Positions 1 through 64,000 of a stretch of 64,000 nt of DNA are shown one piece after another. This stretch comes from Candidatus Brevefilum sp. Lineage in GTDB: Bacteria > Chloroflexota > Anaerolineae > Anaerolineales > Anaerolineaceae. The stretch spans positions 1 to 64,000 of the forward strand of contig JARGGB010000006.1 of NCBI GenBank assembly GCA_029210815.1. Reading direction: 5' to 3'. The stretch's first letter is position 1. Each line of letters opens with the position of its first letter. The translations under genes were made by a program, and so were the position numbers. The notes below the pieces were generated by a model. It ran no database searches, had not been told where the DNA came from, and saw nothing but the letters and a program-made list of their open reading frames with translations.

Positions 1-72
1 CCCCTGCTTGCGGGGGGTTAGGGGGGTATGTTTGCGTTTGATTCCAGCCAATTATTTTGGTGATACCGGTCA

Positions 73-103
73 TTGTAGGGCGGGATGCGGTTTTCATCCC
101 GCC
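73..103 (+). repeat. GTAGGG-type REP-like hairpin
   Basis: TTGTAGG leads into a perfect 9-bp inverted repeat, GGCGGGATG (79-87) and CATCCCGCC (95-103), around a 7-nt loop. The GTAG start followed by a palindrome matches the layout of REP elements mobilised by REP-associated Y1 transposases. It has no T-run, so it is unlikely to be a simple terminator. Related copies occur at 170-200, 5448-5478 and 17997-18067. Confidence 0.6.
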
Positions 104-169
104 GATTTATGCATTTAATCCCAAATAGATTTGGTCAGATAAAATTGATATTGAACTCATGCCAATATT

Positions 170-200
170 GGTGCGGTGAAGATCGCACCGCACCCTACAA
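170..200 (-). repeat. GTAGGG-type REP-like hairpin
   Basis: GGTGCGGTG (170-178) pairs with CACCGCACC (186-194) around a 7-nt loop and is followed by CCCTACAA, so on the minus strand it reads TTGTAGGG then palindrome. It has the same design as the hairpin at 73-103 but opposite orientation and a different stem sequence. Confidence 0.6.
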
Positions 201-237
201 GAAACTTAGGTTGCTGGGACAACCGTAAGTGACCTAC
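201..237 (-). repeat. GTAGGTCAC-type REP-like hairpin (degenerate copy)
   Basis: On the minus strand this begins GTAGGTCACTTACGGTTG. GGTTG (209-213) pairs with CAACC (220-224) and CTTA (205-208) pairs with TAAG (226-229), with one unpaired base (225) as in the other copies. It directly abuts the tandem array at 247-431, as its relatives at 5346 and 42077 lie next to their arrays. The outer arm has lost some pairing. Confidence 0.5.
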
Positions 238-246
238 GAATCCCAT

Positions 247-431
247 TACCTGGTCGCCTGATACCTGGTCGCCTGATACCTGGTCGCCTAATACCTGGTC
301 GCCTAATGCCTGATACCTGGTCGCCTAATACCTGGTCGCCTAATACCTGATTGCCTAACCCTGCCTGATACCTGGTTGCCTGATACCTGGTCGCCTAATA
401 CCTGATTCCCTAATACCTGATTGCCTGACAC
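247..431. repeat. 15-bp tandem array (about 12 units)
   Basis: Units of TACCTGGTCGCCTGA / TACCTGATTGCCTAA type begin at 247, 262, 277, 292, 314, 329, 344, 369, 384, 399 and 414, mostly 15 bp apart, with a shortened unit near 307 and an irregular one near 359. The remainder of positions 1-525 holds only the hairpins listed separately. The minus-strand open frame across the array translates to Gln-Val-Leu-Gly repeats and is not a gene. Related degenerate arrays lie at 5248-5320, 11473-11537 and 42167-42235. Confidence 0.85.
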
Positions 432-525
432 CTTCGCCACAACTTCAAAGCCATCAATTTGTGATACAATCTGAGCGTAACCGAACCTTAATCTGTCCAA
501 TAGTTAACAGGAGGAATCAAGTCCT

Positions 526-2112
526 ATGGCACAAGAATCGTCGTTTAAGTTAACTTACGCGACCATGTTCAACCCACCAGAAGAACTGCACACCCGGTTT
601 GATGAAGCGATGGCAAGCTTGAAGGCAAATTTGGGGCAGGAATACCCCATGATCATTGGTGGGGAAGAACGCTTTGTAGAAGGAAAAGTTAAAGAATACT
701 CACCCATCAATACTGATATTCACCTGGCAACTTTCCAAAAGGGCACCGAAAAGGATGCTGAAGATGCCATTGCAGCAGCACGAGAAGCTTTCCCCAAGTG
801 GAGCCGAATGAACTGGGATGAGCGGGTGTACCTGCTAAGGAAAGCAGCCGACATCATCGATCAGCGCTTGTTTGAAATCGGCGCAGTGATCACCCTCGAA
901 GTGGGCAAGAACCGCATGGAAGCCCTCGGTGATATCGCTGAGACTGCCGACCTGATCCGCTACGCCTGCAGCCAGATGGAAGCCAACCAGGGATACAAGG
1001 CTAAAATGGGTGTGGACCCACTGGTCGGCTATAATGTCGCCAACTACTCCGTGCTCAAACCCTACGGCGTGTGGGTGGTGATCAGCCCCTTCAACTTCCC
1101 CGCAGCACTGACGGGCGGCCCTTCAGGCGCAGCCCTGGTCGCTGGCAATACCCTGGTGATCAAGCCCGCGTCTGCCACAACCTGGACGACCGCTCTGCTG
1201 GTCGATTGTATGCGCCAGGCTGGCATCCCTGACGGGGTGGTCAATTACGTTTCGGGACCCGGCTCTAAGGTCGGCAAAGCCCTGACGGAGAGCAAGGATG
1301 TTGATGGCTTGACCTTCACCGGCTCCTTTGATGTCGGCATGGGCATTTATCGCTTATTTGCGCAGGGTGATTATGTGCGCCCGACCATCCTGGAATTGGG
1401 CGGCAAGAACCCCGCGATTGTTTCAAAGAATGCAGATATTGAAGATGCTGCTGTCGGTATTGTACGCTCTGCCTTTGGTTTACAGGGTCAGAAATGCTCC
1501 GCCTGCTCCCGAGTATTTGTTGAAGAACAAGTTTATGATCAGCTGGTCGAACGCGTGGTTGAATTGACTAAAAAGCTGAAGATTGGCGACCCTGCGGATC
1601 GCAATGTCTACATGGGTCCCGTGGTAACAAAGAGTTCCTACCGGGACTTCCAGGAATTCTGCGGTGAGCTGAAAGAAGCCGGCACGATTTTGACGGGCGG
1701 CGATGTGCTGACCGAGGGCGATTTTGGCAAGGGCTATTTCTGCCCACCAACGATTGCCGTTGATGTGCCCATCGAGCACCGCTTGTGGAAGCACGAGATG
1801 TTTGTACCGATCACCATGATCCACCCGGTGAAGAGCCTTTCGGAGGCGATGGAACTGGCGAACGATGTCAATTACGGTTTGACCGCCGGATTCTACGGCA
1901 CAGAAGCTGAGGCCGGCTGGTTCTTCGATAACATCGAGGCTGGCGTGGTTTATGCCAACCGTCCGCAAGGTGCCACCACCGGCGCATGGCCTGGATTCCA
2001 GCCCTTTGGCGGTTGGAAGGGTTCTGGCGCAAGCGGTAAAAATGCAGGCGGTTTGTATTACCTGCCGCTGTACATGCACGAACAAAGCCAGACGCATGTC
2101 CGCAGGGCATAG
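526..2112 (+). CDS. Aldehyde dehydrogenase, 1-pyrroline-5-carboxylate dehydrogenase-like
   Basis: This 528-residue ALDH-superfamily enzyme is expected to oxidise an aldehyde to an acid with NAD(P)+ in the cytosol. Visible catalytic elements are Asn190 in SPFNFP, general base Glu290 in LELGGKNP and nucleophile Cys324 in GQKCSA; the Glu-Cys distance of 34 residues is canonical. The GQKCSACSR context, the QPFGGWKGSG block and the C-terminal YYLPLY...EQSQT tail are typical of L-glutamate semialdehyde (P5C) dehydrogenases, so proline/glutamate catabolism is the best guess; substrate is inferred. The start has an AGGAGG site at 509-514, 11 nt upstream. No proline dehydrogenase is adjacent. Other ALDH substrates remain possible. 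Confidence 0.88.
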   Translation: MAQESSFKLTYATMFNPPEELHTRFDEAMASLKANLGQEYPMIIGGEERFVEGKVKEYSPINTDIHLATFQKGTEKDAEDAIAAAREAFPKWSRMNWDERVYLLRKAADIIDQRLFEIGAVITLEVGKNRMEALGDIAETADLIRYACSQMEANQGYKAKMGVDPLVGYNVANYSVLKPYGVWVVISPFNFPAALTGGPSGAALVAGNTLVIKPASATTWTTALLVDCMRQAGIPDGVVNYVSGPGSKVGKALTESKDVDGLTFTGSFDVGMGIYRLFAQGDYVRPTILELGGKNPAIVSKNADIEDAAVGIVRSAFGLQGQKCSACSRVFVEEQVYDQLVERVVELTKKLKIGDPADRNVYMGPVVTKSSYRDFQEFCGELKEAGTILTGGDVLTEGDFGKGYFCPPTIAVDVPIEHRLWKHEMFVPITMIHPVKSLSEAMELANDVNYGLTAGFYGTEAEAGWFFDNIEAGVVYANRPQGATTGAWPGFQPFGGWKGSGASGKNAGGLYYLPLYMHEQSQTHVRRA

Positions 2113-2138
2113 CGCTGGAATAGGTAAAGGATAGAACT

Positions 2139-2168
2139 GACCGGATGGCAGAAATTCGCCATCCGGTC
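2139..2168 (+). terminator. Perfect 11-bp stem-loop after the ALDH gene
   Basis: GACCGGATGGC (2139-2149) and GCCATCCGGTC (2158-2168) form a perfect stem around an 8-nt loop. There is only a short TT tail, and the next ATG begins 2 nt later. It may be a terminator lacking a U-tract or a structure controlling entry to the downstream small gene. Confidence 0.5.
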
Positions 2169-2170
2169 TT

Positions 2171-2461
2171 ATGTCCACACCGATGATCCGTTATCTTCTC
2201 TCGCGTATTGGGTGTTTTATGCTCCTTGCCGGCAGCATCTTTTTGATTGTTGGCTTTGCACTGGTAGGATCCGCTGAGCCAAATTTCGATGCGCTGTTGA
2301 TTGGTTCAGCCCTGTTCTTTGGGGGCTATTTATTGTGGCATCGCTTCAGGAAAAAAGCGGAACGCCGCAGACGATTTTCTAAATTCAGGAAAAACACTGA
2401 GAAGGATGAACAGCATATAGAAGAAGAGGGTCGCGGTTGGGAGGATCGATTTGATGACTAA
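2171..2461 (+). CDS. Small two-helix membrane protein, function unknown
   Basis: A 96-residue protein not recognised as a named family. Residues about 12-33 and 40-56 are hydrophobic membrane segments, followed by a strongly basic stretch (RKKAERRRR) and an acidic tail, suggesting a membrane hairpin with a cytosolic charged C-terminus. It overlaps the start of the CoA-transferase subunit A gene by 8 nt, implying co-translation. There is no Shine-Dalgarno site before ATG 2171, which sits 2 nt after a strong hairpin; ATG 2183 is an alternative start. The overlap and the clean hydrophobic profile argue that it is real. Confidence 0.6.
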   Translation: MSTPMIRYLLSRIGCFMLLAGSIFLIVGFALVGSAEPNFDALLIGSALFFGGYLLWHRFRKKAERRRRFSKFRKNTEKDEQHIEEEGRGWEDRFDD

Positions 2462-3356
2462 ACAAATGTCTATGAAGGATGCCATCAGGAAATACGTCCA
2501 TGATGGCGACACATTGTATGCCAGCGGCTTTACGCACTTAATTCCTTTTGCTGCCAGCCATGAAATTATTCGCCAGGGTATTAAAGACCTGGTACTGGCG
2601 CGAGCAACCCCCGATTTAATTTATGATCAAATGGTGGCTGCGGGGTGTGCGCGCAAAGTTGTTTTTTCTTATATGGGCAACCCGGGTGTGGGTTCTTTGC
2701 GCCGGGTACGGGCAGCCATCGAGGCAGGCACCCTTGAATGGGAGGAGTATTCGCACTTCAGCATGATCAGCCGATTGCAGGCTGGTGCAAGCGGGCTGCC
2801 GTTTATGCCGATGAAAGCCACTGGGGCTTCAGACCTGGCAGACCAGAACCCCAATTACCAGAAAGTTACCGATCCCTACACCGGTGAAGCCGTGGTGGTT
2901 GTGCCGCCGCTCAAGCCCGATGTGGCTGTTGTGCACGTGCAGCGCGCCGACGCTGAGGGCAATGCCCATGTTTGGGGCATACTGGGCGAGCAGCGCCTGG
3001 CAGCGTTTGCCGCCACGCGAGTTATTCTCACCGCAGAAGAGATAGTCGATCAAAGTGTGATACGGTCTGACCCGAACCGAACCCTGATACCGGGCATGAT
3101 CGTGGATGCGGTCTGCCACGTGCCTTACTGTGCGCACCCTTCCTATACACAGGGTTACCACGACCGTGACAACCAGTTTTACCTGGAATGGGATCAGATA
3201 TCGAAGACCGAAGAGAGCGTGGGGGAATACCTTCGCGAGTGGGTTTACGACGTCCCGGATCGTGCGGCTTACTGGGAAAAACTGGGTCCTGAGGTGCATC
3301 AACGCCTGACGGCAGGTGCCCGGCTTTCAGAACCTGTTAATTACGGTGATTATTGA
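2454..3356 (+). CDS. CoA-transferase family I, subunit A (GctA/IpdA-like)
   Basis: A 300-residue alpha subunit of a two-component family I CoA-transferase, which moves CoA between an acyl-CoA and a carboxylic acid. The family pattern is seen in DGDTLYASGF, in the SYMGNPGVGSLRR segment, and in PPLKPDVAVVHVQRAD near the middle. ATG 2454 is preferred because GGGAGG (2439-2444) lies 9 nt upstream; TTG 2451 is possible. The beta subunit follows 13 nt later, so the two are surely co-expressed. Similarity to GctA/IpdA-type subunits suggests a dicarboxylyl- or ring-cleavage CoA substrate, but the real substrate cannot be read from the sequence. Confidence 0.85.
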   Translation: MTKQMSMKDAIRKYVHDGDTLYASGFTHLIPFAASHEIIRQGIKDLVLARATPDLIYDQMVAAGCARKVVFSYMGNPGVGSLRRVRAAIEAGTLEWEEYSHFSMISRLQAGASGLPFMPMKATGASDLADQNPNYQKVTDPYTGEAVVVVPPLKPDVAVVHVQRADAEGNAHVWGILGEQRLAAFAATRVILTAEEIVDQSVIRSDPNRTLIPGMIVDAVCHVPYCAHPSYTQGYHDRDNQFYLEWDQISKTEESVGEYLREWVYDVPDRAAYWEKLGPEVHQRLTAGARLSEPVNYGDY

Positions 3357-3369
3357 GGATGGATGCATA

Positions 3370-4137
3370 ATGACGGATGAACTTAACTACAACCCGAGCG
3401 AATTGATGGTGGTCAATGCTGCCCGGCTGCTGCAGGACGGCGATGTGGTCTTTGTGGGTGTGGGCATCCCGAACCTGGCGTGCAATTTAGCCATGCGGAC
3501 CCACGCGCCCAATTTGCAGATGATTTATGAAGCAGGTGTGATTGGTGCGCAGCCGTCACGCTTGCCCTTATCGATTGGCGACCCGACCCTGGTGTCGGGT
3601 GCTTTATCCGTGTGCAGCATGTACGACATCTTCACCCTCTACCTGCAGCGGGGAAATGTGGATGTGGGCTTTTTGGGCGGGGCACAGATTGACCAATACG
3701 GGAACATCAATGCGACGGTCATCGGGGATTATCCAAACCCCAAAGTACGCCTGCCCGGTTCCGGCGGCTCGATGGAAATCGCTGCCTGGGCGAACCGCTG
3801 TTACATCATCACCCCGCATCAGAAACGTCGTTTCCCTGCCAGGGTGGATTTTCAGACCTCAATCGGGTTCTTGTCAGGTGGGGATGCCCGCAAAAAGACC
3901 GGCGTGCGCGGGGCAGGACCTGAGGTGATCGTCACCAACCTGGGTTTGATGCAGCCAAACCAGGATGGCGAGCTGGTTCTGACAGCACTGCACCCGGGTG
4001 TGTCCTTTGAGCAGGTCCAGGAAAATACGGGATGGGACCTTAAACAATCTGAAACTTGTACGGTGACCGAACCGCCCAAGCAGGAGGAGCTGCGGATCTT
4101 GCGCGAAGAGCTTGACCCGGGGAGAATTTATATTTGA
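3370..4137 (+). CDS. CoA-transferase family I, subunit B (GctB/IpdB-like)
   Basis: A 255-residue beta subunit partnering the preceding gene. Glu54 in the YEAGVIGA segment aligns in number and context with the catalytic glutamate of glutaconate CoA-transferase GctB, which forms the glutamyl-CoA thioester. SGGSMEIAAWANR and the HQKRRFPARVDFQTS stretch are also family-like. ATG 3370 is chosen over the longer frame from 3316 because GAGG (3355-3358) precedes it and the N-terminus then matches the family. IpdB proteins often lack the catalytic Glu; its presence here favours a true transferase. Confidence 0.85.
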   Translation: MTDELNYNPSELMVVNAARLLQDGDVVFVGVGIPNLACNLAMRTHAPNLQMIYEAGVIGAQPSRLPLSIGDPTLVSGALSVCSMYDIFTLYLQRGNVDVGFLGGAQIDQYGNINATVIGDYPNPKVRLPGSGGSMEIAAWANRCYIITPHQKRRFPARVDFQTSIGFLSGGDARKKTGVRGAGPEVIVTNLGLMQPNQDGELVLTALHPGVSFEQVQENTGWDLKQSETCTVTEPPKQEELRILREELDPGRIYI

Positions 4138-4184
4138 TGCAGGTTAGTGGGGTAGAATTTAAAAAAATCAAAATGGATTAAAAA

Positions 4185-5204
4185 ATGAAAGAAATAATAA
4201 ATTTACTGTCCACAATCGACCTCTCTGAAGACGCACGTTCGCGAATAAAGGGCGTCGCTGAACACGTTAAATTGACGGTTATCCCAACAAATAAACCAGG
4301 GGATATTTCCGAAGAAAGCTGGCAGGAGACGGAAGTCCTGCTGACCCAGGGTGTACTGCCCGAGTCTGAGATAGCGCCAAATCTGCGCTGGGTGCAGTTT
4401 CACAGCGCCGGTGTTGACACTTATGTTGACCATCCCCTATTCAGCGAGGTGATCGCAACGAATATGAGCGGTGCTATTGCCTGGCAAATTGGGGAATATG
4501 TCCTGATGACCTTGCTGGCATTTGGGCAAAAACTACCAAGATTGATCACCAATAAGCGGAATAAGCACTGGCCGAAAAGCAAGGAAAAAAGGCAGGATTT
4601 GATGCCGCTTGAACTTCGGGACAGCACTGTGGGGATCCTTGGCTACGGCAGCATCGGCAGACAGGTGGCGCGGTTGCTGGTGCCCTTTGGACCGACGGTG
4701 CTGGCAGCAAAGAAAGACGTGATGCATCCCGAGGATGACGGCTATATTCGGGATGGTATGGGCGATCCCCATGGAGACTTTTTTGACCGACTGTACCCGA
4801 TGGAAGCGTTGCATAGCATGTTATCCGAATGTGATTTTGTGGTGCTGACTCTGCCGCTGACAGAAAACACCCGAAACATCATTGATGAAGCAGCATTGAC
4901 GGTTATGAAGCCGTCGGCTTACCTGGTCAATGTGGGGCGAGGGGAATTGATTGACCAGGATGCATTAATCGCCGCTTTGAAGGCAAAGGAAATTGCGGGT
5001 GCAGCACTGGATGTTTTTGAAGAGGAACCACTGCCAGAGGACAGCCCCCTGTGGGAGATGGAAAACGTGATCATCAGCCCTCATGTTGCCGGGATCAGCC
5101 GTCACCTTGAAGACGAGACCCTGACTTTGTTTGTTGAGAATTTGAATCGCTATCTTTCAGAGCTGCCTTTGTACAACCGCATTGATGTGGATAAAGGCTA
5201 TTGA
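4185..5204 (+). CDS. D-isomer-specific 2-hydroxyacid dehydrogenase
   Basis: A 339-residue NAD(P)-dependent dehydrogenase interconverting 2-oxoacids and D-2-hydroxyacids. The nucleotide-binding motif is GYGSIG (153-158), and the catalytic triad appears as Arg252 in NVGRGELID, Glu281 in the DVFEEEPLP segment and His300 in SPHVAG. The split N- and C-terminal substrate-binding parts surround the Rossmann domain as usual. It follows the CoA-transferase pair by 47 nt without a strong Shine-Dalgarno site. Specific substrate (glyoxylate, phosphoglycerate, lactate and so on) cannot be assigned; absence of an ACT domain argues against full-length SerA. Confidence 0.87.
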   Translation: MKEIINLLSTIDLSEDARSRIKGVAEHVKLTVIPTNKPGDISEESWQETEVLLTQGVLPESEIAPNLRWVQFHSAGVDTYVDHPLFSEVIATNMSGAIAWQIGEYVLMTLLAFGQKLPRLITNKRNKHWPKSKEKRQDLMPLELRDSTVGILGYGSIGRQVARLLVPFGPTVLAAKKDVMHPEDDGYIRDGMGDPHGDFFDRLYPMEALHSMLSECDFVVLTLPLTENTRNIIDEAALTVMKPSAYLVNVGRGELIDQDALIAALKAKEIAGAALDVFEEEPLPEDSPLWEMENVIISPHVAGISRHLEDETLTLFVENLNRYLSELPLYNRIDVDKGY

Positions 5205-5247
5205 TTCTTAAAAACCTTGTAAGTGAACAATTTATGGGTTACTGATG

Positions 5248-5320
5248 AGGAATCAGGTATCAGGTATCAGGTAGTAGATATTAGGTAGTAGATATTAGGT
5301 ATTAGGTAGCAGGTACCAGG
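5248..5320. repeat. Degenerate tandem array (GGTATCA / GGTAGTAGATATTA units)
   Basis: Repeats of AATCAGGTATCAGGTATCAG followed by GGTAGTAGATATTA units are the reverse-complement style of the 247-431 and 42167-42235 arrays. A 25-nt AT-rich spacer joins it to the hairpin at 5346; that spacer plus hairpin is nearly identical, in reverse complement, to the 42-kb copy. The 451-bp gap 5205-5655 otherwise contains only the three hairpins listed here. Confidence 0.7.
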
Positions 5321-5345
5321 AAAAGCTCTCGAATTATAAGAATTT

Positions 5346-5382
5346 GTAGGTCACGTATGGTTGCCCCTGCAACCTACGTGAC
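5346..5382 (+). repeat. GTAGGTCAC-type REP-like hairpin
   Basis: GTAG precedes an imperfect palindrome: GTCACGTATGGTTGC (5350-5364) pairs with GCAACCTACGTGAC (5369-5382) around a 4-nt loop with one bulged T. This is textbook REP architecture (GTAG plus bulged palindrome). Confidence 0.7.
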
Positions 5383-5447
5383 AACAACGATCGTAAGGAA
5401 TCCATTCCGCTTATGCGTAATACCAGGATTTAGGTTGTTCATTCGAT

Positions 5448-5478
5448 AGTGCGCAGGCAACCACTGCGCACCCTATAA
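5448..5478 (-). repeat. GTAGGG-type REP-like hairpin (variant)
   Basis: GTGCGCAG (5449-5456) pairs with CTGCGCAC (5464-5471) around a 7-nt loop and is followed by CCCTATAA, so the minus strand reads TTATAGGG then palindrome. It belongs with the hairpins at 73 and 170, with ATAG replacing GTAG. Confidence 0.55.
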
Positions 5479-5526
5479 GGTAATAATAATTCACCATTAA
5501 CCAACCACAACAAATTTTCTACTTTC

Positions 5527-5563
5527 GTAGGTCACGTATGGCGTCGCCAGACGCCTACGTGAC
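5527..5563 (+). repeat. GTAGGTCAC-type REP-like hairpin
   Basis: Second + copy in the same gap: GTCACGTATGGCGTC (5531-5545) pairs with GACGCCTACGTGAC (5550-5563). Compared with the copy at 5346, the inner stem changed from GGTTGC/GCAACC to GGCGTC/GACGCC, so both arms changed together and pairing plus the bulged T were kept. Confidence 0.7.
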
Positions 5564-5655
5564 ACAATAATCCAACTTTTCAACAAAACAACTTCCCAAA
5601 CGTATCCCGCTGCTGATAGAATAAATTAAATTCCAAAAACACAAGGGAGACTGCC

Positions 5656-6906
5656 ATGCCACAGAAAACCTTTCTCTCCAAAGTTCGAAAACTGCCGCGC
5701 AACGTATGGGCGGTCAGCCTGACCAGTTTCTTCATGGATATCTCCAGCGAGATGGTCATCAACATACTGCCCTTGTTTCTCTCCAACGTGCTGGGCGTAA
5801 AGACCAACATCATCGGGATCATCGAGGGCATCGCAGAAGCCACAGCCAGCATCTTAAAGGTCTTTTCTGGCTGGCTTTCGGATAAACTGGGTGGGAGAAA
5901 GTGGCTGGCGGTGGCGGGGTACGGCATCTCAACAATAGCCAAGCCCTTCTTCTACATTGCAAACACCTGGGGAATGATCGCTGGTGTTCGCTGGGCGGAC
6001 CGGATCGGCAAAGGTGTTCGGACAGCACCCCGGGACGCCCTTGTGGCAGATTCGATCGAACCCGAGCAGCGCGGAATCGCCTTTGGCTTTCACCGGGCAG
6101 CGGATACCGGCGGTGCAGTCCTGGGTATTTTAATTGCAGCACTGTCAGTTTGGCTGGCGCAGTCCAATAATCTGCAGCTGGGTGAAAACACCTTCCGCAC
6201 CATTGTATTGATCAGCCTTGTGCCGGCTGTGCTGGCGGTGATCAGCCTGGCGGTTATTGCCCGTGAAACGGTAAAACGAAGCGATCAAGCCGCCCCTAAG
6301 ATCACCTTCAAAGGTTTGGGCAAGCCCTTTTTGGTTTTCTTATTGATCGTTGGTGTATTTGACCTGGGCAATTCATCGGATGCTTTTCTCGTCCTGCGGG
6401 CGCAGGAGCGGGGATTGAGCGTTTTGGGGATTTTGCTGATGCTGGCGGCATTTAACCTGGTTTATACCCTGGTCTCCGCTCCTGCCGGTTCACTTTCAGA
6501 CCGCATTGGGCGACGCAAGGTGATCATTGGCGGCTGGCTGGTTTACGGCGTTATTTACCTGGGCTTTGCCCTGGCACAGCGTCCCTGGCATATTTGGGTA
6601 TTGTATATCACTTACGGCGTGTATTACGGCCTGGCATACGGCACTGCAAAAGCCATGGTGGCTGACCTCGTTTCACCGGCATTGCGCGGCACAGCCTACG
6701 GCACCTATAATGCCGTGCTGGGAATCATCGACTTCCCGGCCTCATTGTTGGCCGGCTTATTGTGGCAGGGGGCAGGTGCCTGGGCTGGTTTTGGTCCCTC
6801 AGCACCATTCTTCTTTGGAAGCAGCCTGGCATTTTTAGCTGCATTGATGTTTTTGATTTGGAGCCCTAATAAATTTATGCAGGAGCCTTCAGCCGGTACA
6901 GAATAA
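5656..6906 (+). CDS. MFS transporter
   Basis: A 416-residue inner-membrane carrier of the major facilitator superfamily with about twelve hydrophobic segments in two halves. The N-terminus carries FFMDISSEM before the first helix exit, the first cytosolic loop region has SDKLGGRKW, a later loop has DRIGKGVRTAPRDAL, and the second half repeats the loop motif as SDRIGRRKV, as expected for the two MFS halves. Substrate is unknown; the DISSEM/DRIGKG signature marks a widespread family of uncharacterised MFS exporters. GGGAG lies just before the start. It is isolated by repeat-filled DNA upstream and followed 52 nt later by a kinase-like gene. Confidence 0.85.
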   Translation: MPQKTFLSKVRKLPRNVWAVSLTSFFMDISSEMVINILPLFLSNVLGVKTNIIGIIEGIAEATASILKVFSGWLSDKLGGRKWLAVAGYGISTIAKPFFYIANTWGMIAGVRWADRIGKGVRTAPRDALVADSIEPEQRGIAFGFHRAADTGGAVLGILIAALSVWLAQSNNLQLGENTFRTIVLISLVPAVLAVISLAVIARETVKRSDQAAPKITFKGLGKPFLVFLLIVGVFDLGNSSDAFLVLRAQERGLSVLGILLMLAAFNLVYTLVSAPAGSLSDRIGRRKVIIGGWLVYGVIYLGFALAQRPWHIWVLYITYGVYYGLAYGTAKAMVADLVSPALRGTAYGTYNAVLGIIDFPASLLAGLLWQGAGAWAGFGPSAPFFFGSSLAFLAALMFLIWSPNKFMQEPSAGTE

Positions 6907-6958
6907 GCAGCGATGGTGGTAGGATTAACCCCGGTATTCAATCCTGGAGGAAAATCGT

Positions 6959-8035
6959 ATGATTTTTAAGAAAGCAGTGATTGCCGGGTATCTCAGCCTG
7001 GATATCACTTCATCCCTGCACGACGCCGTTCCGTCAAAACCCACTAGAAGGGATGCAAGTCAAATTGGTCAGGCGGTGTTAAGCCCTGGCGGTCTTGCCA
7101 AGCTTGCCCTGGCTTTGCATCACCTGGGCGTGCCGACAGGGCTGATTGGCAAGGTGGGGGATGATGCTTTTGGGGAGGTCTTTGTCAGGGTCATCAAAGA
7201 CAAAGCACCGACCCTGGTGGACAGCCTGATCCTGGACCCCTCAGTGCCAGCGGCTTATAAGCTTAACATTGGTGACGCCCATTATTACTTCCCCGGTGCG
7301 AACAAGTCCTTCTATGCATCGGATCTTCCTCGTGATATCCTCCGAGAAGCGGATTTATTTCACTTTGGTTATCCTGCCTTAATGCGATCTATTTACCGGG
7401 GGGATGGCGGTGAACTGGTTTCGATTTTGCAGCGTGTGCGGCGAGAAGGATTGAGCACAAGCCTGGATTTTGGCATGCCTGAAATGGGTGGAGCTGCTGG
7501 TGCGGTGGATTGGTCAGTTCTCCTCGAAAACGCATTGCCCCTGGTCGATGTTTTAATTGCAGATATCCCGCAGCTCCTCTTTTTTCTCAAGCCCGAAGGC
7601 GATCAGCAATATCCAGGATATGAGCATGTGGATGGGATTGGTGGTTCTCCGCCTGGTTTGCTGCATATGCTTTCAGAACGCGTCATGAAATTCGGCGTGA
7701 ATATTTTGATGGTTAATTTGGGCGAGCAGGGCTTTTACCTGCGCACGAATGGCGAACACGCCTGGAAGAGACCGGGACGCGGCCTGTCCGGGTTGGGAGA
7801 AGCCTGGTTCGACCGTGAAATCCGGGAGCCGGTCTTCGCGTCTGGAGATCAGGAAATAATCAATGATTACGATCACGGTTTGGCTGGCTTTCTTGCCGGT
7901 TTATTGGCGGACAGCGATCCCGAAACCGCTTTAAAGCTTGCCGCTGCAGCAAGCGCATCGAAAAACCAGGAAGCACTGCGCAGTTTTTGGGATGCAAACC
8001 CAGAGATTCGTCGGGATATTGAGGCTTCATCTTGA
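6959..8035 (+). CDS. PfkB-family carbohydrate kinase-like protein
   Basis: A 358-residue ribokinase/PfkB-like protein. The N-terminal AGYLSLDIT and the VLSPGGLAKLALALHHLG region resemble the sugar-binding GG motif, and HHLGVPTGLIGKVGDDAFG is the classical second block. In the C-terminal signature the usual GAGD anion hole is replaced by NDYDHGLAGFLAGLL (around Asp303/Asp305), so catalysis or substrate may differ from standard members. GGAGG precedes ATG 6959. The next gene, sfsA, starts on a TTG overlapping this stop codon, so the two are translationally coupled. Family membership is clear; substrate is unknown. Confidence 0.75.
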   Translation: MIFKKAVIAGYLSLDITSSLHDAVPSKPTRRDASQIGQAVLSPGGLAKLALALHHLGVPTGLIGKVGDDAFGEVFVRVIKDKAPTLVDSLILDPSVPAAYKLNIGDAHYYFPGANKSFYASDLPRDILREADLFHFGYPALMRSIYRGDGGELVSILQRVRREGLSTSLDFGMPEMGGAAGAVDWSVLLENALPLVDVLIADIPQLLFFLKPEGDQQYPGYEHVDGIGGSPPGLLHMLSERVMKFGVNILMVNLGEQGFYLRTNGEHAWKRPGRGLSGLGEAWFDREIREPVFASGDQEIINDYDHGLAGFLAGLLADSDPETALKLAAAASASKNQEALRSFWDANPEIRRDIEASS

Positions 8036-8721
8036 AATTACCTTACCTGACCCCTGCGACCTTCATTAAACGCAATAATCGCTTTTCAGCCGGGGTCCGC
8101 CTGGATGGCGGCGGGCTGGCTTCTGCCTATGTACCAACCACGGGACGCCTAACAGGTGTGCTGCGCCCGGGGTGCCGTGCCTGGTTGATACCGGCGGATG
8201 ATCCCAGTCGGAAGACACCCTACACCATGGCATTGGCAGCGCTGGAAAACGGGGGCTTGTGTTCGACCAATGCTTACCTGGCAAATCAATTGTTTAAGGA
8301 AGCTGTTGAGAATGGGTCATTGGCGGCATTCAAATACCCCATTATCGAAAGTGAAGTTTCCTTTGGTAAAAGCCGTCTAGATTTTCGTCTATCGGCGGGA
8401 AACCAGGCTTGCTGGGTGGAGGTCAAATCCGTGACCTATGTGGAAGATGGCATTGGTCGGTTCCCGGATGCGCCGACATCGCGCGGGCGTAAGCACCTGG
8501 CGGAACTGGCAAATTTAGCAGCTTCAGGCGATCGCGCCAGTGTGGTGTTTATTGCCCAAAGGGAAGATGCCCAAAAATTTGCGCCATTTGAGGTGGTTGA
8601 CCCGGCATTCGCGCAGACGTTGCGCGAGGTGCATGCGAAGGGTGTTGAGGTTCATGCCTACGGCTGCCATGTAAGCACGGAGAGCATCGAGATCAATCAG
8701 GAATTACCTGTTGATATTTGA
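8032..8721 (+). CDS. sfsA: SfsA family DNA/RNA nuclease-like protein
   Basis: A 229-residue SfsA protein, of normal family length. It has the N-terminal OB-like part (CRAWLIPAD) and the C-terminal PD-(D/E)XK-like core with SRLDFRL and WVEVKSVTYVEDGIGRFPDAPTSRGRKHL, the most conserved SfsA block. E. coli SfsA was described as a sugar fermentation stimulation protein that binds DNA; the nuclease-like fold suggests nucleic-acid processing. It starts at TTG 8032, which overlaps the TGA of the kinase, with GAGG at 8021-8024. The downstream DNA drops sharply in GC. Confidence 0.9.
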   Translation: MKLPYLTPATFIKRNNRFSAGVRLDGGGLASAYVPTTGRLTGVLRPGCRAWLIPADDPSRKTPYTMALAALENGGLCSTNAYLANQLFKEAVENGSLAAFKYPIIESEVSFGKSRLDFRLSAGNQACWVEVKSVTYVEDGIGRFPDAPTSRGRKHLAELANLAASGDRASVVFIAQREDAQKFAPFEVVDPAFAQTLREVHAKGVEVHAYGCHVSTESIEINQELPVDI

Positions 8722-8734
8722 AAAGATCAATTTC

Positions 8735-8764
8735 TTGACGCAATTTGAAAATCTGGGATATATT
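8735..8764 (+). promoter_or_regulatory. Sigma70-type promoter for the restriction-modification island
   Basis: TTGACG (8735-8740) and TATATT (8759-8764) are separated by 18 bp; transcription would start near 8771, about 20 nt before the methyltransferase start. The RM genes are therefore likely expressed independently of sfsA. Confidence 0.6.
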
Positions 8765-8790
8765 TATATATAACAAGTGTTCTATTTTTT

Positions 8791-9666
8791 ATGGGTGTGA
8801 TTATGAAATTTGAAAATCAAATATTACTTGGTGATTGTGAAGAAGTGTTAAAATCATTTCCTGACAACTCTGTTGATTTAATTTTTACTTCGCCCCCATA
8901 TGCAGACCAACGGAAAAATACTTATGGTGGAATTAAGCCTGATGATTATGTTGATTGGTTTTTACCAAAAGCAGCACAATTTTTCCGTGTACTAAAACCT
9001 CGGGGAACATTTGTTTTAAACATCAAGGAACGTGTTGTAAATGGCGAGCGTCACACATATGTTATAGAATTAATCCTTGAGTTAAGAAAACAAGGATGGT
9101 TATGGACAGAAGAATTTATTTGGCACAAGAAAAACTCTTATCCAGGAAAATGGCCTAACAGATTTAGAGATAATTGGGAAAGATTGCTTCAGTTTAACAA
9201 ACAGAGAAAATTTAATATGTATCAAGAAGCAGTTATGGTTCCAGTAGGAGATTGGGCAAAAGATCGGCTAAATAATTTAAGCGAAACTGATAAAATCAGA
9301 GATGAATCGAAAGTTGGAAGTGGATTTGGGAAAAATATTAGTAATTGGGTAGGAAGAAAAATGGTCTATCCGAATAATGTATTGCATTTAGCTACTGAAT
9401 GTTCGAATCGTAACCATAGTGCAGCATTTCCAGTGGAATTGCCTTCATGGTTTATTAGACTATTTACAGAGAGGGATGATGTGGTTTTAGACCCCTTCAT
9501 TGGGTCAGGAACAACAGCAGTTGCAGCAATTCAAGAGGGAAGAAAATTTATTGGCATCGATACGGAAAACGACTATATTGAGTTGAGCCAAGATAGAATA
9601 TCTGATATCCAGATCAAATTACCAGCAATCGCTGAAGAAACTGAAAATTATCAAGTTGATGATTAA
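8791..9666 (+). CDS. Type II DNA methyltransferase (N6-adenine or N4-cytosine, beta-type motif order)
   Basis: A 291-residue S-adenosylmethionine-dependent DNA methylase that should protect the site cut by the adjacent endonuclease. The catalytic motif TSPPY (33-37) lies near the N-terminus and the cofactor motif DPFIGSGTT (about 234-242) near the C-terminus, the order seen in beta-class enzymes. SPPY rather than DPPY is compatible with N4-cytosine or N6-adenine methylation. ATG 8803 (MKFENQ) is an equally plausible start because neither has a good Shine-Dalgarno site. Base composition is clearly lower in GC than its neighbours, indicating horizontal acquisition. The endonuclease gene follows after 9 nt. 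Confidence 0.88.
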   Translation: MGVIMKFENQILLGDCEEVLKSFPDNSVDLIFTSPPYADQRKNTYGGIKPDDYVDWFLPKAAQFFRVLKPRGTFVLNIKERVVNGERHTYVIELILELRKQGWLWTEEFIWHKKNSYPGKWPNRFRDNWERLLQFNKQRKFNMYQEAVMVPVGDWAKDRLNNLSETDKIRDESKVGSGFGKNISNWVGRKMVYPNNVLHLATECSNRNHSAAFPVELPSWFIRLFTERDDVVLDPFIGSGTTAVAAIQEGRKFIGIDTENDYIELSQDRISDIQIKLPAIAEETENYQVDD

Positions 9667-9675
9667 GGAATTACG

Positions 9676-10416
9676 ATGAATAATTTGGATTTGGCAGAAG
9701 TTTGTGAATTTGTCAACGAAAATATCGTTGATTTTCATGAACGTAGAATCAGTTCTTTGGAAAATCTTAATTTATATACGCTTTTAAGAAAAAATCCTTA
9801 CCTATTTAAAGCAAAGAATATATCTACGGCAAACGAATTGATAACAGGATTACTTGATGCTTTCCTTTCCTCATCTGAAGAAAAATTATTTGGTGATTTT
9901 CTTGAAGAATTAGCAATCTTTATTGCCGGAAAAACTTTTAATGGACACAAATCAAGCGCCACAGGTGTCGATTTGGAATTCTTTAAGAAAGATGTTCATT
10001 ACATTGTTTCAATAAAGTCTGGGACTAATTGGGGAAACAGTTCTCAACACAAGAAATTAGAACAAGATTTGGCTAACGCAGTGAGAAGGATTCAACAATC
10101 ACATCATGCGCTAAATGTCAGAGCAGTTCTAGGAATTTGCTATGGGAAAACCAGGACAAATATTTTGCACGGATATCTAAAAGTTGTTGGTCAGAATTTC
10201 TGGTATTTAATCAGTGACAATAAAGAATTGTACAAAGATATTATAGAACCTATCGGGTATCGAGCAAAAGAACATAACGAAGTATTTTATAGGGAAAAGA
10301 ATCGGGTTGTTAATCGATTTTCAAAACTGTTTTTGGATACCTACTGTTTTGAAAATGGAGATATTAATTGGGATAAATTGGTTGCGTTCAATAGTGGAAA
10401 TTTTGATCTTGGCTAA
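9676..10416 (+). CDS. Type II restriction endonuclease, PmeII/TdeIII-like
   Basis: A 246-residue protein directly downstream of the methylase. KNPYLFKAKNI near residues 40-50, SSEEKLFGDFLE, and GQNFWYLIS followed by an IIEPIGYRAKEHN block match my recollection of PmeII-type restriction enzymes. A plausible PD-(D/E)XK active site is Asp99 in TGVDLEF with Ser112-Ile-Lys114 in VSIKSG. It would cleave unmodified foreign DNA; recognition sequence is unknown. It shares the low GC of the methylase. The family name is from memory of motif style, so 'type II endonuclease' is firmer than 'PmeII'. Confidence 0.78.
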   Translation: MNNLDLAEVCEFVNENIVDFHERRISSLENLNLYTLLRKNPYLFKAKNISTANELITGLLDAFLSSSEEKLFGDFLEELAIFIAGKTFNGHKSSATGVDLEFFKKDVHYIVSIKSGTNWGNSSQHKKLEQDLANAVRRIQQSHHALNVRAVLGICYGKTRTNILHGYLKVVGQNFWYLISDNKELYKDIIEPIGYRAKEHNEVFYREKNRVVNRFSKLFLDTYCFENGDINWDKLVAFNSGNFDLG

Positions 10417-10443
10417 TTACTAGAAAATAAACGGAGAAAGACT

Positions 10444-11472
10444 ATGAAAATCCTGATCATTGGTGGTACAGGACTGATCAGCACGGCTATCAGCCGGCAG
10501 CTCTTGGAAGCTGGGCACGAATTGACCCTTTATAATCGTGGGGAGACAGAATCGCGCCTTCCCCAGGGTTACCAGTTCATCAAGGGCGATCGGGATGACA
10601 CCGAGACCTTTGAAGCGCAAATGGCTGAGCTTGAAGGTTTCGATGCCGTCATCGATATGATTTGCTTTAACCCCAAACAAGCTGAAAGTGATATTCGCGC
10701 CTTTTCCGGGCGTGTTAATCAATTTGTTTTTTGCAGCACTGTGGATGTTTACACCAAGCCGCCAGCGACCTTCCCCGTTGTTGAAAGCCATGAACGCCAT
10801 GCCCTTTCGGATTATGGGCGCAATAAAGCCAAGTGTGAAGATTTATTTATGGCTGCACACGAAGCGAAAGATTTCAATGTAACCATTATTCGCCCAGCAT
10901 CTACCTATGGCGAGGGCGGCAATATTATTCACACCTTCGGTTGGGAGACTTATTTCCTGGATCGCCTGACTGAAGGAAAGCCGATCATCGTCCATGGTGA
11001 TGGCGAGGCTTTGTGGGTCTCCTGTCATGTAGATGACGTTGCCAGGGCTTTTGTCAATGCACTTGGAAATGAGAAGGCTTACGGCAAGGCATATCATGTG
11101 ACCGGTGAAGAATGGCAGACCTGGAATCAATACCACGAACGGCTAGCTGAGGCAATTGGCGCGCCGAAACCCTCGATTGTTCACATCCCGGCTGACCTGC
11201 TGGTGCGCATCTCCCCGGATCAGGCGATGACAACCTATCTCAATTTCCAATATACCAACATCTTTGATAACAGCGCTGCCAAAGCTGACCTGGATTTTAA
11301 AGTCACCATTGATTGGAAGACAGGCGCAAAACGAACTTATGATTGGCTTTTGGAAAACGACCGCATTCAAAGCTGGAATAAATTCTCTTTCTATGACCAG
11401 ATCATTGAAAGTTACAAGCAGCAAACGGGTGAATTGATTGCCGAACTATCCAATTATCACAAACGCCGATAA
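10444..11472 (+). CDS. NAD-dependent epimerase/dehydratase family protein (extended SDR)
   Basis: A 342-residue extended short-chain dehydrogenase. The Rossmann motif GGTGLIS is at residues 7-13, and SDYGRNKAKCED supplies the YxxxK catalytic pair. WVSCHVDDVARAFVNAL and the YHVTGEEWQTWNQYH region are typical of NAD-dependent sugar epimerase relatives. It probably acts on a nucleotide sugar or similar substrate, which cannot be specified. GGAG (10433-10436) precedes the ATG by 7 nt. It marks the return to normal base composition after the restriction island. Confidence 0.82.
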   Translation: MKILIIGGTGLISTAISRQLLEAGHELTLYNRGETESRLPQGYQFIKGDRDDTETFEAQMAELEGFDAVIDMICFNPKQAESDIRAFSGRVNQFVFCSTVDVYTKPPATFPVVESHERHALSDYGRNKAKCEDLFMAAHEAKDFNVTIIRPASTYGEGGNIIHTFGWETYFLDRLTEGKPIIVHGDGEALWVSCHVDDVARAFVNALGNEKAYGKAYHVTGEEWQTWNQYHERLAEAIGAPKPSIVHIPADLLVRISPDQAMTTYLNFQYTNIFDNSAAKADLDFKVTIDWKTGAKRTYDWLLENDRIQSWNKFSFYDQIIESYKQQTGELIAELSNYHKRR

Positions 11473-11537
11473 CTGATACCTGATAACTGGTACCTAATTC
11501 CAAATTACCATTCACCAATCACTAATTACCACTTACC
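11473..11537. repeat. Degenerate short-repeat stretch related to the tandem arrays
   Basis: The entire gap before mutS2 is built of ACTGATACCTGATAACTGG and AATTACCA/CACTAATTACC units, resembling the TACCTGAT arrays elsewhere but without an adjacent hairpin. No Shine-Dalgarno site for mutS2 is visible inside it. Confidence 0.45.
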
Positions 11538-11538
11538 C

Positions 11539-13932
11539 ATGAACAATAAAGCCCTGTCCACCCTTGAATACAATAAAATCATCGTAAGCTTGGTGACCTA
11601 TGCGGACTTCAGCGCGTCGGCTGACCTGGCGCGCAAACTCAAACCCACACCGGATATTGAAAAAGCGCATAAGCGACAGGCGGCAACACGTGAAGCAAAG
11701 TACTTATTATCACTGGACACGGATTTTTCTTTTCAAAATGCCAGTGATATTCGACCGCAGTTAGGATTGGCAAGACGTGAGGGCGTATTAGAACCAGAGG
11801 ACCTGCTGGCGATCAAACACACATTGATCGTCTCCCGCAGGGTCCGCAGGGTTCTCGAAAACATGGCGGAAGAGGTCCCAAATCTTTCAAGTTTGGCAGA
11901 TGCACTGCCCGTAGGCTTGGGACTGGTCGACCGGATCAGCAAGACGCTCTCCGATCGCGGCGATGTGCTGGATTCGGCTTCGCAGAAGCTTTCTGAGATT
12001 CGCAATGAAATGAAGATCACCTATGAGCGCATGATGTCTCGCATGCAGCGCTTTATATCAGACCAGAGCACAGCCCGCATGCTGCAGGAACCAATCATCA
12101 CGCAGCGTAACGGCCGGAATGTTATTCCCCTTCGGGCGGAGTTCAAAGGGCGGATAAAAGCGGTAATACATGATCAGTCTGCCTCAGGCGCCACACTGTT
12201 CATTGAACCCCTGGCTGTGGTCGAGTGGAATAACCGCTATAAGGAATTGGAACTGGCTGAGCGAGATGAGGTTCGCAGGATCCTTGCGGAACTGAGCAGT
12301 GCAGTGGTGCTTCACGCAGATGCTTTAATCGTAATGGTTGAAGTGATGGCAGAGCTGGATGTGGCATTGATGTGCGCTCGTTATGCAGAAGACCTGGATG
12401 CAAGCGAACCTGAATTGGTGCCCTTTGCTGAACGCCATGGAAAACACCCGGGCAGCACCATACGCCTGTACAAAGCACGCCATCCCCTGCTAGACCCTGA
12501 AAGTGTCGTGCCGATTGATGTGGATTTGGACCCTGAGACCTATGCACTGGTGATCACCGGTCCGAACACCGGTGGAAAGACAGTCACCCTTAAGACGGTC
12601 GGACTGCTTATATTGATGGCGCAATCCGGCTTGCAGATCCCGGCCGGATACGGCTCTAAGCTGAGCGTCTTCAAAGATGTTTTTGCTGATATAGGCGATG
12701 AACAATCCATTGAACAATCCCTATCTACTTTTTCCGGGCATGTGACCAATATCGTTGAAATCTTAAAAAAAGCAGATGCACATTCCCTGGTGCTGCTGGA
12801 TGAGCTGGGCGCCGGGACAGACCCGCAAGAAGGGTCTGCATTGGCAAGGGCGGTGATGACGCATCTATTGGACAGAAGTATCACCAGTATGATCGCCACA
12901 CATTACCCGGAATTAAAAGCCTATGCGCACACAACGGATGGTGTGTTAAACGCCAGCGTTGAGTTTGACTTAAAAACCTTGAAACCAGCCTACCATCTGA
13001 CCATAGGTTTGCCCGGCCGGTCTAACGCATTGGCGATTGCCGACAGGTTGGGGTTGCCAGAATCAATTATTAATGCTGCCCGTGCAGAGATCAACCCTGC
13101 AGACCTGCGAGCAGAAGACTTGTTGGATGAGATTCATCACCAGCGAGACCTGGCACGCAGAGCGCGAGAAGAGGCAGATAATGAGCATCAGGTTGCTGAA
13201 TCGATAAGGAATGAATTGGCAGAGCGTTTGGATATGATCGAAGACGAACGTTTTGAATTGATGGAAAAAACACGCCAGGAAGCAGAAGCAGAATTAGGGG
13301 GATTGCGGGAAGAGATGGAAACGCTCAGACGGCTGCTTGCGAAGGCACGACAGCCTCTAGAGGTGGTTGATGAGGTCGAAGAAGTTGTTGAAATTCTGGA
13401 AGAAAAAGTTTCCGAACCTGTTTTGAGGAAAGAACCTGAAAAGCCGATTCGCAAACCAAAAGGGCCGCTGCGCTTGGGTGAAAAAGTGCATTTGCGTTCT
13501 ATTGACCAGGACGGCGTTGTTACCTCAATTGGCGAGGAAGAGGTGGAGGTTCAGATTGGGATGCTGCGGATACGAGCTCGAATTTCTGATGTGATGCGGA
13601 AGGGAGAGCCCGAGGAACAAACTGAAAAAGGGCCGCCAAAGGTCAGGAAGGGCAGAATCACCTTACCCCAGGTTCATGAATCACCGGGCCTTGAGCTGGA
13701 TATTCGTGGGCACAGGGTAGATGAAGGCTTGGATTTGCTGGACAGGTATTTAGAAAAAGCTTACCTGGCAAGTTTGCCTTATGTGCGCATTATTCACGGC
13801 AAAGGCACAGGACGTTTACGGGAATCGGTGCGTGAAGCATTGAGTAGCAATCCGCATGTGGCGCGTTACGAAAGCGGCAGCCAGGCGGAAGGCGGCGATG
13901 GCGTAACCATTGGTCATCTTAAAGGGAATTAA
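11539..13932 (+). CDS. mutS2: Endonuclease MutS2
   Basis: A 797-residue MutS2, normal length. It lacks the MutS mismatch-recognition N-terminus and starts directly in core/lever regions. The ATPase has Walker A GPNTGGKT (341-348) and Walker B LVLLDELGAGTDP with Asp421-Glu422. A coiled-coil, highly charged linker (about 520-640) leads to the KOW-like segment and to a C-terminal Smr nuclease domain with LDIRGH (about 720-725) and HGKGTG (753-758). Known roles are suppression of homologous recombination and, in Bacillus, rescue of collided ribosomes. It begins in a repeat-rich gap without a visible Shine-Dalgarno site and ends before a terminator-like hairpin. Confidence 0.95.
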   Translation: MNNKALSTLEYNKIIVSLVTYADFSASADLARKLKPTPDIEKAHKRQAATREAKYLLSLDTDFSFQNASDIRPQLGLARREGVLEPEDLLAIKHTLIVSRRVRRVLENMAEEVPNLSSLADALPVGLGLVDRISKTLSDRGDVLDSASQKLSEIRNEMKITYERMMSRMQRFISDQSTARMLQEPIITQRNGRNVIPLRAEFKGRIKAVIHDQSASGATLFIEPLAVVEWNNRYKELELAERDEVRRILAELSSAVVLHADALIVMVEVMAELDVALMCARYAEDLDASEPELVPFAERHGKHPGSTIRLYKARHPLLDPESVVPIDVDLDPETYALVITGPNTGGKTVTLKTVGLLILMAQSGLQIPAGYGSKLSVFKDVFADIGDEQSIEQSLSTFSGHVTNIVEILKKADAHSLVLLDELGAGTDPQEGSALARAVMTHLLDRSITSMIATHYPELKAYAHTTDGVLNASVEFDLKTLKPAYHLTIGLPGRSNALAIADRLGLPESIINAARAEINPADLRAEDLLDEIHHQRDLARRAREEADNEHQVAESIRNELAERLDMIEDERFELMEKTRQEAEAELGGLREEMETLRRLLAKARQPLEVVDEVEEVVEILEEKVSEPVLRKEPEKPIRKPKGPLRLGEKVHLRSIDQDGVVTSIGEEEVEVQIGMLRIRARISDVMRKGEPEEQTEKGPPKVRKGRITLPQVHESPGLELDIRGHRVDEGLDLLDRYLEKAYLASLPYVRIIHGKGTGRLRESVREALSSNPHVARYESGSQAEGGDGVTIGHLKGN

Positions 13933-13937
13933 ATAAG

Positions 13938-13987
13938 AAAAGAACCGACATTGCTAATCTGTCTCCCTTGGCATTGCCGGTTCTTTT
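13938..13987 (+). terminator. Terminator-like hairpin after mutS2
   Basis: AAAAGAACCG (13938-13947) pairs with CGGTTCTTTT (13978-13987) around a 30-nt loop. The T-run is part of the descending arm. It lies between convergent mutS2 and the minus-strand regulator. Confidence 0.5.
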
Positions 13988-14076
13988 GCACAAGGACCCC
14001 TCGGCCATGTGCCCGTTCTCTTTTGAGAATAAATCTACTTAAGAATATCACTTAACCGTTACCAAAACGTAGACAT

Positions 14077-17000
14077 TTATGAGGGGAAATGGTGTTTCTG
14101 ATCCCATACTTTTCTTGCTTCAGAAAATTCTTTCCTGAGGGCTTCAGACTGCATATTATTTTTAATTTTTGTGATGTGGTCTTGATAGGCAGTTTGGTGC
14201 TGATTTAGCAATTCGGTTTGATGATTGATTTTGTCCAGACGCATAGAAAGTTCCAATCCATAGCCAATCTGCCATGCCATATTCCTTTGTTGTGATATCT
14301 CAAGGCTTTCATTCAAAAGTTTGCGGGCTGCAGCATTTTCTTTCTTCGCCATCATCAATCTTGCCAGCGAAAGTTTACTCAAGCTCAATTCCAGCAGCAA
14401 ACCATTCGCTTCAGTCAACTGAATAGCTTTATTGAATTTTTCCTCAGCAGACCCAAGCTTGCTTTCATGAAAATCGCAATATCCGCAAACCAGCACTTCG
14501 TCCGCATAATATTGTTCCAATTTAAATTCTTCTGAATAGTCCAGGCATTTGTTCAGAATTTGTCTTGCCTCTGAAATTTGCCCAGTCCATGTCAACAAAT
14601 GCGCTAAATGGATTTTGTTCTCAATGCCATAGAAGGAAACATTGGATAAGCCTTCACGAATTTGACCAACCCGGTAATACTGGGCTGCAGCAGTAACATT
14701 GCTAACGGCGTATAGAATGTCACCTAAAATGCAGTTTACGGCGACGATCATGGATGTATGGTTTGCTTTTTCAGCTAAGTGCAGCGCTTGAAGCCCATGT
14801 TGATATGCCTGGTCAAGCTTTCCCTGTATCAATTCTGCTTTACTCAAGATGACCAGGTTAATTTCTTCAAGAATGCCAGCGCCTAAAGGGCGTGCAAGCT
14901 CCAGGGCTTTTTTTGTGAAATGTTCGCATTTTTCGAATTCTGCAGAGATTAAACTTGAATAGCTAAGTAAATATAAAGACCTGAGTCTGTCGAAGGGTTC
15001 GAGTTTATGAAAATATTGATTGTAGAGGGCTTGTGCAGTTTGGGAGGCTAAGGAAGCATGACCATGGGTATACTGCATCATGTTAATCAGGTGTTTTGCA
15101 TTGAATTCCATTGAAATTCGCAGGTTATCATTTAACGAATCATCATGGCACATTTCAAGCACCTGGTTGGCAGAGGTTTCAACCTCGTCAAAGTTCATCG
15201 TCCACCAGCTGATGACGCCTTTGCGTTTGACGGCTTTGATCAAAGCTTCATTGTCACCCGCAATAGTAATGTATTCAATCGCCGAATTAATCAGATCCAA
15301 TCCTGTTTGGAAATTCTGGCGCAAAAAGCATGCATTGGACAGGATGATTTGTGATATGCCAAGTAATAAGGGGTGGTTGACCCTGCCGCCAATATGTTGT
15401 AACTTTGCACCAAGCTGTTCAACAAGCTCTACCTGGTTGGACTCGTAGGCAAAATCACTCCACTGTTGATAAAGCATTAAACTTAATCCTGGTTGGGTTA
15501 TGGTCTCAGGGTTGTTTGCCAGGAGCTTTTCAGCTTTAAGATAATCATTTTGGGCATCTTCTGCAGAACCCAGATTCCAGGCGTGATCCGCAGCTTGTAT
15601 AAACCATTTGAATGCTTGCCTCTCATTACCGCCTGAAAGGAAATGACCGGCTATTACATTGGCTTTATCCCCATATTGGGGATCACTTGCCATGTGCTGA
15701 GCAGCCTGGCGGTGAAGGATCTGTATTTGGAAATCAGACCCTTCTTTCAGGATCACTTCACGCATTTTTTCATGGCTGAAGTGCAATTGCGTTTTCCCCG
15801 ATATTTGCGATTTTGTGCTTTGGATCAGGCCGGATTTCAAAAGGCGATCAAGCATTTGCGCTAGGCTTGAAGGCGGGATGTCAGCCACTGCCTGCAGTAA
15901 ATCCAGCGAGAGTTCATTACCTAAGACTGCTGCGCATAAAAGGACATGACGCGCTGATTCATCTAATTGCAGCAGGCGTTTTTGGATCAGTTTGTGAACG
16001 CTTATTGGTAAAGGCAGGCGGCCAGATTCTCCTACGGACTTAAGATTGCCCTGGCTTTCAAGGATATCCCGGATGATTTCAATGGCTAAAAAGGGATTTC
16101 CGTTTGTTTCTTGATACAACTTATTGACGAAGGCTTCAGGGGGAGGGGTGTTGGTCACCTGTTTTGCCAGGTTTTCCAGTTCGCTCTTAGTTAACCCCTG
16201 TAATTTTATGATCTGAATTGGATTTGATCGGAAGGACTGGTTGATCATAGACTCAAGGTCGCGATTGGTCTCTTCAGGGCGGGATGCCATCACCAGTAAG
16301 CCGTGTTTTGCAAAAGTACTATCTGACATCATATATGAAAGCGCCTGCAAAGTCTGTGTATCCGCCCAATGTGCATCATCCAGAAAGAATAAAATTCTTC
16401 CGTATTTTATTGTGATGTGCTGGCAAATATGCTGCAAACCTTCATAAATATGCTGCTTCCCTTCGGGTAATTGAGATAATGAAGTCTGGGATTCTGTCTT
16501 AGTAAGCCTGCTAAGCTCTGGTAAAAGCAGAGCGAGGTGATTTATCCACGTCGGGTCGATTTCTTCCCAAATATGATCTGGCAGGCTGTGCCGCATGCAG
16601 TGGGTGATGGGTGAGAATGGCAGACTTTTTTCCATTTCCCTCGCTGGTGCAAGCATTAGGAAGGGCTTTGGAGAGAGGGCCTGAAATAGTTCTTGCACAA
16701 GCCGCGTTTTCCCACTTCCCAATTCACCCTGGAGCGAAACAATCCCCCCTTTGAAAAAGGCTTGCTGCAGCTGCTGCAATTCCTCATGGCGCCCGATTAA
16801 TTGTAATTGCATGGTGAGGGGAATTGGCCATTGATTTTTCTCTTCATCATGATTTTGTGTTAACCGATAATGGGCTTGCTGGCAGCGAAACAAGATCTCG
16901 TCGGGGAGGGGAGCGCTGTATTCGCGCTCATAAATGCTTTCGAGGGTATCGCAATAATTATTGGCATCCTGGTGACGACCCAAATTGATCAGCAGGTCAA

Positions 17001-17637
17001 GGGCGGCGCATTGGCTGGAAACGTCTGAGGTGTCCATGCGCCCCAGAAGCATAAACTGTGTTAAGGCTCTTTCAGGTTTGCCCCCATGTTGATAATGCTC
17101 AGCCAAACGGTTTATCAGAAATTTTCGATCATGATTTAGTTTGCGGTTAATCTGCTGCCGCCAATTTTCAACTGCTGGATAATTTAATAAGTTATCCCCA
17201 GATATGAAGGTGTTGCCACGCCACAAATCCAGGGCTTGTTCAATTTGATCCACAATCGTGGCTGGAAAGGTCGCATCGCTTTGATAGGCAGTCAGAATAT
17301 TTTTTAAGTGATAGTAGTGTTTTTCGAATGCTTCTATGTCTATTTCGCAGCGATCGAGGTTCAACGTCACATGGTCAAGCTCGGCGACGATCAGGTCAGG
17401 ATCTGGAAGCTCCCTGCGTAATCGGGATAAGGCTGTTCGTAAGGAGGCTCGGGGGTCAGTTTGTTCACCGTCAGGCCACAGCAAATCAATTAACTTGGTC
17501 CGGCTGACAGGTTTGTGTTCAGCAGCCAGGAAATAAAGAATAGCGCGCTCAACCCGTCGACGAATTATCAATGGCTTATCATCGAATTTAATTTCAACGG
17601 GACCCAATAAATGGATCTTGAGAGGCATTTGTTCCAT
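14077..17637 (-). CDS. BTAD/SARP-type AAA-ATPase transcriptional regulator with TPR tail
   Basis: A 1186-residue regulator. Residues 1-95 form an OmpR/SARP-like winged helix (LGPVEIKFDDKPL, DLLWPDGEQTDPRASLRTALSRLRREL), followed by a BTAD helical domain (to about 260). A STAND/AAA ATPase domain follows, with Walker A GELGSGKT (Lys310) and Walker-B-like ILFFLDDAHWAD. The C-terminal half is a long array of TPR-like helices. Such proteins act as ligand- or partner-sensing switches that bind promoter DNA through the N-terminus. It is the only minus-strand protein gene in the first 35 kb, and no obvious target operon sits beside it. The inverted repeat GTGAGACTTCAC (17639-17650) lies immediately before the ATG. 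ATG at Met4 is an alternative start. Confidence 0.85.
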   Translation of the reverse strand: MEQMPLKIHLLGPVEIKFDDKPLIIRRRVERAILYFLAAEHKPVSRTKLIDLLWPDGEQTDPRASLRTALSRLRRELPDPDLIVAELDHVTLNLDRCEIDIEAFEKHYYHLKNILTAYQSDATFPATIVDQIEQALDLWRGNTFISGDNLLNYPAVENWRQQINRKLNHDRKFLINRLAEHYQHGGKPERALTQFMLLGRMDTSDVSSQCAALDLLINLGRHQDANNYCDTLESIYEREYSAPLPDEILFRCQQAHYRLTQNHDEEKNQWPIPLTMQLQLIGRHEELQQLQQAFFKGGIVSLQGELGSGKTRLVQELFQALSPKPFLMLAPAREMEKSLPFSPITHCMRHSLPDHIWEEIDPTWINHLALLLPELSRLTKTESQTSLSQLPEGKQHIYEGLQHICQHITIKYGRILFFLDDAHWADTQTLQALSYMMSDSTFAKHGLLVMASRPEETNRDLESMINQSFRSNPIQIIKLQGLTKSELENLAKQVTNTPPPEAFVNKLYQETNGNPFLAIEIIRDILESQGNLKSVGESGRLPLPISVHKLIQKRLLQLDESARHVLLCAAVLGNELSLDLLQAVADIPPSSLAQMLDRLLKSGLIQSTKSQISGKTQLHFSHEKMREVILKEGSDFQIQILHRQAAQHMASDPQYGDKANVIAGHFLSGGNERQAFKWFIQAADHAWNLGSAEDAQNDYLKAEKLLANNPETITQPGLSLMLYQQWSDFAYESNQVELVEQLGAKLQHIGGRVNHPLLLGISQIILSNACFLRQNFQTGLDLINSAIEYITIAGDNEALIKAVKRKGVISWWTMNFDEVETSANQVLEMCHDDSLNDNLRISMEFNAKHLINMMQYTHGHASLASQTAQALYNQYFHKLEPFDRLRSLYLLSYSSLISAEFEKCEHFTKKALELARPLGAGILEEINLVILSKAELIQGKLDQAYQHGLQALHLAEKANHTSMIVAVNCILGDILYAVSNVTAAAQYYRVGQIREGLSNVSFYGIENKIHLAHLLTWTGQISEARQILNKCLDYSEEFKLEQYYADEVLVCGYCDFHESKLGSAEEKFNKAIQLTEANGLLLELSLSKLSLARLMMAKKENAAARKLLNESLEISQQRNMAWQIGYGLELSMRLDKINHQTELLNQHQTAYQDHITKIKNNMQSEALRKEFSEARKVWDQKHHFPS

Positions 17638-17698
17638 AGTGAGACTTCACATAGCCTGGTAGATTTTTTAATATGAGAACTTTAAATTTTAGGCTTAT

Positions 17699-17726
17699 AA
17701 AGCCCACCGAACTTTGGGTGGGCTTT
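17699..17726 (-). terminator. Terminator of tRNA-Leu
   Basis: AAAGCCCACC (17699-17708) and GGTGGGCTTT (17717-17726) form a 10-bp GC-rich stem with an 8-nt loop, placed directly after the 3' end of the minus-strand tRNA and before the regulator gene. Confidence 0.7.
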
Positions 17727-17735
17727 TATAAAAGG

Positions 17736-17817
17736 TGCCGAAGGTGGGAATCGAACCCACATGCCCGAAGGCACACGAGTTTGAGTCGTGCGCGTCTGCC
17801 AATTCCGCCACTTCGGC
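17736..17817 (-). tRNA. tRNA-Leu (anticodon CAA)
   Basis: Read on the minus strand, the acceptor stem GCCGAAG (5') pairs with CTTCGGC (3') before discriminator A. A D-arm with AATTGGCAGACGC, an anticodon stem CACGA/TCGTG around loop CTCAAAC (anticodon CAA, reads UUG), a class II variable arm GTGCCTTCGGGCAT and T-arm GTGGGTTCGATTCCCAC are all present. Total length is 82 nt; CCA is not encoded. Confidence 0.95.
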
Positions 17818-17831
17818 TAAATGTAAATTGT

Positions 17832-17860
17832 ATTTTAACCTTTAGTTGAGGTTAGGTCAA
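17832..17860 (-). promoter_or_regulatory. Promoter of tRNA-Leu
   Basis: On the minus strand, TTGACC (17860-17855) is followed after exactly 17 bp by TAAAAT (17837-17832). Start of transcription would be near 17825, 8 nt before the tRNA. Confidence 0.7.
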
Positions 17861-17996
17861 GCACACGCGTTAATTCATCTAAAATGTTACTGAATTGGTA
17901 TCGTTAGCTCAAAAGATAATGTTACTGTAGGTGCCAACGAAGTCGGAGAAAGATAACATGAGAATAGATGAAAGACGGAAGTATTTACACAATATG

Positions 17997-18067
17997 TTGG
18001 GGCAGACCTCCGTATCTGCCTCGCGTGCACCCTTCGGGCAGGGCAACCACAGGGAGTTGCCCCTACG
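17997..18067 (-). repeat. REP-like hairpin doublet
   Basis: On the minus strand it begins CCGTAGGGGCAAC; GGGCAAC (18041-18047) pairs with GTTGCCC (18056-18062), and a second stem GGCAGA (18001-18006) / TCTGCC (18015-18020) follows. The gap 17818-18223 also contains a direct repeat AATGTTACTG at 17883-17892 and 17918-17927. Short minus-strand open frames over this region are produced by the repeats. Confidence 0.6.
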
Positions 18068-18223
18068 GAGAAATTCGGCATTGTTGATTACAATGTTTAA
18101 CCCTCTTTGATTGTATTCTTTTACCATCTTTGGGGTGTTCTCGGGTATGATTGTTTGAGATCAAATTTTGAAGGAACAGCCCTGCAGTGTGCCTTCGTAA
18201 GGCTGCTTTAGATGGAGAAGACC

Positions 18224-19297
18224 ATGCAATTAGGAATCATTGGCTTACCCCAATCAGGAAAAACCACCTTATTTAATGCCCTGACTCGAGGGGATATCCC
18301 AACGGGTATCAGCGGTGGTAAAGTTGAAGTGCATACAGCTGTTATTGACGTACCTGATAAGCGTATTGACAGGTTGACTGAGATTTTTCAGCCCAAGAAG
18401 GTTGTCCATGCCAAGGTAACATATGCTGATATCGCTGGACTGGAAGGAAAATCTTCTGAAAAAGGCATTTCAGGCCCATTGCTCAACACCCTCTCTCAAA
18501 TGGATGGTTTCATCCATGTTGTGCGTGCGTTTACCAACCCGAGTGTGCCCCATTCTGACGGCAGCGTTGACCCACACCGTGACCTTTCAACCATGGAAAC
18601 GGATTTGATCCTTAACGATTTGATCCTGGTTGAGCGAAAATTACAACGTTTGGAAGAGGAACGACAGCGCGGCGGCATTGGGCGAGATAAAGCCGTGGTT
18701 CAGCGTGAAACGGAATTGTTTGGAAAATTGCAAGCATTGCTTTCTGATGAAATCCCGCTGCGAAACGAGCCCTTCAACGAGGAAGAAGATAAAATGCTCT
18801 CCAGTTACGGCTTGTTGAGCCGGAAACCGCAGTTGATCGTGATCAACCAGTCTGAAGAACAAAGCCCCATCGAAGTAGCAATGCCCTTTGCAAACACGCA
18901 GGTCATTTGCATACCGGCAAAGCTAGAAATGGATATTGCACAATTACCAGCAGATGAGGCGGAAATTTTCCTTGAGGAATACGGCATTGAAGAGCCAAGT
19001 CTGGACCGATTCATCCGACTCTCCTATGATTTATTGGGCTTAATCTCCTTCTTTACTGCAGGTGAAAAAGAAGTCCATGCGTGGACGGTTTCGCAAGGTG
19101 CAACAGCACAGGAAGCAGCCGGCACCATCCACTCGGATATGGAAAAAGGCTTTATTCGGGCGGAAGTGGTAAGCTATGAGGACCTGGTGAGTTTGGGTGG
19201 CTTTGCGGAAGCGCGGCAGCACGGCAAACTACGGCTGGAAGGAAAAAAGTATATCGTGCAGAATGGCGATGTACTGACCATTCGCTTCAACATTTAA
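18224..19297 (+). CDS. ychF: YchF/Obg-like P-loop ATPase
   Basis: A 357-residue member of the YchF family, ribosome-associated ATPases of the TRAFAC class. The P-loop is GLPQSGKTT (7-15), the G3 region is DIAGL, and the nucleotide-specificity motif reads NQSE rather than NKxD, consistent with ATP preference. A coiled-coil insertion (about 130-170) and the C-terminal TGS domain with FFTAGEKEVHAWTV and VVSYEDLVSLGGFAEARQHG complete the family layout. ATG 18224 is preferred over 18212 because GGAG (18214-18217) is correctly placed only for it. YchF is implicated in translation and the oxidative stress response. It is followed by pcrA after 61 nt. Confidence 0.88.
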   Translation: MQLGIIGLPQSGKTTLFNALTRGDIPTGISGGKVEVHTAVIDVPDKRIDRLTEIFQPKKVVHAKVTYADIAGLEGKSSEKGISGPLLNTLSQMDGFIHVVRAFTNPSVPHSDGSVDPHRDLSTMETDLILNDLILVERKLQRLEEERQRGGIGRDKAVVQRETELFGKLQALLSDEIPLRNEPFNEEEDKMLSSYGLLSRKPQLIVINQSEEQSPIEVAMPFANTQVICIPAKLEMDIAQLPADEAEIFLEEYGIEEPSLDRFIRLSYDLLGLISFFTAGEKEVHAWTVSQGATAQEAAGTIHSDMEKGFIRAEVVSYEDLVSLGGFAEARQHGKLRLEGKKYIVQNGDVLTIRFNI

Positions 19298-19358
19298 TTC
19301 AAAACCATTTCATCGTATTTCTGGTAATTCAGGACCATAAGGAAAGTATTTTTTCACC

Positions 19359-21563
19359 ATGGTAGATCTTTTACAGACGTTAAATTCACAACAACAAAAG
19401 GCTGTTGCCGTGCCGCCGGGCCCGGTAATTGTATTAGCAGGACCAGGATCCGGTAAAACACGCGTTTTGACCTATCGCATTGCTTACCTGATTGCTGCAC
19501 TGGGAATCCCGCCTTATCAAATATTGGCTGTCACGTTTACGAATAAAGCCGCACGGGAAATGGAAGCGCGGGTATCTACATTGCTGGACGGTAAAGCCCA
19601 GGGATTGTGGTTGGGTACTTTTCATGCCATCTGCGGAAGAATTTTACGCCGGGAAGCAGCATACTTACCCATTGACCATAATTATGTTATCTTTGATGCT
19701 GATGATCAGCAATCATTATTAAAACGGGTGATTAAAGAGAAGAATATTAATGACAAGGATTACCGCCCAGGGGTCGTGCATGCCGTTATCAGCAATGCCA
19801 AAAATCAATTGATCGGTCCGGATGAATTCCCTGTTGAAAGTTATCGGGATGAGACGATCAAATCGATCTATCAAGCCTATCAGGAATATCTTGTGGCTAG
19901 CAATGCCCTCGATTTTGATGATATGCTGCTGTATACAGCAAATTTGCTTGAGTCGAACCCTGAATTGCGAAAAAAATACAGCCAGCGCTTCAGGCACATT
20001 TTGGTGGATGAATTTCAAGATACCAACCTGGCGCAATATTACCTCTTGCATCACCTGGCTTCTGAACATCAGAATATTTTTGTGGTTGGCGATGAAGATC
20101 AATCGATTTATCGCTGGCGCGGTGCAGATTATCATAACATTCTGCGTTTTTCGAAGGATTTTAAAGGTGCTCAAAAGATCCTGCTGGAACAGAACTACCG
20201 GTCAACACAGACCATCCTTGATGCCGCAGTAGCGGTGATTGATGAGAACGTCAATCGCACTAAAAAGGACCTTTTCTCTGATCGGGGGAATGGGCAAGCG
20301 ATTGTGGTTCATGAAGCCGGGGATGACCATGAAGAAGCTGAATATGTGGTGGATACCATCGCAAGAAAGGTCAGGCTGGGGGAGGCAAAGGAATCTGACT
20401 TTGCGATCATGTATCGCACCAACGCGCAATCCCGTTTGCTGGAAGAAGCTTTCCGGCGTGCCAATATGAACTATCGCCTGATAGGGGCACAGCGTTTCTA
20501 TGGAAGGCGCGAAGTCAAAGATATGATCGCCTTTCTAAAAGTGATCTACAATCCAAAGGACGAGGTCAGCCTGGCGCGGGTCATCAACCTGCCGCCGCGG
20601 GGGATCGGTGCTGTGACCCTTGAAAAGCTCCAAACGCTTGCTTCTCGGGCGGGGAAAAGCAGCGGTGAGGTTTTGTTACGTCTTGGAACGGAAGCAGGTC
20701 GAGCTGATGAGGATTTCTTGGGTCGGTCTGCAGCACGGTTAATCCCTTTTGCAAAGATGCTGCGCTTATGGCGAGAAAATTTGGATATTGTCTCTTTGAC
20801 TACATTGTTTGACCAGGTTTTGCTGGATACTGAGTACGAGAGCTACATTAAAGATGACGGCGAAGACGACCTGGATCGCTGGGCAAATGTAATGGAATTG
20901 CGAGGGGTATTGCTGGAATATGAAGACCAGGGCTTGGCAGCATTTCTTGAGACGATGGCACTGGTTGCAGACCAGGATACGCTTCCCGAGGAACTCGATG
21001 CGCCAACAATGATGACGCTGCACACTGCAAAGGGATTGGAGTTCCCCCAGGTGTTCATCATTGGACTGGATGAACTTTATTTACCCCACAGCCGCTCACG
21101 GGATGACCCGGAGGAGATGGCTGAGGAACGTCGACTGTTTTATGTTGGCTTGACACGTGCAAAAGACCAGTTGTATTTATTACGGGCAATGCGTCGGCGC
21201 AGCCCCTATGGCAGCTATGAAACAACGCAGCCATCACGCTTTTTAGAAGCTATACCTAATTCTTTGACCCGCGGCAAAATCACATCAAGTATCAGCCGGC
21301 GAGATACCTATGATTATCGCACCTATCAGTGGGACAGCACCTATGGCCCGCCCAATAATCGCCAGCGTACAAAACCAGCGCCAAAAGCAGTGACGCAGCG
21401 GTTTTTCCCAAAAATGCGAGTTGAACATCCCGTTTATGGTGAAGGCGTCGTTCGAAACAGCCGCATGGAATACGGCGACGAAACGGTCGAAGTATATTTT
21501 GAAGGACTTGGGCTTAAAGCATTGGTGGCATCGATGTCTAGCCTGGAGGTCCTTGAGGATTGA
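19359..21563 (+). CDS. pcrA: ATP-dependent DNA helicase PcrA/UvrD
   Basis: A 734-residue superfamily 1A 3'-5' helicase. Motif I is GPGSGKT (28-34); motif Ia AVTFTNKAAREM, motif II VDEFQDTN, motif III VGDEDQSIYRWRGA, motif IV QNYRSTQTIL, motif V MTLHTAKGLEF and motif VI EERRLFYVGLTRAKDQLYL appear in order. The C-terminus ends in a Tudor-like RVEHPVYGEGVVRNSRMEYGDE segment, as in PcrA, that contacts RNA polymerase or UvrB in relatives. It functions in nucleotide-excision repair and removal of transcription-replication conflicts. The downstream lipoprotein gene overlaps its stop codon. Confidence 0.95.
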   Translation: MVDLLQTLNSQQQKAVAVPPGPVIVLAGPGSGKTRVLTYRIAYLIAALGIPPYQILAVTFTNKAAREMEARVSTLLDGKAQGLWLGTFHAICGRILRREAAYLPIDHNYVIFDADDQQSLLKRVIKEKNINDKDYRPGVVHAVISNAKNQLIGPDEFPVESYRDETIKSIYQAYQEYLVASNALDFDDMLLYTANLLESNPELRKKYSQRFRHILVDEFQDTNLAQYYLLHHLASEHQNIFVVGDEDQSIYRWRGADYHNILRFSKDFKGAQKILLEQNYRSTQTILDAAVAVIDENVNRTKKDLFSDRGNGQAIVVHEAGDDHEEAEYVVDTIARKVRLGEAKESDFAIMYRTNAQSRLLEEAFRRANMNYRLIGAQRFYGRREVKDMIAFLKVIYNPKDEVSLARVINLPPRGIGAVTLEKLQTLASRAGKSSGEVLLRLGTEAGRADEDFLGRSAARLIPFAKMLRLWRENLDIVSLTTLFDQVLLDTEYESYIKDDGEDDLDRWANVMELRGVLLEYEDQGLAAFLETMALVADQDTLPEELDAPTMMTLHTAKGLEFPQVFIIGLDELYLPHSRSRDDPEEMAEERRLFYVGLTRAKDQLYLLRAMRRRSPYGSYETTQPSRFLEAIPNSLTRGKITSSISRRDTYDYRTYQWDSTYGPPNNRQRTKPAPKAVTQRFFPKMRVEHPVYGEGVVRNSRMEYGDETVEVYFEGLGLKALVASMSSLEVLED

Positions 21564-23092
21564 TATCGGGTTATAAGCCTATGAAACCGAAGATCATTGT
21601 CGAGGTTTTCATGATGTTTGTGATTGGGGTTGGTTTTGCCTGTCAACTGACTTCACCTACACCTGCTTCCTGGTCTGGCACGCCAACCGCCAGGGCGCGC
21701 GCATTGACCAGCACAGCCTTCGCCCTGACAATCCCGGAGCCGGAGATTCTCGTAACACCAACAGAGACTTTGCAGGACGAAGTTCTCACGCCCACACCTC
21801 AACCAACGGTGACAGCCGATGGACCCTGGCTGGTTTACCCGGCACCGTACGGTACAGGATTACATGCTTACGACATCGAAGCAAAAACCACACGCACAAT
21901 AAATTTACCAGAACCGATCTATTTTGAAGATTTGCAGAATGGCTTATCACCTGATGGAAGGCAGCTAATTATCCGCGCTGGTGCACCCACAGAAACGGAC
22001 GAGCTTGCGCTCTATCAAGTTGATGTGATGTCCGGCGAAGTGACTAAAATAAGCCCATTAATGTCCTTGCTGTTGCAGCGTAGAATCGTCAACCAGGAGG
22101 GGACATTAGCCTTTGATGTCATGGAAGTGATAACAAGACCGGATGGCATTGCATGGTCAACGGACAGCCGCTACCTGGCATTTTCAGCAGCGTTGGATAA
22201 CCAGTCGAGTGACCTATATGTCTATGATGTGGTGAATGATCGCGTTAGCCGAATGAATGGCTTGCCCACTCATAATGCCACCCCGATCTGGGGGCTTGAC
22301 AGCAGCTGGTTGATCTCTCAAGAGCTTGGCAGGACCAGCAGCGGGGAATCCTGGCGTGCTGAGAATGTGACCGGGGTGCGGGTGCCGGAATTTGACAGCC
22401 AGAACACCTTTTATCTGCCAATTGCGGCAAGCCAGGAGGAAGCCTTTGTTGGCTGGTTGAACGCCCAAACCTTTGTTAGTTATTCATTAACTGCGGATGG
22501 TCCCAGCACCTTAAGAAGGGTTAATGTTGAAAATTATGACTACTCAGTCATACAACAGGGCTCCTTTGATGCCGTTGCGATCGACCCCATTTCACACACC
22601 ATAGCGATGATCATGGGGAACCAGATCGCACCACTCCAGGGGAAGGTAGAGGGTGTTTACCTGCTGCGACCGGAAGATATCGATTTTCAACTTCAGAGAG
22701 GCGGCCTTTGGGATGAATTAAAGTGGGATTCTGGCGGCGTCTTTATGGCAAAGGGATCACAAGGCTTATTTGTGATCAGTCCGGATGGGCAAAATATGAT
22801 ATTGCCCGGAGAATCTTATGGCGATTTATCCCCAGCTGCGAACTGGATGATTGCATGGGGAGATGGCGCACGTTTATATCAACCTCCGAGTGAATACCCC
22901 TTGCAAACTTTAACAGAAGACCAGGTCGATACGGTATTCTGGCAGCCGGATTCAAAAGCATTTTTCCTCAAGGTAGAAGGTGACCTGTATCATCTAGCAT
23001 TTCCAAGCTTAAATTTTCAGCAAGTGGATGCTGGTTTGACGGCGGAGCAGTCCTTGAACATCGCTTGGATGCCTGAGACCGGGCAGGATTAA
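21560..23092 (+). CDS. Beta-propeller (TolB/WD40-like) lipoprotein
   Basis: A protein of about 510 residues with an N-terminal signal peptide ending in the lipobox VGFAC, so it should be lipid-anchored outside the membrane. A Thr/Pro-rich linker (about 30-85) leads to blades containing LSPDGRQLII, IAWSTDSRYLAFSA and DTVFWQPDSKAFFL, typical of TolB/WD40-like propellers. No enzymatic residues can be assigned; a scaffolding or binding role is likely. TTG 21560 overlaps the pcrA stop (GGAGG 10 nt upstream); ATG 21581 is an alternative that keeps the whole signal peptide. Confidence 0.7.
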   Translation: MISGYKPMKPKIIVEVFMMFVIGVGFACQLTSPTPASWSGTPTARARALTSTAFALTIPEPEILVTPTETLQDEVLTPTPQPTVTADGPWLVYPAPYGTGLHAYDIEAKTTRTINLPEPIYFEDLQNGLSPDGRQLIIRAGAPTETDELALYQVDVMSGEVTKISPLMSLLLQRRIVNQEGTLAFDVMEVITRPDGIAWSTDSRYLAFSAALDNQSSDLYVYDVVNDRVSRMNGLPTHNATPIWGLDSSWLISQELGRTSSGESWRAENVTGVRVPEFDSQNTFYLPIAASQEEAFVGWLNAQTFVSYSLTADGPSTLRRVNVENYDYSVIQQGSFDAVAIDPISHTIAMIMGNQIAPLQGKVEGVYLLRPEDIDFQLQRGGLWDELKWDSGGVFMAKGSQGLFVISPDGQNMILPGESYGDLSPAANWMIAWGDGARLYQPPSEYPLQTLTEDQVDTVFWQPDSKAFFLKVEGDLYHLAFPSLNFQQVDAGLTAEQSLNIAWMPETGQD

Positions 23093-23102
23093 ACTTTCTT
23101 AT

Positions 23103-23131
23103 TTGAGATGCTTAATAAAAACAGCTATAAT
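23103..23131 (+). promoter_or_regulatory. Strong promoter giving a near-leaderless nadK mRNA
   Basis: TTGAGA (23103-23108), 17-bp spacer, TATAAT (23126-23131). The predicted start near 23138 leaves only about 3 nt before ATG 23141, and no Shine-Dalgarno sequence exists there. Confidence 0.7.
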
Positions 23132-23140
23132 TAGGTCGTT

Positions 23141-24028
23141 ATGACAAAGCCATTAATACCGCCGAAAAAAATTGCAATTATGGGACATCCGGATATCCCT
23201 GAAGCACTCAAGGTGGCGAAAAACGTCCGCCAATTTCTTGAAGCGCAGGGGGTTGAAGCCCACGCGGGATCTCTTTATGATGAAGGTTTTCGAAAATCCA
23301 TTCAGAAAAATGAATTTGACCTGTTAATCGCCCTTGGTGGCGATGGCACCATGCTGCGAGCAGGGCATTTATGTGCACCAGTGGATGTCCCTTTGTTGGG
23401 CATCAATGTTGGGCATTTTGGCTTTCTTGTCGAATTGAATCGAAAAGAATGGCGGAATATCCTACCGAGATTGCTGACTGGAGACTTTCGTTATGAAGAA
23501 CGGATGATGCTTAAAGCGCACTGTGTTCGTGATGGCGAGGAAGAAACGATTTCGGATGTGATCAATGATGTTGTGGTGGCACGGGGGCAATATGTGCGCC
23601 CGATTGAGGTCGACGCGTTTTTGGACGGGTCTTTTATTACTGGCTATGTTGCTGACGGCTTGATCGCTGCAACACCAACAGGCTCAACAGCTTATGCTCT
23701 TGCAGCAGGCGGTCCAATTTTGCCGCCCGAGATTCGCAACATTCTGCTCATGCCAGTCGCGCCGCATCTTTCCATCGATAGGGCAATTGTGCTCTCTGAA
23801 GGAGCATCCGTGTTTATCCGGGTTAAGACCAAGCATGAAGCTGTGGTCAGCGTGGATGGTAAGGAACCGGTTCATTTATCCAGCGGCGATGGCGTCAGGA
23901 TCCATACTAATGAAAAATCATTGAAAATGGTTCGCTTTGAAGATCCGGGCTATTTTTATCGACATCTCACCATGCACATGGAACAAAATCCTTTATTTGG
24001 TAAAAGAATCAATGGACAATCAGACTAA
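23141..24028 (+). CDS. nadK: NAD kinase
   Basis: A 295-residue NAD kinase, phosphorylating NAD+ to NADP+. The catalytic GGDGT motif is at 66-70 with Asp68, followed by NVGHFGFL; the NDVVVARG and TPTGSTAYALAAGGPILPP blocks bind NAD, and the C-terminal VSVDGKE is present. Length is normal. Its promoter places the transcript start almost at the ATG. The next gene overlaps by 17 nt, suggesting a nadK-zinc ribbon-recN transcription unit. Confidence 0.95.
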   Translation: MTKPLIPPKKIAIMGHPDIPEALKVAKNVRQFLEAQGVEAHAGSLYDEGFRKSIQKNEFDLLIALGGDGTMLRAGHLCAPVDVPLLGINVGHFGFLVELNRKEWRNILPRLLTGDFRYEERMMLKAHCVRDGEEETISDVINDVVVARGQYVRPIEVDAFLDGSFITGYVADGLIAATPTGSTAYALAAGGPILPPEIRNILLMPVAPHLSIDRAIVLSEGASVFIRVKTKHEAVVSVDGKEPVHLSSGDGVRIHTNEKSLKMVRFEDPGYFYRHLTMHMEQNPLFGKRINGQSD

Positions 24029-24545
24029 TTCGCAACAAGACGTTAATAAAGATGAGCAAATAACCCTGCGCTGCAGCAAATGTGGGAAGTCGATCACCCC
24101 TGCTGAGGCTGTTCAAACACCTGTTGGCTACCGCTGTATGGATTGCGTCAGGCAGCAGCAAAGGATTTTTGATACAAGCAAGCCGCTCGATTACCTTTGG
24201 GGTTTCCTGATCGCTGCTGTTATTTCGTTTTTGGGCAGCTTACTGACTTCTGCCATTGGATTTTTCACATTCTTATTAGCCCCTGCAGCTGGCGTTGCTG
24301 TGGCTGAAGTCGTACGAGCGGTGACGAAGAAACGGCGAGGCAAGAAATTATTTCGGATTGTCGCTGCCGGGGTGATCCTTGGCGGCCTTCCATTGATTTT
24401 GGTCAGTTTGGTTAATTTCATCGCGGCATTGAGCATGGGATCCTTTAATCTGTTTGGCTTGCTGCCGCTTGCCTATAAAGTTTTATACTTGTTCCTTGCA
24501 GTTCCTTCTGCCTATTACCGACTCTCTGGAAGTCGACGTCTTTAA
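24012..24545 (+). CDS. Zinc-ribbon multi-pass membrane protein, function unknown
   Basis: A 177-residue protein with an N-terminal zinc ribbon (Cys21, Cys24, Cys42, Cys45 in CSKCGKS and YRCMDC) and then about three to four hydrophobic segments from residue 60 on, with a basic loop TKKRRGKKL between them. The ribbon resembles B-box-like cytosolic zinc fingers attached to membrane segments. ATG 24012 within the end of nadK fits the start of the conserved region; the open frame extends further upstream but that part is the shadow of nadK. It is likely translated with nadK and recN. Function is not known. Confidence 0.65.
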   Translation: MDNQTNSQQDVNKDEQITLRCSKCGKSITPAEAVQTPVGYRCMDCVRQQQRIFDTSKPLDYLWGFLIAAVISFLGSLLTSAIGFFTFLLAPAAGVAVAEVVRAVTKKRRGKKLFRIVAAGVILGGLPLILVSLVNFIAALSMGSFNLFGLLPLAYKVLYLFLAVPSAYYRLSGSRRL

Positions 24546-24564
24546 GGAGTCTTAAAAATTATCC

Positions 24565-26301
24565 ATGCTGACTGAGCTGCGTATTGAGAATTTTGCCATC
24601 ATCCATGAATTACAGTTGAATTTCATGGATGGGCTTGTGGTATTCACCGGTGAAACAGGCGCAGGCAAGTCCATTATTCTCGACGCCTTAGAAGCGGTTT
24701 TGGGCGGTCGTGCTGAAACGGCGGCTATCCGAACTGGTGCAGCAAGGGCGCAGATTGAAGCAAGCTTTCGATTAGAGCAGGGGGTTAAATCGGCGGTGAA
24801 TGACTTGCTTGAGAGAGAAGCTTTGCTGGACGATCCGGACTATGTTACCCTTTCGCGGGAAATCCAACATGAGGGACGCAATACAGCGCGAATTAACGGA
24901 CGGATTGTTACAGCAGCAATCCAACGTGAAGTCGGTGCTTACCTGGTTGATATTCATGGTCAGTCGGAGCATCTTTCATTATTACAGGTTCGAAATCATT
25001 TGGAATTACTGGATAATTTTGCTAATATCCAGGATTTACTCCTGGATTATCGTGGTTCCTATGAGGTATTACGCCAAGTGCGAAAGGAACTCACAAAGTT
25101 AAGGCAAAGCGAGCAGGATGCAGCCCGCCGCGTGGATATGCTCACATTCCAAATTCAAGAAATTGATGCTGCAAAACTGAAACCAGGAGATGAAGAAGAA
25201 CTGCGCCTGGAACGCACCAGGCTGGCTAACGCTGAAAGCCTGGCGCAGCATTCTCAGAACGCGTTAATGATGATTGAGGATGGCTCGCCTGAGGTGCCTG
25301 GCATCAGCGAATTACTTGGCGAGGTTGTTGAAGCCCTTCGCAGTTTATCAAAAATTGATCCCTCAGCAGAAGGGTATTATGAGCGAAGCGAGAACAGCCT
25401 GGCGGGGTTGCAAGAATTGGCTCTGGACCTTCAAAATTATAGCGAAAATATTGAGTTTAACCCGAGGCTTCTCAACCGTGTGGAAGAGCGGATTGACCTT
25501 TTAAACAGCCTAAAGCGAAAGTATGGGAACTCTATCGAAGAAATTCTCGCCTTTGGGCAGAACGCCCGCGAAGAATTGGACTCGATTACCCACGCAGAAG
25601 AACGAATAGAGCACTTAGCCCAGGAAGAGACTGAATTGCTGAAAACACTTGCTGGCAAGGCAGTAGTTTTGAGTGAAAAACGTAAGGAAGCGGCAGAGGC
25701 ATTAAGCCGATTGGTCGAAGTCGAACTTGAAAATTTACGTATGGCGAATGCACGGTTTGAAGTCTCCATGGAAACCCGGGCGGATGAATCTGGCTTACCC
25801 CTGGCGGATGGGCAACGCGTGGCATTTGATGTGAGCGGTTTTGATCGTGTGGCGTTCCTGGTAGAAACCAACCCGGGGGAAGGTCTGAAATCACTGGTGA
25901 AAGTCGCTTCTGGTGGTGAAACCTCACGGTTGATGCTGGCATTAAAGAACGTGCTCGCAAAGGCTGACAAAGTGCCAACACTGATCTTTGACGAAATTGA
26001 CCAGGGGATTGGCGGCAGGGTGGGGATGGTCGTCGGCGAAAAGCTCTGGAATCTTTCCCAGCAGCACCAGGTGATGTGCATCACACACCTCCCGCAATTA
26101 GCCGCTTTTGGCGATCAGCATTATAAAGTGACCAAAGAAATGGTGGATAGGCGCACCCTTACCCGGGCGCTGCTCTTAGAAGGGGGTGAGCGGCAGAATG
26201 AACTGGCGCAAATGTTAGGTCCGGTCAGCGAGGGGACATTGCAGTCTGCAAACGAGATATTGGCGATGGTGGAAAATCAAAAATATCATGTTTCTGATTA
26301 A
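24565..26301 (+). CDS. recN: DNA repair protein RecN
   Basis: A 578-residue SMC-like ATPase of double-strand break repair. The N-terminal half has MLTELRIENFAII and Walker A GETGAGKS (29-36); two coiled-coil arms (about 150-215 and 290-380) surround a central hinge; the C-terminal half has the ABC signature KVASGGETSRLMLALK, Walker B TLIFDEIDQGIGG and a CITHLPQLAAFGD switch. Length and order are normal. It has no close Shine-Dalgarno site (AAGGAG is 16 nt away), and follows the zinc-ribbon gene by 19 nt. Confidence 0.95.
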   Translation: MLTELRIENFAIIHELQLNFMDGLVVFTGETGAGKSIILDALEAVLGGRAETAAIRTGAARAQIEASFRLEQGVKSAVNDLLEREALLDDPDYVTLSREIQHEGRNTARINGRIVTAAIQREVGAYLVDIHGQSEHLSLLQVRNHLELLDNFANIQDLLLDYRGSYEVLRQVRKELTKLRQSEQDAARRVDMLTFQIQEIDAAKLKPGDEEELRLERTRLANAESLAQHSQNALMMIEDGSPEVPGISELLGEVVEALRSLSKIDPSAEGYYERSENSLAGLQELALDLQNYSENIEFNPRLLNRVEERIDLLNSLKRKYGNSIEEILAFGQNAREELDSITHAEERIEHLAQEETELLKTLAGKAVVLSEKRKEAAEALSRLVEVELENLRMANARFEVSMETRADESGLPLADGQRVAFDVSGFDRVAFLVETNPGEGLKSLVKVASGGETSRLMLALKNVLAKADKVPTLIFDEIDQGIGGRVGMVVGEKLWNLSQQHQVMCITHLPQLAAFGDQHYKVTKEMVDRRTLTRALLLEGGERQNELAQMLGPVSEGTLQSANEILAMVENQKYHVSD

Positions 26302-26397
26302 ATTATTGCAAATATGTGATATTTTTGGATGAAATATCGACTAAAATAAAGTAAGCCTTTCGTTAATCAATATCCTTAGACAAGGGAAGGAGTTAGC

Positions 26398-27660
26398 ATG
26401 CCCAGTTTGAATGATGTTTTAGCAGTGATTTTAGGTGGTGGGGCTGGGAAGCGTCTTTATCCGCTGACAATGATGCGCTCAAAACCGGCGGTCCCCATTG
26501 CGGGGAAATACAGGTTGATTGATATCCCCATCAGCAATTGTATTAATTCAAATATTTATCGTATCGCTGTGCTGACACAGTTCAATTCCGTGTCTCTACA
26601 TAAACACATCACCGGCACTTATAATTTTGATTCCTTCCATACAGGTTGGGTTCAAATTTGGGCGGCTGAACAAACCATGGAGCGGATGGAGTGGTACCAG
26701 GGTACGGCAGATGCTGTCCGGAAACAATTGGTGGAAATTCAATCTGCCCGGTCAAAATATGTTCTGATTCTCGCTGGGGATCACCTATACAGGATGGATT
26801 ACTCCAAAATGGCACAGTATCACTGGGAGACTAACGCGGATGTGACCGTTGCTGTCCAACCCATTGATCGATCCGATGCGCCGCGTTTTGGTTTGCTCAA
26901 ACAAAATTCAATGGGAGAGATTGTTGATTTTGCTGAAAAGCCTAAGGATCCGGCAATATTGGATAACTTTGTTTCAAGGGACGATCCTGAAAAGCCGTAT
27001 CTGGCATCCATGGGTATTTACCTGTTTAATTTAGATACTTTGGTGGATGTATTGACCCTGAAAACGCAGGGGAAAGGTTTTGATGATTTTGGATACAACA
27101 TTATTCCGCATTGTGTCCAGGATACAACCAAAGTTTTCGGTTATGAATTCAGCGGCTATTGGCGCGATATCGGAACCATCCGTTCCTTTTATGAGGCAAA
27201 CCTGGAATTAACAACCCAAAAACCCCAATTTGATATTTATGATCCGGATCAGCGGATCTATACACACGCTCGATTTTTGCCTGGATCCCGTTTGTCGGAT
27301 TGCAAGTTAGATAATGTGTTAATTGCAGAGGGATGCCAAATCAATAATGCGACCATTGAACACTCTGTGGTCGGGCTGCGCTCCATCATTAAAAATGGTT
27401 GCGTGATTAAAGACTCAGTATTAATGGGAGCGGATTATTATGACTCCTCCGGGAGCATTCCGATCCAGATTGGTGAAAATTGTCATATTGAAGGTGCAAT
27501 TGTTGATAAAAATGTTCGCATGGGGCAGGATGTGACGATCAAGCCCTTCCCCCCAGGGACGGAGATTGAAAAGGATGCTTACACAGTAAAAGAAGGGATT
27601 GTTGTTATTCCCAAGAAGACCATTCTGCCGTCTGGCACTTATATTGGTCCTGATGCTTAA
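26398..27660 (+). CDS. glgC: Glucose-1-phosphate adenylyltransferase
   Basis: A 420-residue ADP-glucose pyrophosphorylase making ADP-glucose for glycogen synthesis. The nucleotidyltransferase core has GGGAGKRLYPLT with KPAVPIAGKYRLID, a QGTADAVR substrate loop, LAGDHLYRMDY, and FAEKPKDP; the C-terminal third is a left-handed beta-helix with repeated I/V hexapeptides (from about 300). Length matches bacterial GlgC. A good AAGGAG site precedes the start, and a terminator follows at 27717. No other glycogen genes are in view. Confidence 0.93.
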   Translation: MPSLNDVLAVILGGGAGKRLYPLTMMRSKPAVPIAGKYRLIDIPISNCINSNIYRIAVLTQFNSVSLHKHITGTYNFDSFHTGWVQIWAAEQTMERMEWYQGTADAVRKQLVEIQSARSKYVLILAGDHLYRMDYSKMAQYHWETNADVTVAVQPIDRSDAPRFGLLKQNSMGEIVDFAEKPKDPAILDNFVSRDDPEKPYLASMGIYLFNLDTLVDVLTLKTQGKGFDDFGYNIIPHCVQDTTKVFGYEFSGYWRDIGTIRSFYEANLELTTQKPQFDIYDPDQRIYTHARFLPGSRLSDCKLDNVLIAEGCQINNATIEHSVVGLRSIIKNGCVIKDSVLMGADYYDSSGSIPIQIGENCHIEGAIVDKNVRMGQDVTIKPFPPGTEIEKDAYTVKEGIVVIPKKTILPSGTYIGPDA

Positions 27661-27716
27661 TCCTTGCAAGTTTAGTCTGTAGACAGGTTTCACTTCTTTG
27701 GTTATTGTTTACAATA

Positions 27717-27753
27717 TTTGAGGTTGCTCTTTGCGGCAACCTCAAACTTTTCT
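27717..27753 (+). terminator. Terminator of glgC
   Basis: TTTGAGGTTGC (27717-27727) and GCAACCTCAAA (27736-27746) form an 11-bp stem with an 8-nt loop, followed by CTTTTCTT. A clear Rho-independent terminator. Confidence 0.8.
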
Positions 27754-27847
27754 TGCTCGATGTTAAATGTCCAGTCATTGGAAGGGATATTGGTGCGTCT
27801 GTCGGCAGCACGGTGAGAAAAAGGGGATTGGTTTTCGGGTCTGAGGC

Positions 27848-27876
27848 TTAGATTATTCGCAAAAATCAGATATAAT
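27848..27876 (+). promoter_or_regulatory. Possible promoter upstream of the first P-type ATPase
   Basis: A perfect TATAAT (27871-27876) with a poor -35 match TTAGAT (27848-27853) at 17 bp. If used, it makes a leader of about 110 nt that contains the hairpin at 27916. The 333-bp gap 27661-27993 holds this, the glgC terminator and the leader hairpin. Confidence 0.4.
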
Positions 27877-27915
27877 TAGCAAGATTTTCTTTATTGAAAG
27901 GAAATAACCACACCC

Positions 27916-27943
27916 CCTTAGATTATCTAAGGTTCTTTTTTGT
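27916..27943 (+). terminator. Terminator hairpin within the ATPase leader (candidate attenuator)
   Basis: CCTTAGA (27916-27922) and TCTAAGG (27926-27932) form a short stem followed by TTCTTTTTTG. It lies about 50 nt upstream of the ATPase ATG and 160 nt beyond the real glgC terminator, so it appears to interrupt the leader of the downstream gene. Confidence 0.5.
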
Positions 27944-27993
27944 ATAAGGAAGTATGATACCAAGTTGAATTATTTGAAACTGGAGAATAATTA

Positions 27994-30876
27994 ATGAGTG
28001 ATGATAATATGGTTATTGAAAAAAGGATAAACGAAGACGTTTCTGTCTCATGGCATGCTATGTCAAGCACGGATGTCGTTGAAGAACTTGAAACACGTCC
28101 TGAAAATGGATTGACCAGCGAAGAGGTCGAAAAACGGCGAGAAAAATATGGCTTCAACGAATTGCAGGAAGCACCGCCGACAACTTTCTTGGAACTGCTC
28201 TGGGCGCAAATCAACAGCTTTGTAATTTATATGCTGTTGGGTGCTGCGATCATATCCGCTTTACTCGGCGACTATACCGAAGCCATAGCGATTATGGCGA
28301 TCGTTGTGCTCAATGCAGTTATGGGGATCATCCAGGAAAGCCGGGCTGAAGCTGCCCTGGCTGCACTAAAAAAGTTGGCAGCACCGGAGGCATCCGTCTT
28401 GCGTGATGGTCACCGTGTTTCAGTGCCCACCGCAGAACTGGTTCCGGGCGATATTGTCTTTTTAGAAGCGGGAAATTACATCCCTGCGGATATTCGTTTA
28501 TTGGAAGCTGTAAATCTACGAATTGATGAAGCATCCCTGACAGGTGAATCGGTACCGGTTGAAAAGAACGCACAATCCCGTTTAGAAAAGGATATTCCCC
28601 TTGGCGACCGGAAAAACACAGCATTTAGCGGCACTCTTGTCAATTATGGGCGCGGTAAAGGTGTGGTAGTCAGCACGGGCATGAACACACAGCTCGGCAT
28701 GATTGCAACGATGCTGCAGCAGGTGGAAGATGAGCAAACCCCTTTGCAGCAAAGATTAGATCAGTTAGGAAAAGTGCTTGGATGGGGTTCTCTGATTGTC
28801 TGCGGATTGGTCTTTGTCATTGGCGTTGTTCGTTATGCCTTGCAGCCTGGCGCAGCGAACTTCTTCAGCGCTGAGGCTTTAGAAACTTATACCGAATTGT
28901 TTATGGTTGCCGTCTCATTAGCAATTGCAGCAGTTCCCGAAGGATTGCCGGCAGTTGTAACGATCAGCTTGGCATTGGGTATGCGAGAAATGGTTAGGCG
29001 ACATGCACTGATCCGGAAGCTTTCTTCCGTTGAAACCCTCGGTTCTGCAACGGTTATTTGTTCTGATAAAACCGGTACGCTGACCCAGAACGAGATGACG
29101 GTCACACGTATTTGGACGGACGGAAGTTTTGTGGGGGTCACCGGCAGCGGTTACACACCCAAAGGCGATTTTACAAACAATGGGAAGGTAATTTCCCTGA
29201 ACGATTTCCCGGCAGTCAAAACAGCCTTATGGATTGGGTCTTTAAATAATGATGCCCAGCTTGAACCCTCAGGAGAACAGGCTGGCCAGGAAACCTACCG
29301 GATGATTGGCGACCCGACTGAAGGATCAATCCTGGTGGCAGCCCATAAAGCCGGATGTTCTGCTCGGGCAATCAACACGGGTTTCCCAAGAGAACAAGAA
29401 ATTCCTTTTGACTCTGTTCGTAAGCGCATGGTCACCATTCACTCAGTCCAAGAATCAGAAGGGGAGTGTCTTTCACCTTTGGGTCAGGCGGACGAAGAAA
29501 AAAGAGATTGGTACATTGTCACAATTAAAGGTGCCCCAGATGTTGTGCTCGATCTTTGCTCCGACATGCAGACGATTAATAATGGCAATGTAGACTTAAC
29601 AGAAGATCGGCGCAATCAAATTCTGGCTGCCAATGACGAAATGACAGGAGATGCCTTGCGGGTATTGGGCGTTGCCTACCGAATGGTGCCAGTTTTGCCT
29701 GATGAAATTAACAGTGATGATTTGGAAAAAGACCTGACTTTTGTTGGCTTGATTGGGATGATTGACCCGGCGAGAACAGAGGTGAGTGATGCCCTCAATA
29801 CAGCTCGGGATGCCGGCATTAGAACGATTATGATTACGGGTGATTATCCCAACACAGCTCGTGCAATTGCTGAGGAAATTGGCTTATTGCGATCCGGTCG
29901 AAAAGTTATGACGGGGTCAGAACTTAATCACCTTTCGGATGATGAAATGATCACAAATGTTTTGGAAACTGACGTGTATGCTCGGGTCAGCCCAGAACAT
30001 AAAATGCGCATTGTCGATGCTTTACGCGCTAACCAGGAAGTGGTTGCCATGACGGGGGATGGCGTTAACGATGCCCCTGCAATCAAACGGGCTGACATTG
30101 GTGTTGCCATGGGGATCACAGGTACGGATGTCGCAAAAGGTACCGCAGACATGGTCCTGACTGATGACAACTATGCCAGTATTGTTTCTGCTGTTGAACA
30201 GGGTCGTGTTATTTACAGCAATATTCGGAAATTTGTCTATTATCTGCTGTCCTGTAACGCGGCTGAAATAATGATCATCTTCTTGGCGACCTTGTTTGGC
30301 TGGCCGATACCCCTAACTGCGATTCAGTTACTGTGGTTGAACCTGGTCACGGATGGCGCCCCTGCTTTAGCTCTGGGTACGGAACCGGGTGACCCGGACA
30401 TCATGGATCGTCCGCCGCGACCATCACAGGAGCCAATCATCAATAAATATATGCTGATTGGTATTGTGGTTCAAACAATTGCAATCACTGCTGTTACCCT
30501 GGGCGCGTTTGCAATCGGTCGTTTTATTGATCCAGAAAACATCGAATTCGCTGAAACAATGGCTTTCGTCACCCTTAGCATTTCGGAGTTGTTCCGGGCA
30601 TACACAGCTCGATCGGAATTCTATCCCTTACTAAAAATTGGTTTATTTAAGAATAAATTGATGAATTGGGCAGTTTTAGGCTCACTGGTGTTGATCATGC
30701 TTGTGATTTATGTCCCCTTCTTGCAGCCTATCTTCAATACTGCGCCTTTGGGATTGGAACAATGGCTGGAGATCTTGCCTCTGGTGTTAATCCCTTCTGT
30801 TGCTGCTGAATTGACCAAGAATTCCATTCGTAAAATGATGGCAAAAGATAATCGTTTGGAAACAGAACTAGTTTAA
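27994..30876 (+). CDS. Type II P-type cation ATPase (Ca2+-ATPase-like)
   Basis: A 960-residue membrane pump. The actuator domain has [12 protein letters not shown]; the phosphorylation site is Asp358 in DKTGTLT; the hinge has [18 protein letters not shown]. In M4, PEGLP (315-319) includes the cation-binding Glu, M5 has NAAE, and M6 has NLVTDGAP; Asn, Thr and Asp of NLVTD match SERCA-type calcium ligands, so Ca2+ (or Mn2+) export is likely. Ten membrane segments fit the C-terminal layout. It has its own leader with a terminator-like hairpin and is followed 236 bp later by a paralogue. Ion specificity is inferred. Confidence 0.88.
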
Positions 30877-30899
30877 AATTTAATTAATCGTTTTAGGAT

Positions 30900-30930
30900 A
30901 AGCTGCACCGCGCTCTCAGTGGTGCAGCTT
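30900..30930 (+). terminator. Terminator after the first P-type ATPase
   Basis: AAGCTGCACC (30900-30909) pairs with GGTGCAGCTT (30921-30930) around an 11-nt loop, followed by TATTAAT. It separates the two ATPase genes into different transcripts. Confidence 0.65.
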
Positions 30931-31112
30931 TATTAATACCTTGTGGACAGATCGCGCAACTAGAAGCTGCTTGTGATACGGATGGTCTTGACTTGGGACT
31001 ATAATTTGAATAGAAATAAGTAGGCTTTTGTATATTAAACGCTCTAGAAAAGAGTTTTTCGATTTTATTTTCATTTTGCTGAACTTTCAGTTAAATAAAG
31101 GAGAATTCTATT

Positions 31113-33878
31113 ATGTTCTGGTATAGAAAAGAAACCGATGTGGTTTTTGAGGAGCTAAATTCCTCGAAAGATGGCTTGAGCAGCGAACAGGCTGAAAAAC
31201 GGTTGGAACAATATGGACCAAATGAATTGGAAGAACGCGGCATGCGCAGCCCATGGTCTGTATTGTTGGGGCAATTCACCGACACTATGGTCATCATCCT
31301 GATTGTTGCGGCTGTTATTTCCTTCTTCCTTGGTGAAACAACCGATGCCATTATGATATTGATCATTGTGGTTCTGAATGCCATTTTGGGGTTTACCCAG
31401 GAATATCGCGCAGAGAAGGCAATTGCCGCCCTAAAGAAGATGTCTGTGCCGACAGTGCGTGTTCGACGTGATGGTCAGATCAAAGAAGTTGAGGCAATCA
31501 GCCTTGTTCCTGGAGATATCGTCCTGTTCGAAGCAGGGGACCGGGTCCCCGCGGACGGTCGTGTGGTCGAGTCTGTCAACCTTCGAGCTGAAGAAGCTGC
31601 CTTAACCGGCGAATCTGTCCCTGTTGATAAAACTGATAAAAAGTTTGATGATGAAAAATTGCCCATAGGCGATCAGAAAAACATGGTTTTTGCGGGCACG
31701 GCGATCACCTATGGTCGGGGATCAGTGGTTGTGGTTGAAACGGGGATGAACACTGAGTTAGGAAATATTGCTGACATGCTTCAGCAGGTCACCGACGAAA
31801 AAACACCCCTCCAAAGGAAGATGGATGAATTGGGAAAATGGCTGGCGATAGCCGCTTTTGTTCTTGTAGCGATTGTCTTTGCCGTGGGTGTATGGCGTGG
31901 GGGCGAACTCGATGAAATGTTTCTTACAGCGGTTGGATTAGCCGTTGCTGCTGTTCCGGAAGGCCTTGTTGCCGTTGTCACAATAGCTTTAGCCCTGGGC
32001 GCGCAGCGGATGGTCAAGCGCAATGCACTCATCCGCAAACTCCCAGCTGTTGAAACCCTTGGATCCATCACAACCATTTGTTCCGATAAGACCGGCACCC
32101 TTACAGAAAACCGCATGACGGTGACGGTTTTGGACGTTGCTGGTACAAGGATAGATTTGACAACAAAGATGGGAAAGACAGGCGCTACCCTGAAGAAAGA
32201 GGAAGCGCCAATTGTTGAACCTGATCGAGATCTCAGCCTCTTATTAGCGGGCGGTGCTTTAGCAAATGATGCCACCTTACAAAAGAATGATGATAAAGAT
32301 GGCTATCATACCATTGGTGATCCGACAGAGGGTGCACTGGTTGTTGCATCTGCAAGGTTAGGGCTTTGGAAAGAAAAATTGGATGAACTCCTGCCGCGCG
32401 TCGCGGAAGTGCCATTCACTTCGGAACGAAAACGAATGTCTACGGTCCATGAATTTAATAGACAGCAGGACCTCGAGGAAGGACCATATAAATACTTATT
32501 GGAATCACTTCCAGAAAACAAGTATGTTGTTTTTACAAAAGGCGCCGTAGACAGCTTGCTCAGTATTTGTGATCGTGTCTGGACAGAGGGAAATATTGAA
32601 GAAATAAATGATGTTTGGCAATCACGCATAGAAAAGGCAAATAATGATCTTGCGAAGGAAGGCATGCGGGTGCTGGGTGTTGCAATGAATTGTATTGATG
32701 AAGTACCTGAAACAGACCAGGAACAATTAGAAAATAACCTGATCTTCATCGGTCTGACAGGCATGATTGACCCACCGCGACCTGAAGTTCGTGATGCTGT
32801 CGCGGAATGTCGGACAGCAGGCATTCGTCCAGTTATGATCACGGGGGATCATCCTTATACGGCATTACACATTGCCCGAGATTTGGGGATTGTGATCTCA
32901 GAAGAAGGTAAAGATGATAATGAGCTGGTGATTACAGGCAAACAGCTTGCGGACATGAGCGTTGAAGACCTGGATGATGTGGTGACCGATATTTCAGCTT
33001 ATGCCCGTGTTAGCCCAGAACATAAGGTAAAGATTGTTGAAGCCTTGAAGAATCGCGGTCAAATCATTGCCATGACCGGGGATGGTGTCAATGACGCACC
33101 TGCCCTGAAGCGTTCTGATATTGGCGTTGCTATGGGCATCACCGGTACGGATGTCAGCAAAGAGGCATCAGATATGATTTTGTTGGATGATAATTTTGCG
33201 ACCATCGTTCATGCTATTGAGGAAGGTCGAACGATTTATGATAATATTCGTAAATTTATTAAGTACACAATGTCTTCCAACATCGGCGAGATTTTTGTGA
33301 TGCTGGTCGCCCCGCTTTTAGGTTTACCTATTCCCTTGAACGCTATCCAGATTTTATGGATTAACCTTGTTACGGATGGATTGCCAGGCCTGGCATTGGG
33401 AATTGAACCCACGGCACCGGATACGATGAAGCGCCCGCCGCACCCACCCAGTGAAAGTGTGTTGGCACGAGGCTTAGGGAAGTATATGATCCTTGTTGGT
33501 CCACTGATGGGTCTTATTGCTTTGATGCCAGAATTGTTAAATAATTATACAGCCGTCACATACAGCGGTGCCACATGGCGCACAATGGTATTTTCCACAT
33601 TAGCCTTAGCCCAGATGGGGAATGCCCTTGCGATCCGCTCTGATCGGTTGACACTTGTCCAACTAGGCATTTTCACCAATCCAGCATTGATCGGTGCAGT
33701 AGTTCTGACATTTGCATTGCAAATGGCTGTCATTTATGTGCCATTTCTTCAAAACATCTTTGATACGACAGCCTTATCCTTTGGGCAATTAATCCTCAGC
33801 ATTGTTTTAAGTTCCATCGTATTTGTTGTTGTGGAATTGGAAAAGTGGATCAGGCAGTTGAAGGACCGGAAAAAATAA
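31113..33878 (+). CDS. Type II P-type cation ATPase, second paralogue
   Basis: A 921-residue P-type pump closely related to the preceding gene. Asp325 lies in DKTGTLT, the actuator reads [12 protein letters not shown], and the hinge [19 protein letters not shown]5 carries SSNIGE and M6 NLVTDGLPG, matching calcium-pump ligands. M4, however, reads PEGLV (282-286): the Pro that follows Glu-Gly-Leu in calcium pumps is Val, somewhat as Na+/K+-ATPase has PEGLL. Ion preference may therefore differ between the two tandem copies. AAGGAG lies 10 nt before the ATG. It ends before a terminator-like hairpin at 33960. Confidence 0.88.
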
Positions 33879-33959
33879 GTCTAAAACTGAACAGTTCTGC
33901 ACTTGAACGAAAAAATTAGGTATAGAATTATTCTTGTGGACATAACAATAGTGAAGAAT

Positions 33960-33987
33960 GAGAGGTTGTCTAAAAAGACAGCCTCTC
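33960..33987 (+). terminator. Terminator after the second P-type ATPase
   Basis: GAGAGGTTGTCT (33960-33971) and AGACAGCCTCTC (33976-33987) pair along 12 bp with one G-T wobble and a 4-nt loop; an AT-rich tail follows. The rest of the 575-bp gap 33879-34453 is AT-rich, with a small TTTGT/ACAAA hairpin followed by seven T near 34018-34033; no gene was seen in it. Confidence 0.65.
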
Positions 33988-34453
33988 AATTAATTAATAG
34001 TAGCGTGTGAATTTTGTGTCACAAATTTTTTTGTCCTCTAAATTTCAAACGCTGAATTTATATAATCTTTTCACCGAACGATTTTATGTTGTGATGTTCT
34101 ACTATTGCCGGAAATTATTTTTCGAGCATGTTAGTGTCGAATAGATTAGAGAAAACTATAAACTTTTATTTTCCTGGGCTAAGTCTGCATCCCATTAAAT
34201 CAATTTTTCAAAATTTATTTCAAATCAGTGAAATTCTAAAGCTCCTTATGAAATCTATTTTGTTTTTGGTTGAACACTTTCAAATCTCCCTTTGATGTTT
34301 TACTCCTCACAATCGACAATAATTATGGATATATAAGACCGGAAAGGTAAGAAGAACAAGGGGGGTTATCGTCAAATAATTAGAGCAGTTAATAAATCAA
34401 ATATATACTGCGAGACTATTAATCAATTCAAAATACTAAAAGGAGAGATGGTT

Positions 34454-35461
34454 ATGATGAAAAAAATTCGTATAGCAGGTTTCTTATCTGTGTTAGCTCT
34501 AGTCTTTATATTGGCAGCATGTGCGCCAGCGGTCACTGAAACGGCAGCACCCGTTGAGGAGACAGCAGCACCTGCAGAACCAGAGGAACCCACAGCTGAA
34601 CCGACGGTGGCAGCGGAGCCAACTTCTACTGAAACGCCCACTGAGGCAGCACCGATTACCCAAGAAGTAGGATTTAAACCCAACACCTTGGTTGGCGGTT
34701 CTGTTGAGGTCGAGCTTTCCGGGACGAATGTACGCTGGATCTTGCCAGGTCCACGTGAGCTAGATCCCGACATTTTTGGGACCCCAGACCAGCCACTGGG
34801 TTTTGAGCCCGATGTAGGTGTACCTCTTGAAGCCCGATTAACCAATGAGGACGGCACAGCCTACACAACCACCGCAGGTCCGACCCCCTTCTCAGACAAT
34901 TTTGCTGATATTGAAGGCAGTTTTGATCTCTCGGTAGTTGACGTGACAGCCTTAGACGGTATGGAAAGCCAGGATCAGGTCAGCTTAACGACCTCCTTTG
35001 TTGGTCCAAACGGGAAAGAATATTCCATTACGGTCGATCGAGTCATCCCGGTGGGTCCTGACCATCCCTTCTTGGGTGGTGTGGGTACCAACTTTATTCA
35101 ACACGGCGCTACTGGTATAGGAACCAAGCTGTCACCGCAGGTATTCAGCTATGTCGCCTTCTGGGGCATTGGTGAACTTTCAGTTGATGGCGAAGTGGTC
35201 GCTTCGAACCGGGTCGTCCACGGGATGCTGACCAACGTTGTGCGAAATGAAAATGGGGAACTGGTCTTCGATGAAGAGGTAGACAACAACAAAGTTCAAT
35301 TCCATTTGATGCTCCCCAACACTGAGGTGACTCCCGATGGTCCGCAGGAAAGTCCTGTCCCGACCGGCTTTGAACTGCCGAACGGCGCAGAGCAGCCATT
35401 CTTACACATTATGTTCGACGATGTTGATGTGGCTCCTGCCATTTTATTAAACAATGAGTAA
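34454..35461 (+). CDS. Secreted lipoprotein, function unknown
   Basis: A 335-residue protein with a signal peptide and lipobox ILAAC, then a Thr/Glu/Pro/Ala-rich linker (about 25-70) and a globular part of about 260 residues. The globular region contains two His-bearing blocks, RVVHGMLTNVVRN and KVQFHLMLPNTEV, and the phrase WILPGPRELDPDIFG. I do not recognise the family. The linker style is common in Chloroflexota surface lipoproteins. ATG 34454 is preferred over 34448 because AGGAG (34441-34445) is 8 nt away rather than 2. It is the last + gene before the orientation switch. Confidence 0.65.
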   Translation: MMKKIRIAGFLSVLALVFILAACAPAVTETAAPVEETAAPAEPEEPTAEPTVAAEPTSTETPTEAAPITQEVGFKPNTLVGGSVEVELSGTNVRWILPGPRELDPDIFGTPDQPLGFEPDVGVPLEARLTNEDGTAYTTTAGPTPFSDNFADIEGSFDLSVVDVTALDGMESQDQVSLTTSFVGPNGKEYSITVDRVIPVGPDHPFLGGVGTNFIQHGATGIGTKLSPQVFSYVAFWGIGELSVDGEVVASNRVVHGMLTNVVRNENGELVFDEEVDNNKVQFHLMLPNTEVTPDGPQESPVPTGFELPNGAEQPFLHIMFDDVDVAPAILLNNE

Positions 35462-35491
35462 TTCTCAATAAGGGCGGATTGTATAATAATC

Positions 35492-35527
35492 TTAGGGGCT
35501 GTCTTGAAAATTAGAGGCAGCCCCTAA
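35492..35527 (+). terminator. Terminator of the lipoprotein gene
   Basis: TTAGGGGCTGTC (35492-35503) pairs with GGCAGCCCCTAA (35516-35527), one G-T wobble, 12-nt loop, followed by CTTCTGTT. Confidence 0.6.
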
Positions 35528-35584
35528 CTTCTGTTAATCTTCAAAATTACTGTCCATTTGTTTCGAAAAAAAAGCAAAGGTACC

Positions 35585-35684
35585 TTTTCAACAGCGCTTT
35601 CCACAGAAAACAGCGACTTCTCCACAGCTCTTATACAGAGGATTGATGTAAATGGGGAGAAAATGTGGATAAATTTGTGGAGAA
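35585..35684. promoter_or_regulatory. Cluster of six DnaA-box-like sites
   Basis: Compared with TTATCCACA: TTTTCAACA 35585-35593 (7/9), CTTTCCACA 35597-35605 (7/9), TTCTCCACA 35618-35626 (8/9) and TTATACAGA 35631-35639 (7/9) on the + strand; TGTGGATAA 35664-35672 (perfect on the minus strand) and TGTGGAGAA 35676-35684 (8/9, minus). Members are paired with start-to-start distances of 12, 13 and 12 bp. The cluster sits between convergent genes where gene orientation flips. It could be an origin-like, titration or other DnaA-binding element; function is inferred only. Confidence 0.5.
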
Positions 35685-35731
35685 GGTAGCAAATTAGATC
35701 ATCACATCCTAATTCCTTTAGACATATCCGT

Positions 35732-37330
35732 TTAGTTTTGCAACACACTGATCCCGATATTATCAGCGTGGTCACTGATTCGCTCGAGGAGGCGTAAGGT
35801 TTCTGTGTAGAGCACATCCACCTTTGGTTTGCAGCAGCCAGTTTCTAGCCTTTGGATATGGTTCTGGCGGGCGATTAAGTATGTATTATCGAATTCACTT
35901 TCAATGCAGCACACTTCTTTGGCGAGGTCATGGTCTTTATTTTGAAATGCTTGCAGTGATAAAGAATATGTCCGATGCGCTTCCTGCCACAATTGGTTAA
36001 ATTCTGTTACAGCTTCATCTGAAAACGGAATGTCGGTCATTGCCCTGTCCTGGGCGAACTGTGCAATATCCTCAGCCATATCGCCCACGCGTTCAATATC
36101 AACCAATAAATTCTTTATTTGAAAGCTGCGATTTTGCTGCGCATTGCTTAATGTTGAGCGCATCAGGGTGTTGATAAATCTTTCAAGCTCCCTTGAGACC
36201 GGGTCAACGATGTCATCCTCCAAGCGCAAGACACGTTCAGCCTTTGACATGTCTTTTTCCAATAGCGCCTGGCAGCTTAATGTGATCATTTCACTGGTGA
36301 CTTCTCCCAGACGTAGCAGTTCCCGGCTTGCTTCATTAATGGCTACAGACGGCACAGCATATTGGTTTTCATCAATATATTTCGTGGGTTTTTCTTTTTC
36401 CTTCTGAGGGTCTACAGGAGCAAGACTTTTCGCGATTGAGGCGATTTGTTTTGTAAATGGAAACAGGATGACGCTGACTGCCACATTGAAAATGGAGTGT
36501 GCATTTGCGATTTGCCGGGCTAATATCCCTGAAGTTCCCTGAATAAGGTTGGCAAACGGCGTGATAAAGGGGAGAAAGATCAATACCCCGGAGATATTGA
36601 TGATGATTTGTGCAATAGAGGCTTGCCGGGCTGTTGGCGACAGTTTCAGAGAAGCAATTAATCCTGTAATACAGGTGCCAATGTTTGCACCCAGGATGAT
36701 CCCGATGGCACCTCTTAAAGTTATCGCCTGGCTGAGTCCCATGGCAACAACCAGGCTGGAAACAGCTGAACTGCTTTGAGTGACGCCTGTAAGAACTGTG
36801 CCCGCCAGGACCCCAAGCCAGGTACTTTTTCCCAGGAGGAGGGCATTTGCTATCCAGGTGATTTCAATAAGCGAATCGAGGGCTGAAGACATATACCCCA
36901 TCCCAACAAAGATGATTCCCAACCCCATCAGGATTTCGCCAAACTTCTTCCAGTCGCGTTTTGGAAAAAATTCGAGAAAAATCAAACCTGCAATGATCAA
37001 AATCAGACGGAAGTCACCGACATGGAAGGACACAATTTGGGTGGTCATTGTGGTGCCGATTTCCTGACCAAGCATCACACTGATGGCTTGCTCAACGGTC
37101 ATCAGGTTCGCATTGATCAGGCCGATCATGGTAACCATGATCAGGCTGCTGCTCTGAACCAGTGCGGTTGCCACAGAGCCAAAAACAGCACTTTTCACAC
37201 GGTTATTGGTGACTTTATCCAGCCATTTTTGGATTTGATCGCCTGCTAATTTTTCGATACCAGAACTCAGCATATTAATGCCGAATAAAAATAATGCCAG
37301 TCCTCCCAATATTTGAACGAGACCTACCAT
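35732..37330 (-). CDS. Na/Pi cotransporter family protein with PhoU-like domain
   Basis: A 532-residue inner-membrane protein. The N-terminal two thirds contain two inverted membrane repeats, each with the signature QSSS (ALVQSSSLIMVTMIG and VTQSSSAVSSLVVAMG) of SLC34/NptA-type sodium-phosphate carriers. The C-terminal part (about 330-530) is helical and PhoU-like. It should import or balance phosphate using a Na+ gradient. ATG 37330 is chosen because AGGAGG lies 4 nt upstream; the longer frame to 37351 is unlikely. A low-affinity phosphate route fits the PhoR/PhoB/PstB genes further right. Confidence 0.87.
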   Translation of the reverse strand: MVGLVQILGGLALFLFGINMLSSGIEKLAGDQIQKWLDKVTNNRVKSAVFGSVATALVQSSSLIMVTMIGLINANLMTVEQAISVMLGQEIGTTMTTQIVSFHVGDFRLILIIAGLIFLEFFPKRDWKKFGEILMGLGIIFVGMGYMSSALDSLIEITWIANALLLGKSTWLGVLAGTVLTGVTQSSSAVSSLVVAMGLSQAITLRGAIGIILGANIGTCITGLIASLKLSPTARQASIAQIIINISGVLIFLPFITPFANLIQGTSGILARQIANAHSIFNVAVSVILFPFTKQIASIAKSLAPVDPQKEKEKPTKYIDENQYAVPSVAINEASRELLRLGEVTSEMITLSCQALLEKDMSKAERVLRLEDDIVDPVSRELERFINTLMRSTLSNAQQNRSFQIKNLLVDIERVGDMAEDIAQFAQDRAMTDIPFSDEAVTEFNQLWQEAHRTYSLSLQAFQNKDHDLAKEVCCIESEFDNTYLIARQNHIQRLETGCCKPKVDVLYTETLRLLERISDHADNIGISVLQN

Positions 37331-37386
37331 GAACCCTCCTGGAAGGAACAAAACGGTGTTTATTTACGCATCAATCATATCATGAG

Positions 37387-37580
37387 TTAATCCGGATTTT
37401 CATCAATTTCCATCAGGAATGCTGACAGGTATGATTTATCCTCATAACCATCAGCCACGAGGATAAACCGCCCATCCGGGCTGACTGTAATGGCAACAGG
37501 ATCCAAAAATGAATCATTTCTTAATAGACGTACCAATGGATTATATCTATGTATAGGAGGGTTATCATAAATTCGTTAAA
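37387..37580 (-). pseudogene. C-terminal remnant of a beta-propeller protein
   Basis: A minus-strand frame open from about 37580 to the stop at 37387-37389 encodes YNPLVRLLRN, AITVSPDGRFILVADGYEDK and a short acidic end. The SPDGRFILVADG phrase is a typical propeller blade. There is no convincing start codon or ribosome site, and an in-frame stop lies just upstream, so it looks like the tail of a decayed or truncated gene. The rest of the gap to 37811 shows no convincing gene. Confidence 0.5.
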
Positions 37581-37811
37581 GATTTGAGAGTGGCAGTGTT
37601 CCTTACATGGAAGGTCGGCTAAATAGAGTATCATCCTCCTTTGAATACACAGAATTTATCAAAGCGGGACATTGCAATAATTTAGCTACGAATCAGATAA
37701 AATCGAGCTGTAAATTAAATTTGAAGCGTATAATAGGTATTCAAGCGGTCAATAAGATTTTTGCTGTTCGAAAGTTAAATTTGTGTCATTAATGAAGGAG
37801 ATTATTATCGC

Positions 37812-38450
37812 ATGGATAAATTTATTGCAGTTGCAGGAAATATTGGCGTTGGGAAATCAACATTGGTGAAATTACTCAGCGAAAATCTGGGGTGGACACC
37901 CTTCTTTGAACCTGTAACTGAAAACCCTTACCTGGCTGATTTTTATGAGGACATGCAAGCCTGGGGTTTCCATTCACAAATTTATTTCCTGATGCGCCGC
38001 TTGCGAATTCATCGCAAGTTAATGGATATGAAGGGCTCTGTTATCCAGGATCGCAGCGTTTATGAGGATGCAGAGATCTTTGCCCATAATCTCTTTTTGC
38101 AGAAAGCGATCAACCAGCGAGATTACGCAACCTACCAGGAGCTGTACCGGGTTTTGGTTGAGTTTCTCCCCCCGCCCGACCTGGTGATCTACCTCAGGGC
38201 ATCGGTGTCAACCCTTGTCAGCCGAATTTCAAAGCGGAATCGGGATTATGAACGCACCATCAGCCCTGACTACCTTGCTGATCTCAACCAGCTTTATGAG
38301 GATTGGGTGGCTCACTTCGACCTTTGCCCGGTATTGACCGTACCATGCGACAACCTGGATTATGTAGCGAAACCACAGCATTTATCTTTAATTGCAGACA
38401 AAGTCAAGGATATTTTAGTTGGAAAAGATGAAGTGCGATTTGACGTCTGA
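37812..38450 (+). CDS. Deoxynucleoside kinase
   Basis: A 212-residue kinase of the deoxyadenosine/deoxyguanosine kinase family, salvaging deoxynucleosides to monophosphates. P-loop GNIGVGKST is at 9-17; the substrate-binding FEPVTENPYLADFYED block, the DRS motif in QDRSVYEDAEIF and the LID-like RISKRNRDYER are present. It is one of only three + strand genes in the right half. AAGGAG occurs 11-12 nt before the ATG. Nucleoside specificity cannot be read. Confidence 0.9.
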   Translation: MDKFIAVAGNIGVGKSTLVKLLSENLGWTPFFEPVTENPYLADFYEDMQAWGFHSQIYFLMRRLRIHRKLMDMKGSVIQDRSVYEDAEIFAHNLFLQKAINQRDYATYQELYRVLVEFLPPPDLVIYLRASVSTLVSRISKRNRDYERTISPDYLADLNQLYEDWVAHFDLCPVLTVPCDNLDYVAKPQHLSLIADKVKDILVGKDEVRFDV

Positions 38451-38474
38451 TTATTGGTGATGGTTAAACAGAAA

Positions 38475-38498
38475 ATGGACGTATATGCGTGCGTCCAT
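38475..38498. terminator. Hairpin between convergent kinase and spoVS genes
   Basis: ATGGACG (38475-38481) pairs with CGTCCAT (38492-38498) around a 10-nt loop; no long T-run on either side. Possibly a bidirectional terminator. Confidence 0.4.
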
Positions 38499-38557
38499 AT
38501 CTTTGATATAACATTATTATTTTATAATGATTACCGATCGAAATTTATCTGAGTTAC

Positions 38558-38863
38558 TTATTCCGATAGGACATCCTTTGCTGCATCTTGTGCTGGCTCC
38601 TCACCTCTTGGTGTGATTGTCAGCTTGATCGCGGTGCGAACTTTGCCGTCGATGTCCACATCAACGAATTCTGGTACGCAAACGATATCAATACCGTCAT
38701 TGACCAGGTAACCCTTGGCGAGGATCACGGCTTTCACCGCTTGATTTACAGCACCAGCACCGATCGATTGGACTTCCGCCAAACGATGCTCACGCATGAC
38801 ACCTGCGATTGCCCCTGCTACGGCAGCGGTGCGGGAGTTTGCCGAAACTTTTATGATGTTCAT
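38558..38863 (-). CDS. spoVS: SpoVS-like protein
   Basis: A 101-residue protein with the SpoVS pattern: KVSANSRTAAVAGAIAGVMRE, the IGAGAVNQAVKAVILAKGYL core and VDIDGKVRTAIKLTITPR. SpoVS proteins have an Alba-like fold and are found in many bacteria that do not sporulate, including Chloroflexota and Deinococcota; a nucleic-acid-binding role is often assumed. GGGAG lies 6-7 nt before the ATG. A charged tail follows residue 85. It stands alone between convergent dNK and an upstream 186-bp gap. Confidence 0.9.
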   Translation of the reverse strand: MNIIKVSANSRTAAVAGAIAGVMREHRLAEVQSIGAGAVNQAVKAVILAKGYLVNDGIDIVCVPEFVDVDIDGKVRTAIKLTITPRGEEPAQDAAKDVLSE

Positions 38864-39049
38864 AACTCTCTCCCTGTATTGAAATTAATATGTTTCATTG
38901 CTAATAAAGATTTAATGTACTGGGGCTTTATTTTCTTAAATTTTACAAGATTTTCCCTTTTATAGCAAGACATTGCACAATCTTCTTGATTAGAAATTAA
39001 TTGAGATTTATCTATAGAGGAGTGAATAAGATAATTCTTAATTTCAATC

Positions 39050-40180
39050 TTATAAGGGTATTTGATAAACCCGGTAGCGTTTATACAGTTTTCCCCCCAC
39101 GCGTTCTGCCAGCATTGGTGTTTTTGGATTGTCCTCAGAGGTCAAAGAAAGGTCCGCCCAGGTATAGCCCTTCTCTTTTGCCCGTTTGATCATCTCCGAA
39201 AAGAGCATCAAGCTGACACCGCTCCCCCAGTATTCAGGCAGCACCAAAACGCTTTTAATCGCCAGACATTTGGGCTGGAGGTTTCTATAACGCAGCATTC
39301 TCAGGTAATCCCAGGGATAACGCAATCCGTTGACCTTGTGAAGGATCTCGTTCAGGTTTGGGATGCCCGGGAAGAATCCCACAGTTTGATCGCCAACATC
39401 GGCAAACAATATCAGGTATGGGTCCGCATATTTTCTGAAGGGCTCAAGGGAGTCGTCCAGCGCCTGGCGATCCCATCCAACGAAATCGGATAAGTGCGCC
39501 AGGGATTTATTAAGTAAGTAATGGATGCGATCTGCTTCCTTGTCCCATTCATCCATCCTTCCCTGGCGGACCACGGCAGTGCCGCGTTCGGCTGCTTTCT
39601 CAGCAAGTTTATGCAGCAGGCGAAACTCGCGGTTGTCCTGTGTGAGATCCACAGCAAAGGCGATGTTATCCGGTCGCAGTGGTGTAAAGCCGTGATTGGT
39701 AACGAGCCCTTCATAATAAGGTGGCGTATGGCCGCAGTTGATAACAGCGGGGCGGTCTCGCCCTTCGATTAGAATCCCATAAGCTGAATCATAATCCTGG
39801 TGGAAGGGACCAATCAGCCGGCTCAAGCCCCGTTTTTTAGCCCAGGTTTTAGCGGTTTCAAAGAGTTTATCTGCCACGTTCTGGTCATCTACACATTCAA
39901 AAAAGCCAAACATGCCATCTTTAAGTTTCCGAGATTGGTTGGAAGAATGGTCAACAGCAGCCATGATCGTGCCGGATAATTTGTCATCCTTAACGGCTAA
40001 AAAGAAGTCTGCTTCGCCGTGATTATAAAAGGTCCCTTTTTGTGGATTTAATTGTTTCATCCGTTCAGGAAGCAAAGGCGGCACCCATAAAGGGTCATTT
40101 TTATAAATTTGCCATGGGAAGGTAGCAAATCGCCGCCGTTGGAGCTGGGTTTCTACTTTTTCGATGTTGAGTGGGCTCAC
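39050..40180 (-). CDS. GNAT-superfamily acetyltransferase-like protein
   Basis: About 376 residues. The C-terminal third carries a GNAT-like acetyl-CoA region: VLPEYWGSGVSLMLFSEMI and KGYTWADLSLTSEDNPKT. The N-terminal part (FATFPWQIYKNDPLWVPPL) is the start of a broadly distributed uncharacterised family that appears to contain two GNAT-like halves. The frame extends to 40222, but the upstream part overlaps the terminator of the next gene; GTG 40180 with CAGGAG 5 nt upstream is the better start. Substrate unknown. Confidence 0.7.
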   Translation of the reverse strand: MSPLNIEKVETQLQRRRFATFPWQIYKNDPLWVPPLLPERMKQLNPQKGTFYNHGEADFFLAVKDDKLSGTIMAAVDHSSNQSRKLKDGMFGFFECVDDQNVADKLFETAKTWAKKRGLSRLIGPFHQDYDSAYGILIEGRDRPAVINCGHTPPYYEGLVTNHGFTPLRPDNIAFAVDLTQDNREFRLLHKLAEKAAERGTAVVRQGRMDEWDKEADRIHYLLNKSLAHLSDFVGWDRQALDDSLEPFRKYADPYLILFADVGDQTVGFFPGIPNLNEILHKVNGLRYPWDYLRMLRYRNLQPKCLAIKSVLVLPEYWGSGVSLMLFSEMIKRAKEKGYTWADLSLTSEDNPKTPMLAERVGGKLYKRYRVYQIPL

Positions 40181-40221
40181 AATGACTCCTGAGCTTTGGT
40201 ATTTAAATAGGATTTTTATCA

Positions 40222-40255
40222 AAAAATCCCCTGGTTTGGAATTATAAACCAGGGG
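40222..40255 (-). terminator. Terminator of the GPH symporter gene
   Basis: CCCCTGGTTT (40228-40237) and AAACCAGGGG (40246-40255) form a 10-bp stem with an 8-nt loop; on the minus strand it is followed by ATTTTTTGAT. Confidence 0.8.
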
Positions 40256-40339
40256 AATATTAATTAGTTATTCTCTGCAGTGATGTGACTTGCGATCATG
40301 GACATCCTGTGCCCGTCTTTCAAATCTTACCTGAAGGGA

Positions 40340-41749
40340 TTAAATCGTTTCCTCAATGCCAGGCAAGGACTTCTTTTCTGCTCGTTTGAGCTTTCGCTCT
40401 GCTCGTCGCTGTCGTAAGGCTTCAACAATCTCATGATGCTGCTGCCTGGTGAGCGGGTAAAAGATTGCCATAATAATGCCTGATAAGAGCAATATTGCAG
40501 GTAGGGGTCCCATCACCAGTCGGACGCCCAACAAACCTTTTGCTGACTGAACGACACCCTGTCCTTCTTTAAAACCCATAAATTGCAGTATTAACAAGCT
40601 CAGCGGTTGAGCGATAGCCATGCCGACCTTGCCCATTAATGTGATCAGGCTGTAGAACATGCCTTCGTTCCTTTGACCGGTTTGCCACTCTTCCCATTCA
40701 ATGGCATCCGGGATGATCGCCCAGGGTAAAACCTGCGCTGCACTAACGCCGATCCCAGCCATGACGCATAAAAGAAGGATGAGCCAGAAGGGTGTTTCAG
40801 GAGACATGAAAATCAAGACTATCATCACCACTGCCCAAAACGCCACACCGGAGATATAGGCGTAACGTTTATTCCAGTGCTTTGAAACCCAGTTCCAGAT
40901 CGGTAGTGCAAAAATTGCTGTAACGAAGATGCTGACCATGATGATCATGCTTTGGGATTGGCGCTCAACAACGTAAATGATGAAGAATTGTAAATTTGAT
41001 TCCACCACTATGATCGTCATCCAGGTGAATAAGTACATCAATGCGCCAAAAACAAATGGACGATTTTTAAAAGCGGCTTTAAGAGAGGGGAAAAACTTGG
41101 GGAGCGATTCTCTCTGGTATTCTTGTTTTTCTTTTGTCCCAAAGAATACTAAAAGTATCGGTGTGGCAGCAATTGCACCAGCGATGAGTGCCATGGTCAA
41201 TACATCTTGTTTGGTGGCTTGCGTCCAATCATTGCCGATGATCAGCAAGGGCAGGACGTATGCGGTCAGGCTGCCGATGATGTTGAACATCATTCGGAAG
41301 CTGGTTAACTTGGTGCGTTCATCGTAATCATCGGTTAATTCCGGGGTCAGGGCAAAGTAAGGCATATAAACGGTTGTTGCCAGTGCTTCATAAACGATGT
41401 ATGCCAGAGAATAATAAATGATCAACCCCGTTCGACTAAAATCAGGTCCAAGCCAAAGCAAGGTGAAGGAAAGCCCAAAGGGGATAGCGCCAAACAATAA
41501 GAACGGGCGGCGGCGTCCCCAGCGTGTCCGCGTTCGATCTGATAGGTGCCCAATAATTGGGTCGTTGATGAAGTCCCAGCTGCGTCCAACAATAAAAATG
41601 ATTGCCACCAATCCTGGGGGCATTCCTACAACGGTGACCATGAATACTGAAAAGAAGGCTGTGATGATGGAATTATTCATGCTGAAGCCAAGATCACCAG
41701 AGCCGTAGATGATCTTTCTCCAAAGTGGCAATTTGTCTTTTTCTTCCAT
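40340..41749 (-). CDS. GPH-family (melibiose carrier-like) cation:sugar symporter
   Basis: A 469-residue carrier with twelve predicted helices. KIIYGSGDLGFSM at the N-terminus, GRSWDFINDPIIGHLSDRTRTRWGRRRPFLL in the first loop region (the Asp residues are the cation site in MelB) and YMPYFALTPELTDDYDERTKLTSFRM are characteristic of glycoside-pentoside-hexuronide transporters. It should co-import a glycoside with Na+ or H+. The basic C-terminal tail is long. AGAGAGG precedes the ATG. No glycosidase gene is adjacent. Confidence 0.87.
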   Translation of the reverse strand: MEEKDKLPLWRKIIYGSGDLGFSMNNSIITAFFSVFMVTVVGMPPGLVAIIFIVGRSWDFINDPIIGHLSDRTRTRWGRRRPFLLFGAIPFGLSFTLLWLGPDFSRTGLIIYYSLAYIVYEALATTVYMPYFALTPELTDDYDERTKLTSFRMMFNIIGSLTAYVLPLLIIGNDWTQATKQDVLTMALIAGAIAATPILLVFFGTKEKQEYQRESLPKFFPSLKAAFKNRPFVFGALMYLFTWMTIIVVESNLQFFIIYVVERQSQSMIIMVSIFVTAIFALPIWNWVSKHWNKRYAYISGVAFWAVVMIVLIFMSPETPFWLILLLCVMAGIGVSAAQVLPWAIIPDAIEWEEWQTGQRNEGMFYSLITLMGKVGMAIAQPLSLLILQFMGFKEGQGVVQSAKGLLGVRLVMGPLPAILLLSGIIMAIFYPLTRQQHHEIVEALRQRRAERKLKRAEKKSLPGIEETI

Positions 41750-42076
41750 TCAAGTAATCCTCTCTAAATTTGTCGATATTAATACAACACAAAAATGGCG
41801 TTTGAGTTGTGAGATCTTGTGATCTGCACACCCACTTTCAGGTTAATCGAATTTTCAAAACCAAGGTGTTTATTTTCTTATAAATTTGTAAAATGTGCAA
41901 TTGGTCCATAATGATAAAAACACAATGATTGTATCATCATAAGGGATAAGGTGCCAAATAGCGAGCGATCCCCCAAATGGGAAAATCAGGTCGCGTTATA
42001 GTGAATACAGCCACAGCCGAGGTGTCACCAGCGTCCGTCAAAGGATAACAATTTGGCAATCTCAGGTTTTACAGAT

Positions 42077-42142
42077 GTCACGTAGGTTGACCTGTCCCCG
42101 AAGCGAAGCGTAGTGGGATGAGGGCAACCATACGTGACCTAC
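42077..42142 (-). repeat. GTAGGTCAC-type REP-like hairpin with long loop
   Basis: GTCACGTAGGTTG (42077-42089) pairs with CAACCATACGTGAC (42125-42138), followed by CTAC, so the minus strand begins GTAGGTCACGTATGGTTG. The next 25 bp and the hairpin arm match the 5326-5364 segment with only about two differences, in reverse complement. The loop is 35 nt here. The remainder of the gap 41750-42076 shows nothing I can assign. Confidence 0.65.
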
Positions 42143-42166
42143 GAATTCTTATAATTTGAGAGCAAT

Positions 42167-42235
42167 TCCTGGTAACTGATTGCCTAATACCTGATTACCC
42201 AATACCTGATTGCCTGTTACCTGATTACCTGCATT
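42167..42235. repeat. Tandem array (TACCTGATTGCCTAA type)
   Basis: Five units of roughly 15 bp, such as TACCTGATTACCCAA and TACCTGATTGCCTGT, ending 18 nt before the malic enzyme stop codon. Same family as the array at 247-431 and in the same order relative to its hairpin. Confidence 0.75.
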
Positions 42236-42252
42236 ACTCAAACACTTCATCA

Positions 42253-43536
42253 TTACGCCCGAATAATCAACCGTTCTTCCAGCTTGTTTACATACTGGCC
42301 AATGTCTATCGATAACCTTGCAGTGCCGCTCTCCACAGCTGCTCTTGCAACAGCAGGTGCTTCCCATAGGCATACCCGCCGGTCGAAAGGTTTTGGCACA
42401 ATATAATCCGGACCAAATTCAAGGTGTTCCAATTGATAAGCCTCAAGCACCGCCTTACTTACGTGTTCCTTGGCAAGGTTTGCCAGTGCAAAAGAAGCAG
42501 CCATCTTCATGGCATCATTAATCTCCCGGGCACGCACATCAAGCGCACCACGGAAGATGAAAGGGAATCCAAGCACATTATTGATTTGGTTTGGGAAGTC
42601 TGAACGTCCGGTGCCAATAATGGCATCCGGGCGTGCTTCCTTTGCGAGTTCATATTTAATTTCCGGGTCGGGGTTCGCCATTGCAAACACAATTGGATCC
42701 CTGCGCATGCTTTTGAGCATCTCCTGGCTGACGAGATTCGCTGCTGAAAGCCCGATGAAAACATCAGCGCCTTTGATAATGTCGCTTAAAGTAGCTTTAT
42801 GATCTCCTTTTGCAAAGCGTTCTTTGTCTGGGGTCATTTCCTCTTTACGTCCGTGATAAACCAGCCCATGAATATCTGAAATCCAGATATTTTCATAAGG
42901 CACCCCGAGCTTAACCAGGTGTTTGGCACAGGACATTCCTGCTGCCCCGGCACCTGAGAACACAATTTTCACTTCGTCCGGTTTTCGACCGGTAATTTCC
43001 AATGCATTTAGGAAGGCTGCCCCAAGGATGATCGCCGTTCCATGCTGGTCATCATGAAACACAGGGATATCTAGTTTTTCCTTCAACTGGGCTTCAATAT
43101 AAAAACATTCGGGTGCCTTGATGTCTTCCAGGTTGATCCCGCCGAAGCTTGGGGCAATCAACTCAACCGCTTTCACAACATCCTCCGGGTCTTCGGAATC
43201 AATCTCAATATCAAAGACATCGATATCCGCGAAGGCTTTAAACAGCACGGCTTTCCCCTCCATGACCGGTTTGGAAGCCAGAGGACCGCGATTACCCAAA
43301 CCCAGGATGGCGGTACCGTTGGATACCACAGCGACGAGATTACCCTTATTGGTGTAACGGTAAGCCTGTTCTTGATCCTGGTCAATTTCCAAAACGGGAT
43401 ATGCCACACCCGGTGTATAAGCTAAGCCCAAATCATATTGCGTTTTCAAGGGTTTTGTTGAGATGACTGCAGTTTTACCAGGTACGCCGTTTGCATGATG
43501 ATATTCAAGCGCAGCTTCCTTTGTTATTTTCGTCAT
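42253..43536 (-). CDS. NAD(P)-dependent malic enzyme
   Basis: A 427-residue malic enzyme (decarboxylating malate dehydrogenase) of the short bacterial type. [12 protein letters not shown] near residue 40, [21 protein letters not shown] with the catalytic and substrate region, FEDI-like [21 protein letters not shown] with metal-binding Asp residues, and the second Rossmann motif [11 protein letters not shown] are all visible. It converts malate to pyruvate and CO2 with reduction of NAD(P)+. AAGGAG precedes the ATG by 8 nt. The coenzyme cannot be decided. Confidence 0.93.
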
Positions 43537-43647
43537 GTGTTTTACTCCTTTGTTTGGTATAAAAGCCTAATAAAATTGTCAGAGATGTTTTTCAACATAT
43601 TATTTGTCAAGGCGATCTGTTAAAAGCAATTCATTTGAGTAATAATT

Positions 43648-43683
43648 ATAAGCGCTGCCCTTTTGTTGAGGGGCAGCGCTTAT
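43648..43683 (-). terminator. Strong terminator after the secreted-protein gene
   Basis: ATAAGCGCTGCCC (43648-43660) and GGGCAGCGCTTAT (43671-43683) form a perfect 13-bp stem with a 10-nt loop, 47 nt past the stop of the minus-strand gene ending at 43730. Confidence 0.75.
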
Positions 43684-43729
43684 CAATGCTTTTGTTCGTA
43701 TGTGAAAAACTGGTCTATAGCAAAGATGT

Positions 43730-44371
43730 TTACCGATACCTGCCAGACCAAAACGGGCGGCCGGTTTCATCGCGAAGGGCTAACTCCTGCTGGGTGACAT
43801 TATTGGTGATCTCACCCAATTCAAATCTGTCTCCTTCGTAAAATCCCACAAGGACCAGCTCGTTGCCAATTTCAACCTTAAAATCATTATCCTGCAAAAA
43901 GCCTAAGGCGCGGCCTCCAATTTCCAGTTCAAACCCTTCATTGTTCGACACAAGCCATTGGTCATCTGCAATTGTCTCAACCGTGACAGTGATCGGGTCT
44001 GCCCAGATCTTTGGCTCTGTTACGGCGACTCCTAATCCTCCGTCCAGGGGAGTTTCAGCACCCAGGCCCAAACCCGTGCCGCCGTTATTCCTGCCGCCGC
44101 CAAGCCTCGAAGAATTATCAGCTGTTTGATTGTTGTATTGCAGTTCACTGCTCTTGTTATTTCTTCCCAGTTGGGGAGAATTACTGGATTCATCGGATTG
44201 TTCACTGTTGAGGTAACCGCTTTCAGTACCGTTTCTCCGATCAGTCCCTTCACTGAGGGCTAGCGGCTCATTATCATCGGATTTTGCAATGGTTCGATTG
44301 ACCGCGCCCAATATCAGCAGACCAAACACCAATGCCAGCAATACGCTTGCGAAAACTTTCTTTATCATCAT
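43730..44371 (-). CDS. Secreted or membrane-anchored protein of unknown function
   Basis: About 213 residues: an N-terminal hydrophobic segment (FASVLLALVFGLLILGAV) acting as signal or anchor, a Ser/Asn/Gln-rich low-complexity region (about 30-85), a Gly-rich stretch, and a C-terminal domain with ITVTVETIADDQWLVSN and an ELEIGGRALGFL segment. I do not recognise the family. ATG 44371 is chosen because GAGG lies 5 nt upstream; the frame extends to 44416. It follows the DUF4405-like gene by 41 nt and precedes a strong terminator, so the two form an operon divergent from a two-component system. Confidence 0.6.
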   Translation of the reverse strand: MMIKKVFASVLLALVFGLLILGAVNRTIAKSDDNEPLALSEGTDRRNGTESGYLNSEQSDESSNSPQLGRNNKSSELQYNNQTADNSSRLGGGRNNGGTGLGLGAETPLDGGLGVAVTEPKIWADPITVTVETIADDQWLVSNNEGFELEIGGRALGFLQDNDFKVEIGNELVLVGFYEGDRFELGEITNNVTQQELALRDETGRPFWSGRYR

Positions 44372-44412
44372 TAATGCCTCACTTCTCATAGATTTATAAG
44401 GTCTATTTAATT

Positions 44413-45042
44413 TCAAACTGCTTCTTGCGCTCCAGTATAAGGCGTCTCTTTTTCTACGGTTTCTTTTTTATTTTTATTGACCAATTTACCGGTGATATTG
44501 ACGACCCACTTCCAGTGCAAAGCAAAGTGCAGAATAGCAGCCATGGTCATGACGACCCCGCTCCAGGTGTGCATCATGTCCCAGGAAAACCTGGAGATAA
44601 TGAAACTTTGTGCATTTTGCCCGCCATCAGGGAAGAATAAAAAGAAGATGCCTGAAACAGCGCAAATCACAAAACTAATTCCAATCAACGCGTCTAAAAA
44701 GATGTTATAGGTCAGACGAGGTGCAAAAGATTTCCGTTTCCCGGTAATAACCTGCCAAGTGCGATTCGCAGTTCCAGTAATCCAGGACCAGTGAATGATG
44801 ATGTGTAATAAGGCTGCTATGATCATCAAAACGCCCGTCCATGTATGCAGCATGTCCCAGGTGTGTCGATCAACGATCACGCGAATATTATAGTAAGGGT
44901 TGCGCCCACCCTGGTAACCGCCAACAGGGAAAGCTAAAAAATACAAACTGGAAAGGATCGCAATCACCGCGCTCAATCCCAGGATCGCGTCGATCCACCA
45001 GTTCTGTCTGAGCTTTGGGGTCAGGTTGGATTTGTTTTTCAT
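44413..45042 (-). CDS. DUF4405-like membrane protein with duplicated His-rich helix pairs
   Basis: A 209-residue membrane protein with two similar halves. Each half has a hydrophobic helix followed by the block HTWDMLHTWTGVLMIIAALLH / FSWDMMHTWSGVVMTMAAIL and ends in IHW or LHW. The repeated HTW...LH...HW pattern resembles DUF4405 and cytochrome b561-like proteins, in which paired histidines can hold haem; haem binding here is inferred. The C-terminal tail is charged and cytosolic. It is divergently transcribed from the response regulator at 45175, with 132 bp between them. Confidence 0.7.
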   Translation of the reverse strand: MKNKSNLTPKLRQNWWIDAILGLSAVIAILSSLYFLAFPVGGYQGGRNPYYNIRVIVDRHTWDMLHTWTGVLMIIAALLHIIIHWSWITGTANRTWQVITGKRKSFAPRLTYNIFLDALIGISFVICAVSGIFFLFFPDGGQNAQSFIISRFSWDMMHTWSGVVMTMAAILHFALHWKWVVNITGKLVNKNKKETVEKETPYTGAQEAV

Positions 45043-45107
45043 TAAATGATTTCTCCATTTTTTAACAAAATTTCAACTTACATTGTAGTGAGCAGGCTTG
45101 AAGGAAT

Positions 45108-45137
45108 CTTGCAGATCCTGTGAAGAACTTGTGAAGA
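45108..45137 (+). promoter_or_regulatory. 11-bp-period direct repeats, candidate response-regulator site
   Basis: TGTGAAGA occurs at 45119-45126 and again at 45130-45137, exactly 11 bp apart; a weaker CTTGCAGA (45108-45115) continues the period upstream. OmpR/PhoB-type regulators bind such direct repeats. The site lies 25 bp before the -10 element of the response-regulator gene. Confidence 0.45.
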
Positions 45138-45162
45138 TAATACAGATTGCCCTTGAGTGGAC

Positions 45163-45168
45163 TATAAT
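45163..45168 (+). promoter_or_regulatory. -10 element giving a leaderless response-regulator mRNA
   Basis: TATAAT (45163-45168) is 6 nt before ATG 45175, so the mRNA would begin at the start codon. No good -35 is seen; activation from the repeats at 45108-45137 would fit. Confidence 0.55.
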
Positions 45169-45174
45169 AATTTT

Positions 45175-45864
45175 ATGTCTACTGTACTGGTTATTGAAGA
45201 TGAAAAAGAACTTGCGAATGTGCTGAAAGCCTATCTTGAGCGGTCAGGTTACGAAGTTTTGATGGCGCACAGGGGTGATCAGGGTTTGACCCTGTGGGAA
45301 ACTCACAAGCCGGATATGGTCTTGCTGGATTTAAACCTGCCGGGAATTGACGGCATTGATATCGCACGCCGAATTCGGCAGGAGGGTGACACACCGATCA
45401 TCATGGTCACAGCCCGAGTTGAAGAGGTTGATCGATTGCTTGGGCTTGAACTGGGTGCGGACGATTATATTACCAAACCCTTCTCGCCGCGAGAGGTTGT
45501 GGCACGTGTCAAGGCTGTTTTACGACGGGTAGAGAAAGCACCGACAGAGACGCAGAGTATCATGAAAATTGACGATCTGGAAATTGACCAGGAATCCCAT
45601 ACGGTCAACCAGGCGGGCGAGACACTTGATCTGACCCCTACTGAATTTGATTTACTTTCAACCATGGTCATTCAACCTGGCAGGGCTTTTTCAAGGCTGC
45701 AGTTGCTGGAAGCGATTCAAGGGATGGCCTATGAGGGCTATGAACGAAGTATTGACGCGCACATTAAGAACTTGCGTGCCAAGTTAGGAGACGACAGCAA
45801 GTCACCGCGCTATATTGAAACCGTTTTTGGCGTGGGTTACCGCTTTAAGAAGGGTAAAAAATGA
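45175..45864 (+). CDS. OmpR/PhoB-family response regulator
   Basis: A 229-residue regulator. Receiver domain 1-120 with acidic residues Glu8-Asp9 and phosphoacceptor Asp52 in VLLDLNLPGIDG, switch Thr in IIMVTAR and Lys in ITKPFSPREV. The C-terminal winged helix has LTPTEFDLLSTMV and YIETVFGVGYRFKK. ATG 45175 is preferred to GTG 45157 because TATAAT sits inside the longer frame. It overlaps the kinase gene through ATGA. Target genes may include the divergent DUF4405-like operon. Confidence 0.92.
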   Translation: MSTVLVIEDEKELANVLKAYLERSGYEVLMAHRGDQGLTLWETHKPDMVLLDLNLPGIDGIDIARRIRQEGDTPIIMVTARVEEVDRLLGLELGADDYITKPFSPREVVARVKAVLRRVEKAPTETQSIMKIDDLEIDQESHTVNQAGETLDLTPTEFDLLSTMVIQPGRAFSRLQLLEAIQGMAYEGYERSIDAHIKNLRAKLGDDSKSPRYIETVFGVGYRFKKGKK

Positions 45865-47228
45865 GCATGCGTTGGCGCTTATTGGGTGCGTTTGCACTTG
45901 TGATCATCATCGCGCTTGGTACGATTGCAGTAGTTACGCGATACACGACTGAACAAGAAGTTCAGCGTTTTTTGGGTTATGGGGGACAGGTCGGACTGGA
46001 AAATTTAGCCAGAACTTTAGAAAATTATTATGTAGACAACGGCTCGTGGTCTGGCATTTTTTCATCATCTGAAGCAAGGCCCGGCCGCGGGCAGGGTCAG
46101 CGCGGTTCAGGAATGGCTGGTATTGGCAGTCACATCCTAGTTGATGCCAGCGGCGTTGTGGTTTACAGCCCAAGGGAAGACGAAATTGGAATGCAGCTTT
46201 CCGATCAACAGCTCAGCCAGACCATAAATTTAGAGGTCTCTGGTGAGATTGTAGGTTACCTGATCCCAGAAGGTGGGATTCCGGACCTTCCTGACAATTT
46301 TGAAGGGCTCTTAATTGAGCGGGTGAACCGTGCCACATTATTGGCTGCTTTGGTATCAGGGGGAATTGCAATCCTCTTAGCGCTGGTCCTCGCCACGCTC
46401 ATCCTCAAGCCCGTGCGTGACTTAACGACAGCTGCCAGCAAGATGTCTGCTGGCGACCTCTCGCAGCGGGTGGAAGTACAGGGAAAGGGTGAAATCCATG
46501 CCCTTGGGCAGACCTTCAATCAGATGGCAGAATCCTTACAGGACGCCGAAGTTCGCCGCAGGGCGATGACAGCGGATATCGCCCATGAATTGCGGAACCC
46601 CCTGGCGATTCAGCGCGCCCATCTTGAAGCGCTTCAGGACGGCGTTTATCCTTTGAATTCGGAAAGCCTTGAACCCATTGCTGAACAAAACCAGCAGTTG
46701 ACCCGCCTTGTAGAAGATTTAAGGACCCTGGCTCTGGCAGATGCAGGTTCATTGGAGCTGAATAAACGTAAAATTGATCTCATTGAAGTATGCCTTGATA
46801 CGGTAAAACGTTTTGAACCGCAAACCCTTGGTAAAAATATCAAATTATTTACGGATTGTCAGCCGGAAGGATTATTGGTTGAGGCAGATAAAGAAAGGCT
46901 TCAGCAAATCCTGGATAACCTGATGCAGAATGCCATTCGTTATACGCCGGAAGCGGGTTGCATCAGGTTGAGTCTGCTGCGAGAGGGCGGCTTTGGTGTG
47001 TTCAAAATTCACAATAATGGACCACAATTATCAGAACAGGCTTTAAAACGCTTGTTTGAGCGGTTTTACAGGGCTGAAAAAGCACGCGATCGCGCCAGCG
47101 GCGGCACAGGCTTGGGACTGGCGATAGCCAGGCAATTAGCGAAAGCCCACGGCGGCAGCCTGGATGGGGCGAATCACTCTGAAGGAGGCGTCGTTTTCAC
47201 ATTAACCTTGCCGTTGATACCAGGCTAA
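45861..47228 (+). CDS. Sensor histidine kinase
   Basis: A 455-residue membrane kinase partnering the preceding regulator. TM1 is about 8-26, an extracytoplasmic sensing part 27-155 (with a Gly/Arg-rich GRGQGQRGSG stretch), TM2 about 160-180, HAMP 180-232, phospho-acceptor His242 in DIAHELRNPL, then N-box LMQNAIRYTPE and the HATPase G-boxes ending GGTGLGLAIA. The signal is unknown. The gene overlaps the response regulator by 4 nt and converges with an MFS gene after 16 nt. Confidence 0.92.
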   Translation: MSMRWRLLGAFALVIIIALGTIAVVTRYTTEQEVQRFLGYGGQVGLENLARTLENYYVDNGSWSGIFSSSEARPGRGQGQRGSGMAGIGSHILVDASGVVVYSPREDEIGMQLSDQQLSQTINLEVSGEIVGYLIPEGGIPDLPDNFEGLLIERVNRATLLAALVSGGIAILLALVLATLILKPVRDLTTAASKMSAGDLSQRVEVQGKGEIHALGQTFNQMAESLQDAEVRRRAMTADIAHELRNPLAIQRAHLEALQDGVYPLNSESLEPIAEQNQQLTRLVEDLRTLALADAGSLELNKRKIDLIEVCLDTVKRFEPQTLGKNIKLFTDCQPEGLLVEADKERLQQILDNLMQNAIRYTPEAGCIRLSLLREGGFGVFKIHNNGPQLSEQALKRLFERFYRAEKARDRASGGTGLGLAIARQLAKAHGGSLDGANHSEGGVVFTLTLPLIPG

Positions 47229-47244
47229 TACATATAATAGAGAT

Positions 47245-48447
47245 CTAAATCGTCTCTGGTGCAGGTTCCCGTTTAGTAAATACCAGTGATATTAAGGGGA
47301 GAATCAGCAGATTTAATCCGATCAAAATCATAAAGGTGGTGCTGAACCCGGTCAGGTCTGCCAGGGTGCCGCTGAGGTACATCCCAATGCCCTGTCCGAT
47401 ATTGGTGAAAGCCATCAGGATCGCATACATTGAAGCGGCGATGCGCGGGTCGACAAATCGCATGGCAGCGGCAAAATATTGGGTTTGATAGGTGCCATAG
47501 GTCACACCAAAAAGGATAACAAGAAAAATCCCAAGCACAAGACCATACTGGGGCGTCAAGAGAAAGGCCAATGTTGATAAAGACAGGCTGAGCAGAATAA
47601 CACCAATCACCAGGGCTTTTTTGGGCGGGTATTTTTTCATCAGCCAACCGCCAAGGAAACTGCCGCCGACAATGCCCAGGCTCCACACAGAAGTGATCAT
47701 GCCGGCTTCTGACAGGCTGATCCCAAATTGTGCTTCGAGGTAAGGGTTGATCATTTGATTTGCACCCAGGATGATCACAAACATCAATAAACCCATTAAG
47801 CCAGCTAAGAGAGTCCGTTTATCAAATGCCTTAAATGCAGACCAATCGAAACGTTTTTCAACATCCTTTTGCTTCTCATGGACAAAGAACATAAATGGGA
47901 CGGGGATCAGTGTGAGGGCGGCTAACCCCCAAAATACAGACAGCCATGAGACATTTTCAGCCAGGAAACCCACAATGGTTGCCGCAGCAATTGATCCGAC
48001 AGCACGTCCGCCGACCATGAATCCCTGGATGGTGCCCTGTTCTTCTACCGGGGTGGTATCCAATGCCAGTCCATCGGTGCAGGTGTCATAGAGTGCCATT
48101 CCAAGCTGCAATGTGAAAGAAATGGCAACATATCCCCAGAAGTGTGTCCCTGGGTTGATGAAAGGTGCGGCTACCAGGCACAGAAATTGAACAAGTAAAC
48201 CAATGAAGATGTAGGGTTTGCGATGTCCCAGCCCAAGCAGGTTTACCCGATCGCTCAAAATGCCAAGCCCAATTTTGAGGACAAAAGGCAGCAATGCAAT
48301 GAATCCAAAGATGCCGACATCTGTCATTTGCAAGCCGTTATCCAGCAAGTAAAGGGCATTCAGGGCTGCAAAGAAGCCCATTATTGTCCCCTGTGTGAAA
48401 TAAAGGGAACCAAAGGTCAGGTAACGCAGGATTTTATTTTTTGCCAT
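47245..48447 (-). CDS. MFS transporter, AmpG/acetyl-CoA transporter-like
   Basis: A 400-residue twelve-helix carrier. LYFTQGTIMGFFAAL near the N-terminus, KIGLGILSDRVNLLGLGHRKPYI in the first loop and YDTCTDGLALDTTPVEEQG resemble the AmpG/SLC33 branch, where AQDIAVDGWAL-like segments occur. AmpG imports muropeptides; here the substrate is undetermined. GGAGG precedes the start by 4 nt. No cell-wall recycling gene is adjacent except that SurE lies upstream, which is unrelated. Confidence 0.8.
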   Translation of the reverse strand: MAKNKILRYLTFGSLYFTQGTIMGFFAALNALYLLDNGLQMTDVGIFGFIALLPFVLKIGLGILSDRVNLLGLGHRKPYIFIGLLVQFLCLVAAPFINPGTHFWGYVAISFTLQLGMALYDTCTDGLALDTTPVEEQGTIQGFMVGGRAVGSIAAATIVGFLAENVSWLSVFWGLAALTLIPVPFMFFVHEKQKDVEKRFDWSAFKAFDKRTLLAGLMGLLMFVIILGANQMINPYLEAQFGISLSEAGMITSVWSLGIVGGSFLGGWLMKKYPPKKALVIGVILLSLSLSTLAFLLTPQYGLVLGIFLVILFGVTYGTYQTQYFAAAMRFVDPRIAASMYAILMAFTNIGQGIGMYLSGTLADLTGFSTTFMILIGLNLLILPLISLVFTKREPAPETI

Positions 48448-48523
48448 GTATCCTCCAGTGTTCTCCGATGCTAAAGCAAGTATACATGATAAACGAGCAG
48501 GTTTTGATCCATTAAAAAAGAAA

Positions 48524-48547
48524 AGCCCCGGGTGTTGATCCGGGGCT
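48524..48547 (-). terminator. Terminator of surE
   Basis: AGCCCCGG (48524-48531) and CCGGGGCT (48540-48547) form an 8-bp GC stem; on the minus strand TTTTCTTTTTTAATGG follows. Confidence 0.8.
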
Positions 48548-48566
48548 GGGTTGTTTTTTCTACCAA

Positions 48567-49376
48567 TTATTCTTTAAGCAGATCAGCTAAAGCATCTAAA
48601 TCTGTCCGGGAGGTCAGGTCAACGCTGATCGGGGTGATCGAAACCTTTCCATCGACCAACAGCGCATAAATATCACTGTCTTTTTCAAGTTTATCAGGTT
48701 CAATGCGAATATCATAACCCATTGGACCGGGATCTGAAAAGGAATTTCGTTGTGATGGCACAGGATAGTAGTGGAGAACGCGTGATTGCCTGGTTATCAC
48801 CCAGGGCGTTTCTGGTGTGGCGTCTATGGGAACGTCAATTTTCAGTACATCGACATCCTGCGGAAGCGATGTTTCAAGCACCTTCTTTGCAATTAAGTGG
48901 GTAAAAAACCCGGCGACGTTAAAATCAATTTCGGGTGAATGTGTAAAATGGTGTTCTTTCCCTGTTTGCAATGAGACAGCCAGCGAGGGGATGCCCAGAG
49001 AGGCTGCTTCCAGGGCTGCACCGATTGTGCCTGAAACGGTCAGGGCTGAGCCAACATTCTCGCCGTAATTAATTCCAGAAACGACCAGGTCAGGAATTTC
49101 TTTGATAACATCAAAAATCCCATGTGCAACGGATTGTCCGGGGGAGCCGTCAACAGCAAAAACTTCCCAATCTCTGCCGTTAACATGAAGGGTCATCTTT
49201 TCGATGATGCCGGTTGAAGTCGCAGGCATGCTGTGCCCGGTGCTGGTCTGCTGGCGAAGCGGCGCAACCACATGAACAAAGCCCAGGGTGTCGAGAGCTT
49301 CTGCTGCAGCCCATAAACCAGGCGAGTGGATGGAGTCGTCGTTGGTTAAGAGTATTTGTATGTTTTTATCGTTCAT
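48567..49376 (-). CDS. surE: 5'-nucleotidase SurE
   Basis: A 269-residue SurE phosphatase, hydrolysing nucleoside 5'- or 3'-monophosphates with a divalent metal. Metal ligands Asp13-Asp14 in LLTNDDS, the PLRQQTSTGHSMP loop and VVSGINYGENVG are in family order. The usual NDDG is NDDS here. ATG 49376 is preferred over the extended frame to 49418, because a TATAAT lies at 49386-49391 on the minus strand inside the extension and the family N-terminus starts here. Length is normal. Confidence 0.92.
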   Translation of the reverse strand: MNDKNIQILLTNDDSIHSPGLWAAAEALDTLGFVHVVAPLRQQTSTGHSMPATSTGIIEKMTLHVNGRDWEVFAVDGSPGQSVAHGIFDVIKEIPDLVVSGINYGENVGSALTVSGTIGAALEAASLGIPSLAVSLQTGKEHHFTHSPEIDFNVAGFFTHLIAKKVLETSLPQDVDVLKIDVPIDATPETPWVITRQSRVLHYYPVPSQRNSFSDPGPMGYDIRIEPDKLEKDSDIYALLVDGKVSITPISVDLTSRTDLDALADLLKE

Positions 49377-49385
49377 AATGTTTTG

Positions 49386-49391
49386 ATTATA
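49386..49391 (-). promoter_or_regulatory. -10 element giving a near-leaderless surE mRNA
   Basis: TATAAT on the minus strand (49391 to 49386) ends 9 nt before ATG 49376; predicted leader about 3 nt. No clear -35 hexamer. Confidence 0.45.
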
Positions 49392-49478
49392 TTTCCTTTT
49401 GATTGAAATATTATCCATCTAATGTCAAGATCGTATTAACATTCAGGCAGGTTCAAGCACAGCGCAAAAGTCTTGTGA

Positions 49479-49943
49479 TCATGTTGTGGTAGATTTCTGC
49501 AGGGGTTCGGTAATTGCGTATACTTCCCCATTTTTACACTTCGCAGCAAAGGATTGGATTATTTCAATCATCGCCATCAATCCATTGGTGCGCTGTGAGG
49601 AAAGATGTTTATTAAGCCCCGTTTCTTCAAAAAAGGTCAGGTCAGCCTGGAAAACTTGCTCCGCAGGCTGACCGGAGAAGACCTGCATCAAAAGAGCTGC
49701 CAAACCCTTGACGATCAGCGAATCGCTGTCAGCCTTGAAATACACCTTATCCCCCTGGCATTCGCGGTGAAGCCAAACGGTAGACTGGCAGCCGCGCACA
49801 ATATTAGCCTCTGAGCGGTAAGCTTCGGGCATGGGTTCCATCTTTTGCCCAAGTTCAATTAAGTAGGCATAGCGTTCATCCCATTCCGGCAGGAAGGAAA
49901 AATCTTCAATAATGCTGTTTTGGATTTCCTGGATAGAGGCCAT
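49479..49943 (-). CDS. sufE: SufE family sulfur-transfer protein
   Basis: A 154-residue SufE-like protein that accepts persulfide sulfur from the cysteine desulfurase encoded just upstream. The acceptor Cys52 lies in NIVRGCQSTVWL, as in E. coli SufE (Cys51). It starts 3 nt after the sufS stop, so the two are one operon. Length is slightly above the family norm because of a short C-terminal extension. Confidence 0.92.
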   Translation of the reverse strand: MASIQEIQNSIIEDFSFLPEWDERYAYLIELGQKMEPMPEAYRSEANIVRGCQSTVWLHRECQGDKVYFKADSDSLIVKGLAALLMQVFSGQPAEQVFQADLTFFEETGLNKHLSSQRTNGLMAMIEIIQSFAAKCKNGEVYAITEPLQKSTTT

Positions 49944-49946
49944 AGT

Positions 49947-51170
49947 TTATTTTCCTAACATCTTAAGGGCTTTTTTGATGGCAGCGACAAGGGAGTCAAT
50001 GTCGGATTTGGTGTTGTAAAACGCAAGGGATGCCCTGACAGTGCCTTCGACGCCAAGGGCAGTCATGATTGGTTGTGTGCAGTGATGCCCGGTGCGCACG
50101 GCAACACCCTGGGTGTCGAGCAAGGTGCCCAAATCAAAATGGTGAATGCCTTCCACATTAAAGGCGATGATGCTGGTATGTCGTTTGGCTTTGCTGTAAA
50201 TTTTCAGGCCGTCGATCTCACTCAGTTTTTCAAAGCCGTATTGAAGCACGTCATCTTCATGAGCGATCAGCTCATCAAAATTGAAATTGTTAATGTAATC
50301 AATGGCTGCAGCCAGCCCAATCGGACCCACGATGTTGGGCGTCCCAGCCTCAAATTTGAAGGGGAGTTTATTATAGGTGGTCTTTTCAACGGACACCTGG
50401 TCAATCATTTCGCCACCTCCCTGGTAGGGCGGCATAGCATCCAGCCATTTTTCTTTACCGTAAAGGACGCCAATCCCGGTCGGCCCATAAATTTTGTGCC
50501 CGGAAAAGGCATAAAAATCTGCATCCAAATCCTGGACATCATGCTCGATATGCTGAACCGATTGGGCAGCATCCACAAGCACTGCCGCGCCAGCATCATG
50601 TGCCATCTTAATGATTTCTTTAGCGGGGTTGACGGTGCCCAGGGAATTGGAGACGTGGTTAAAGGCAAGGATGCGCGTCCTCTCGTTTAATGATTTTTCG
50701 AGGACATCCAATTTCAGGTCACCATTTTCATCAAAGGGGACAACCCTGAAATTGGCACCCTGCCGCTCACACATCATCTGCCAGGGGACAAAATTGGAGT
50801 GGTGCTCTAATTCTGTGACAATGACTTCATCTCCTGGTTTTACAAAAGCCTGCCCAAAGGAGGACGCGACCAGGTTTATTGCCTCTGTTGTTCCCCGGGT
50901 GAAGATGATTTCGCGGTCATGCCTGGCGTTGATATAATCCTTTATCGTATTGCGAGCCGCCTCATGGGCTTCGGTTGCCAGGTTTGAAAGGTGGTGTGTC
51001 CCGCGATGGATGTTGCTGTTGTAATTTGTGTAATAATCTACAATGGCATCGATAACCGTCTGCGGTTTTTGTGTTGTGGCTGCATTATCCAGGTAGGTGA
51101 GCGGTTTGCCATTAACAGATCTCGATAAAATCGGAAAATCTTCTCGAATTTTTTCAACATTAATTGCCAT
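49947..51170 (-). CDS. sufS: Cysteine desulfurase SufS
   Basis: A 407-residue group II PLP-dependent cysteine desulfurase supplying sulfur for Fe-S cluster assembly. The PLP Lys226 is in SGHKIYGPTG and the persulfide Cys364 in RTGHHCTQP; both numbers equal those of E. coli SufS. GAAGGAC precedes the start. Scaffold genes sufBCD are not in the window, so the suf system is split in this genome or lies elsewhere. Confidence 0.95.
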   Translation of the reverse strand: MAINVEKIREDFPILSRSVNGKPLTYLDNAATTQKPQTVIDAIVDYYTNYNSNIHRGTHHLSNLATEAHEAARNTIKDYINARHDREIIFTRGTTEAINLVASSFGQAFVKPGDEVIVTELEHHSNFVPWQMMCERQGANFRVVPFDENGDLKLDVLEKSLNERTRILAFNHVSNSLGTVNPAKEIIKMAHDAGAAVLVDAAQSVQHIEHDVQDLDADFYAFSGHKIYGPTGIGVLYGKEKWLDAMPPYQGGGEMIDQVSVEKTTYNKLPFKFEAGTPNIVGPIGLAAAIDYINNFNFDELIAHEDDVLQYGFEKLSEIDGLKIYSKAKRHTSIIAFNVEGIHHFDLGTLLDTQGVAVRTGHHCTQPIMTALGVEGTVRASLAFYNTKSDIDSLVAAIKKALKMLGK

Positions 51171-51255
51171 AGTGTCCTTCGCTTTAAAATTTATTTATTG
51201 CATTTTACCCGACATGCAATCATATTGGATAATTCAGGTATAAATTAATTTGATC

Positions 51256-52830
51256 CTATGCAACCTTTGATAAAAAAATGACCTGAACCGGGGTGCCAAT
51301 ATCTGCACCCAGGGTTTTTGAAGCATCGCCATTGACGATGGCAATTGAAAGATAACCGCTGCTGTCAATGGTTGCAATCAGGTCGCCCTCCTGTGCATTG
51401 CCAAAGGTGGCTGTGAGTCCGTGAATACACTTGTCTTCGATGTTCACGGTCATCTCCCCAATGTCATTTTCGAGTAAATCCCCCATGAGATTTGTGCTCA
51501 GGTTGCCAAAAATATCCACCATGATCACCTCGCCCAGCCACCCCTGGTCCGTCAATGATGGTTGGGGTAACGCTAGCGTGATAGGATCGTCAATCCTGTC
51601 GCCCAGCCTATCCAGCGGCATGCCATTTACAAGGTGGGCGGCGACAGGGGCGAAGATATCCCGTCCATGGAAGGATATGCTTGGGTCTGTCAACCAGTAT
51701 TTTGATTGGTTTAAACTGACGATTTCAATGACCCCTCCAGTTTTATGAGCACGCTCCAGGATGGGCGTCAAAAGGCCGTTGTCCGGTGCAACAAAGTAGT
51801 GTTCGCCAATTAAGGCTGCAAGGGCACGACGCCGGGTGCCTACACCGGGGTCTACCACCGCCACATTAACTGAGCCAGCGGGGAAATAGGGCAGCGCTTG
51901 TGCAAGCAGATGTCCACCCAGGCGGATATTCTGTGGTCGAACCTGGTGGCTGATATCGATGATGTTTGTTTGAGGGGCAATATTCGTGATCACACCTTTC
52001 ATCACGCCAACAAAATGGTCTTGAAGCCCGAAATCCGTCAACAGGGTCAGTGTCCCATTAGGTTCTACGGCATGCGGCTTGGACGGGCTGTTGATATTGG
52101 ACTTAACATCATCATAATTCAAGCCCTGTCGGAGACTTTGGGCAAATATTTCTGGCAGCCCTGTCATGCGCATGGCATCTACAGCAGACATGATGTCATA
52201 TGGGACTCTGTAGAAATTGACTGAGACCTCTTTATCCTGAATATCTAATACGGCATAGCTGGCACGGGGGTCACCATCATCCAATCGACCGACGCTGCCC
52301 GGGTTAATGAACAAAGTATTATCCACTTTTCTTTTGAATGCCTGGTGGGAATGGCCGCATAGAATGATCTCAGCATCCGTCATTTCAGCCAGGTCAGCCA
52401 GGCGATTATCAGGGGTGTCCGTCCCGATATGTTCACTGACGGATGCTGGACTGCCGTGGGTCATCAAGATGTTTTTACCTGCAATTTCAAGCTGACGGGT
52501 TTCTGGCAGGGTTTTAAGATATTTGATGGATTTCTTGGAAAGCGCCTGATAGGTCCAGGCAAACATGGCGCGTTTATCAGGGTTATTGATCTTTTGCCAT
52601 CCCGTGTTTCGATGTGCTTTACTGATGACTTTTTTGTCATAATTCCCGAGAATGTTGATGACCCGTTCATTTTTTGACCATCCCACCACTTGTTCAGGGT
52701 GCGGACCGTAACCTGTTAAGTCGCCCAGGTTTAAAATCATTTGATCCGCTGCCTGATTTCGGACATGGCGCAGGACGGCTTCAAGGGCGGGCAAATTGCC
52801 GTGAATATCGGAAATAAGGGTGATTTTCAT
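51256..52830 (-). CDS. Fusion of metallophosphoesterase and SAM hydroxide adenosyltransferase (DUF62)
   Basis: A 524-residue two-domain protein. Residues 1 to about 245 are a calcineurin-like phosphoesterase: Asp8-x-His10 in LISDIHGN, GDLTGYGP, GNYDKK (Tyr where GNHD is usual), MTHGSP and CGHSHQ. Residues about 258-520 are an S-adenosylmethionine hydrolase of the DUF62 family: TLLTDFGLQDHFVGVMKGV, DPGVGTRRR and FHGRDIFAP, which supply the Asp-Arg-His triad and split SAM to adenosine and methionine. The frame is continuous with no stop between. The fusion is unusual in my experience. It lies 21 nt after the CHAD gene, in one operon. Confidence 0.88.
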   Translation of the reverse strand: MKITLISDIHGNLPALEAVLRHVRNQAADQMILNLGDLTGYGPHPEQVVGWSKNERVINILGNYDKKVISKAHRNTGWQKINNPDKRAMFAWTYQALSKKSIKYLKTLPETRQLEIAGKNILMTHGSPASVSEHIGTDTPDNRLADLAEMTDAEIILCGHSHQAFKRKVDNTLFINPGSVGRLDDGDPRASYAVLDIQDKEVSVNFYRVPYDIMSAVDAMRMTGLPEIFAQSLRQGLNYDDVKSNINSPSKPHAVEPNGTLTLLTDFGLQDHFVGVMKGVITNIAPQTNIIDISHQVRPQNIRLGGHLLAQALPYFPAGSVNVAVVDPGVGTRRRALAALIGEHYFVAPDNGLLTPILERAHKTGGVIEIVSLNQSKYWLTDPSISFHGRDIFAPVAAHLVNGMPLDRLGDRIDDPITLALPQPSLTDQGWLGEVIMVDIFGNLSTNLMGDLLENDIGEMTVNIEDKCIHGLTATFGNAQEGDLIATIDSSGYLSIAIVNGDASKTLGADIGTPVQVIFLSKVA

Positions 52831-52851
52831 CGTCTATTTTCTCAAATTAGG

Positions 52852-53826
52852 TTATGGTGTTTGGTTTTGATAAATGATCGCCAAAGATGGGTCAATTAAT
52901 TCTGCTAATTTCTCCCAGGTTTGTTCATCCTTTTGTTTTTGCCAGTTTTCTATAAAGGCATGATACCCTTGTTGTCGAGCGAGTTTCCGATCCTCAATTA
53001 AATGATGAATCCCGGGGAGCAATTTTCTTACTCGCCTGGCATGGCCAAAATACCCTTGCCTTCGATTTTGTTCCAGCGCGATAAATTCAGGCAGCCAGGC
53101 AACCCACACATCACAATCGTGAATTTCCCCCAGCTGATCCTGAATTTCTTTCATAATCTTAATAAATGGGAGCAGGCTTTGCTGGTAAAGAGGTGCAAAA
53201 ATTTCCATGGTGTACCGCAAATGCTTGCCAATGATGCGCATGGCGTGCAAAGGCTTTACGTTATTTGGAGCATAAATGGTTTCCTGGTAGCTGAGGAAAT
53301 CTTCCAGTCCTTTTTGGATTGATTCGGATGCCGCCAGGTATAAGTCGGGTGGATAAATTAAGCCCTGGTCTTCCACTGGCATTTTCAGAACGGTATGAAT
53401 TCTGTTGAGTGTCCCCTTTGCCTGCAAAATCTCAATGGCGGATTTGACATTTTCCTGCGCTTTTTTTCGATTATGTTTTAGTCTTAATAACAGGCGCTGG
53501 TATCCATATTTATATTCACGCGCCACATCTCCCATCAACAAGCCTTTGACAAGTTGAATTTGGACATCTAAATCCCTGGCTTGGCCTAAAGCCTTTGTGA
53601 TACCTTTAAATTCACGGCGCCAAATTTGAGCAGTGTCATCTGGCAAGTTCAAACGGAAAAGATTCAGCGCTGTCCTCAGCCTGCGGGAGGCAACTCGCAT
53701 TCGATGGACATATTCGATATCCTTCGCTTTTAATGCGCCATCAATTTCGCCTTCAAATTGATGGGACTGGTCAAGTATGTAAGCTGCGCCGAAACGATAG
53801 ATATCTATTTGACCTTTTGTTTCCAT
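52852..53826 (-). CDS. CHAD domain protein
   Basis: A 324-residue all-helical protein with the conserved His domain. HRMRVASRRLRTALNLFR (about 40-57), LGQARDLDVQIQL and HAMRIIGKHLRYTMEIF with LGEIHDCDVW in the second half are the two conserved His/Arg-rich repeats. CHAD proteins bind polyphosphate granules; the location next to phoU/pstB/phoB fits phosphate storage. It has no attached CYTH domain. GAGAAAATACG precedes the ATG without a strong Shine-Dalgarno site. Confidence 0.9.
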   Translation of the reverse strand: METKGQIDIYRFGAAYILDQSHQFEGEIDGALKAKDIEYVHRMRVASRRLRTALNLFRLNLPDDTAQIWRREFKGITKALGQARDLDVQIQLVKGLLMGDVAREYKYGYQRLLLRLKHNRKKAQENVKSAIEILQAKGTLNRIHTVLKMPVEDQGLIYPPDLYLAASESIQKGLEDFLSYQETIYAPNNVKPLHAMRIIGKHLRYTMEIFAPLYQQSLLPFIKIMKEIQDQLGEIHDCDVWVAWLPEFIALEQNRRQGYFGHARRVRKLLPGIHHLIEDRKLARQQGYHAFIENWQKQKDEQTWEKLAELIDPSLAIIYQNQTP

Positions 53827-53879
53827 CGTATTTTCTCAAGTTCGGGTATAGAGGACATGCTTACACGGCACCTTGAATT

Positions 53880-53903
53880 AAAAAACCGGCATTAAAATAG
53901 CCG
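53880..53903 (-). terminator. Terminator after phoU
   Basis: CCGGC (53885-53889) and GCCGG (53899-53903) form a short GC stem; on the minus strand it is followed by TTTTTAATTC. Confidence 0.6.
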
Positions 53904-53937
53904 GCCTGGTTGGATTGGATATTCAAGAAAGACTTGT

Positions 53938-54627
53938 TTAAATTTCATCCTCTTCTGCCCATTCATCATCCGAGATATCAATCTCTAATAATTCGCCTGT
54001 GGCAATAAAGATGGTTCGTTCACAGATATTGGTGACGCGATCCGCCATGCGTTCAATGTTGTGGACCACCCACATAATGTAGCTGGAATGATCAATGATT
54101 TCCGGGTTAGCGATCATGGCGTTGACGTTCTTGTGATAGACCTGGTTGTAAAGATCGTCGACCAGGTCGTCTTCTTTTGGTATGCGGTATGCCATGTTGA
54201 CATCTTCGTTGATGAAAGCGCTGAGGGCACGGTGAAGCATGCTGACTGCCAGGTCTCCCATGCGGGTGATTTCCCGGATCGGTATCGGCGTTTCATCATC
54301 ACTGATTCGGACGGCAATTTTTGCAATCCCTTTGGCGTAATCGCCCATCCGTTCCAGTTCCGTGATCACTTCAAGAATTGCAGCTAGCAAGCGCAAGTCA
54401 TGGGCAATGGGTTGTTGAGTTGCAAACAGGATCAAGACACGGTTCTCTATGGCATATCTTTTTTCGTTGATCCGTTCATCATCGAGGTATACCAGTCGTG
54501 CTGCTTTTTTATCCCTATGCTTGAGTGTGTCAATTGCATTCAGCATGGCTTGTTCCACCATGCTTCCAAGCAGTAGGACTTCATCCTGTAAGTGCTGTAT
54601 TTCTCGATCTAATGTTTGACGAGGCAT
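53938..54627 (-). CDS. phoU: Phosphate signalling protein PhoU
   Basis: A 229-residue PhoU with two three-helix repeats: LLGSMVEQAMLNAIDTL in the first and MLHRALSAFINEDVNMAYRI in the second; NIERMADRVTNICERTIFI near the C-terminus carries the metal-binding E/D pattern, as does ELERMGDYAKGIAKIA. PhoU relays the state of the Pst transporter to PhoR and dampens phosphate uptake. GAGGAG lies 6 nt before the ATG. It follows pstB by 48 nt. Confidence 0.95.
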   Translation of the reverse strand: MPRQTLDREIQHLQDEVLLLGSMVEQAMLNAIDTLKHRDKKAARLVYLDDERINEKRYAIENRVLILFATQQPIAHDLRLLAAILEVITELERMGDYAKGIAKIAVRISDDETPIPIREITRMGDLAVSMLHRALSAFINEDVNMAYRIPKEDDLVDDLYNQVYHKNVNAMIANPEIIDHSSYIMWVVHNIERMADRVTNICERTIFIATGELLEIDISDDEWAEEDEI

Positions 54628-54675
54628 GATTTTCTCCTCAAGGGCTGCCTGCAGGCATCTTTATTGTATAACATT

Positions 54676-55566
54676 CTATCCAAAGCGACCAGTGACGTAT
54701 TGTTCCGTTTGTTCGTTTTGAGGATTTGTAAAAATTTGTTCGGTTGCCCCAAATTCTACCAACCAACCAGCCCGATCTTCATCGATCATCAAGAATGCTG
54801 TGAAGTCAGACACCCGTGCAGCTTGCTGCATGTTATGGGTTACGATCACAATGGTGTAGTCCTCTTTAAGGCTTTCCATCAATTCCTCAATCTTCAATGT
54901 TGAGATTGGGTCAAGGGCAGAAGCCGGTTCGTCCATTAAGATCACCGCTGGTTCAACAGCGATTGCCCGGGCAATGCATAAGCGCTGCTGCTGACCTCCC
55001 GAAAGCGCCAACCCGGATTGCTGAAGTTTATCCTTGACGTCGTCCCAAAGCGCGGACTTGCGCAAACTTCCTTCTACGATCTCCTCCAGGATATTCTTTT
55101 TATGAATGCCATATAAGCGTGGTCCATAGGCAACATTATCAAATATGCTCATTGGAAAGGGATTGGGCCGCTGGAAGACCATACCAACCCGTTGACGGAT
55201 GTCCACCACGTCCACACCGGGCTCGTAAATATTTTTACCGTTCAACAGCACCTGGCCTGTAACCCGGGAGCCATTGACGAGGTCATTCATCCGGTTGAAT
55301 GATCGCAGTAAAGTTGATTTTCCGCAGCCAGAAGGACCGATCAATGCTGAGATTTTGTTTTCCGGGATCTCAATTGAGATATCTTTGAGGGCTCGAAATT
55401 TGCCGTAATAAACGGATAGATCAATGGCAGCCATTTTGACAGGTAAGGATTCAAAGCTGGGTGTCCCCGCACTTTCACCAATATGAATCCTCGATTCAAT
55501 CTTCTTCTCTGTTGGTGCTATTGGGGGATGGGTAGATATTGTTTCCTGCTGATTGGTTAAATTCAT
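54676..55566 (-). CDS. pstB: Phosphate ABC transporter ATP-binding protein PstB
   Basis: A 296-residue ATPase of the high-affinity phosphate importer. Walker [11 protein letters not shown]-loop [16 protein letters not shown], signature [15 protein letters not shown], Walker [14 protein letters not shown] and H-loop VIVTHNM are all present. About 45 extra residues precede the family core ([13 protein letters not shown]); an internal ATG at 55434 could therefore be the true start. No pstS, pstC or pstA lies in this window. A Pho-box-like triplet lies 120 nt upstream. Confidence 0.93.
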
Positions 55567-55684
55567 TAATTTCAAGGCTTGTTTATTTCTGGTTAATTAG
55601 CTTTCATGGATAGAGACTAAACAATGCGGCTCAATTAATCTTAACATTTTTATTTCAAAAATAGGCATTGATTCAGTTAAAAAT

Positions 55685-55712
55685 GGATGAAAACCGGTAA
55701 ATAATGGGTTAA
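55685..55712 (-). promoter_or_regulatory. Pho-box-like triplet upstream of pstB
   Basis: Read on the minus strand, TTAACC (55712-55707), TTTACC (55701-55696) and TCATCC (55690-55685) are exactly 11 bp apart, as in PhoB/PhoP boxes of Bacillus and cyanobacteria. It starts 3 nt beyond the phoR stop and is followed by possible -10 TATTTT (55663-55658). The regulator PhoB is encoded just upstream. Binding is inferred. Confidence 0.5.
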
Positions 55713-55714
55713 CA

Positions 55715-57439
55715 TCATGCGATTGGCAGTGAAAAATAGAATGTACTCCCGACGCCCTCTTCGCTTTCAGCCCAAATATATCCGCCATGGGATTCAATCA
55801 TATGCCTGGATATGGATAATCCCAGGCCGGTGCCGCCGCCCGCACGGGCTCGATCAGCTTTATAAAAACGTTCAAAAATTCTACCGAGGTCTTTTCTTGC
55901 AATCCCGACACCAGAGTCTTTGACAAAGAACACAATTTGTTCACCATCCTGGTAGGCATTGAGGGAGATCTCCCCATCCGGAGGTGTGAATTTGATGGCA
56001 TTATGAACCAGGTTGATCAGCACCTGGGTAATGCGATTGGGGTCCGCAAAAACGGCCGGCAGGTCTGGTTGGCAGTTCAATGTGAGTTTCAGGCCAGCGC
56101 GTTCTGCCTGTAATGCCATTCGCTCATAAGCCGGCTGCAGTAGTTCACAGGGTTGAACACGATGGAATGACAGGGGTACTTTGCCCGATTCAATTTTTGA
56201 CAATTCAAGCAGTTCGTTGACCAGTTGAGTCAGGTTATCGATTTCTGTTTCCATGCGTAAGATGAAACGTCGTGCAGCAGGCGGATCATCAAGTGCGCCT
56301 TCCTGGAGTGTCTCCGCCAATGCTTTCAGACTGGCAAGGGGTGTCCGCAGTTCGTGGGAAACATTGCTGATGAAATCACGCCGCACGGTCTCAAGGCGTC
56401 TCAATTGGGTCAGATCCTGGATGAGGAGCAAGGTGCTGCCAGGTAGAAGTGCTTTCAACGGGATGCCAACCACTTGCAGGAACATATGGTTGGGTCCAAT
56501 CTCGAGCATGGTGCTCTGTCGATCGCCATCTTTAGCAATGCGCCAAAGCTCTACCAGCTGATGATATCGCAGGACTTCTACAATAGAGCGTTCCAGGTCC
56601 TTATTTTGATTGATCTGAAAGATTCGTTCAGCAGCAGGATTGAGCAATTTGACCCTGCCTTCAGAATCTGTGATGATCACCCCGTCTGTCATCTGGTTGA
56701 GAACTGCTGAGAGCATGCCTCTTTCACTGGTGAGGGTTTCAATTTGTTTGCCAAGGTTTTGCGTGATATCCTGCAGCGCCTGGCTCAAATCTTTCAGCTC
56801 CCCGGCTTTTTCCGGGAAATCAAGACCCGAAAAATGACCGAAGCTCATTTCTTGTGCTGCAATTGTCAACTTCTCCGCAGGAAGCTGCTGCCGATCTTTA
56901 ACAATGAGACCCACGACGATCATGGCTGTTAAACCAATCAGCAGGATGCTGATTGTATATCTAAAAATGGCTGCGGTGCTGTCACTGAATAAATCTGCTG
57001 GGCTTTGCAGTTGGAGAACGGCAACATTATTAGATTCTGCATCCTGGATGACTTTTGTAAAAACGGCAGTGTTTTCATCCAACACAAATGACTGTTCCTC
57101 TGATATTGCTGAGGTCAGCCCGGGCATGGTTGAAGTGTCCTCACCTGAGGTTGATGAGGCAATCAGGCTCCCATCCAAATCAAAGAAAGCGACCTGGATA
57201 TTCAAAGCCTCGGATAGCTGTTTGGCGTAAGCTTCAAGTTGGGGTGCTTGGAAGGGCGCATCATAATAGGGGCGTGTCTGAATTTCGACGAGCTGTGCAA
57301 AATTAGAGAGCTGGTCTTGCAAATATCGCGCGCGCCGGTCACGCAGATCAGCCGCGATTAAAAGGCTTAAGATCATAATCGTTAAAACGAAGACGATCAG
57401 GTAAGGCAGAAGGACCCGCCATCGAAGTTGACGACGCAT
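55715..57439 (-). CDS. phoR: PhoR-like sensor histidine kinase
   Basis: A 574-residue kinase. TM1 about 11-30, extracytoplasmic domain to about 165, TM2 about 167-187, HAMP-like segment, PAS domain (about 245-345; MTDGVIITDSEGRV), phospho-acceptor His362 in NVSHELRTPL, N-box LVHNAIKFTPP, and G-boxes ending GGTGLGLSIS. The start is ATG 57439, which overlaps nothing but lies 3 nt after the phoB stop. Position next to phoB, pstB and phoU supports a phosphate-sensing role over WalK. Confidence 0.9.
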   Translation of the reverse strand: MRRQLRWRVLLPYLIVFVLTIMILSLLIAADLRDRRARYLQDQLSNFAQLVEIQTRPYYDAPFQAPQLEAYAKQLSEALNIQVAFFDLDGSLIASSTSGEDTSTMPGLTSAISEEQSFVLDENTAVFTKVIQDAESNNVAVLQLQSPADLFSDSTAAIFRYTISILLIGLTAMIVVGLIVKDRQQLPAEKLTIAAQEMSFGHFSGLDFPEKAGELKDLSQALQDITQNLGKQIETLTSERGMLSAVLNQMTDGVIITDSEGRVKLLNPAAERIFQINQNKDLERSIVEVLRYHQLVELWRIAKDGDRQSTMLEIGPNHMFLQVVGIPLKALLPGSTLLLIQDLTQLRRLETVRRDFISNVSHELRTPLASLKALAETLQEGALDDPPAARRFILRMETEIDNLTQLVNELLELSKIESGKVPLSFHRVQPCELLQPAYERMALQAERAGLKLTLNCQPDLPAVFADPNRITQVLINLVHNAIKFTPPDGEISLNAYQDGEQIVFFVKDSGVGIARKDLGRIFERFYKADRARAGGGTGLGLSISRHMIESHGGYIWAESEEGVGSTFYFSLPIA

Positions 57440-57442
57440 CAA

Positions 57443-58159
57443 CTACCCTTCAAAACGATAGCCGGCACCCCGAACGGTAATGATGCGACGCGGATTAGCG
57501 GGGTCCCGTTCAATCTTTTCTCTCAGCCAGCGTACGTGAACGTCAACCGTGCGGCTGTCCCCGATAAAATCCCATCCCCAAACACGCTCAAGGATCATCT
57601 CGCGTGAAAGCACCTGCCCCTGGTGTTGGGCAAAGAAGGTCAGTAATTCATATTCTTTTGGCTTGAATGGGACGACTTTCTCATCCACAAGGATTTCACG
57701 GCGGGTCATATCAATCCGCAAATTATCAAAATCTAAAATTTCAGATTTACGCTTGCCGTCCTGCGCTTCCTGCTGATCGATCTCTTCCCGGATCAATCGC
57801 ACCCGGCGGAGCATCGCTTTGACGCGGGCGATGAGTTCACGCATGCTAAAAGGTTTTGAGAGATAATCATCCGCACCGACTTCCAGGCCGACCACGCGGT
57901 CAATTTCGTCATCCCTGGCAGTCAGCATTAGCACCGGGGTTGCCATCTCCTTGCGTAATATTCGGCAAACCTCAAAGCCGTCAATACCTGGCAGCATTAC
58001 ATCCAGGATGATCAGGTTAGGTTTTTGTTCACGTGCCATTTCGAGGGCTTCATTGCCATCCCCCGTTGTCAGGACATCATAACCTTGTTTCTTGAGGTTA
58101 TAAGCCAGTGTTTCCTGAAGGGAAATCTCGTCATCAACAACTAAAATTTTATCAACCAT
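57443..58159 (-). CDS. phoB: PhoB-like response regulator
   Basis: A 238-residue regulator with receiver acidic residues Asp9-Asp10, phosphoacceptor Asp53 in [18 protein letters not shown] and Lys in [11 protein letters not shown]; the C-terminal winged helix contains [30 protein letters not shown] and [16 protein letters not shown] strong AAGGAGG lies inside the end of the upstream glycosyltransferase gene, and the two overlap by 8 nt. Target genes likely include pstB via the triplet at 55685. Confidence 0.92.
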
Positions 58160-59366
58160 AAATCCTCCTTACAGATTCCAGCAGCGCGGTAAATTTATCC
58201 GCCAGTTCTTTGCGTGAAAATTGATTCTCAATGATCTTCCTGCCGTTTTCACCTAATCTCTGGCATCTTGTTGGGTCGGATGCCAGTTCATAAATTGCAT
58301 CAGAGAGGGCTTTTGGATCTCCGGGGGGAACTGCTATCCCGGCATTGCCTGCTTCAATCACCTCTCGAATGACACCGTCAATTGCTAAAATCACCGCTCT
58401 ACCAGCTGCCATGTAGTCGAAGACTTTGTTAGGGTAGGTCGTTTTATACATCTCAATCGGTTTTAATATTGCCAGGCAGGCATCTGATGCGGCAAGCGCT
58501 TCTTTCATCTCAAGCTTTGGCACTGGCGGAAGGAACAGGATGTTGTCCAATCCTTTTTCGACTGCCAGGGATTGCAGTCGAGTTTTTTCCTTGCCTGATC
58601 CCAGCATGAGTATCTGGATATCGTCGCGGCTTTTAAGGTGCGCTGCTGCTTCCAGTACCACATCCAGGTCGTTTGACAGCCCATGTGCGCCTGCGTATAA
58701 AACAATAAATTTTTCACCCAGCTTATGTTCTTCTCGGAAAGCCAGACCATCTGATTGGGGATCGAACATATCAGGGTCAGCACCGTTGGGTATCAGTGAA
58801 ACCTTTTCTGCGCCTCTGGCTCTAACATGGTCAATAAACCCGGGTGAGTTGACCATCACATGATCAGCGTGTTTGTAAAGGAACTTTTCCAGCCATTCTG
58901 ACAGCCGGATCAGGAATTTGTTTTTCAATACGCCAACAGCAACGGCAAAGGCAGGCCAAAGGTCGCGCACCTCAAGTAAAAAGGGTGTGCCCTTGAGTCG
59001 GGCAAGCAGCCATGCGGTCGGTCCCTGGAAAATAGGGGGTGTGGTGCCCCAGACGAGATCTACTTTTTTAACGAACAAGCCGTTGATGAAGGATGAAATC
59101 ATAAAGCTTAAGAAGCTGAACACCCGCCAGATAAAGGAGCGATGCAAGGCGGGAAGGGTAAAGCTCCTGATAATCGTCACACCCAAATCGTCAATTTGTA
59201 TGCGGCTTTTTTTCGATCCGCTTGTTCCGGTGAGGTAGCTGACCGGGCTGGCGATGATGGTCACCTGGTGTCCCTGTCGGGCGAGGTGTCGTGCCAGTTC
59301 ATGATGGCGGGTGCCGCCAGGTTCGTCCAAAGCCGCAAAGGCCTGGTGGATCAGTAGGATGTGCAT
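58152..59366 (-). CDS. Glycosyltransferase family 4
   Basis: A 404-residue GT-B enzyme. [19 protein letters not shown] in the N-terminal Rossmann fold and the C-terminal [21 protein letters not shown] and [20 protein letters not shown] with [13 protein letters not shown] are GT4 blocks. It transfers an activated sugar, probably to a growing polysaccharide or lipid-linked oligosaccharide. It resembles WbuB-like enzymes. A TAAAAT (59381-59376, minus) lies 9 nt before the ATG, and there is no Shine-Dalgarno site. Its 3' end overlaps phoB, linking a polysaccharide gene with the phosphate operon. Confidence 0.88.
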
Positions 59367-59476
59367 ATTGTTAACATTTTACTCTATTCTAATCAAGCCG
59401 TGTGAGAAAGCCGGTCAGCACAAGGTCAGCCAGCATGTAACTTTAGGTTTGGAAGCGAAAATGGAGTTATTTTTAT

Positions 59477-61375
59477 TTATTCAAATCGGAAATCTGATTG
59501 GAACCTGATCGGCAAAATGCCTGAAATTTCAGCCTTTACCATTAATGCGGCTTGCTTGACCCCATAAGCATTGGACTGCCATCCCCAGTTTGGCTGTGCG
59601 TCAATTGTGCCAAGAAGCCGTTTGCCCGCTCTAAAAAGACAAATTTTGACAACGCCGTCAATTTGAAGGCAAAAGGAAAATTTGGAACCCTTGAGCTTTA
59701 ATTGGTTCCCGGCTTCTACTGACCATTCCCAATCTGGTAAAAGCCAGCTTAATTGGGCGGTGTGGATTTTGTCATCCGGTTCTTTTTCAGGCAGAAGTAG
59801 GTCTTCCACAAACCAGCCTTGATCACTTGTTTTCAATGTGCGTTGGTGACGGGCGCCAAGCTTGCAAAATCCGTCATGTTCCGCAGTCACCCTTATAATT
59901 TGCCCGAACTCGTCAATTTCGTGGGCGATGATTTCTGCCTGTGCCCAATCCAGCCAGAGGAATCGACCGACACGGGACATCTGGTCCTGACCGTCAAGGA
60001 CGAGGGTGTTGTGAACCCGGGTTGAAGCAAGGGCATTGTCCCAGGGCGGGGCGGCATTGTAGTGATAGGTGCCGGGATCTATGGCGATGTTCACCCCCTG
60101 CCACCAGAGATCGACATGAAGCTGATCTGCATGGGAAGGACGGTCTGTGAAATGTGCGGTGTGAATGAATGCACGCCCGTCTTTTTGGTCCAGCCGGAGC
60201 ATGTCAGGTGCCTGCGCTTGCTTCTGCTCGTTTGTACCTTCTGCCTGGATCTCAAACCAGTTTGCCATTTCAGCAAGGTCTGGCTGCTGATAAGCATCCG
60301 CATTCAGGAAGGCTTTGGCAGCGGCATCGACAACCGGACGGTAATCGTCATGGGCTAATTGTATCAAAGGGAAAATATAAGCGCTGTCGTTAGCGCCCAG
60401 GTTCGGCACCTGACCGGTGTCTGGGTCTGTCAATGCCCACAACCATTGCACAGCAGCTTTCAGACGGTCAGTGCTTGCAGCAGGCCAATCCCTTTTTGTA
60501 GTTCGCATTAGCTGGTCAAGGTACAAAGCCAGCTGGAGCATCAGCCGGTGGTAGTTTGTGCTGTGCTGGATGTAAGTACCGAATTCCGTGACCTGGTTTT
60601 GCAGCGCCCAGTTAAACCAGCGCCAACCCAGCTCTCGCCATTTTTCAGCCTGGGGATGCCCTGCAAAGTACAGTCCAGCCGTAAACAGCCCGGCAGCTTC
60701 TGAAAGCAGGTGATTATTATTTTGAGCACGGGCATATTCTAAAGTCGGTGGGATGCGCTGTGCGTGTTCAATGACAGCCTGCCAGAGCCGCCTGCGCTTC
60801 TCCGGCGTCGAGATTGGTGAATGAGCAAAAACGCGATCGCAAAAGACAAGCACCATCAAACGTATCGCGACCTCCTGGGCAGACTGCCACTGCCGTCCCA
60901 GGTTAGGGGGATGTGCTTCTAAAAATGTGAGGGTTTTCTCCCAAAAGTCCTGCGCATATTTTTCGTCTCGGCTAACAGCATAAGCTCTTGCCAAAGTGAT
61001 CGCCCATCCAAAACGCCCTGGCTCCCAGATAAATTTGATATCCTTTTCGGGTTGGATCTTTTCAAGCGCTGTCCAGTGTTTCTGAGATGCACCAGCGTGA
61101 AGGTCGAGAGGAACCTGGTGAACGCCAAACAGGCGGACTGTGCGCGCCCTTATCAGGTCTGCCTCCTCAAGCAGTTGATTGCGTTGAGATTCCGTCATTT
61201 CAGGAAAGCCATCGAAAGGCGGCAGGCTGGGTTCACCGGTGAAGACAGACATTTTGCTCGGCGTTCGCCTGCGGAAGTGTCCGGTTGCTAAACCCATCTT
61301 GTAAAGTGCGTAATACCATAGCTTGGGCAGCCCCAGTTCATCTACGGCTTTAATGGCTTTTGTCAAGGGATTCAT
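59477..61375 (-). CDS. Heparinase II/III family protein
   Basis: A 632-residue protein with an N-terminal (alpha/alpha) helical domain of about 350 residues (FIWEPGRFGWAITLARAYAVS; NNHLLSEAAGLFTAGLYF) and a C-terminal beta-sandwich from about 395 (HADQLHVDLWWQGVNIAIDPGTYHY), the arrangement of heparinase II/III-type lyases. Tyr/His residues in GTYHY and the NNNHLL motif would be catalytic in true lyases. In Chloroflexota such genes often sit in exopolysaccharide clusters, as here between a GT4 and a fused oxidoreductase; they may trim or modify the polymer rather than degrade foreign heparin. No signal peptide is seen. Confidence 0.83.
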   Translation of the reverse strand: MNPLTKAIKAVDELGLPKLWYYALYKMGLATGHFRRRTPSKMSVFTGEPSLPPFDGFPEMTESQRNQLLEEADLIRARTVRLFGVHQVPLDLHAGASQKHWTALEKIQPEKDIKFIWEPGRFGWAITLARAYAVSRDEKYAQDFWEKTLTFLEAHPPNLGRQWQSAQEVAIRLMVLVFCDRVFAHSPISTPEKRRRLWQAVIEHAQRIPPTLEYARAQNNNHLLSEAAGLFTAGLYFAGHPQAEKWRELGWRWFNWALQNQVTEFGTYIQHSTNYHRLMLQLALYLDQLMRTTKRDWPAASTDRLKAAVQWLWALTDPDTGQVPNLGANDSAYIFPLIQLAHDDYRPVVDAAAKAFLNADAYQQPDLAEMANWFEIQAEGTNEQKQAQAPDMLRLDQKDGRAFIHTAHFTDRPSHADQLHVDLWWQGVNIAIDPGTYHYNAAPPWDNALASTRVHNTLVLDGQDQMSRVGRFLWLDWAQAEIIAHEIDEFGQIIRVTAEHDGFCKLGARHQRTLKTSDQGWFVEDLLLPEKEPDDKIHTAQLSWLLPDWEWSVEAGNQLKLKGSKFSFCLQIDGVVKICLFRAGKRLLGTIDAQPNWGWQSNAYGVKQAALMVKAEISGILPIRFQSDFRFE

Positions 61376-61432
61376 TTGGTATATGGCTTTTTGTAAATGC
61401 TTGAATTAGAAGTGCATTTGACGCCGAAAAAA

Positions 61433-63595
61433 TTATTGGTGTCCAACGGCCACGGTTTCGCCGCTCCGCAGTGATTCAACAGCAGCAAAGGCAGCCTGGG
61501 TGACGCCCAATAACTGGTCATAAGGAATGGGTGGGTTTTTTCCATCCTGTATTGCATTTCGGAAAGCAAGCCAGGCATCTTTGTGGCCTTTATCCTGCGC
61601 CAGGTGATGACGCTTGACCTTTTTATGACCATTTGCCACCATTTCAAGGCTTCGCCAATCATGTAAGGCGGCAGCACGACCGCTGCTGAAGACTTCCACA
61701 AGCTCTTTTGGATAGGATTTATCACCGTTCGCGAGGTAGCTTACCACCCCGATGGATCCATCAGGGAAGCGGAAATTCATGACCACATTATCCTCATGAT
61801 ATTTACCCTGGTCTGGCAAGCCCTGGGTGGTGACTTCGATGGGGTTTTCGCCCACCAGGAATGTCAAAAAATCAATAAAATGGCAGGCTTCACCGATGAT
61901 GCGTCCGCCACCGACTTCCGGGTCCATCAGCCAGTGGTCTGCGGGTAAGAGGTTGGCATTAACCCGGTAATGTGCAAAAAGCGGCTCCTGGCGAGCGTCA
62001 ATAAATTCTTTCAATTGTTTTGCCAGTGGGGCAAAGCGGCGGTTGAATCCAAGCATCAGCAAAGGTTGGTCTTCCTTTTGGAGCGCTTCTTTGATCTGCG
62101 CCAGCTGTTCCTGGTTGATTGCTAACGGTTTTTCGCAGTAAACATTCTTCCCTGCTTCAAAGGCTTCCAGGATTTGCGGCGTGTGCAGGTCGTGACGGGT
62201 CAGAATGGCGATCATATTGATGGCGGGGTCATCAATCACCGATTTTGGATCGCTGGCAGCAAAACCAAAGCCAAAGCGCTGCGCCGCGTGGTGAGCGCTG
62301 GTGCCGGAGGCTGAAACAATCCCAACAGGCGCAACGCCGCTGACCTTGTTGACCACTGGCAGGAAGGTGGCATTTGCATAGTTCCCTGCCCCTAAAACGC
62401 CCAGCGCCAGTATTTCACCGGGTTTTACCCGAACGGTTGGTGCTGCCAGGTTCGGGATGCGGTTTTCTTCAGGCAGTTCACCTTCGCCGTAGGTAAGAAG
62501 AACCCCCATGTGGGGTGCTTCTCCTGTGATCAGTGCATAAGCACGTTCACCCTCTTCGATGGGAATCCTGTGTGTGATCAGGGGAGAGACATCTAATTTC
62601 TCCTGGTCGAGAAGTTCCAGGAAAGCAAGCATATTGCGATTTTCTGTCCAGCGCACATAACCGATGGGATAATCCTGGCCGTTTTCTTCATAATCTTTAT
62701 CATAACGTCCTGGTCCGTAGGACCTTGAAACAATGAATGTCAGTTCCTTTTCGTAATAAGATTTACGTGGGATTTCCATGCCAACAGCCCCCACAGCAAC
62801 CACCCTGGCTTTGTCCCGGGCAATTTCACCTGCAAGCTCAACCGGGTCATTTGATTTTGTGTCCGCACAAATTAATACGGCATCCACGCCCTGGCCATAT
62901 GAAAAAACTTCTGAAGCTTCAACAGCATTATCCCGGGTGACTGCCTTATGTGCGCCCATATCTTGTGCAAACTCAACGCGTTTCGGGTCAAGATCGACTG
63001 CCAGCACCTGGCACCCGGCGGCATTGGCAATACCGGTGGTGAGCAATCCAAGCAATCCCAGCCCGATGACTGCGACACGTGCGCCTACGCCAACTTCTGC
63101 TAACCGAAACCCTTGCATGGCAATCGCACCAATGGTGGTGAAGGCTGCCGATTCGAAATCAACAGAATCTGGTAGCCGCGCCAAAAGGTTTTGTGGAACC
63201 GATGCAAATTCAGCATGGACGGCGTGCCCGCCGCCGCCGCATGCGACACGATCACCGACTTTGAAACCTTCCAACCCGGGTCCGACTTTGATGATTGTGC
63301 CGGCTGATGAATAACCCAAAACCATTGGTTGATCGAGTTTGTTCATTGCTGCCTCAAATGTTGGAATGATGCCCTCTCGTTGTGCTTTATTGATAACCTG
63401 GCGAGCCAGGTCCGGGCGCGATTTTGCTTTCCCAACCAGGCTTTGCCTGGCAAATTCGACAAGCATCCGCTCTGTTCCGGCTGAAACAAGGGAGGCGGAT
63501 GTTTTTACAAGTGCGCTTCCTCGACTAATTTGCGGTACTGGAACTTCAACAACCTGGGTTTCACCTGTTTTCAGATTTTGCAGCATTTGTTTCAT
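61433..63595 (-). CDS. Bi-domain oxidoreductase (MDR alcohol dehydrogenase-like + GFO/IDH/MocA)
   Basis: A 720-residue fusion. Residues 1-365 are a medium-chain dehydrogenase: LGYSSAGTIIKVGPGLEGFKVGDRV and the Rossmann motif VIGLGLLGLL. Residues about 393-715 are a GFO/IDH/MocA oxidoreductase: GVLGAGNYANATF, the EKPLAIN motif, and GGGRIIGEACHFIDFL with the conserved His. This fusion is a known type in polysaccharide biosynthesis clusters with heparinase II/III genes. It probably oxidises and/or epimerises a nucleotide sugar. A TATAAT (63638-63633, minus) lies upstream. Confidence 0.88.
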   Translation of the reverse strand: MKQMLQNLKTGETQVVEVPVPQISRGSALVKTSASLVSAGTERMLVEFARQSLVGKAKSRPDLARQVINKAQREGIIPTFEAAMNKLDQPMVLGYSSAGTIIKVGPGLEGFKVGDRVACGGGGHAVHAEFASVPQNLLARLPDSVDFESAAFTTIGAIAMQGFRLAEVGVGARVAVIGLGLLGLLTTGIANAAGCQVLAVDLDPKRVEFAQDMGAHKAVTRDNAVEASEVFSYGQGVDAVLICADTKSNDPVELAGEIARDKARVVAVGAVGMEIPRKSYYEKELTFIVSRSYGPGRYDKDYEENGQDYPIGYVRWTENRNMLAFLELLDQEKLDVSPLITHRIPIEEGERAYALITGEAPHMGVLLTYGEGELPEENRIPNLAAPTVRVKPGEILALGVLGAGNYANATFLPVVNKVSGVAPVGIVSASGTSAHHAAQRFGFGFAASDPKSVIDDPAINMIAILTRHDLHTPQILEAFEAGKNVYCEKPLAINQEQLAQIKEALQKEDQPLLMLGFNRRFAPLAKQLKEFIDARQEPLFAHYRVNANLLPADHWLMDPEVGGGRIIGEACHFIDFLTFLVGENPIEVTTQGLPDQGKYHEDNVVMNFRFPDGSIGVVSYLANGDKSYPKELVEVFSSGRAAALHDWRSLEMVANGHKKVKRHHLAQDKGHKDAWLAFRNAIQDGKNPPIPYDQLLGVTQAAFAAVESLRSGETVAVGHQ

Positions 63596-63683
63596 AAGAT
63601 TTCACTCTTTTGTAATTGATGATGATAATGAAATTATAGCGCAATCCATGATTTGACGGTATGCAGATTAACCAATCGGTTAA

Positions 63684-63709
63684 AATAAAAAAACGGGCTT
63701 CAGCCCGTT
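63684..63709 (-). terminator. Terminator of the FmdB-family gene
   Basis: AACGGGC (63692-63698) pairs with GCCCGTT (63703-63709) around a 4-nt loop; on the minus strand TTTTTTTATTTTA follows. Confidence 0.8.
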
Positions 63710-63729
63710 AATGTAAAAAATTTTTTGGA

Positions 63730-64000
63730 TTAAGAGTCTTTTGCTTTTGCTTTTTCCGATTTGCTTTCGGTTTTTGTTTCAGATTTATTTTCAGGGTCTT
63801 TCTTGCCGGCTTCTTCTTTTTCAGATGTATAGCTTTGCCCGCTTGGGGACCGGTTGTCGGTTGCGTAAAAACCTTTTCCCTTAAAGACAATCCCGACCGG
63901 CTGATAAACCTTCCTTAATGTTGGCTCACCGCATTCCGGGCAGACTGTTAACGCCGCTTCTGTAAACTTCTGGTATTGGTCGAAGCGAATTCCACAATTA
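63730..64000 (-). CDS. FmdB family zinc-ribbon protein (partial)
   Basis: The 3' 89 codons of a gene whose start lies beyond the window. The visible part begins NCGIRFDQYQKFTE, continues with LTVCPECGEPTLRKVYQPVG and IVFKGKGFYATDNRS, and ends in a Lys/Glu/Ser-rich tail. This is the FmdB/CxxC-CxxC regulatory zinc-ribbon pattern; one cysteine of the first pair is off the edge. The name derives from a formamidase-operon regulator; function is generally unknown. Base pairs 63596-63729 hold its terminator and the promoter of the preceding gene. Confidence 0.85.
   Translation of the reverse strand, partial: NCGIRFDQYQKFTEAALTVCPECGEPTLRKVYQPVGIVFKGKGFYATDNRSPSGQSYTSEKEEAGKKDPENKSETKTESKSEKAKAKDS

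Follow-up and report, generated by a model that had tools for sequence, protein, structure and literature searches.

What is a dense group of likely binding sites for the bacterial replication initiator DnaA doing in a gap between two convergent genes? The group lies at positions 35585-35684 of the window, by which we mean the whole stretch of 64,000 nucleotides from Candidatus Brevefilum sp. that was analysed, between a left gene ending at 35461 (+) and a right gene ending at 35732 (-). The first-pass annotation had described six boxes here and had proposed a chromosomal origin, a DnaA titration site or a terminus-proximal element. Its convergent gap, its start spacings of 12, 13 and 12 bp and the facing orientation of the outer pairs were borne out by the gene ends, the box coordinates and the box strands. 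The matches within 100 bp and the perfect box were likewise recovered, but a seventh box (35653, -, 7/9) had been overlooked. The seven 9-mers, each matching TTATCCACA at 7-9 of 9 positions, and the element that they form are as follows.

35585..35593, + strand: extra box TTTTCAACA (7/9), outside the shared set, with no box in that register in relatives
35597..35605, + strand: box CTTTCCACA (7/9)
35618..35626, + strand: box TTCTCCACA (8/9)
35631..35639, + strand: weak box TTATACAGA (7/9)
35653..35661, - strand: weak box TTCTCCCCA (7/9)
35664..35672, - strand: perfect box TTATCCACA (9/9)
35676..35684, - strand: box TTCTCCACA (8/9)
35597..35684, + strand: six-slot DnaA-box element, with + boxes at -67, -46 and -33 and - boxes at -11, 0 and +12 relative to 35664

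The recurring slots (35597, 35618, 35631, 35653, 35664 and 35676 in the window copy) form two three-box arms that face each other. With box-score weights and a 110-bp span of our own choosing, the cluster scored 11 and the next independent place in the window scored 5, in agreement with the earlier statement that no other cluster was noticed in the window. None of 60 windows simulated with a third-order Markov model reached the cluster's score, and at least three boxes of 8/9 or better per 100 bp were found in 0/60 such windows. The cluster in 35585-35684 is genuine.

Opposite boxes of the element (35617-35626 and 35676-35685 in the window; element of locus L049) match each other beyond the box consensus, over 10 bp in the window's genome (G000) and 11 bp in the related genome G012, with a sequence that differs between these two species. 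The inverted copies within the element look as if they were changing together, species by species.

The whole window genome (2.66 Mb in 99 contigs) was scanned for clusters, a check that the first-pass annotation had proposed. Perfect TTATCCACA occurred 51 times, compared with 15 for the reversed control. The direct-pair pattern gave eight rows, two at 36.7 kb of contig C22, two at the cluster and four singles (reversed-pattern control, 4 matches), and the convergent-pair pattern gave six rows, two at the cluster, two on C39 and one each on C2 and C13 (reversed-pattern control, 2 matches). By the patterns used, which overlook looser clusters such as that at C22:7.8 kb, more than one direct pair was present solely at the cluster and at the presumed oriC, and direct and convergent pairs together were present at the cluster alone.

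The looser site (L016 7797-7847, on C22) is a second off-origin cluster, with three same-direction boxes 21 bp apart, 29 kb from oriC and adjoining an apparent ABC ATPase gene. Its counterpart in G012 (C9:182737-182787) also lies 29 kb from oriC, boxes occur about 29 kb from the three-box origin of G010, and in G006 boxes follow seemingly the same gene end, as judged by eye. A match of the 12-bp pair pattern on G010 C15 was rejected as a copy of the element, being this other site about 29 kb from the G010 triple, and matches on G006 C17 and G014 C10 appear, from synteny with C22 and by eye, to be the same site as that on G010 C15.

Among the 16 genomes of this Anaerolineaceae genus, the element was found in six (G000, G012, G002, G003, G013 and G015), in a syntenic place. 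Orthologues of dNK-A, a nearby deoxynucleoside kinase gene, were present in 14 of the 16, with no match in G001 and paralogue-level matches alone in G007. The element was absent from the stretches read of eight dNK-A-bearing genomes (G004, G005, G006, G008, G009, G010, G011 and G014), indicating that it is dispensable or replaceable. A whole-genome search of the 16 genomes with a model of the element gave no seventh full copy among the matches listed, the best other match having an E value of 1.9e-5 (38/95 positions); filters were strict, 103 candidates were scored per genome and weak matches were listed in part. A DNA search with the 201 bp around the cluster in 61 genomes returned the self-match alone. 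The six element-bearing genomes are scattered over several branches of a tree with uneven support, in which G010 sits on a long branch, probably since its best ATPase match is a paralogue; this placement was not relied on. Presence in the genus ancestor followed by repeated loss would be the simpler history.

The genes and features around the cluster that bear on its context are these.

27994..30876, + strand: cation-transporting ATPase, adjoining the element on its left in G002, G003 and G015
35492..35527, + strand: intrinsic-terminator-like hairpin, 3′ of the left gene and outside the element
35732..37351, - strand: Na/Pi cotransporter with PhoU domain, between the element and dNK-A, likewise in G012
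37812..38450, + strand: deoxynucleoside kinase dNK-A
38558..38863, - strand: SpoVS-family protein, between dNK-A and oriC in many relatives

The order ATPase, element, dNK-A was seen in G002, G003 and G015, and in G013, whose contig begins about 100 bases before the element, dNK-A comes next. The element ends 221 (G013), 234 (G002), 184 (G003) and 151 (G015) bases upstream of dNK-A, and in G000 and G012 further genes, the transporter included, lie on both flanks. The 3′ flank of the transporter was rejected as the conserved context, the cluster being present in G012 alone among eight relatives read there; the better conserved context is the ATPase-dNK-A interval.

Relative to the 35664 box, the plus-strand slots lie at -66/-67, -45/-46 and -33 to -35 across copies and the minus-strand slots at -11, 0 and +12. 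Six slots were at 7/9 or better in G000 (three of them no better than 7/9) and five in each other copy. The slot that fell short was -11 in G012, -34 in G013, 0 in G003, and -66 in both G002 and G015, the last of which carries a box at -56 instead. The 35631 slot was 8/9 in G012 and G002, 7/9 in G003 and G015 and 6/9 in G013, the 35653 slot reached at least 7/9 in five of the six copies, and TGTGGA in the 35676 slot was unchanged in all six. By our mapping, the six-copy alignment had 25 invariant columns, every one of them inside the box slots, which occupy 54 of its 96 positions. Identity over the 15 copy pairs was 65-85% in boxes and 16-63% in spacers, a contrast that is partly circular because genomes were picked partly for carrying clusters, and that is small between G000 and G012 (boxes 40/54, spacers 12/19). 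The spacing and a held-out test are stronger evidence. When a two-block model trained on G002, G003, G013 and G015 was run on both strands of the 64-kb window, the window copy ranked first with 55.6 bits and the next independent place had 15.2; the null maximum was 16.3 bits (20 simulations, one strand). In five other held-out tests (13-20 kb each) the element came first every time, with 43-62 bits across the held-out copies.

The window genome encodes one clear DnaA with a C-terminal DNA-binding domain, and matches to DnaA's family on C44 were weak. The dnaA gene is located on C5 (12012-13358), with no strong box cluster around it within the 40 kb read. The best cluster in the stretches read was at C22:36635-36751, where three perfect boxes lie 20 and 21 bp apart and TTATCAACA also occurs in the opposite direction. 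GC skew turns from negative to positive at this cluster (1-kb bins; a local minimum), and beside its boxes there are a box pair, a short GC-rich spacer and CTA-type triplets, forming a DnaA-trio-like repeat. The likely oriC of G000 is thus at C22 36.4-36.8 kb, away from dnaA. Its counterpart in G012 is C9:211.9-212.0 kb, and the cumulative skew minimum of that contig is at about 210 kb (5-kb bins, 260 kb read). At least two CTA triplets were found in 20 of 25 presumed-origin rows, one at the same place in three and none in two, a count that used the best candidate per origin and therefore favours a match; the two rows without triplets (G020 and L170) are one genome entered twice. Many origin triplets are CGA, departing from the strict trio rule.

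The three-box origin adjoins the same 335-residue gene in G010, G013 and G014. This gene at oriC matched no Pfam family at E 0.001; a second deoxynucleoside kinase gene comes after it (L012 8799-10457), and the pair holds its place in many relatives. Among the 80 named loci, the best 80 of 531, 29 had dNK-A followed, on the opposite strand, by the 335-residue gene and the second kinase. Since a box cluster lies inside this arrangement in 25 of these 29 loci, dNK-A is a frequent neighbour of oriC in relatives. In L228 a single row runs from the ATPase through dNK-A, SpoVS, a box cluster and the 335-residue gene to the second kinase. This suggests that oriC in Anaerolineaceae is often between the SpoVS gene and the gene for the 335-residue protein, a neighbourhood from which we propose a presumed oriC place for many members of the family.

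In intact rows dNK-A and the 335-residue gene face each other, whereas in G012 and G009 they are co-oriented and 139 kb and 226 kb apart, respectively. Judging from gene order, dNK-A seems to have been separated from oriC by an inversion, one end of which would lie between SpoVS and oriC. The strand switch and the skew change of the window are close to the presumed inversion boundary, and we infer, as the better reading of the switch, that an old inversion boundary next to the former origin flank is nearby. DnaA boxes upstream of dNK-A were present in five loci (L187, L189, L229, G022 and G021). The arrays are dense and tandem in L187, L189 and L229 (3/29, best 80 of 531) and in G022 (L149), and G021 has a mixed box cluster that matches most of the element model weakly (E 0.0065). 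In L187, L189, L229 and L149 the kinase gene separates the arrays from the origin, a possible bipartite origin enclosing that gene.

The window and G012 C9 are collinear and inverted, with about 90% DNA identity apart from insertions. In the G012 genome, which measures about 3.2 Mb, the element (C9 89664-89759) and oriC are 122 kb apart; in G000 the two are on separate contigs, so that their distance is inferred via G012. As in box clusters of the B. subtilis type, several boxes beyond chance expectation lie off oriC, and by our own criterion they are conserved among relatives (6/16 genus genomes). Our best explanation, with a probability of about 0.5 on the sequence evidence, is a conserved DnaA titration or regulatory site outside oriC, and this is also the one of the three earlier readings that survives best. 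The spacing, box slots that are better kept than spacers in most pairs, the position near oriC and the missing trio-like repeat all fit a site that holds DnaA.

A second replication origin, for which the dense boxes, the intergenic gap and a local 60-bp GC minimum of 0.28 could speak, is very unlikely. As many as 26% of the window's 400-bp bins are at least as AT-rich as that of the cluster, the GC content of the presumed oriC falls to 0.20, and on neither strand of 35501-35760 was any 7/9 box followed by a CTA triplet within 18 bases (spacer 0-15). The skew check proposed in the first-pass annotation put the minimum at the other site, on C22 and at about 210 kb of G012 C9, away from the G012 cluster at 89.7 kb. 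This minimum, the trio-bearing origin on C22 and the lack of triplets at the cluster together disfavour the chromosomal-origin claim. The terminus-proximal element is the least probable reading and was dropped, because synteny places the cluster 122 kb from oriC in the collinear G012, despite the convergent genes and the flattening of GC skew nearby. An RNA hairpin or terminator made by the facing repeats is extremely unlikely: the arms are able to pair, with fold z-scores of -0.7 to -3.7 in the six copies, but species differ in which left slot pairs with the right arm, and a terminator-like hairpin apart from the element lies at 35492-35527. Such readings were dropped on these grounds.

It is possible, though on the whole unlikely, that the element is a DnaA-controlled upstream region of dNK-A that couples dNTP supply to replication, and that the copies in G000 and G012 are relics. 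DnaA is known to control nucleotide genes such as nrdAB, and the position of the element 151-234 bases upstream of dNK-A in G013, G002, G003 and G015 makes a promoter role conceivable there. Because the boxes of G000 and G012 differ almost as much as their spacers, the titration or regulatory reading is weakened and the promoter reading strengthened. However, the element is not at a fixed distance from the start codon (an 83-base spread), and six and five slots are still at 7/9 or better in G000 and G012, although the transporter intervenes in the former and the transporter plus about 14 kb in the latter. That the G012 element outlasted its parting from dNK-A speaks against a role in that genome as a dNK-A promoter and nothing else; given the 40/54 box and 12/19 spacer positions shared with G000, slow decay after the parting is possible. 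We consider it improbable that the element is a displaced subregion of a bipartite origin, now or once active in initiation at oriC. dNK-A and SpoVS are beside oriC in many relatives, and L187, L189, L229 and G022 have arrays upstream of dNK-A plus an origin downstream, with a mixed cluster in G021. Yet an upstream array is present in just 3/29 intact loci (best 80 of 531), the arrays of those four loci are tandem rather than facing and reach at most 18.6 bits against the six-copy model, compared with 43-62 for held-out copies, and the clade of array-bearing loci is separate from the genus.

If the element is a titration or regulatory site, DnaA would bind the two facing three-box arms, and with box starts spaced by about one or two turns of the helix, each arm could load a small DnaA assembly. 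When the nearby origin fires, copies of the site would double early and take up DnaA or change its nucleotide state, and this would limit or tune re-initiation, a role reported also for the DnaA-box clusters of B. subtilis and Streptomyces and for datA of E. coli. The site probably flanked dNK-A beside the ancestral origin until, it seems, an inversion in the genus moved it away. Tentatively, and against the odds, the element may even be one half of an ancestral two-part origin, carried off by inversion and retained as a remote DnaA-control site; if true, rearrangement can turn origin subregions into titration or regulatory loci.

DnaA control outside oriC has been described in a few model bacteria, and work by Smulczyk-Krawczyszyn in 2006, as cited in PMC4585315, reportedly dealt with DnaA-box clusters away from the origin. 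The hallmarks of datA are an IHF site between boxes and DnaA-ATP hydrolysis, and those of DARS are a core box arrangement and nucleotide exchange. No such site is described in the accessible portions of the Chloroflexi and Anaerolinea oriC/DnaA literature searched, mostly non-subscription, nor is the element described in those of the papers searched on box clusters, bipartite or displaced origins and DnaA-trios, again mostly non-subscription. According to the accessible part of the source, bipartite oriC is known in B. subtilis and H. pylori (PMC4285127). Some other Anaerolineaceae are similar in that the kinase and SpoVS genes at the origin lie between two box clusters; unlike in B. subtilis and H. 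pylori, dnaA is not among the spacer genes, and in this genus the kinase side is far from oriC (122 kb in G012). The E. coli loci datA, DARS1 and DARS2 are, in the part of the text available, non-coding and off oriC, with sites and spacing kept and spacers varying (PMC4585315). The element is likewise non-coding and off oriC with its sites and spacing kept, a likeness for which we claim no sequence relationship. The same portion of that source states that in B. subtilis and S. coelicolor DnaA-box clusters near but outside the origin can repress untimely initiation (PMC4585315). With an element of near-fixed spacing, a likely origin and genomes with and without the element, the evolution of titration sites becomes testable in another phylum. 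Like the B. subtilis and Streptomyces clusters, the element comprises several DnaA boxes off the origin proper yet near it; unlike them, it consists of two facing three-box arms in a near-fixed register, in Chloroflexota.
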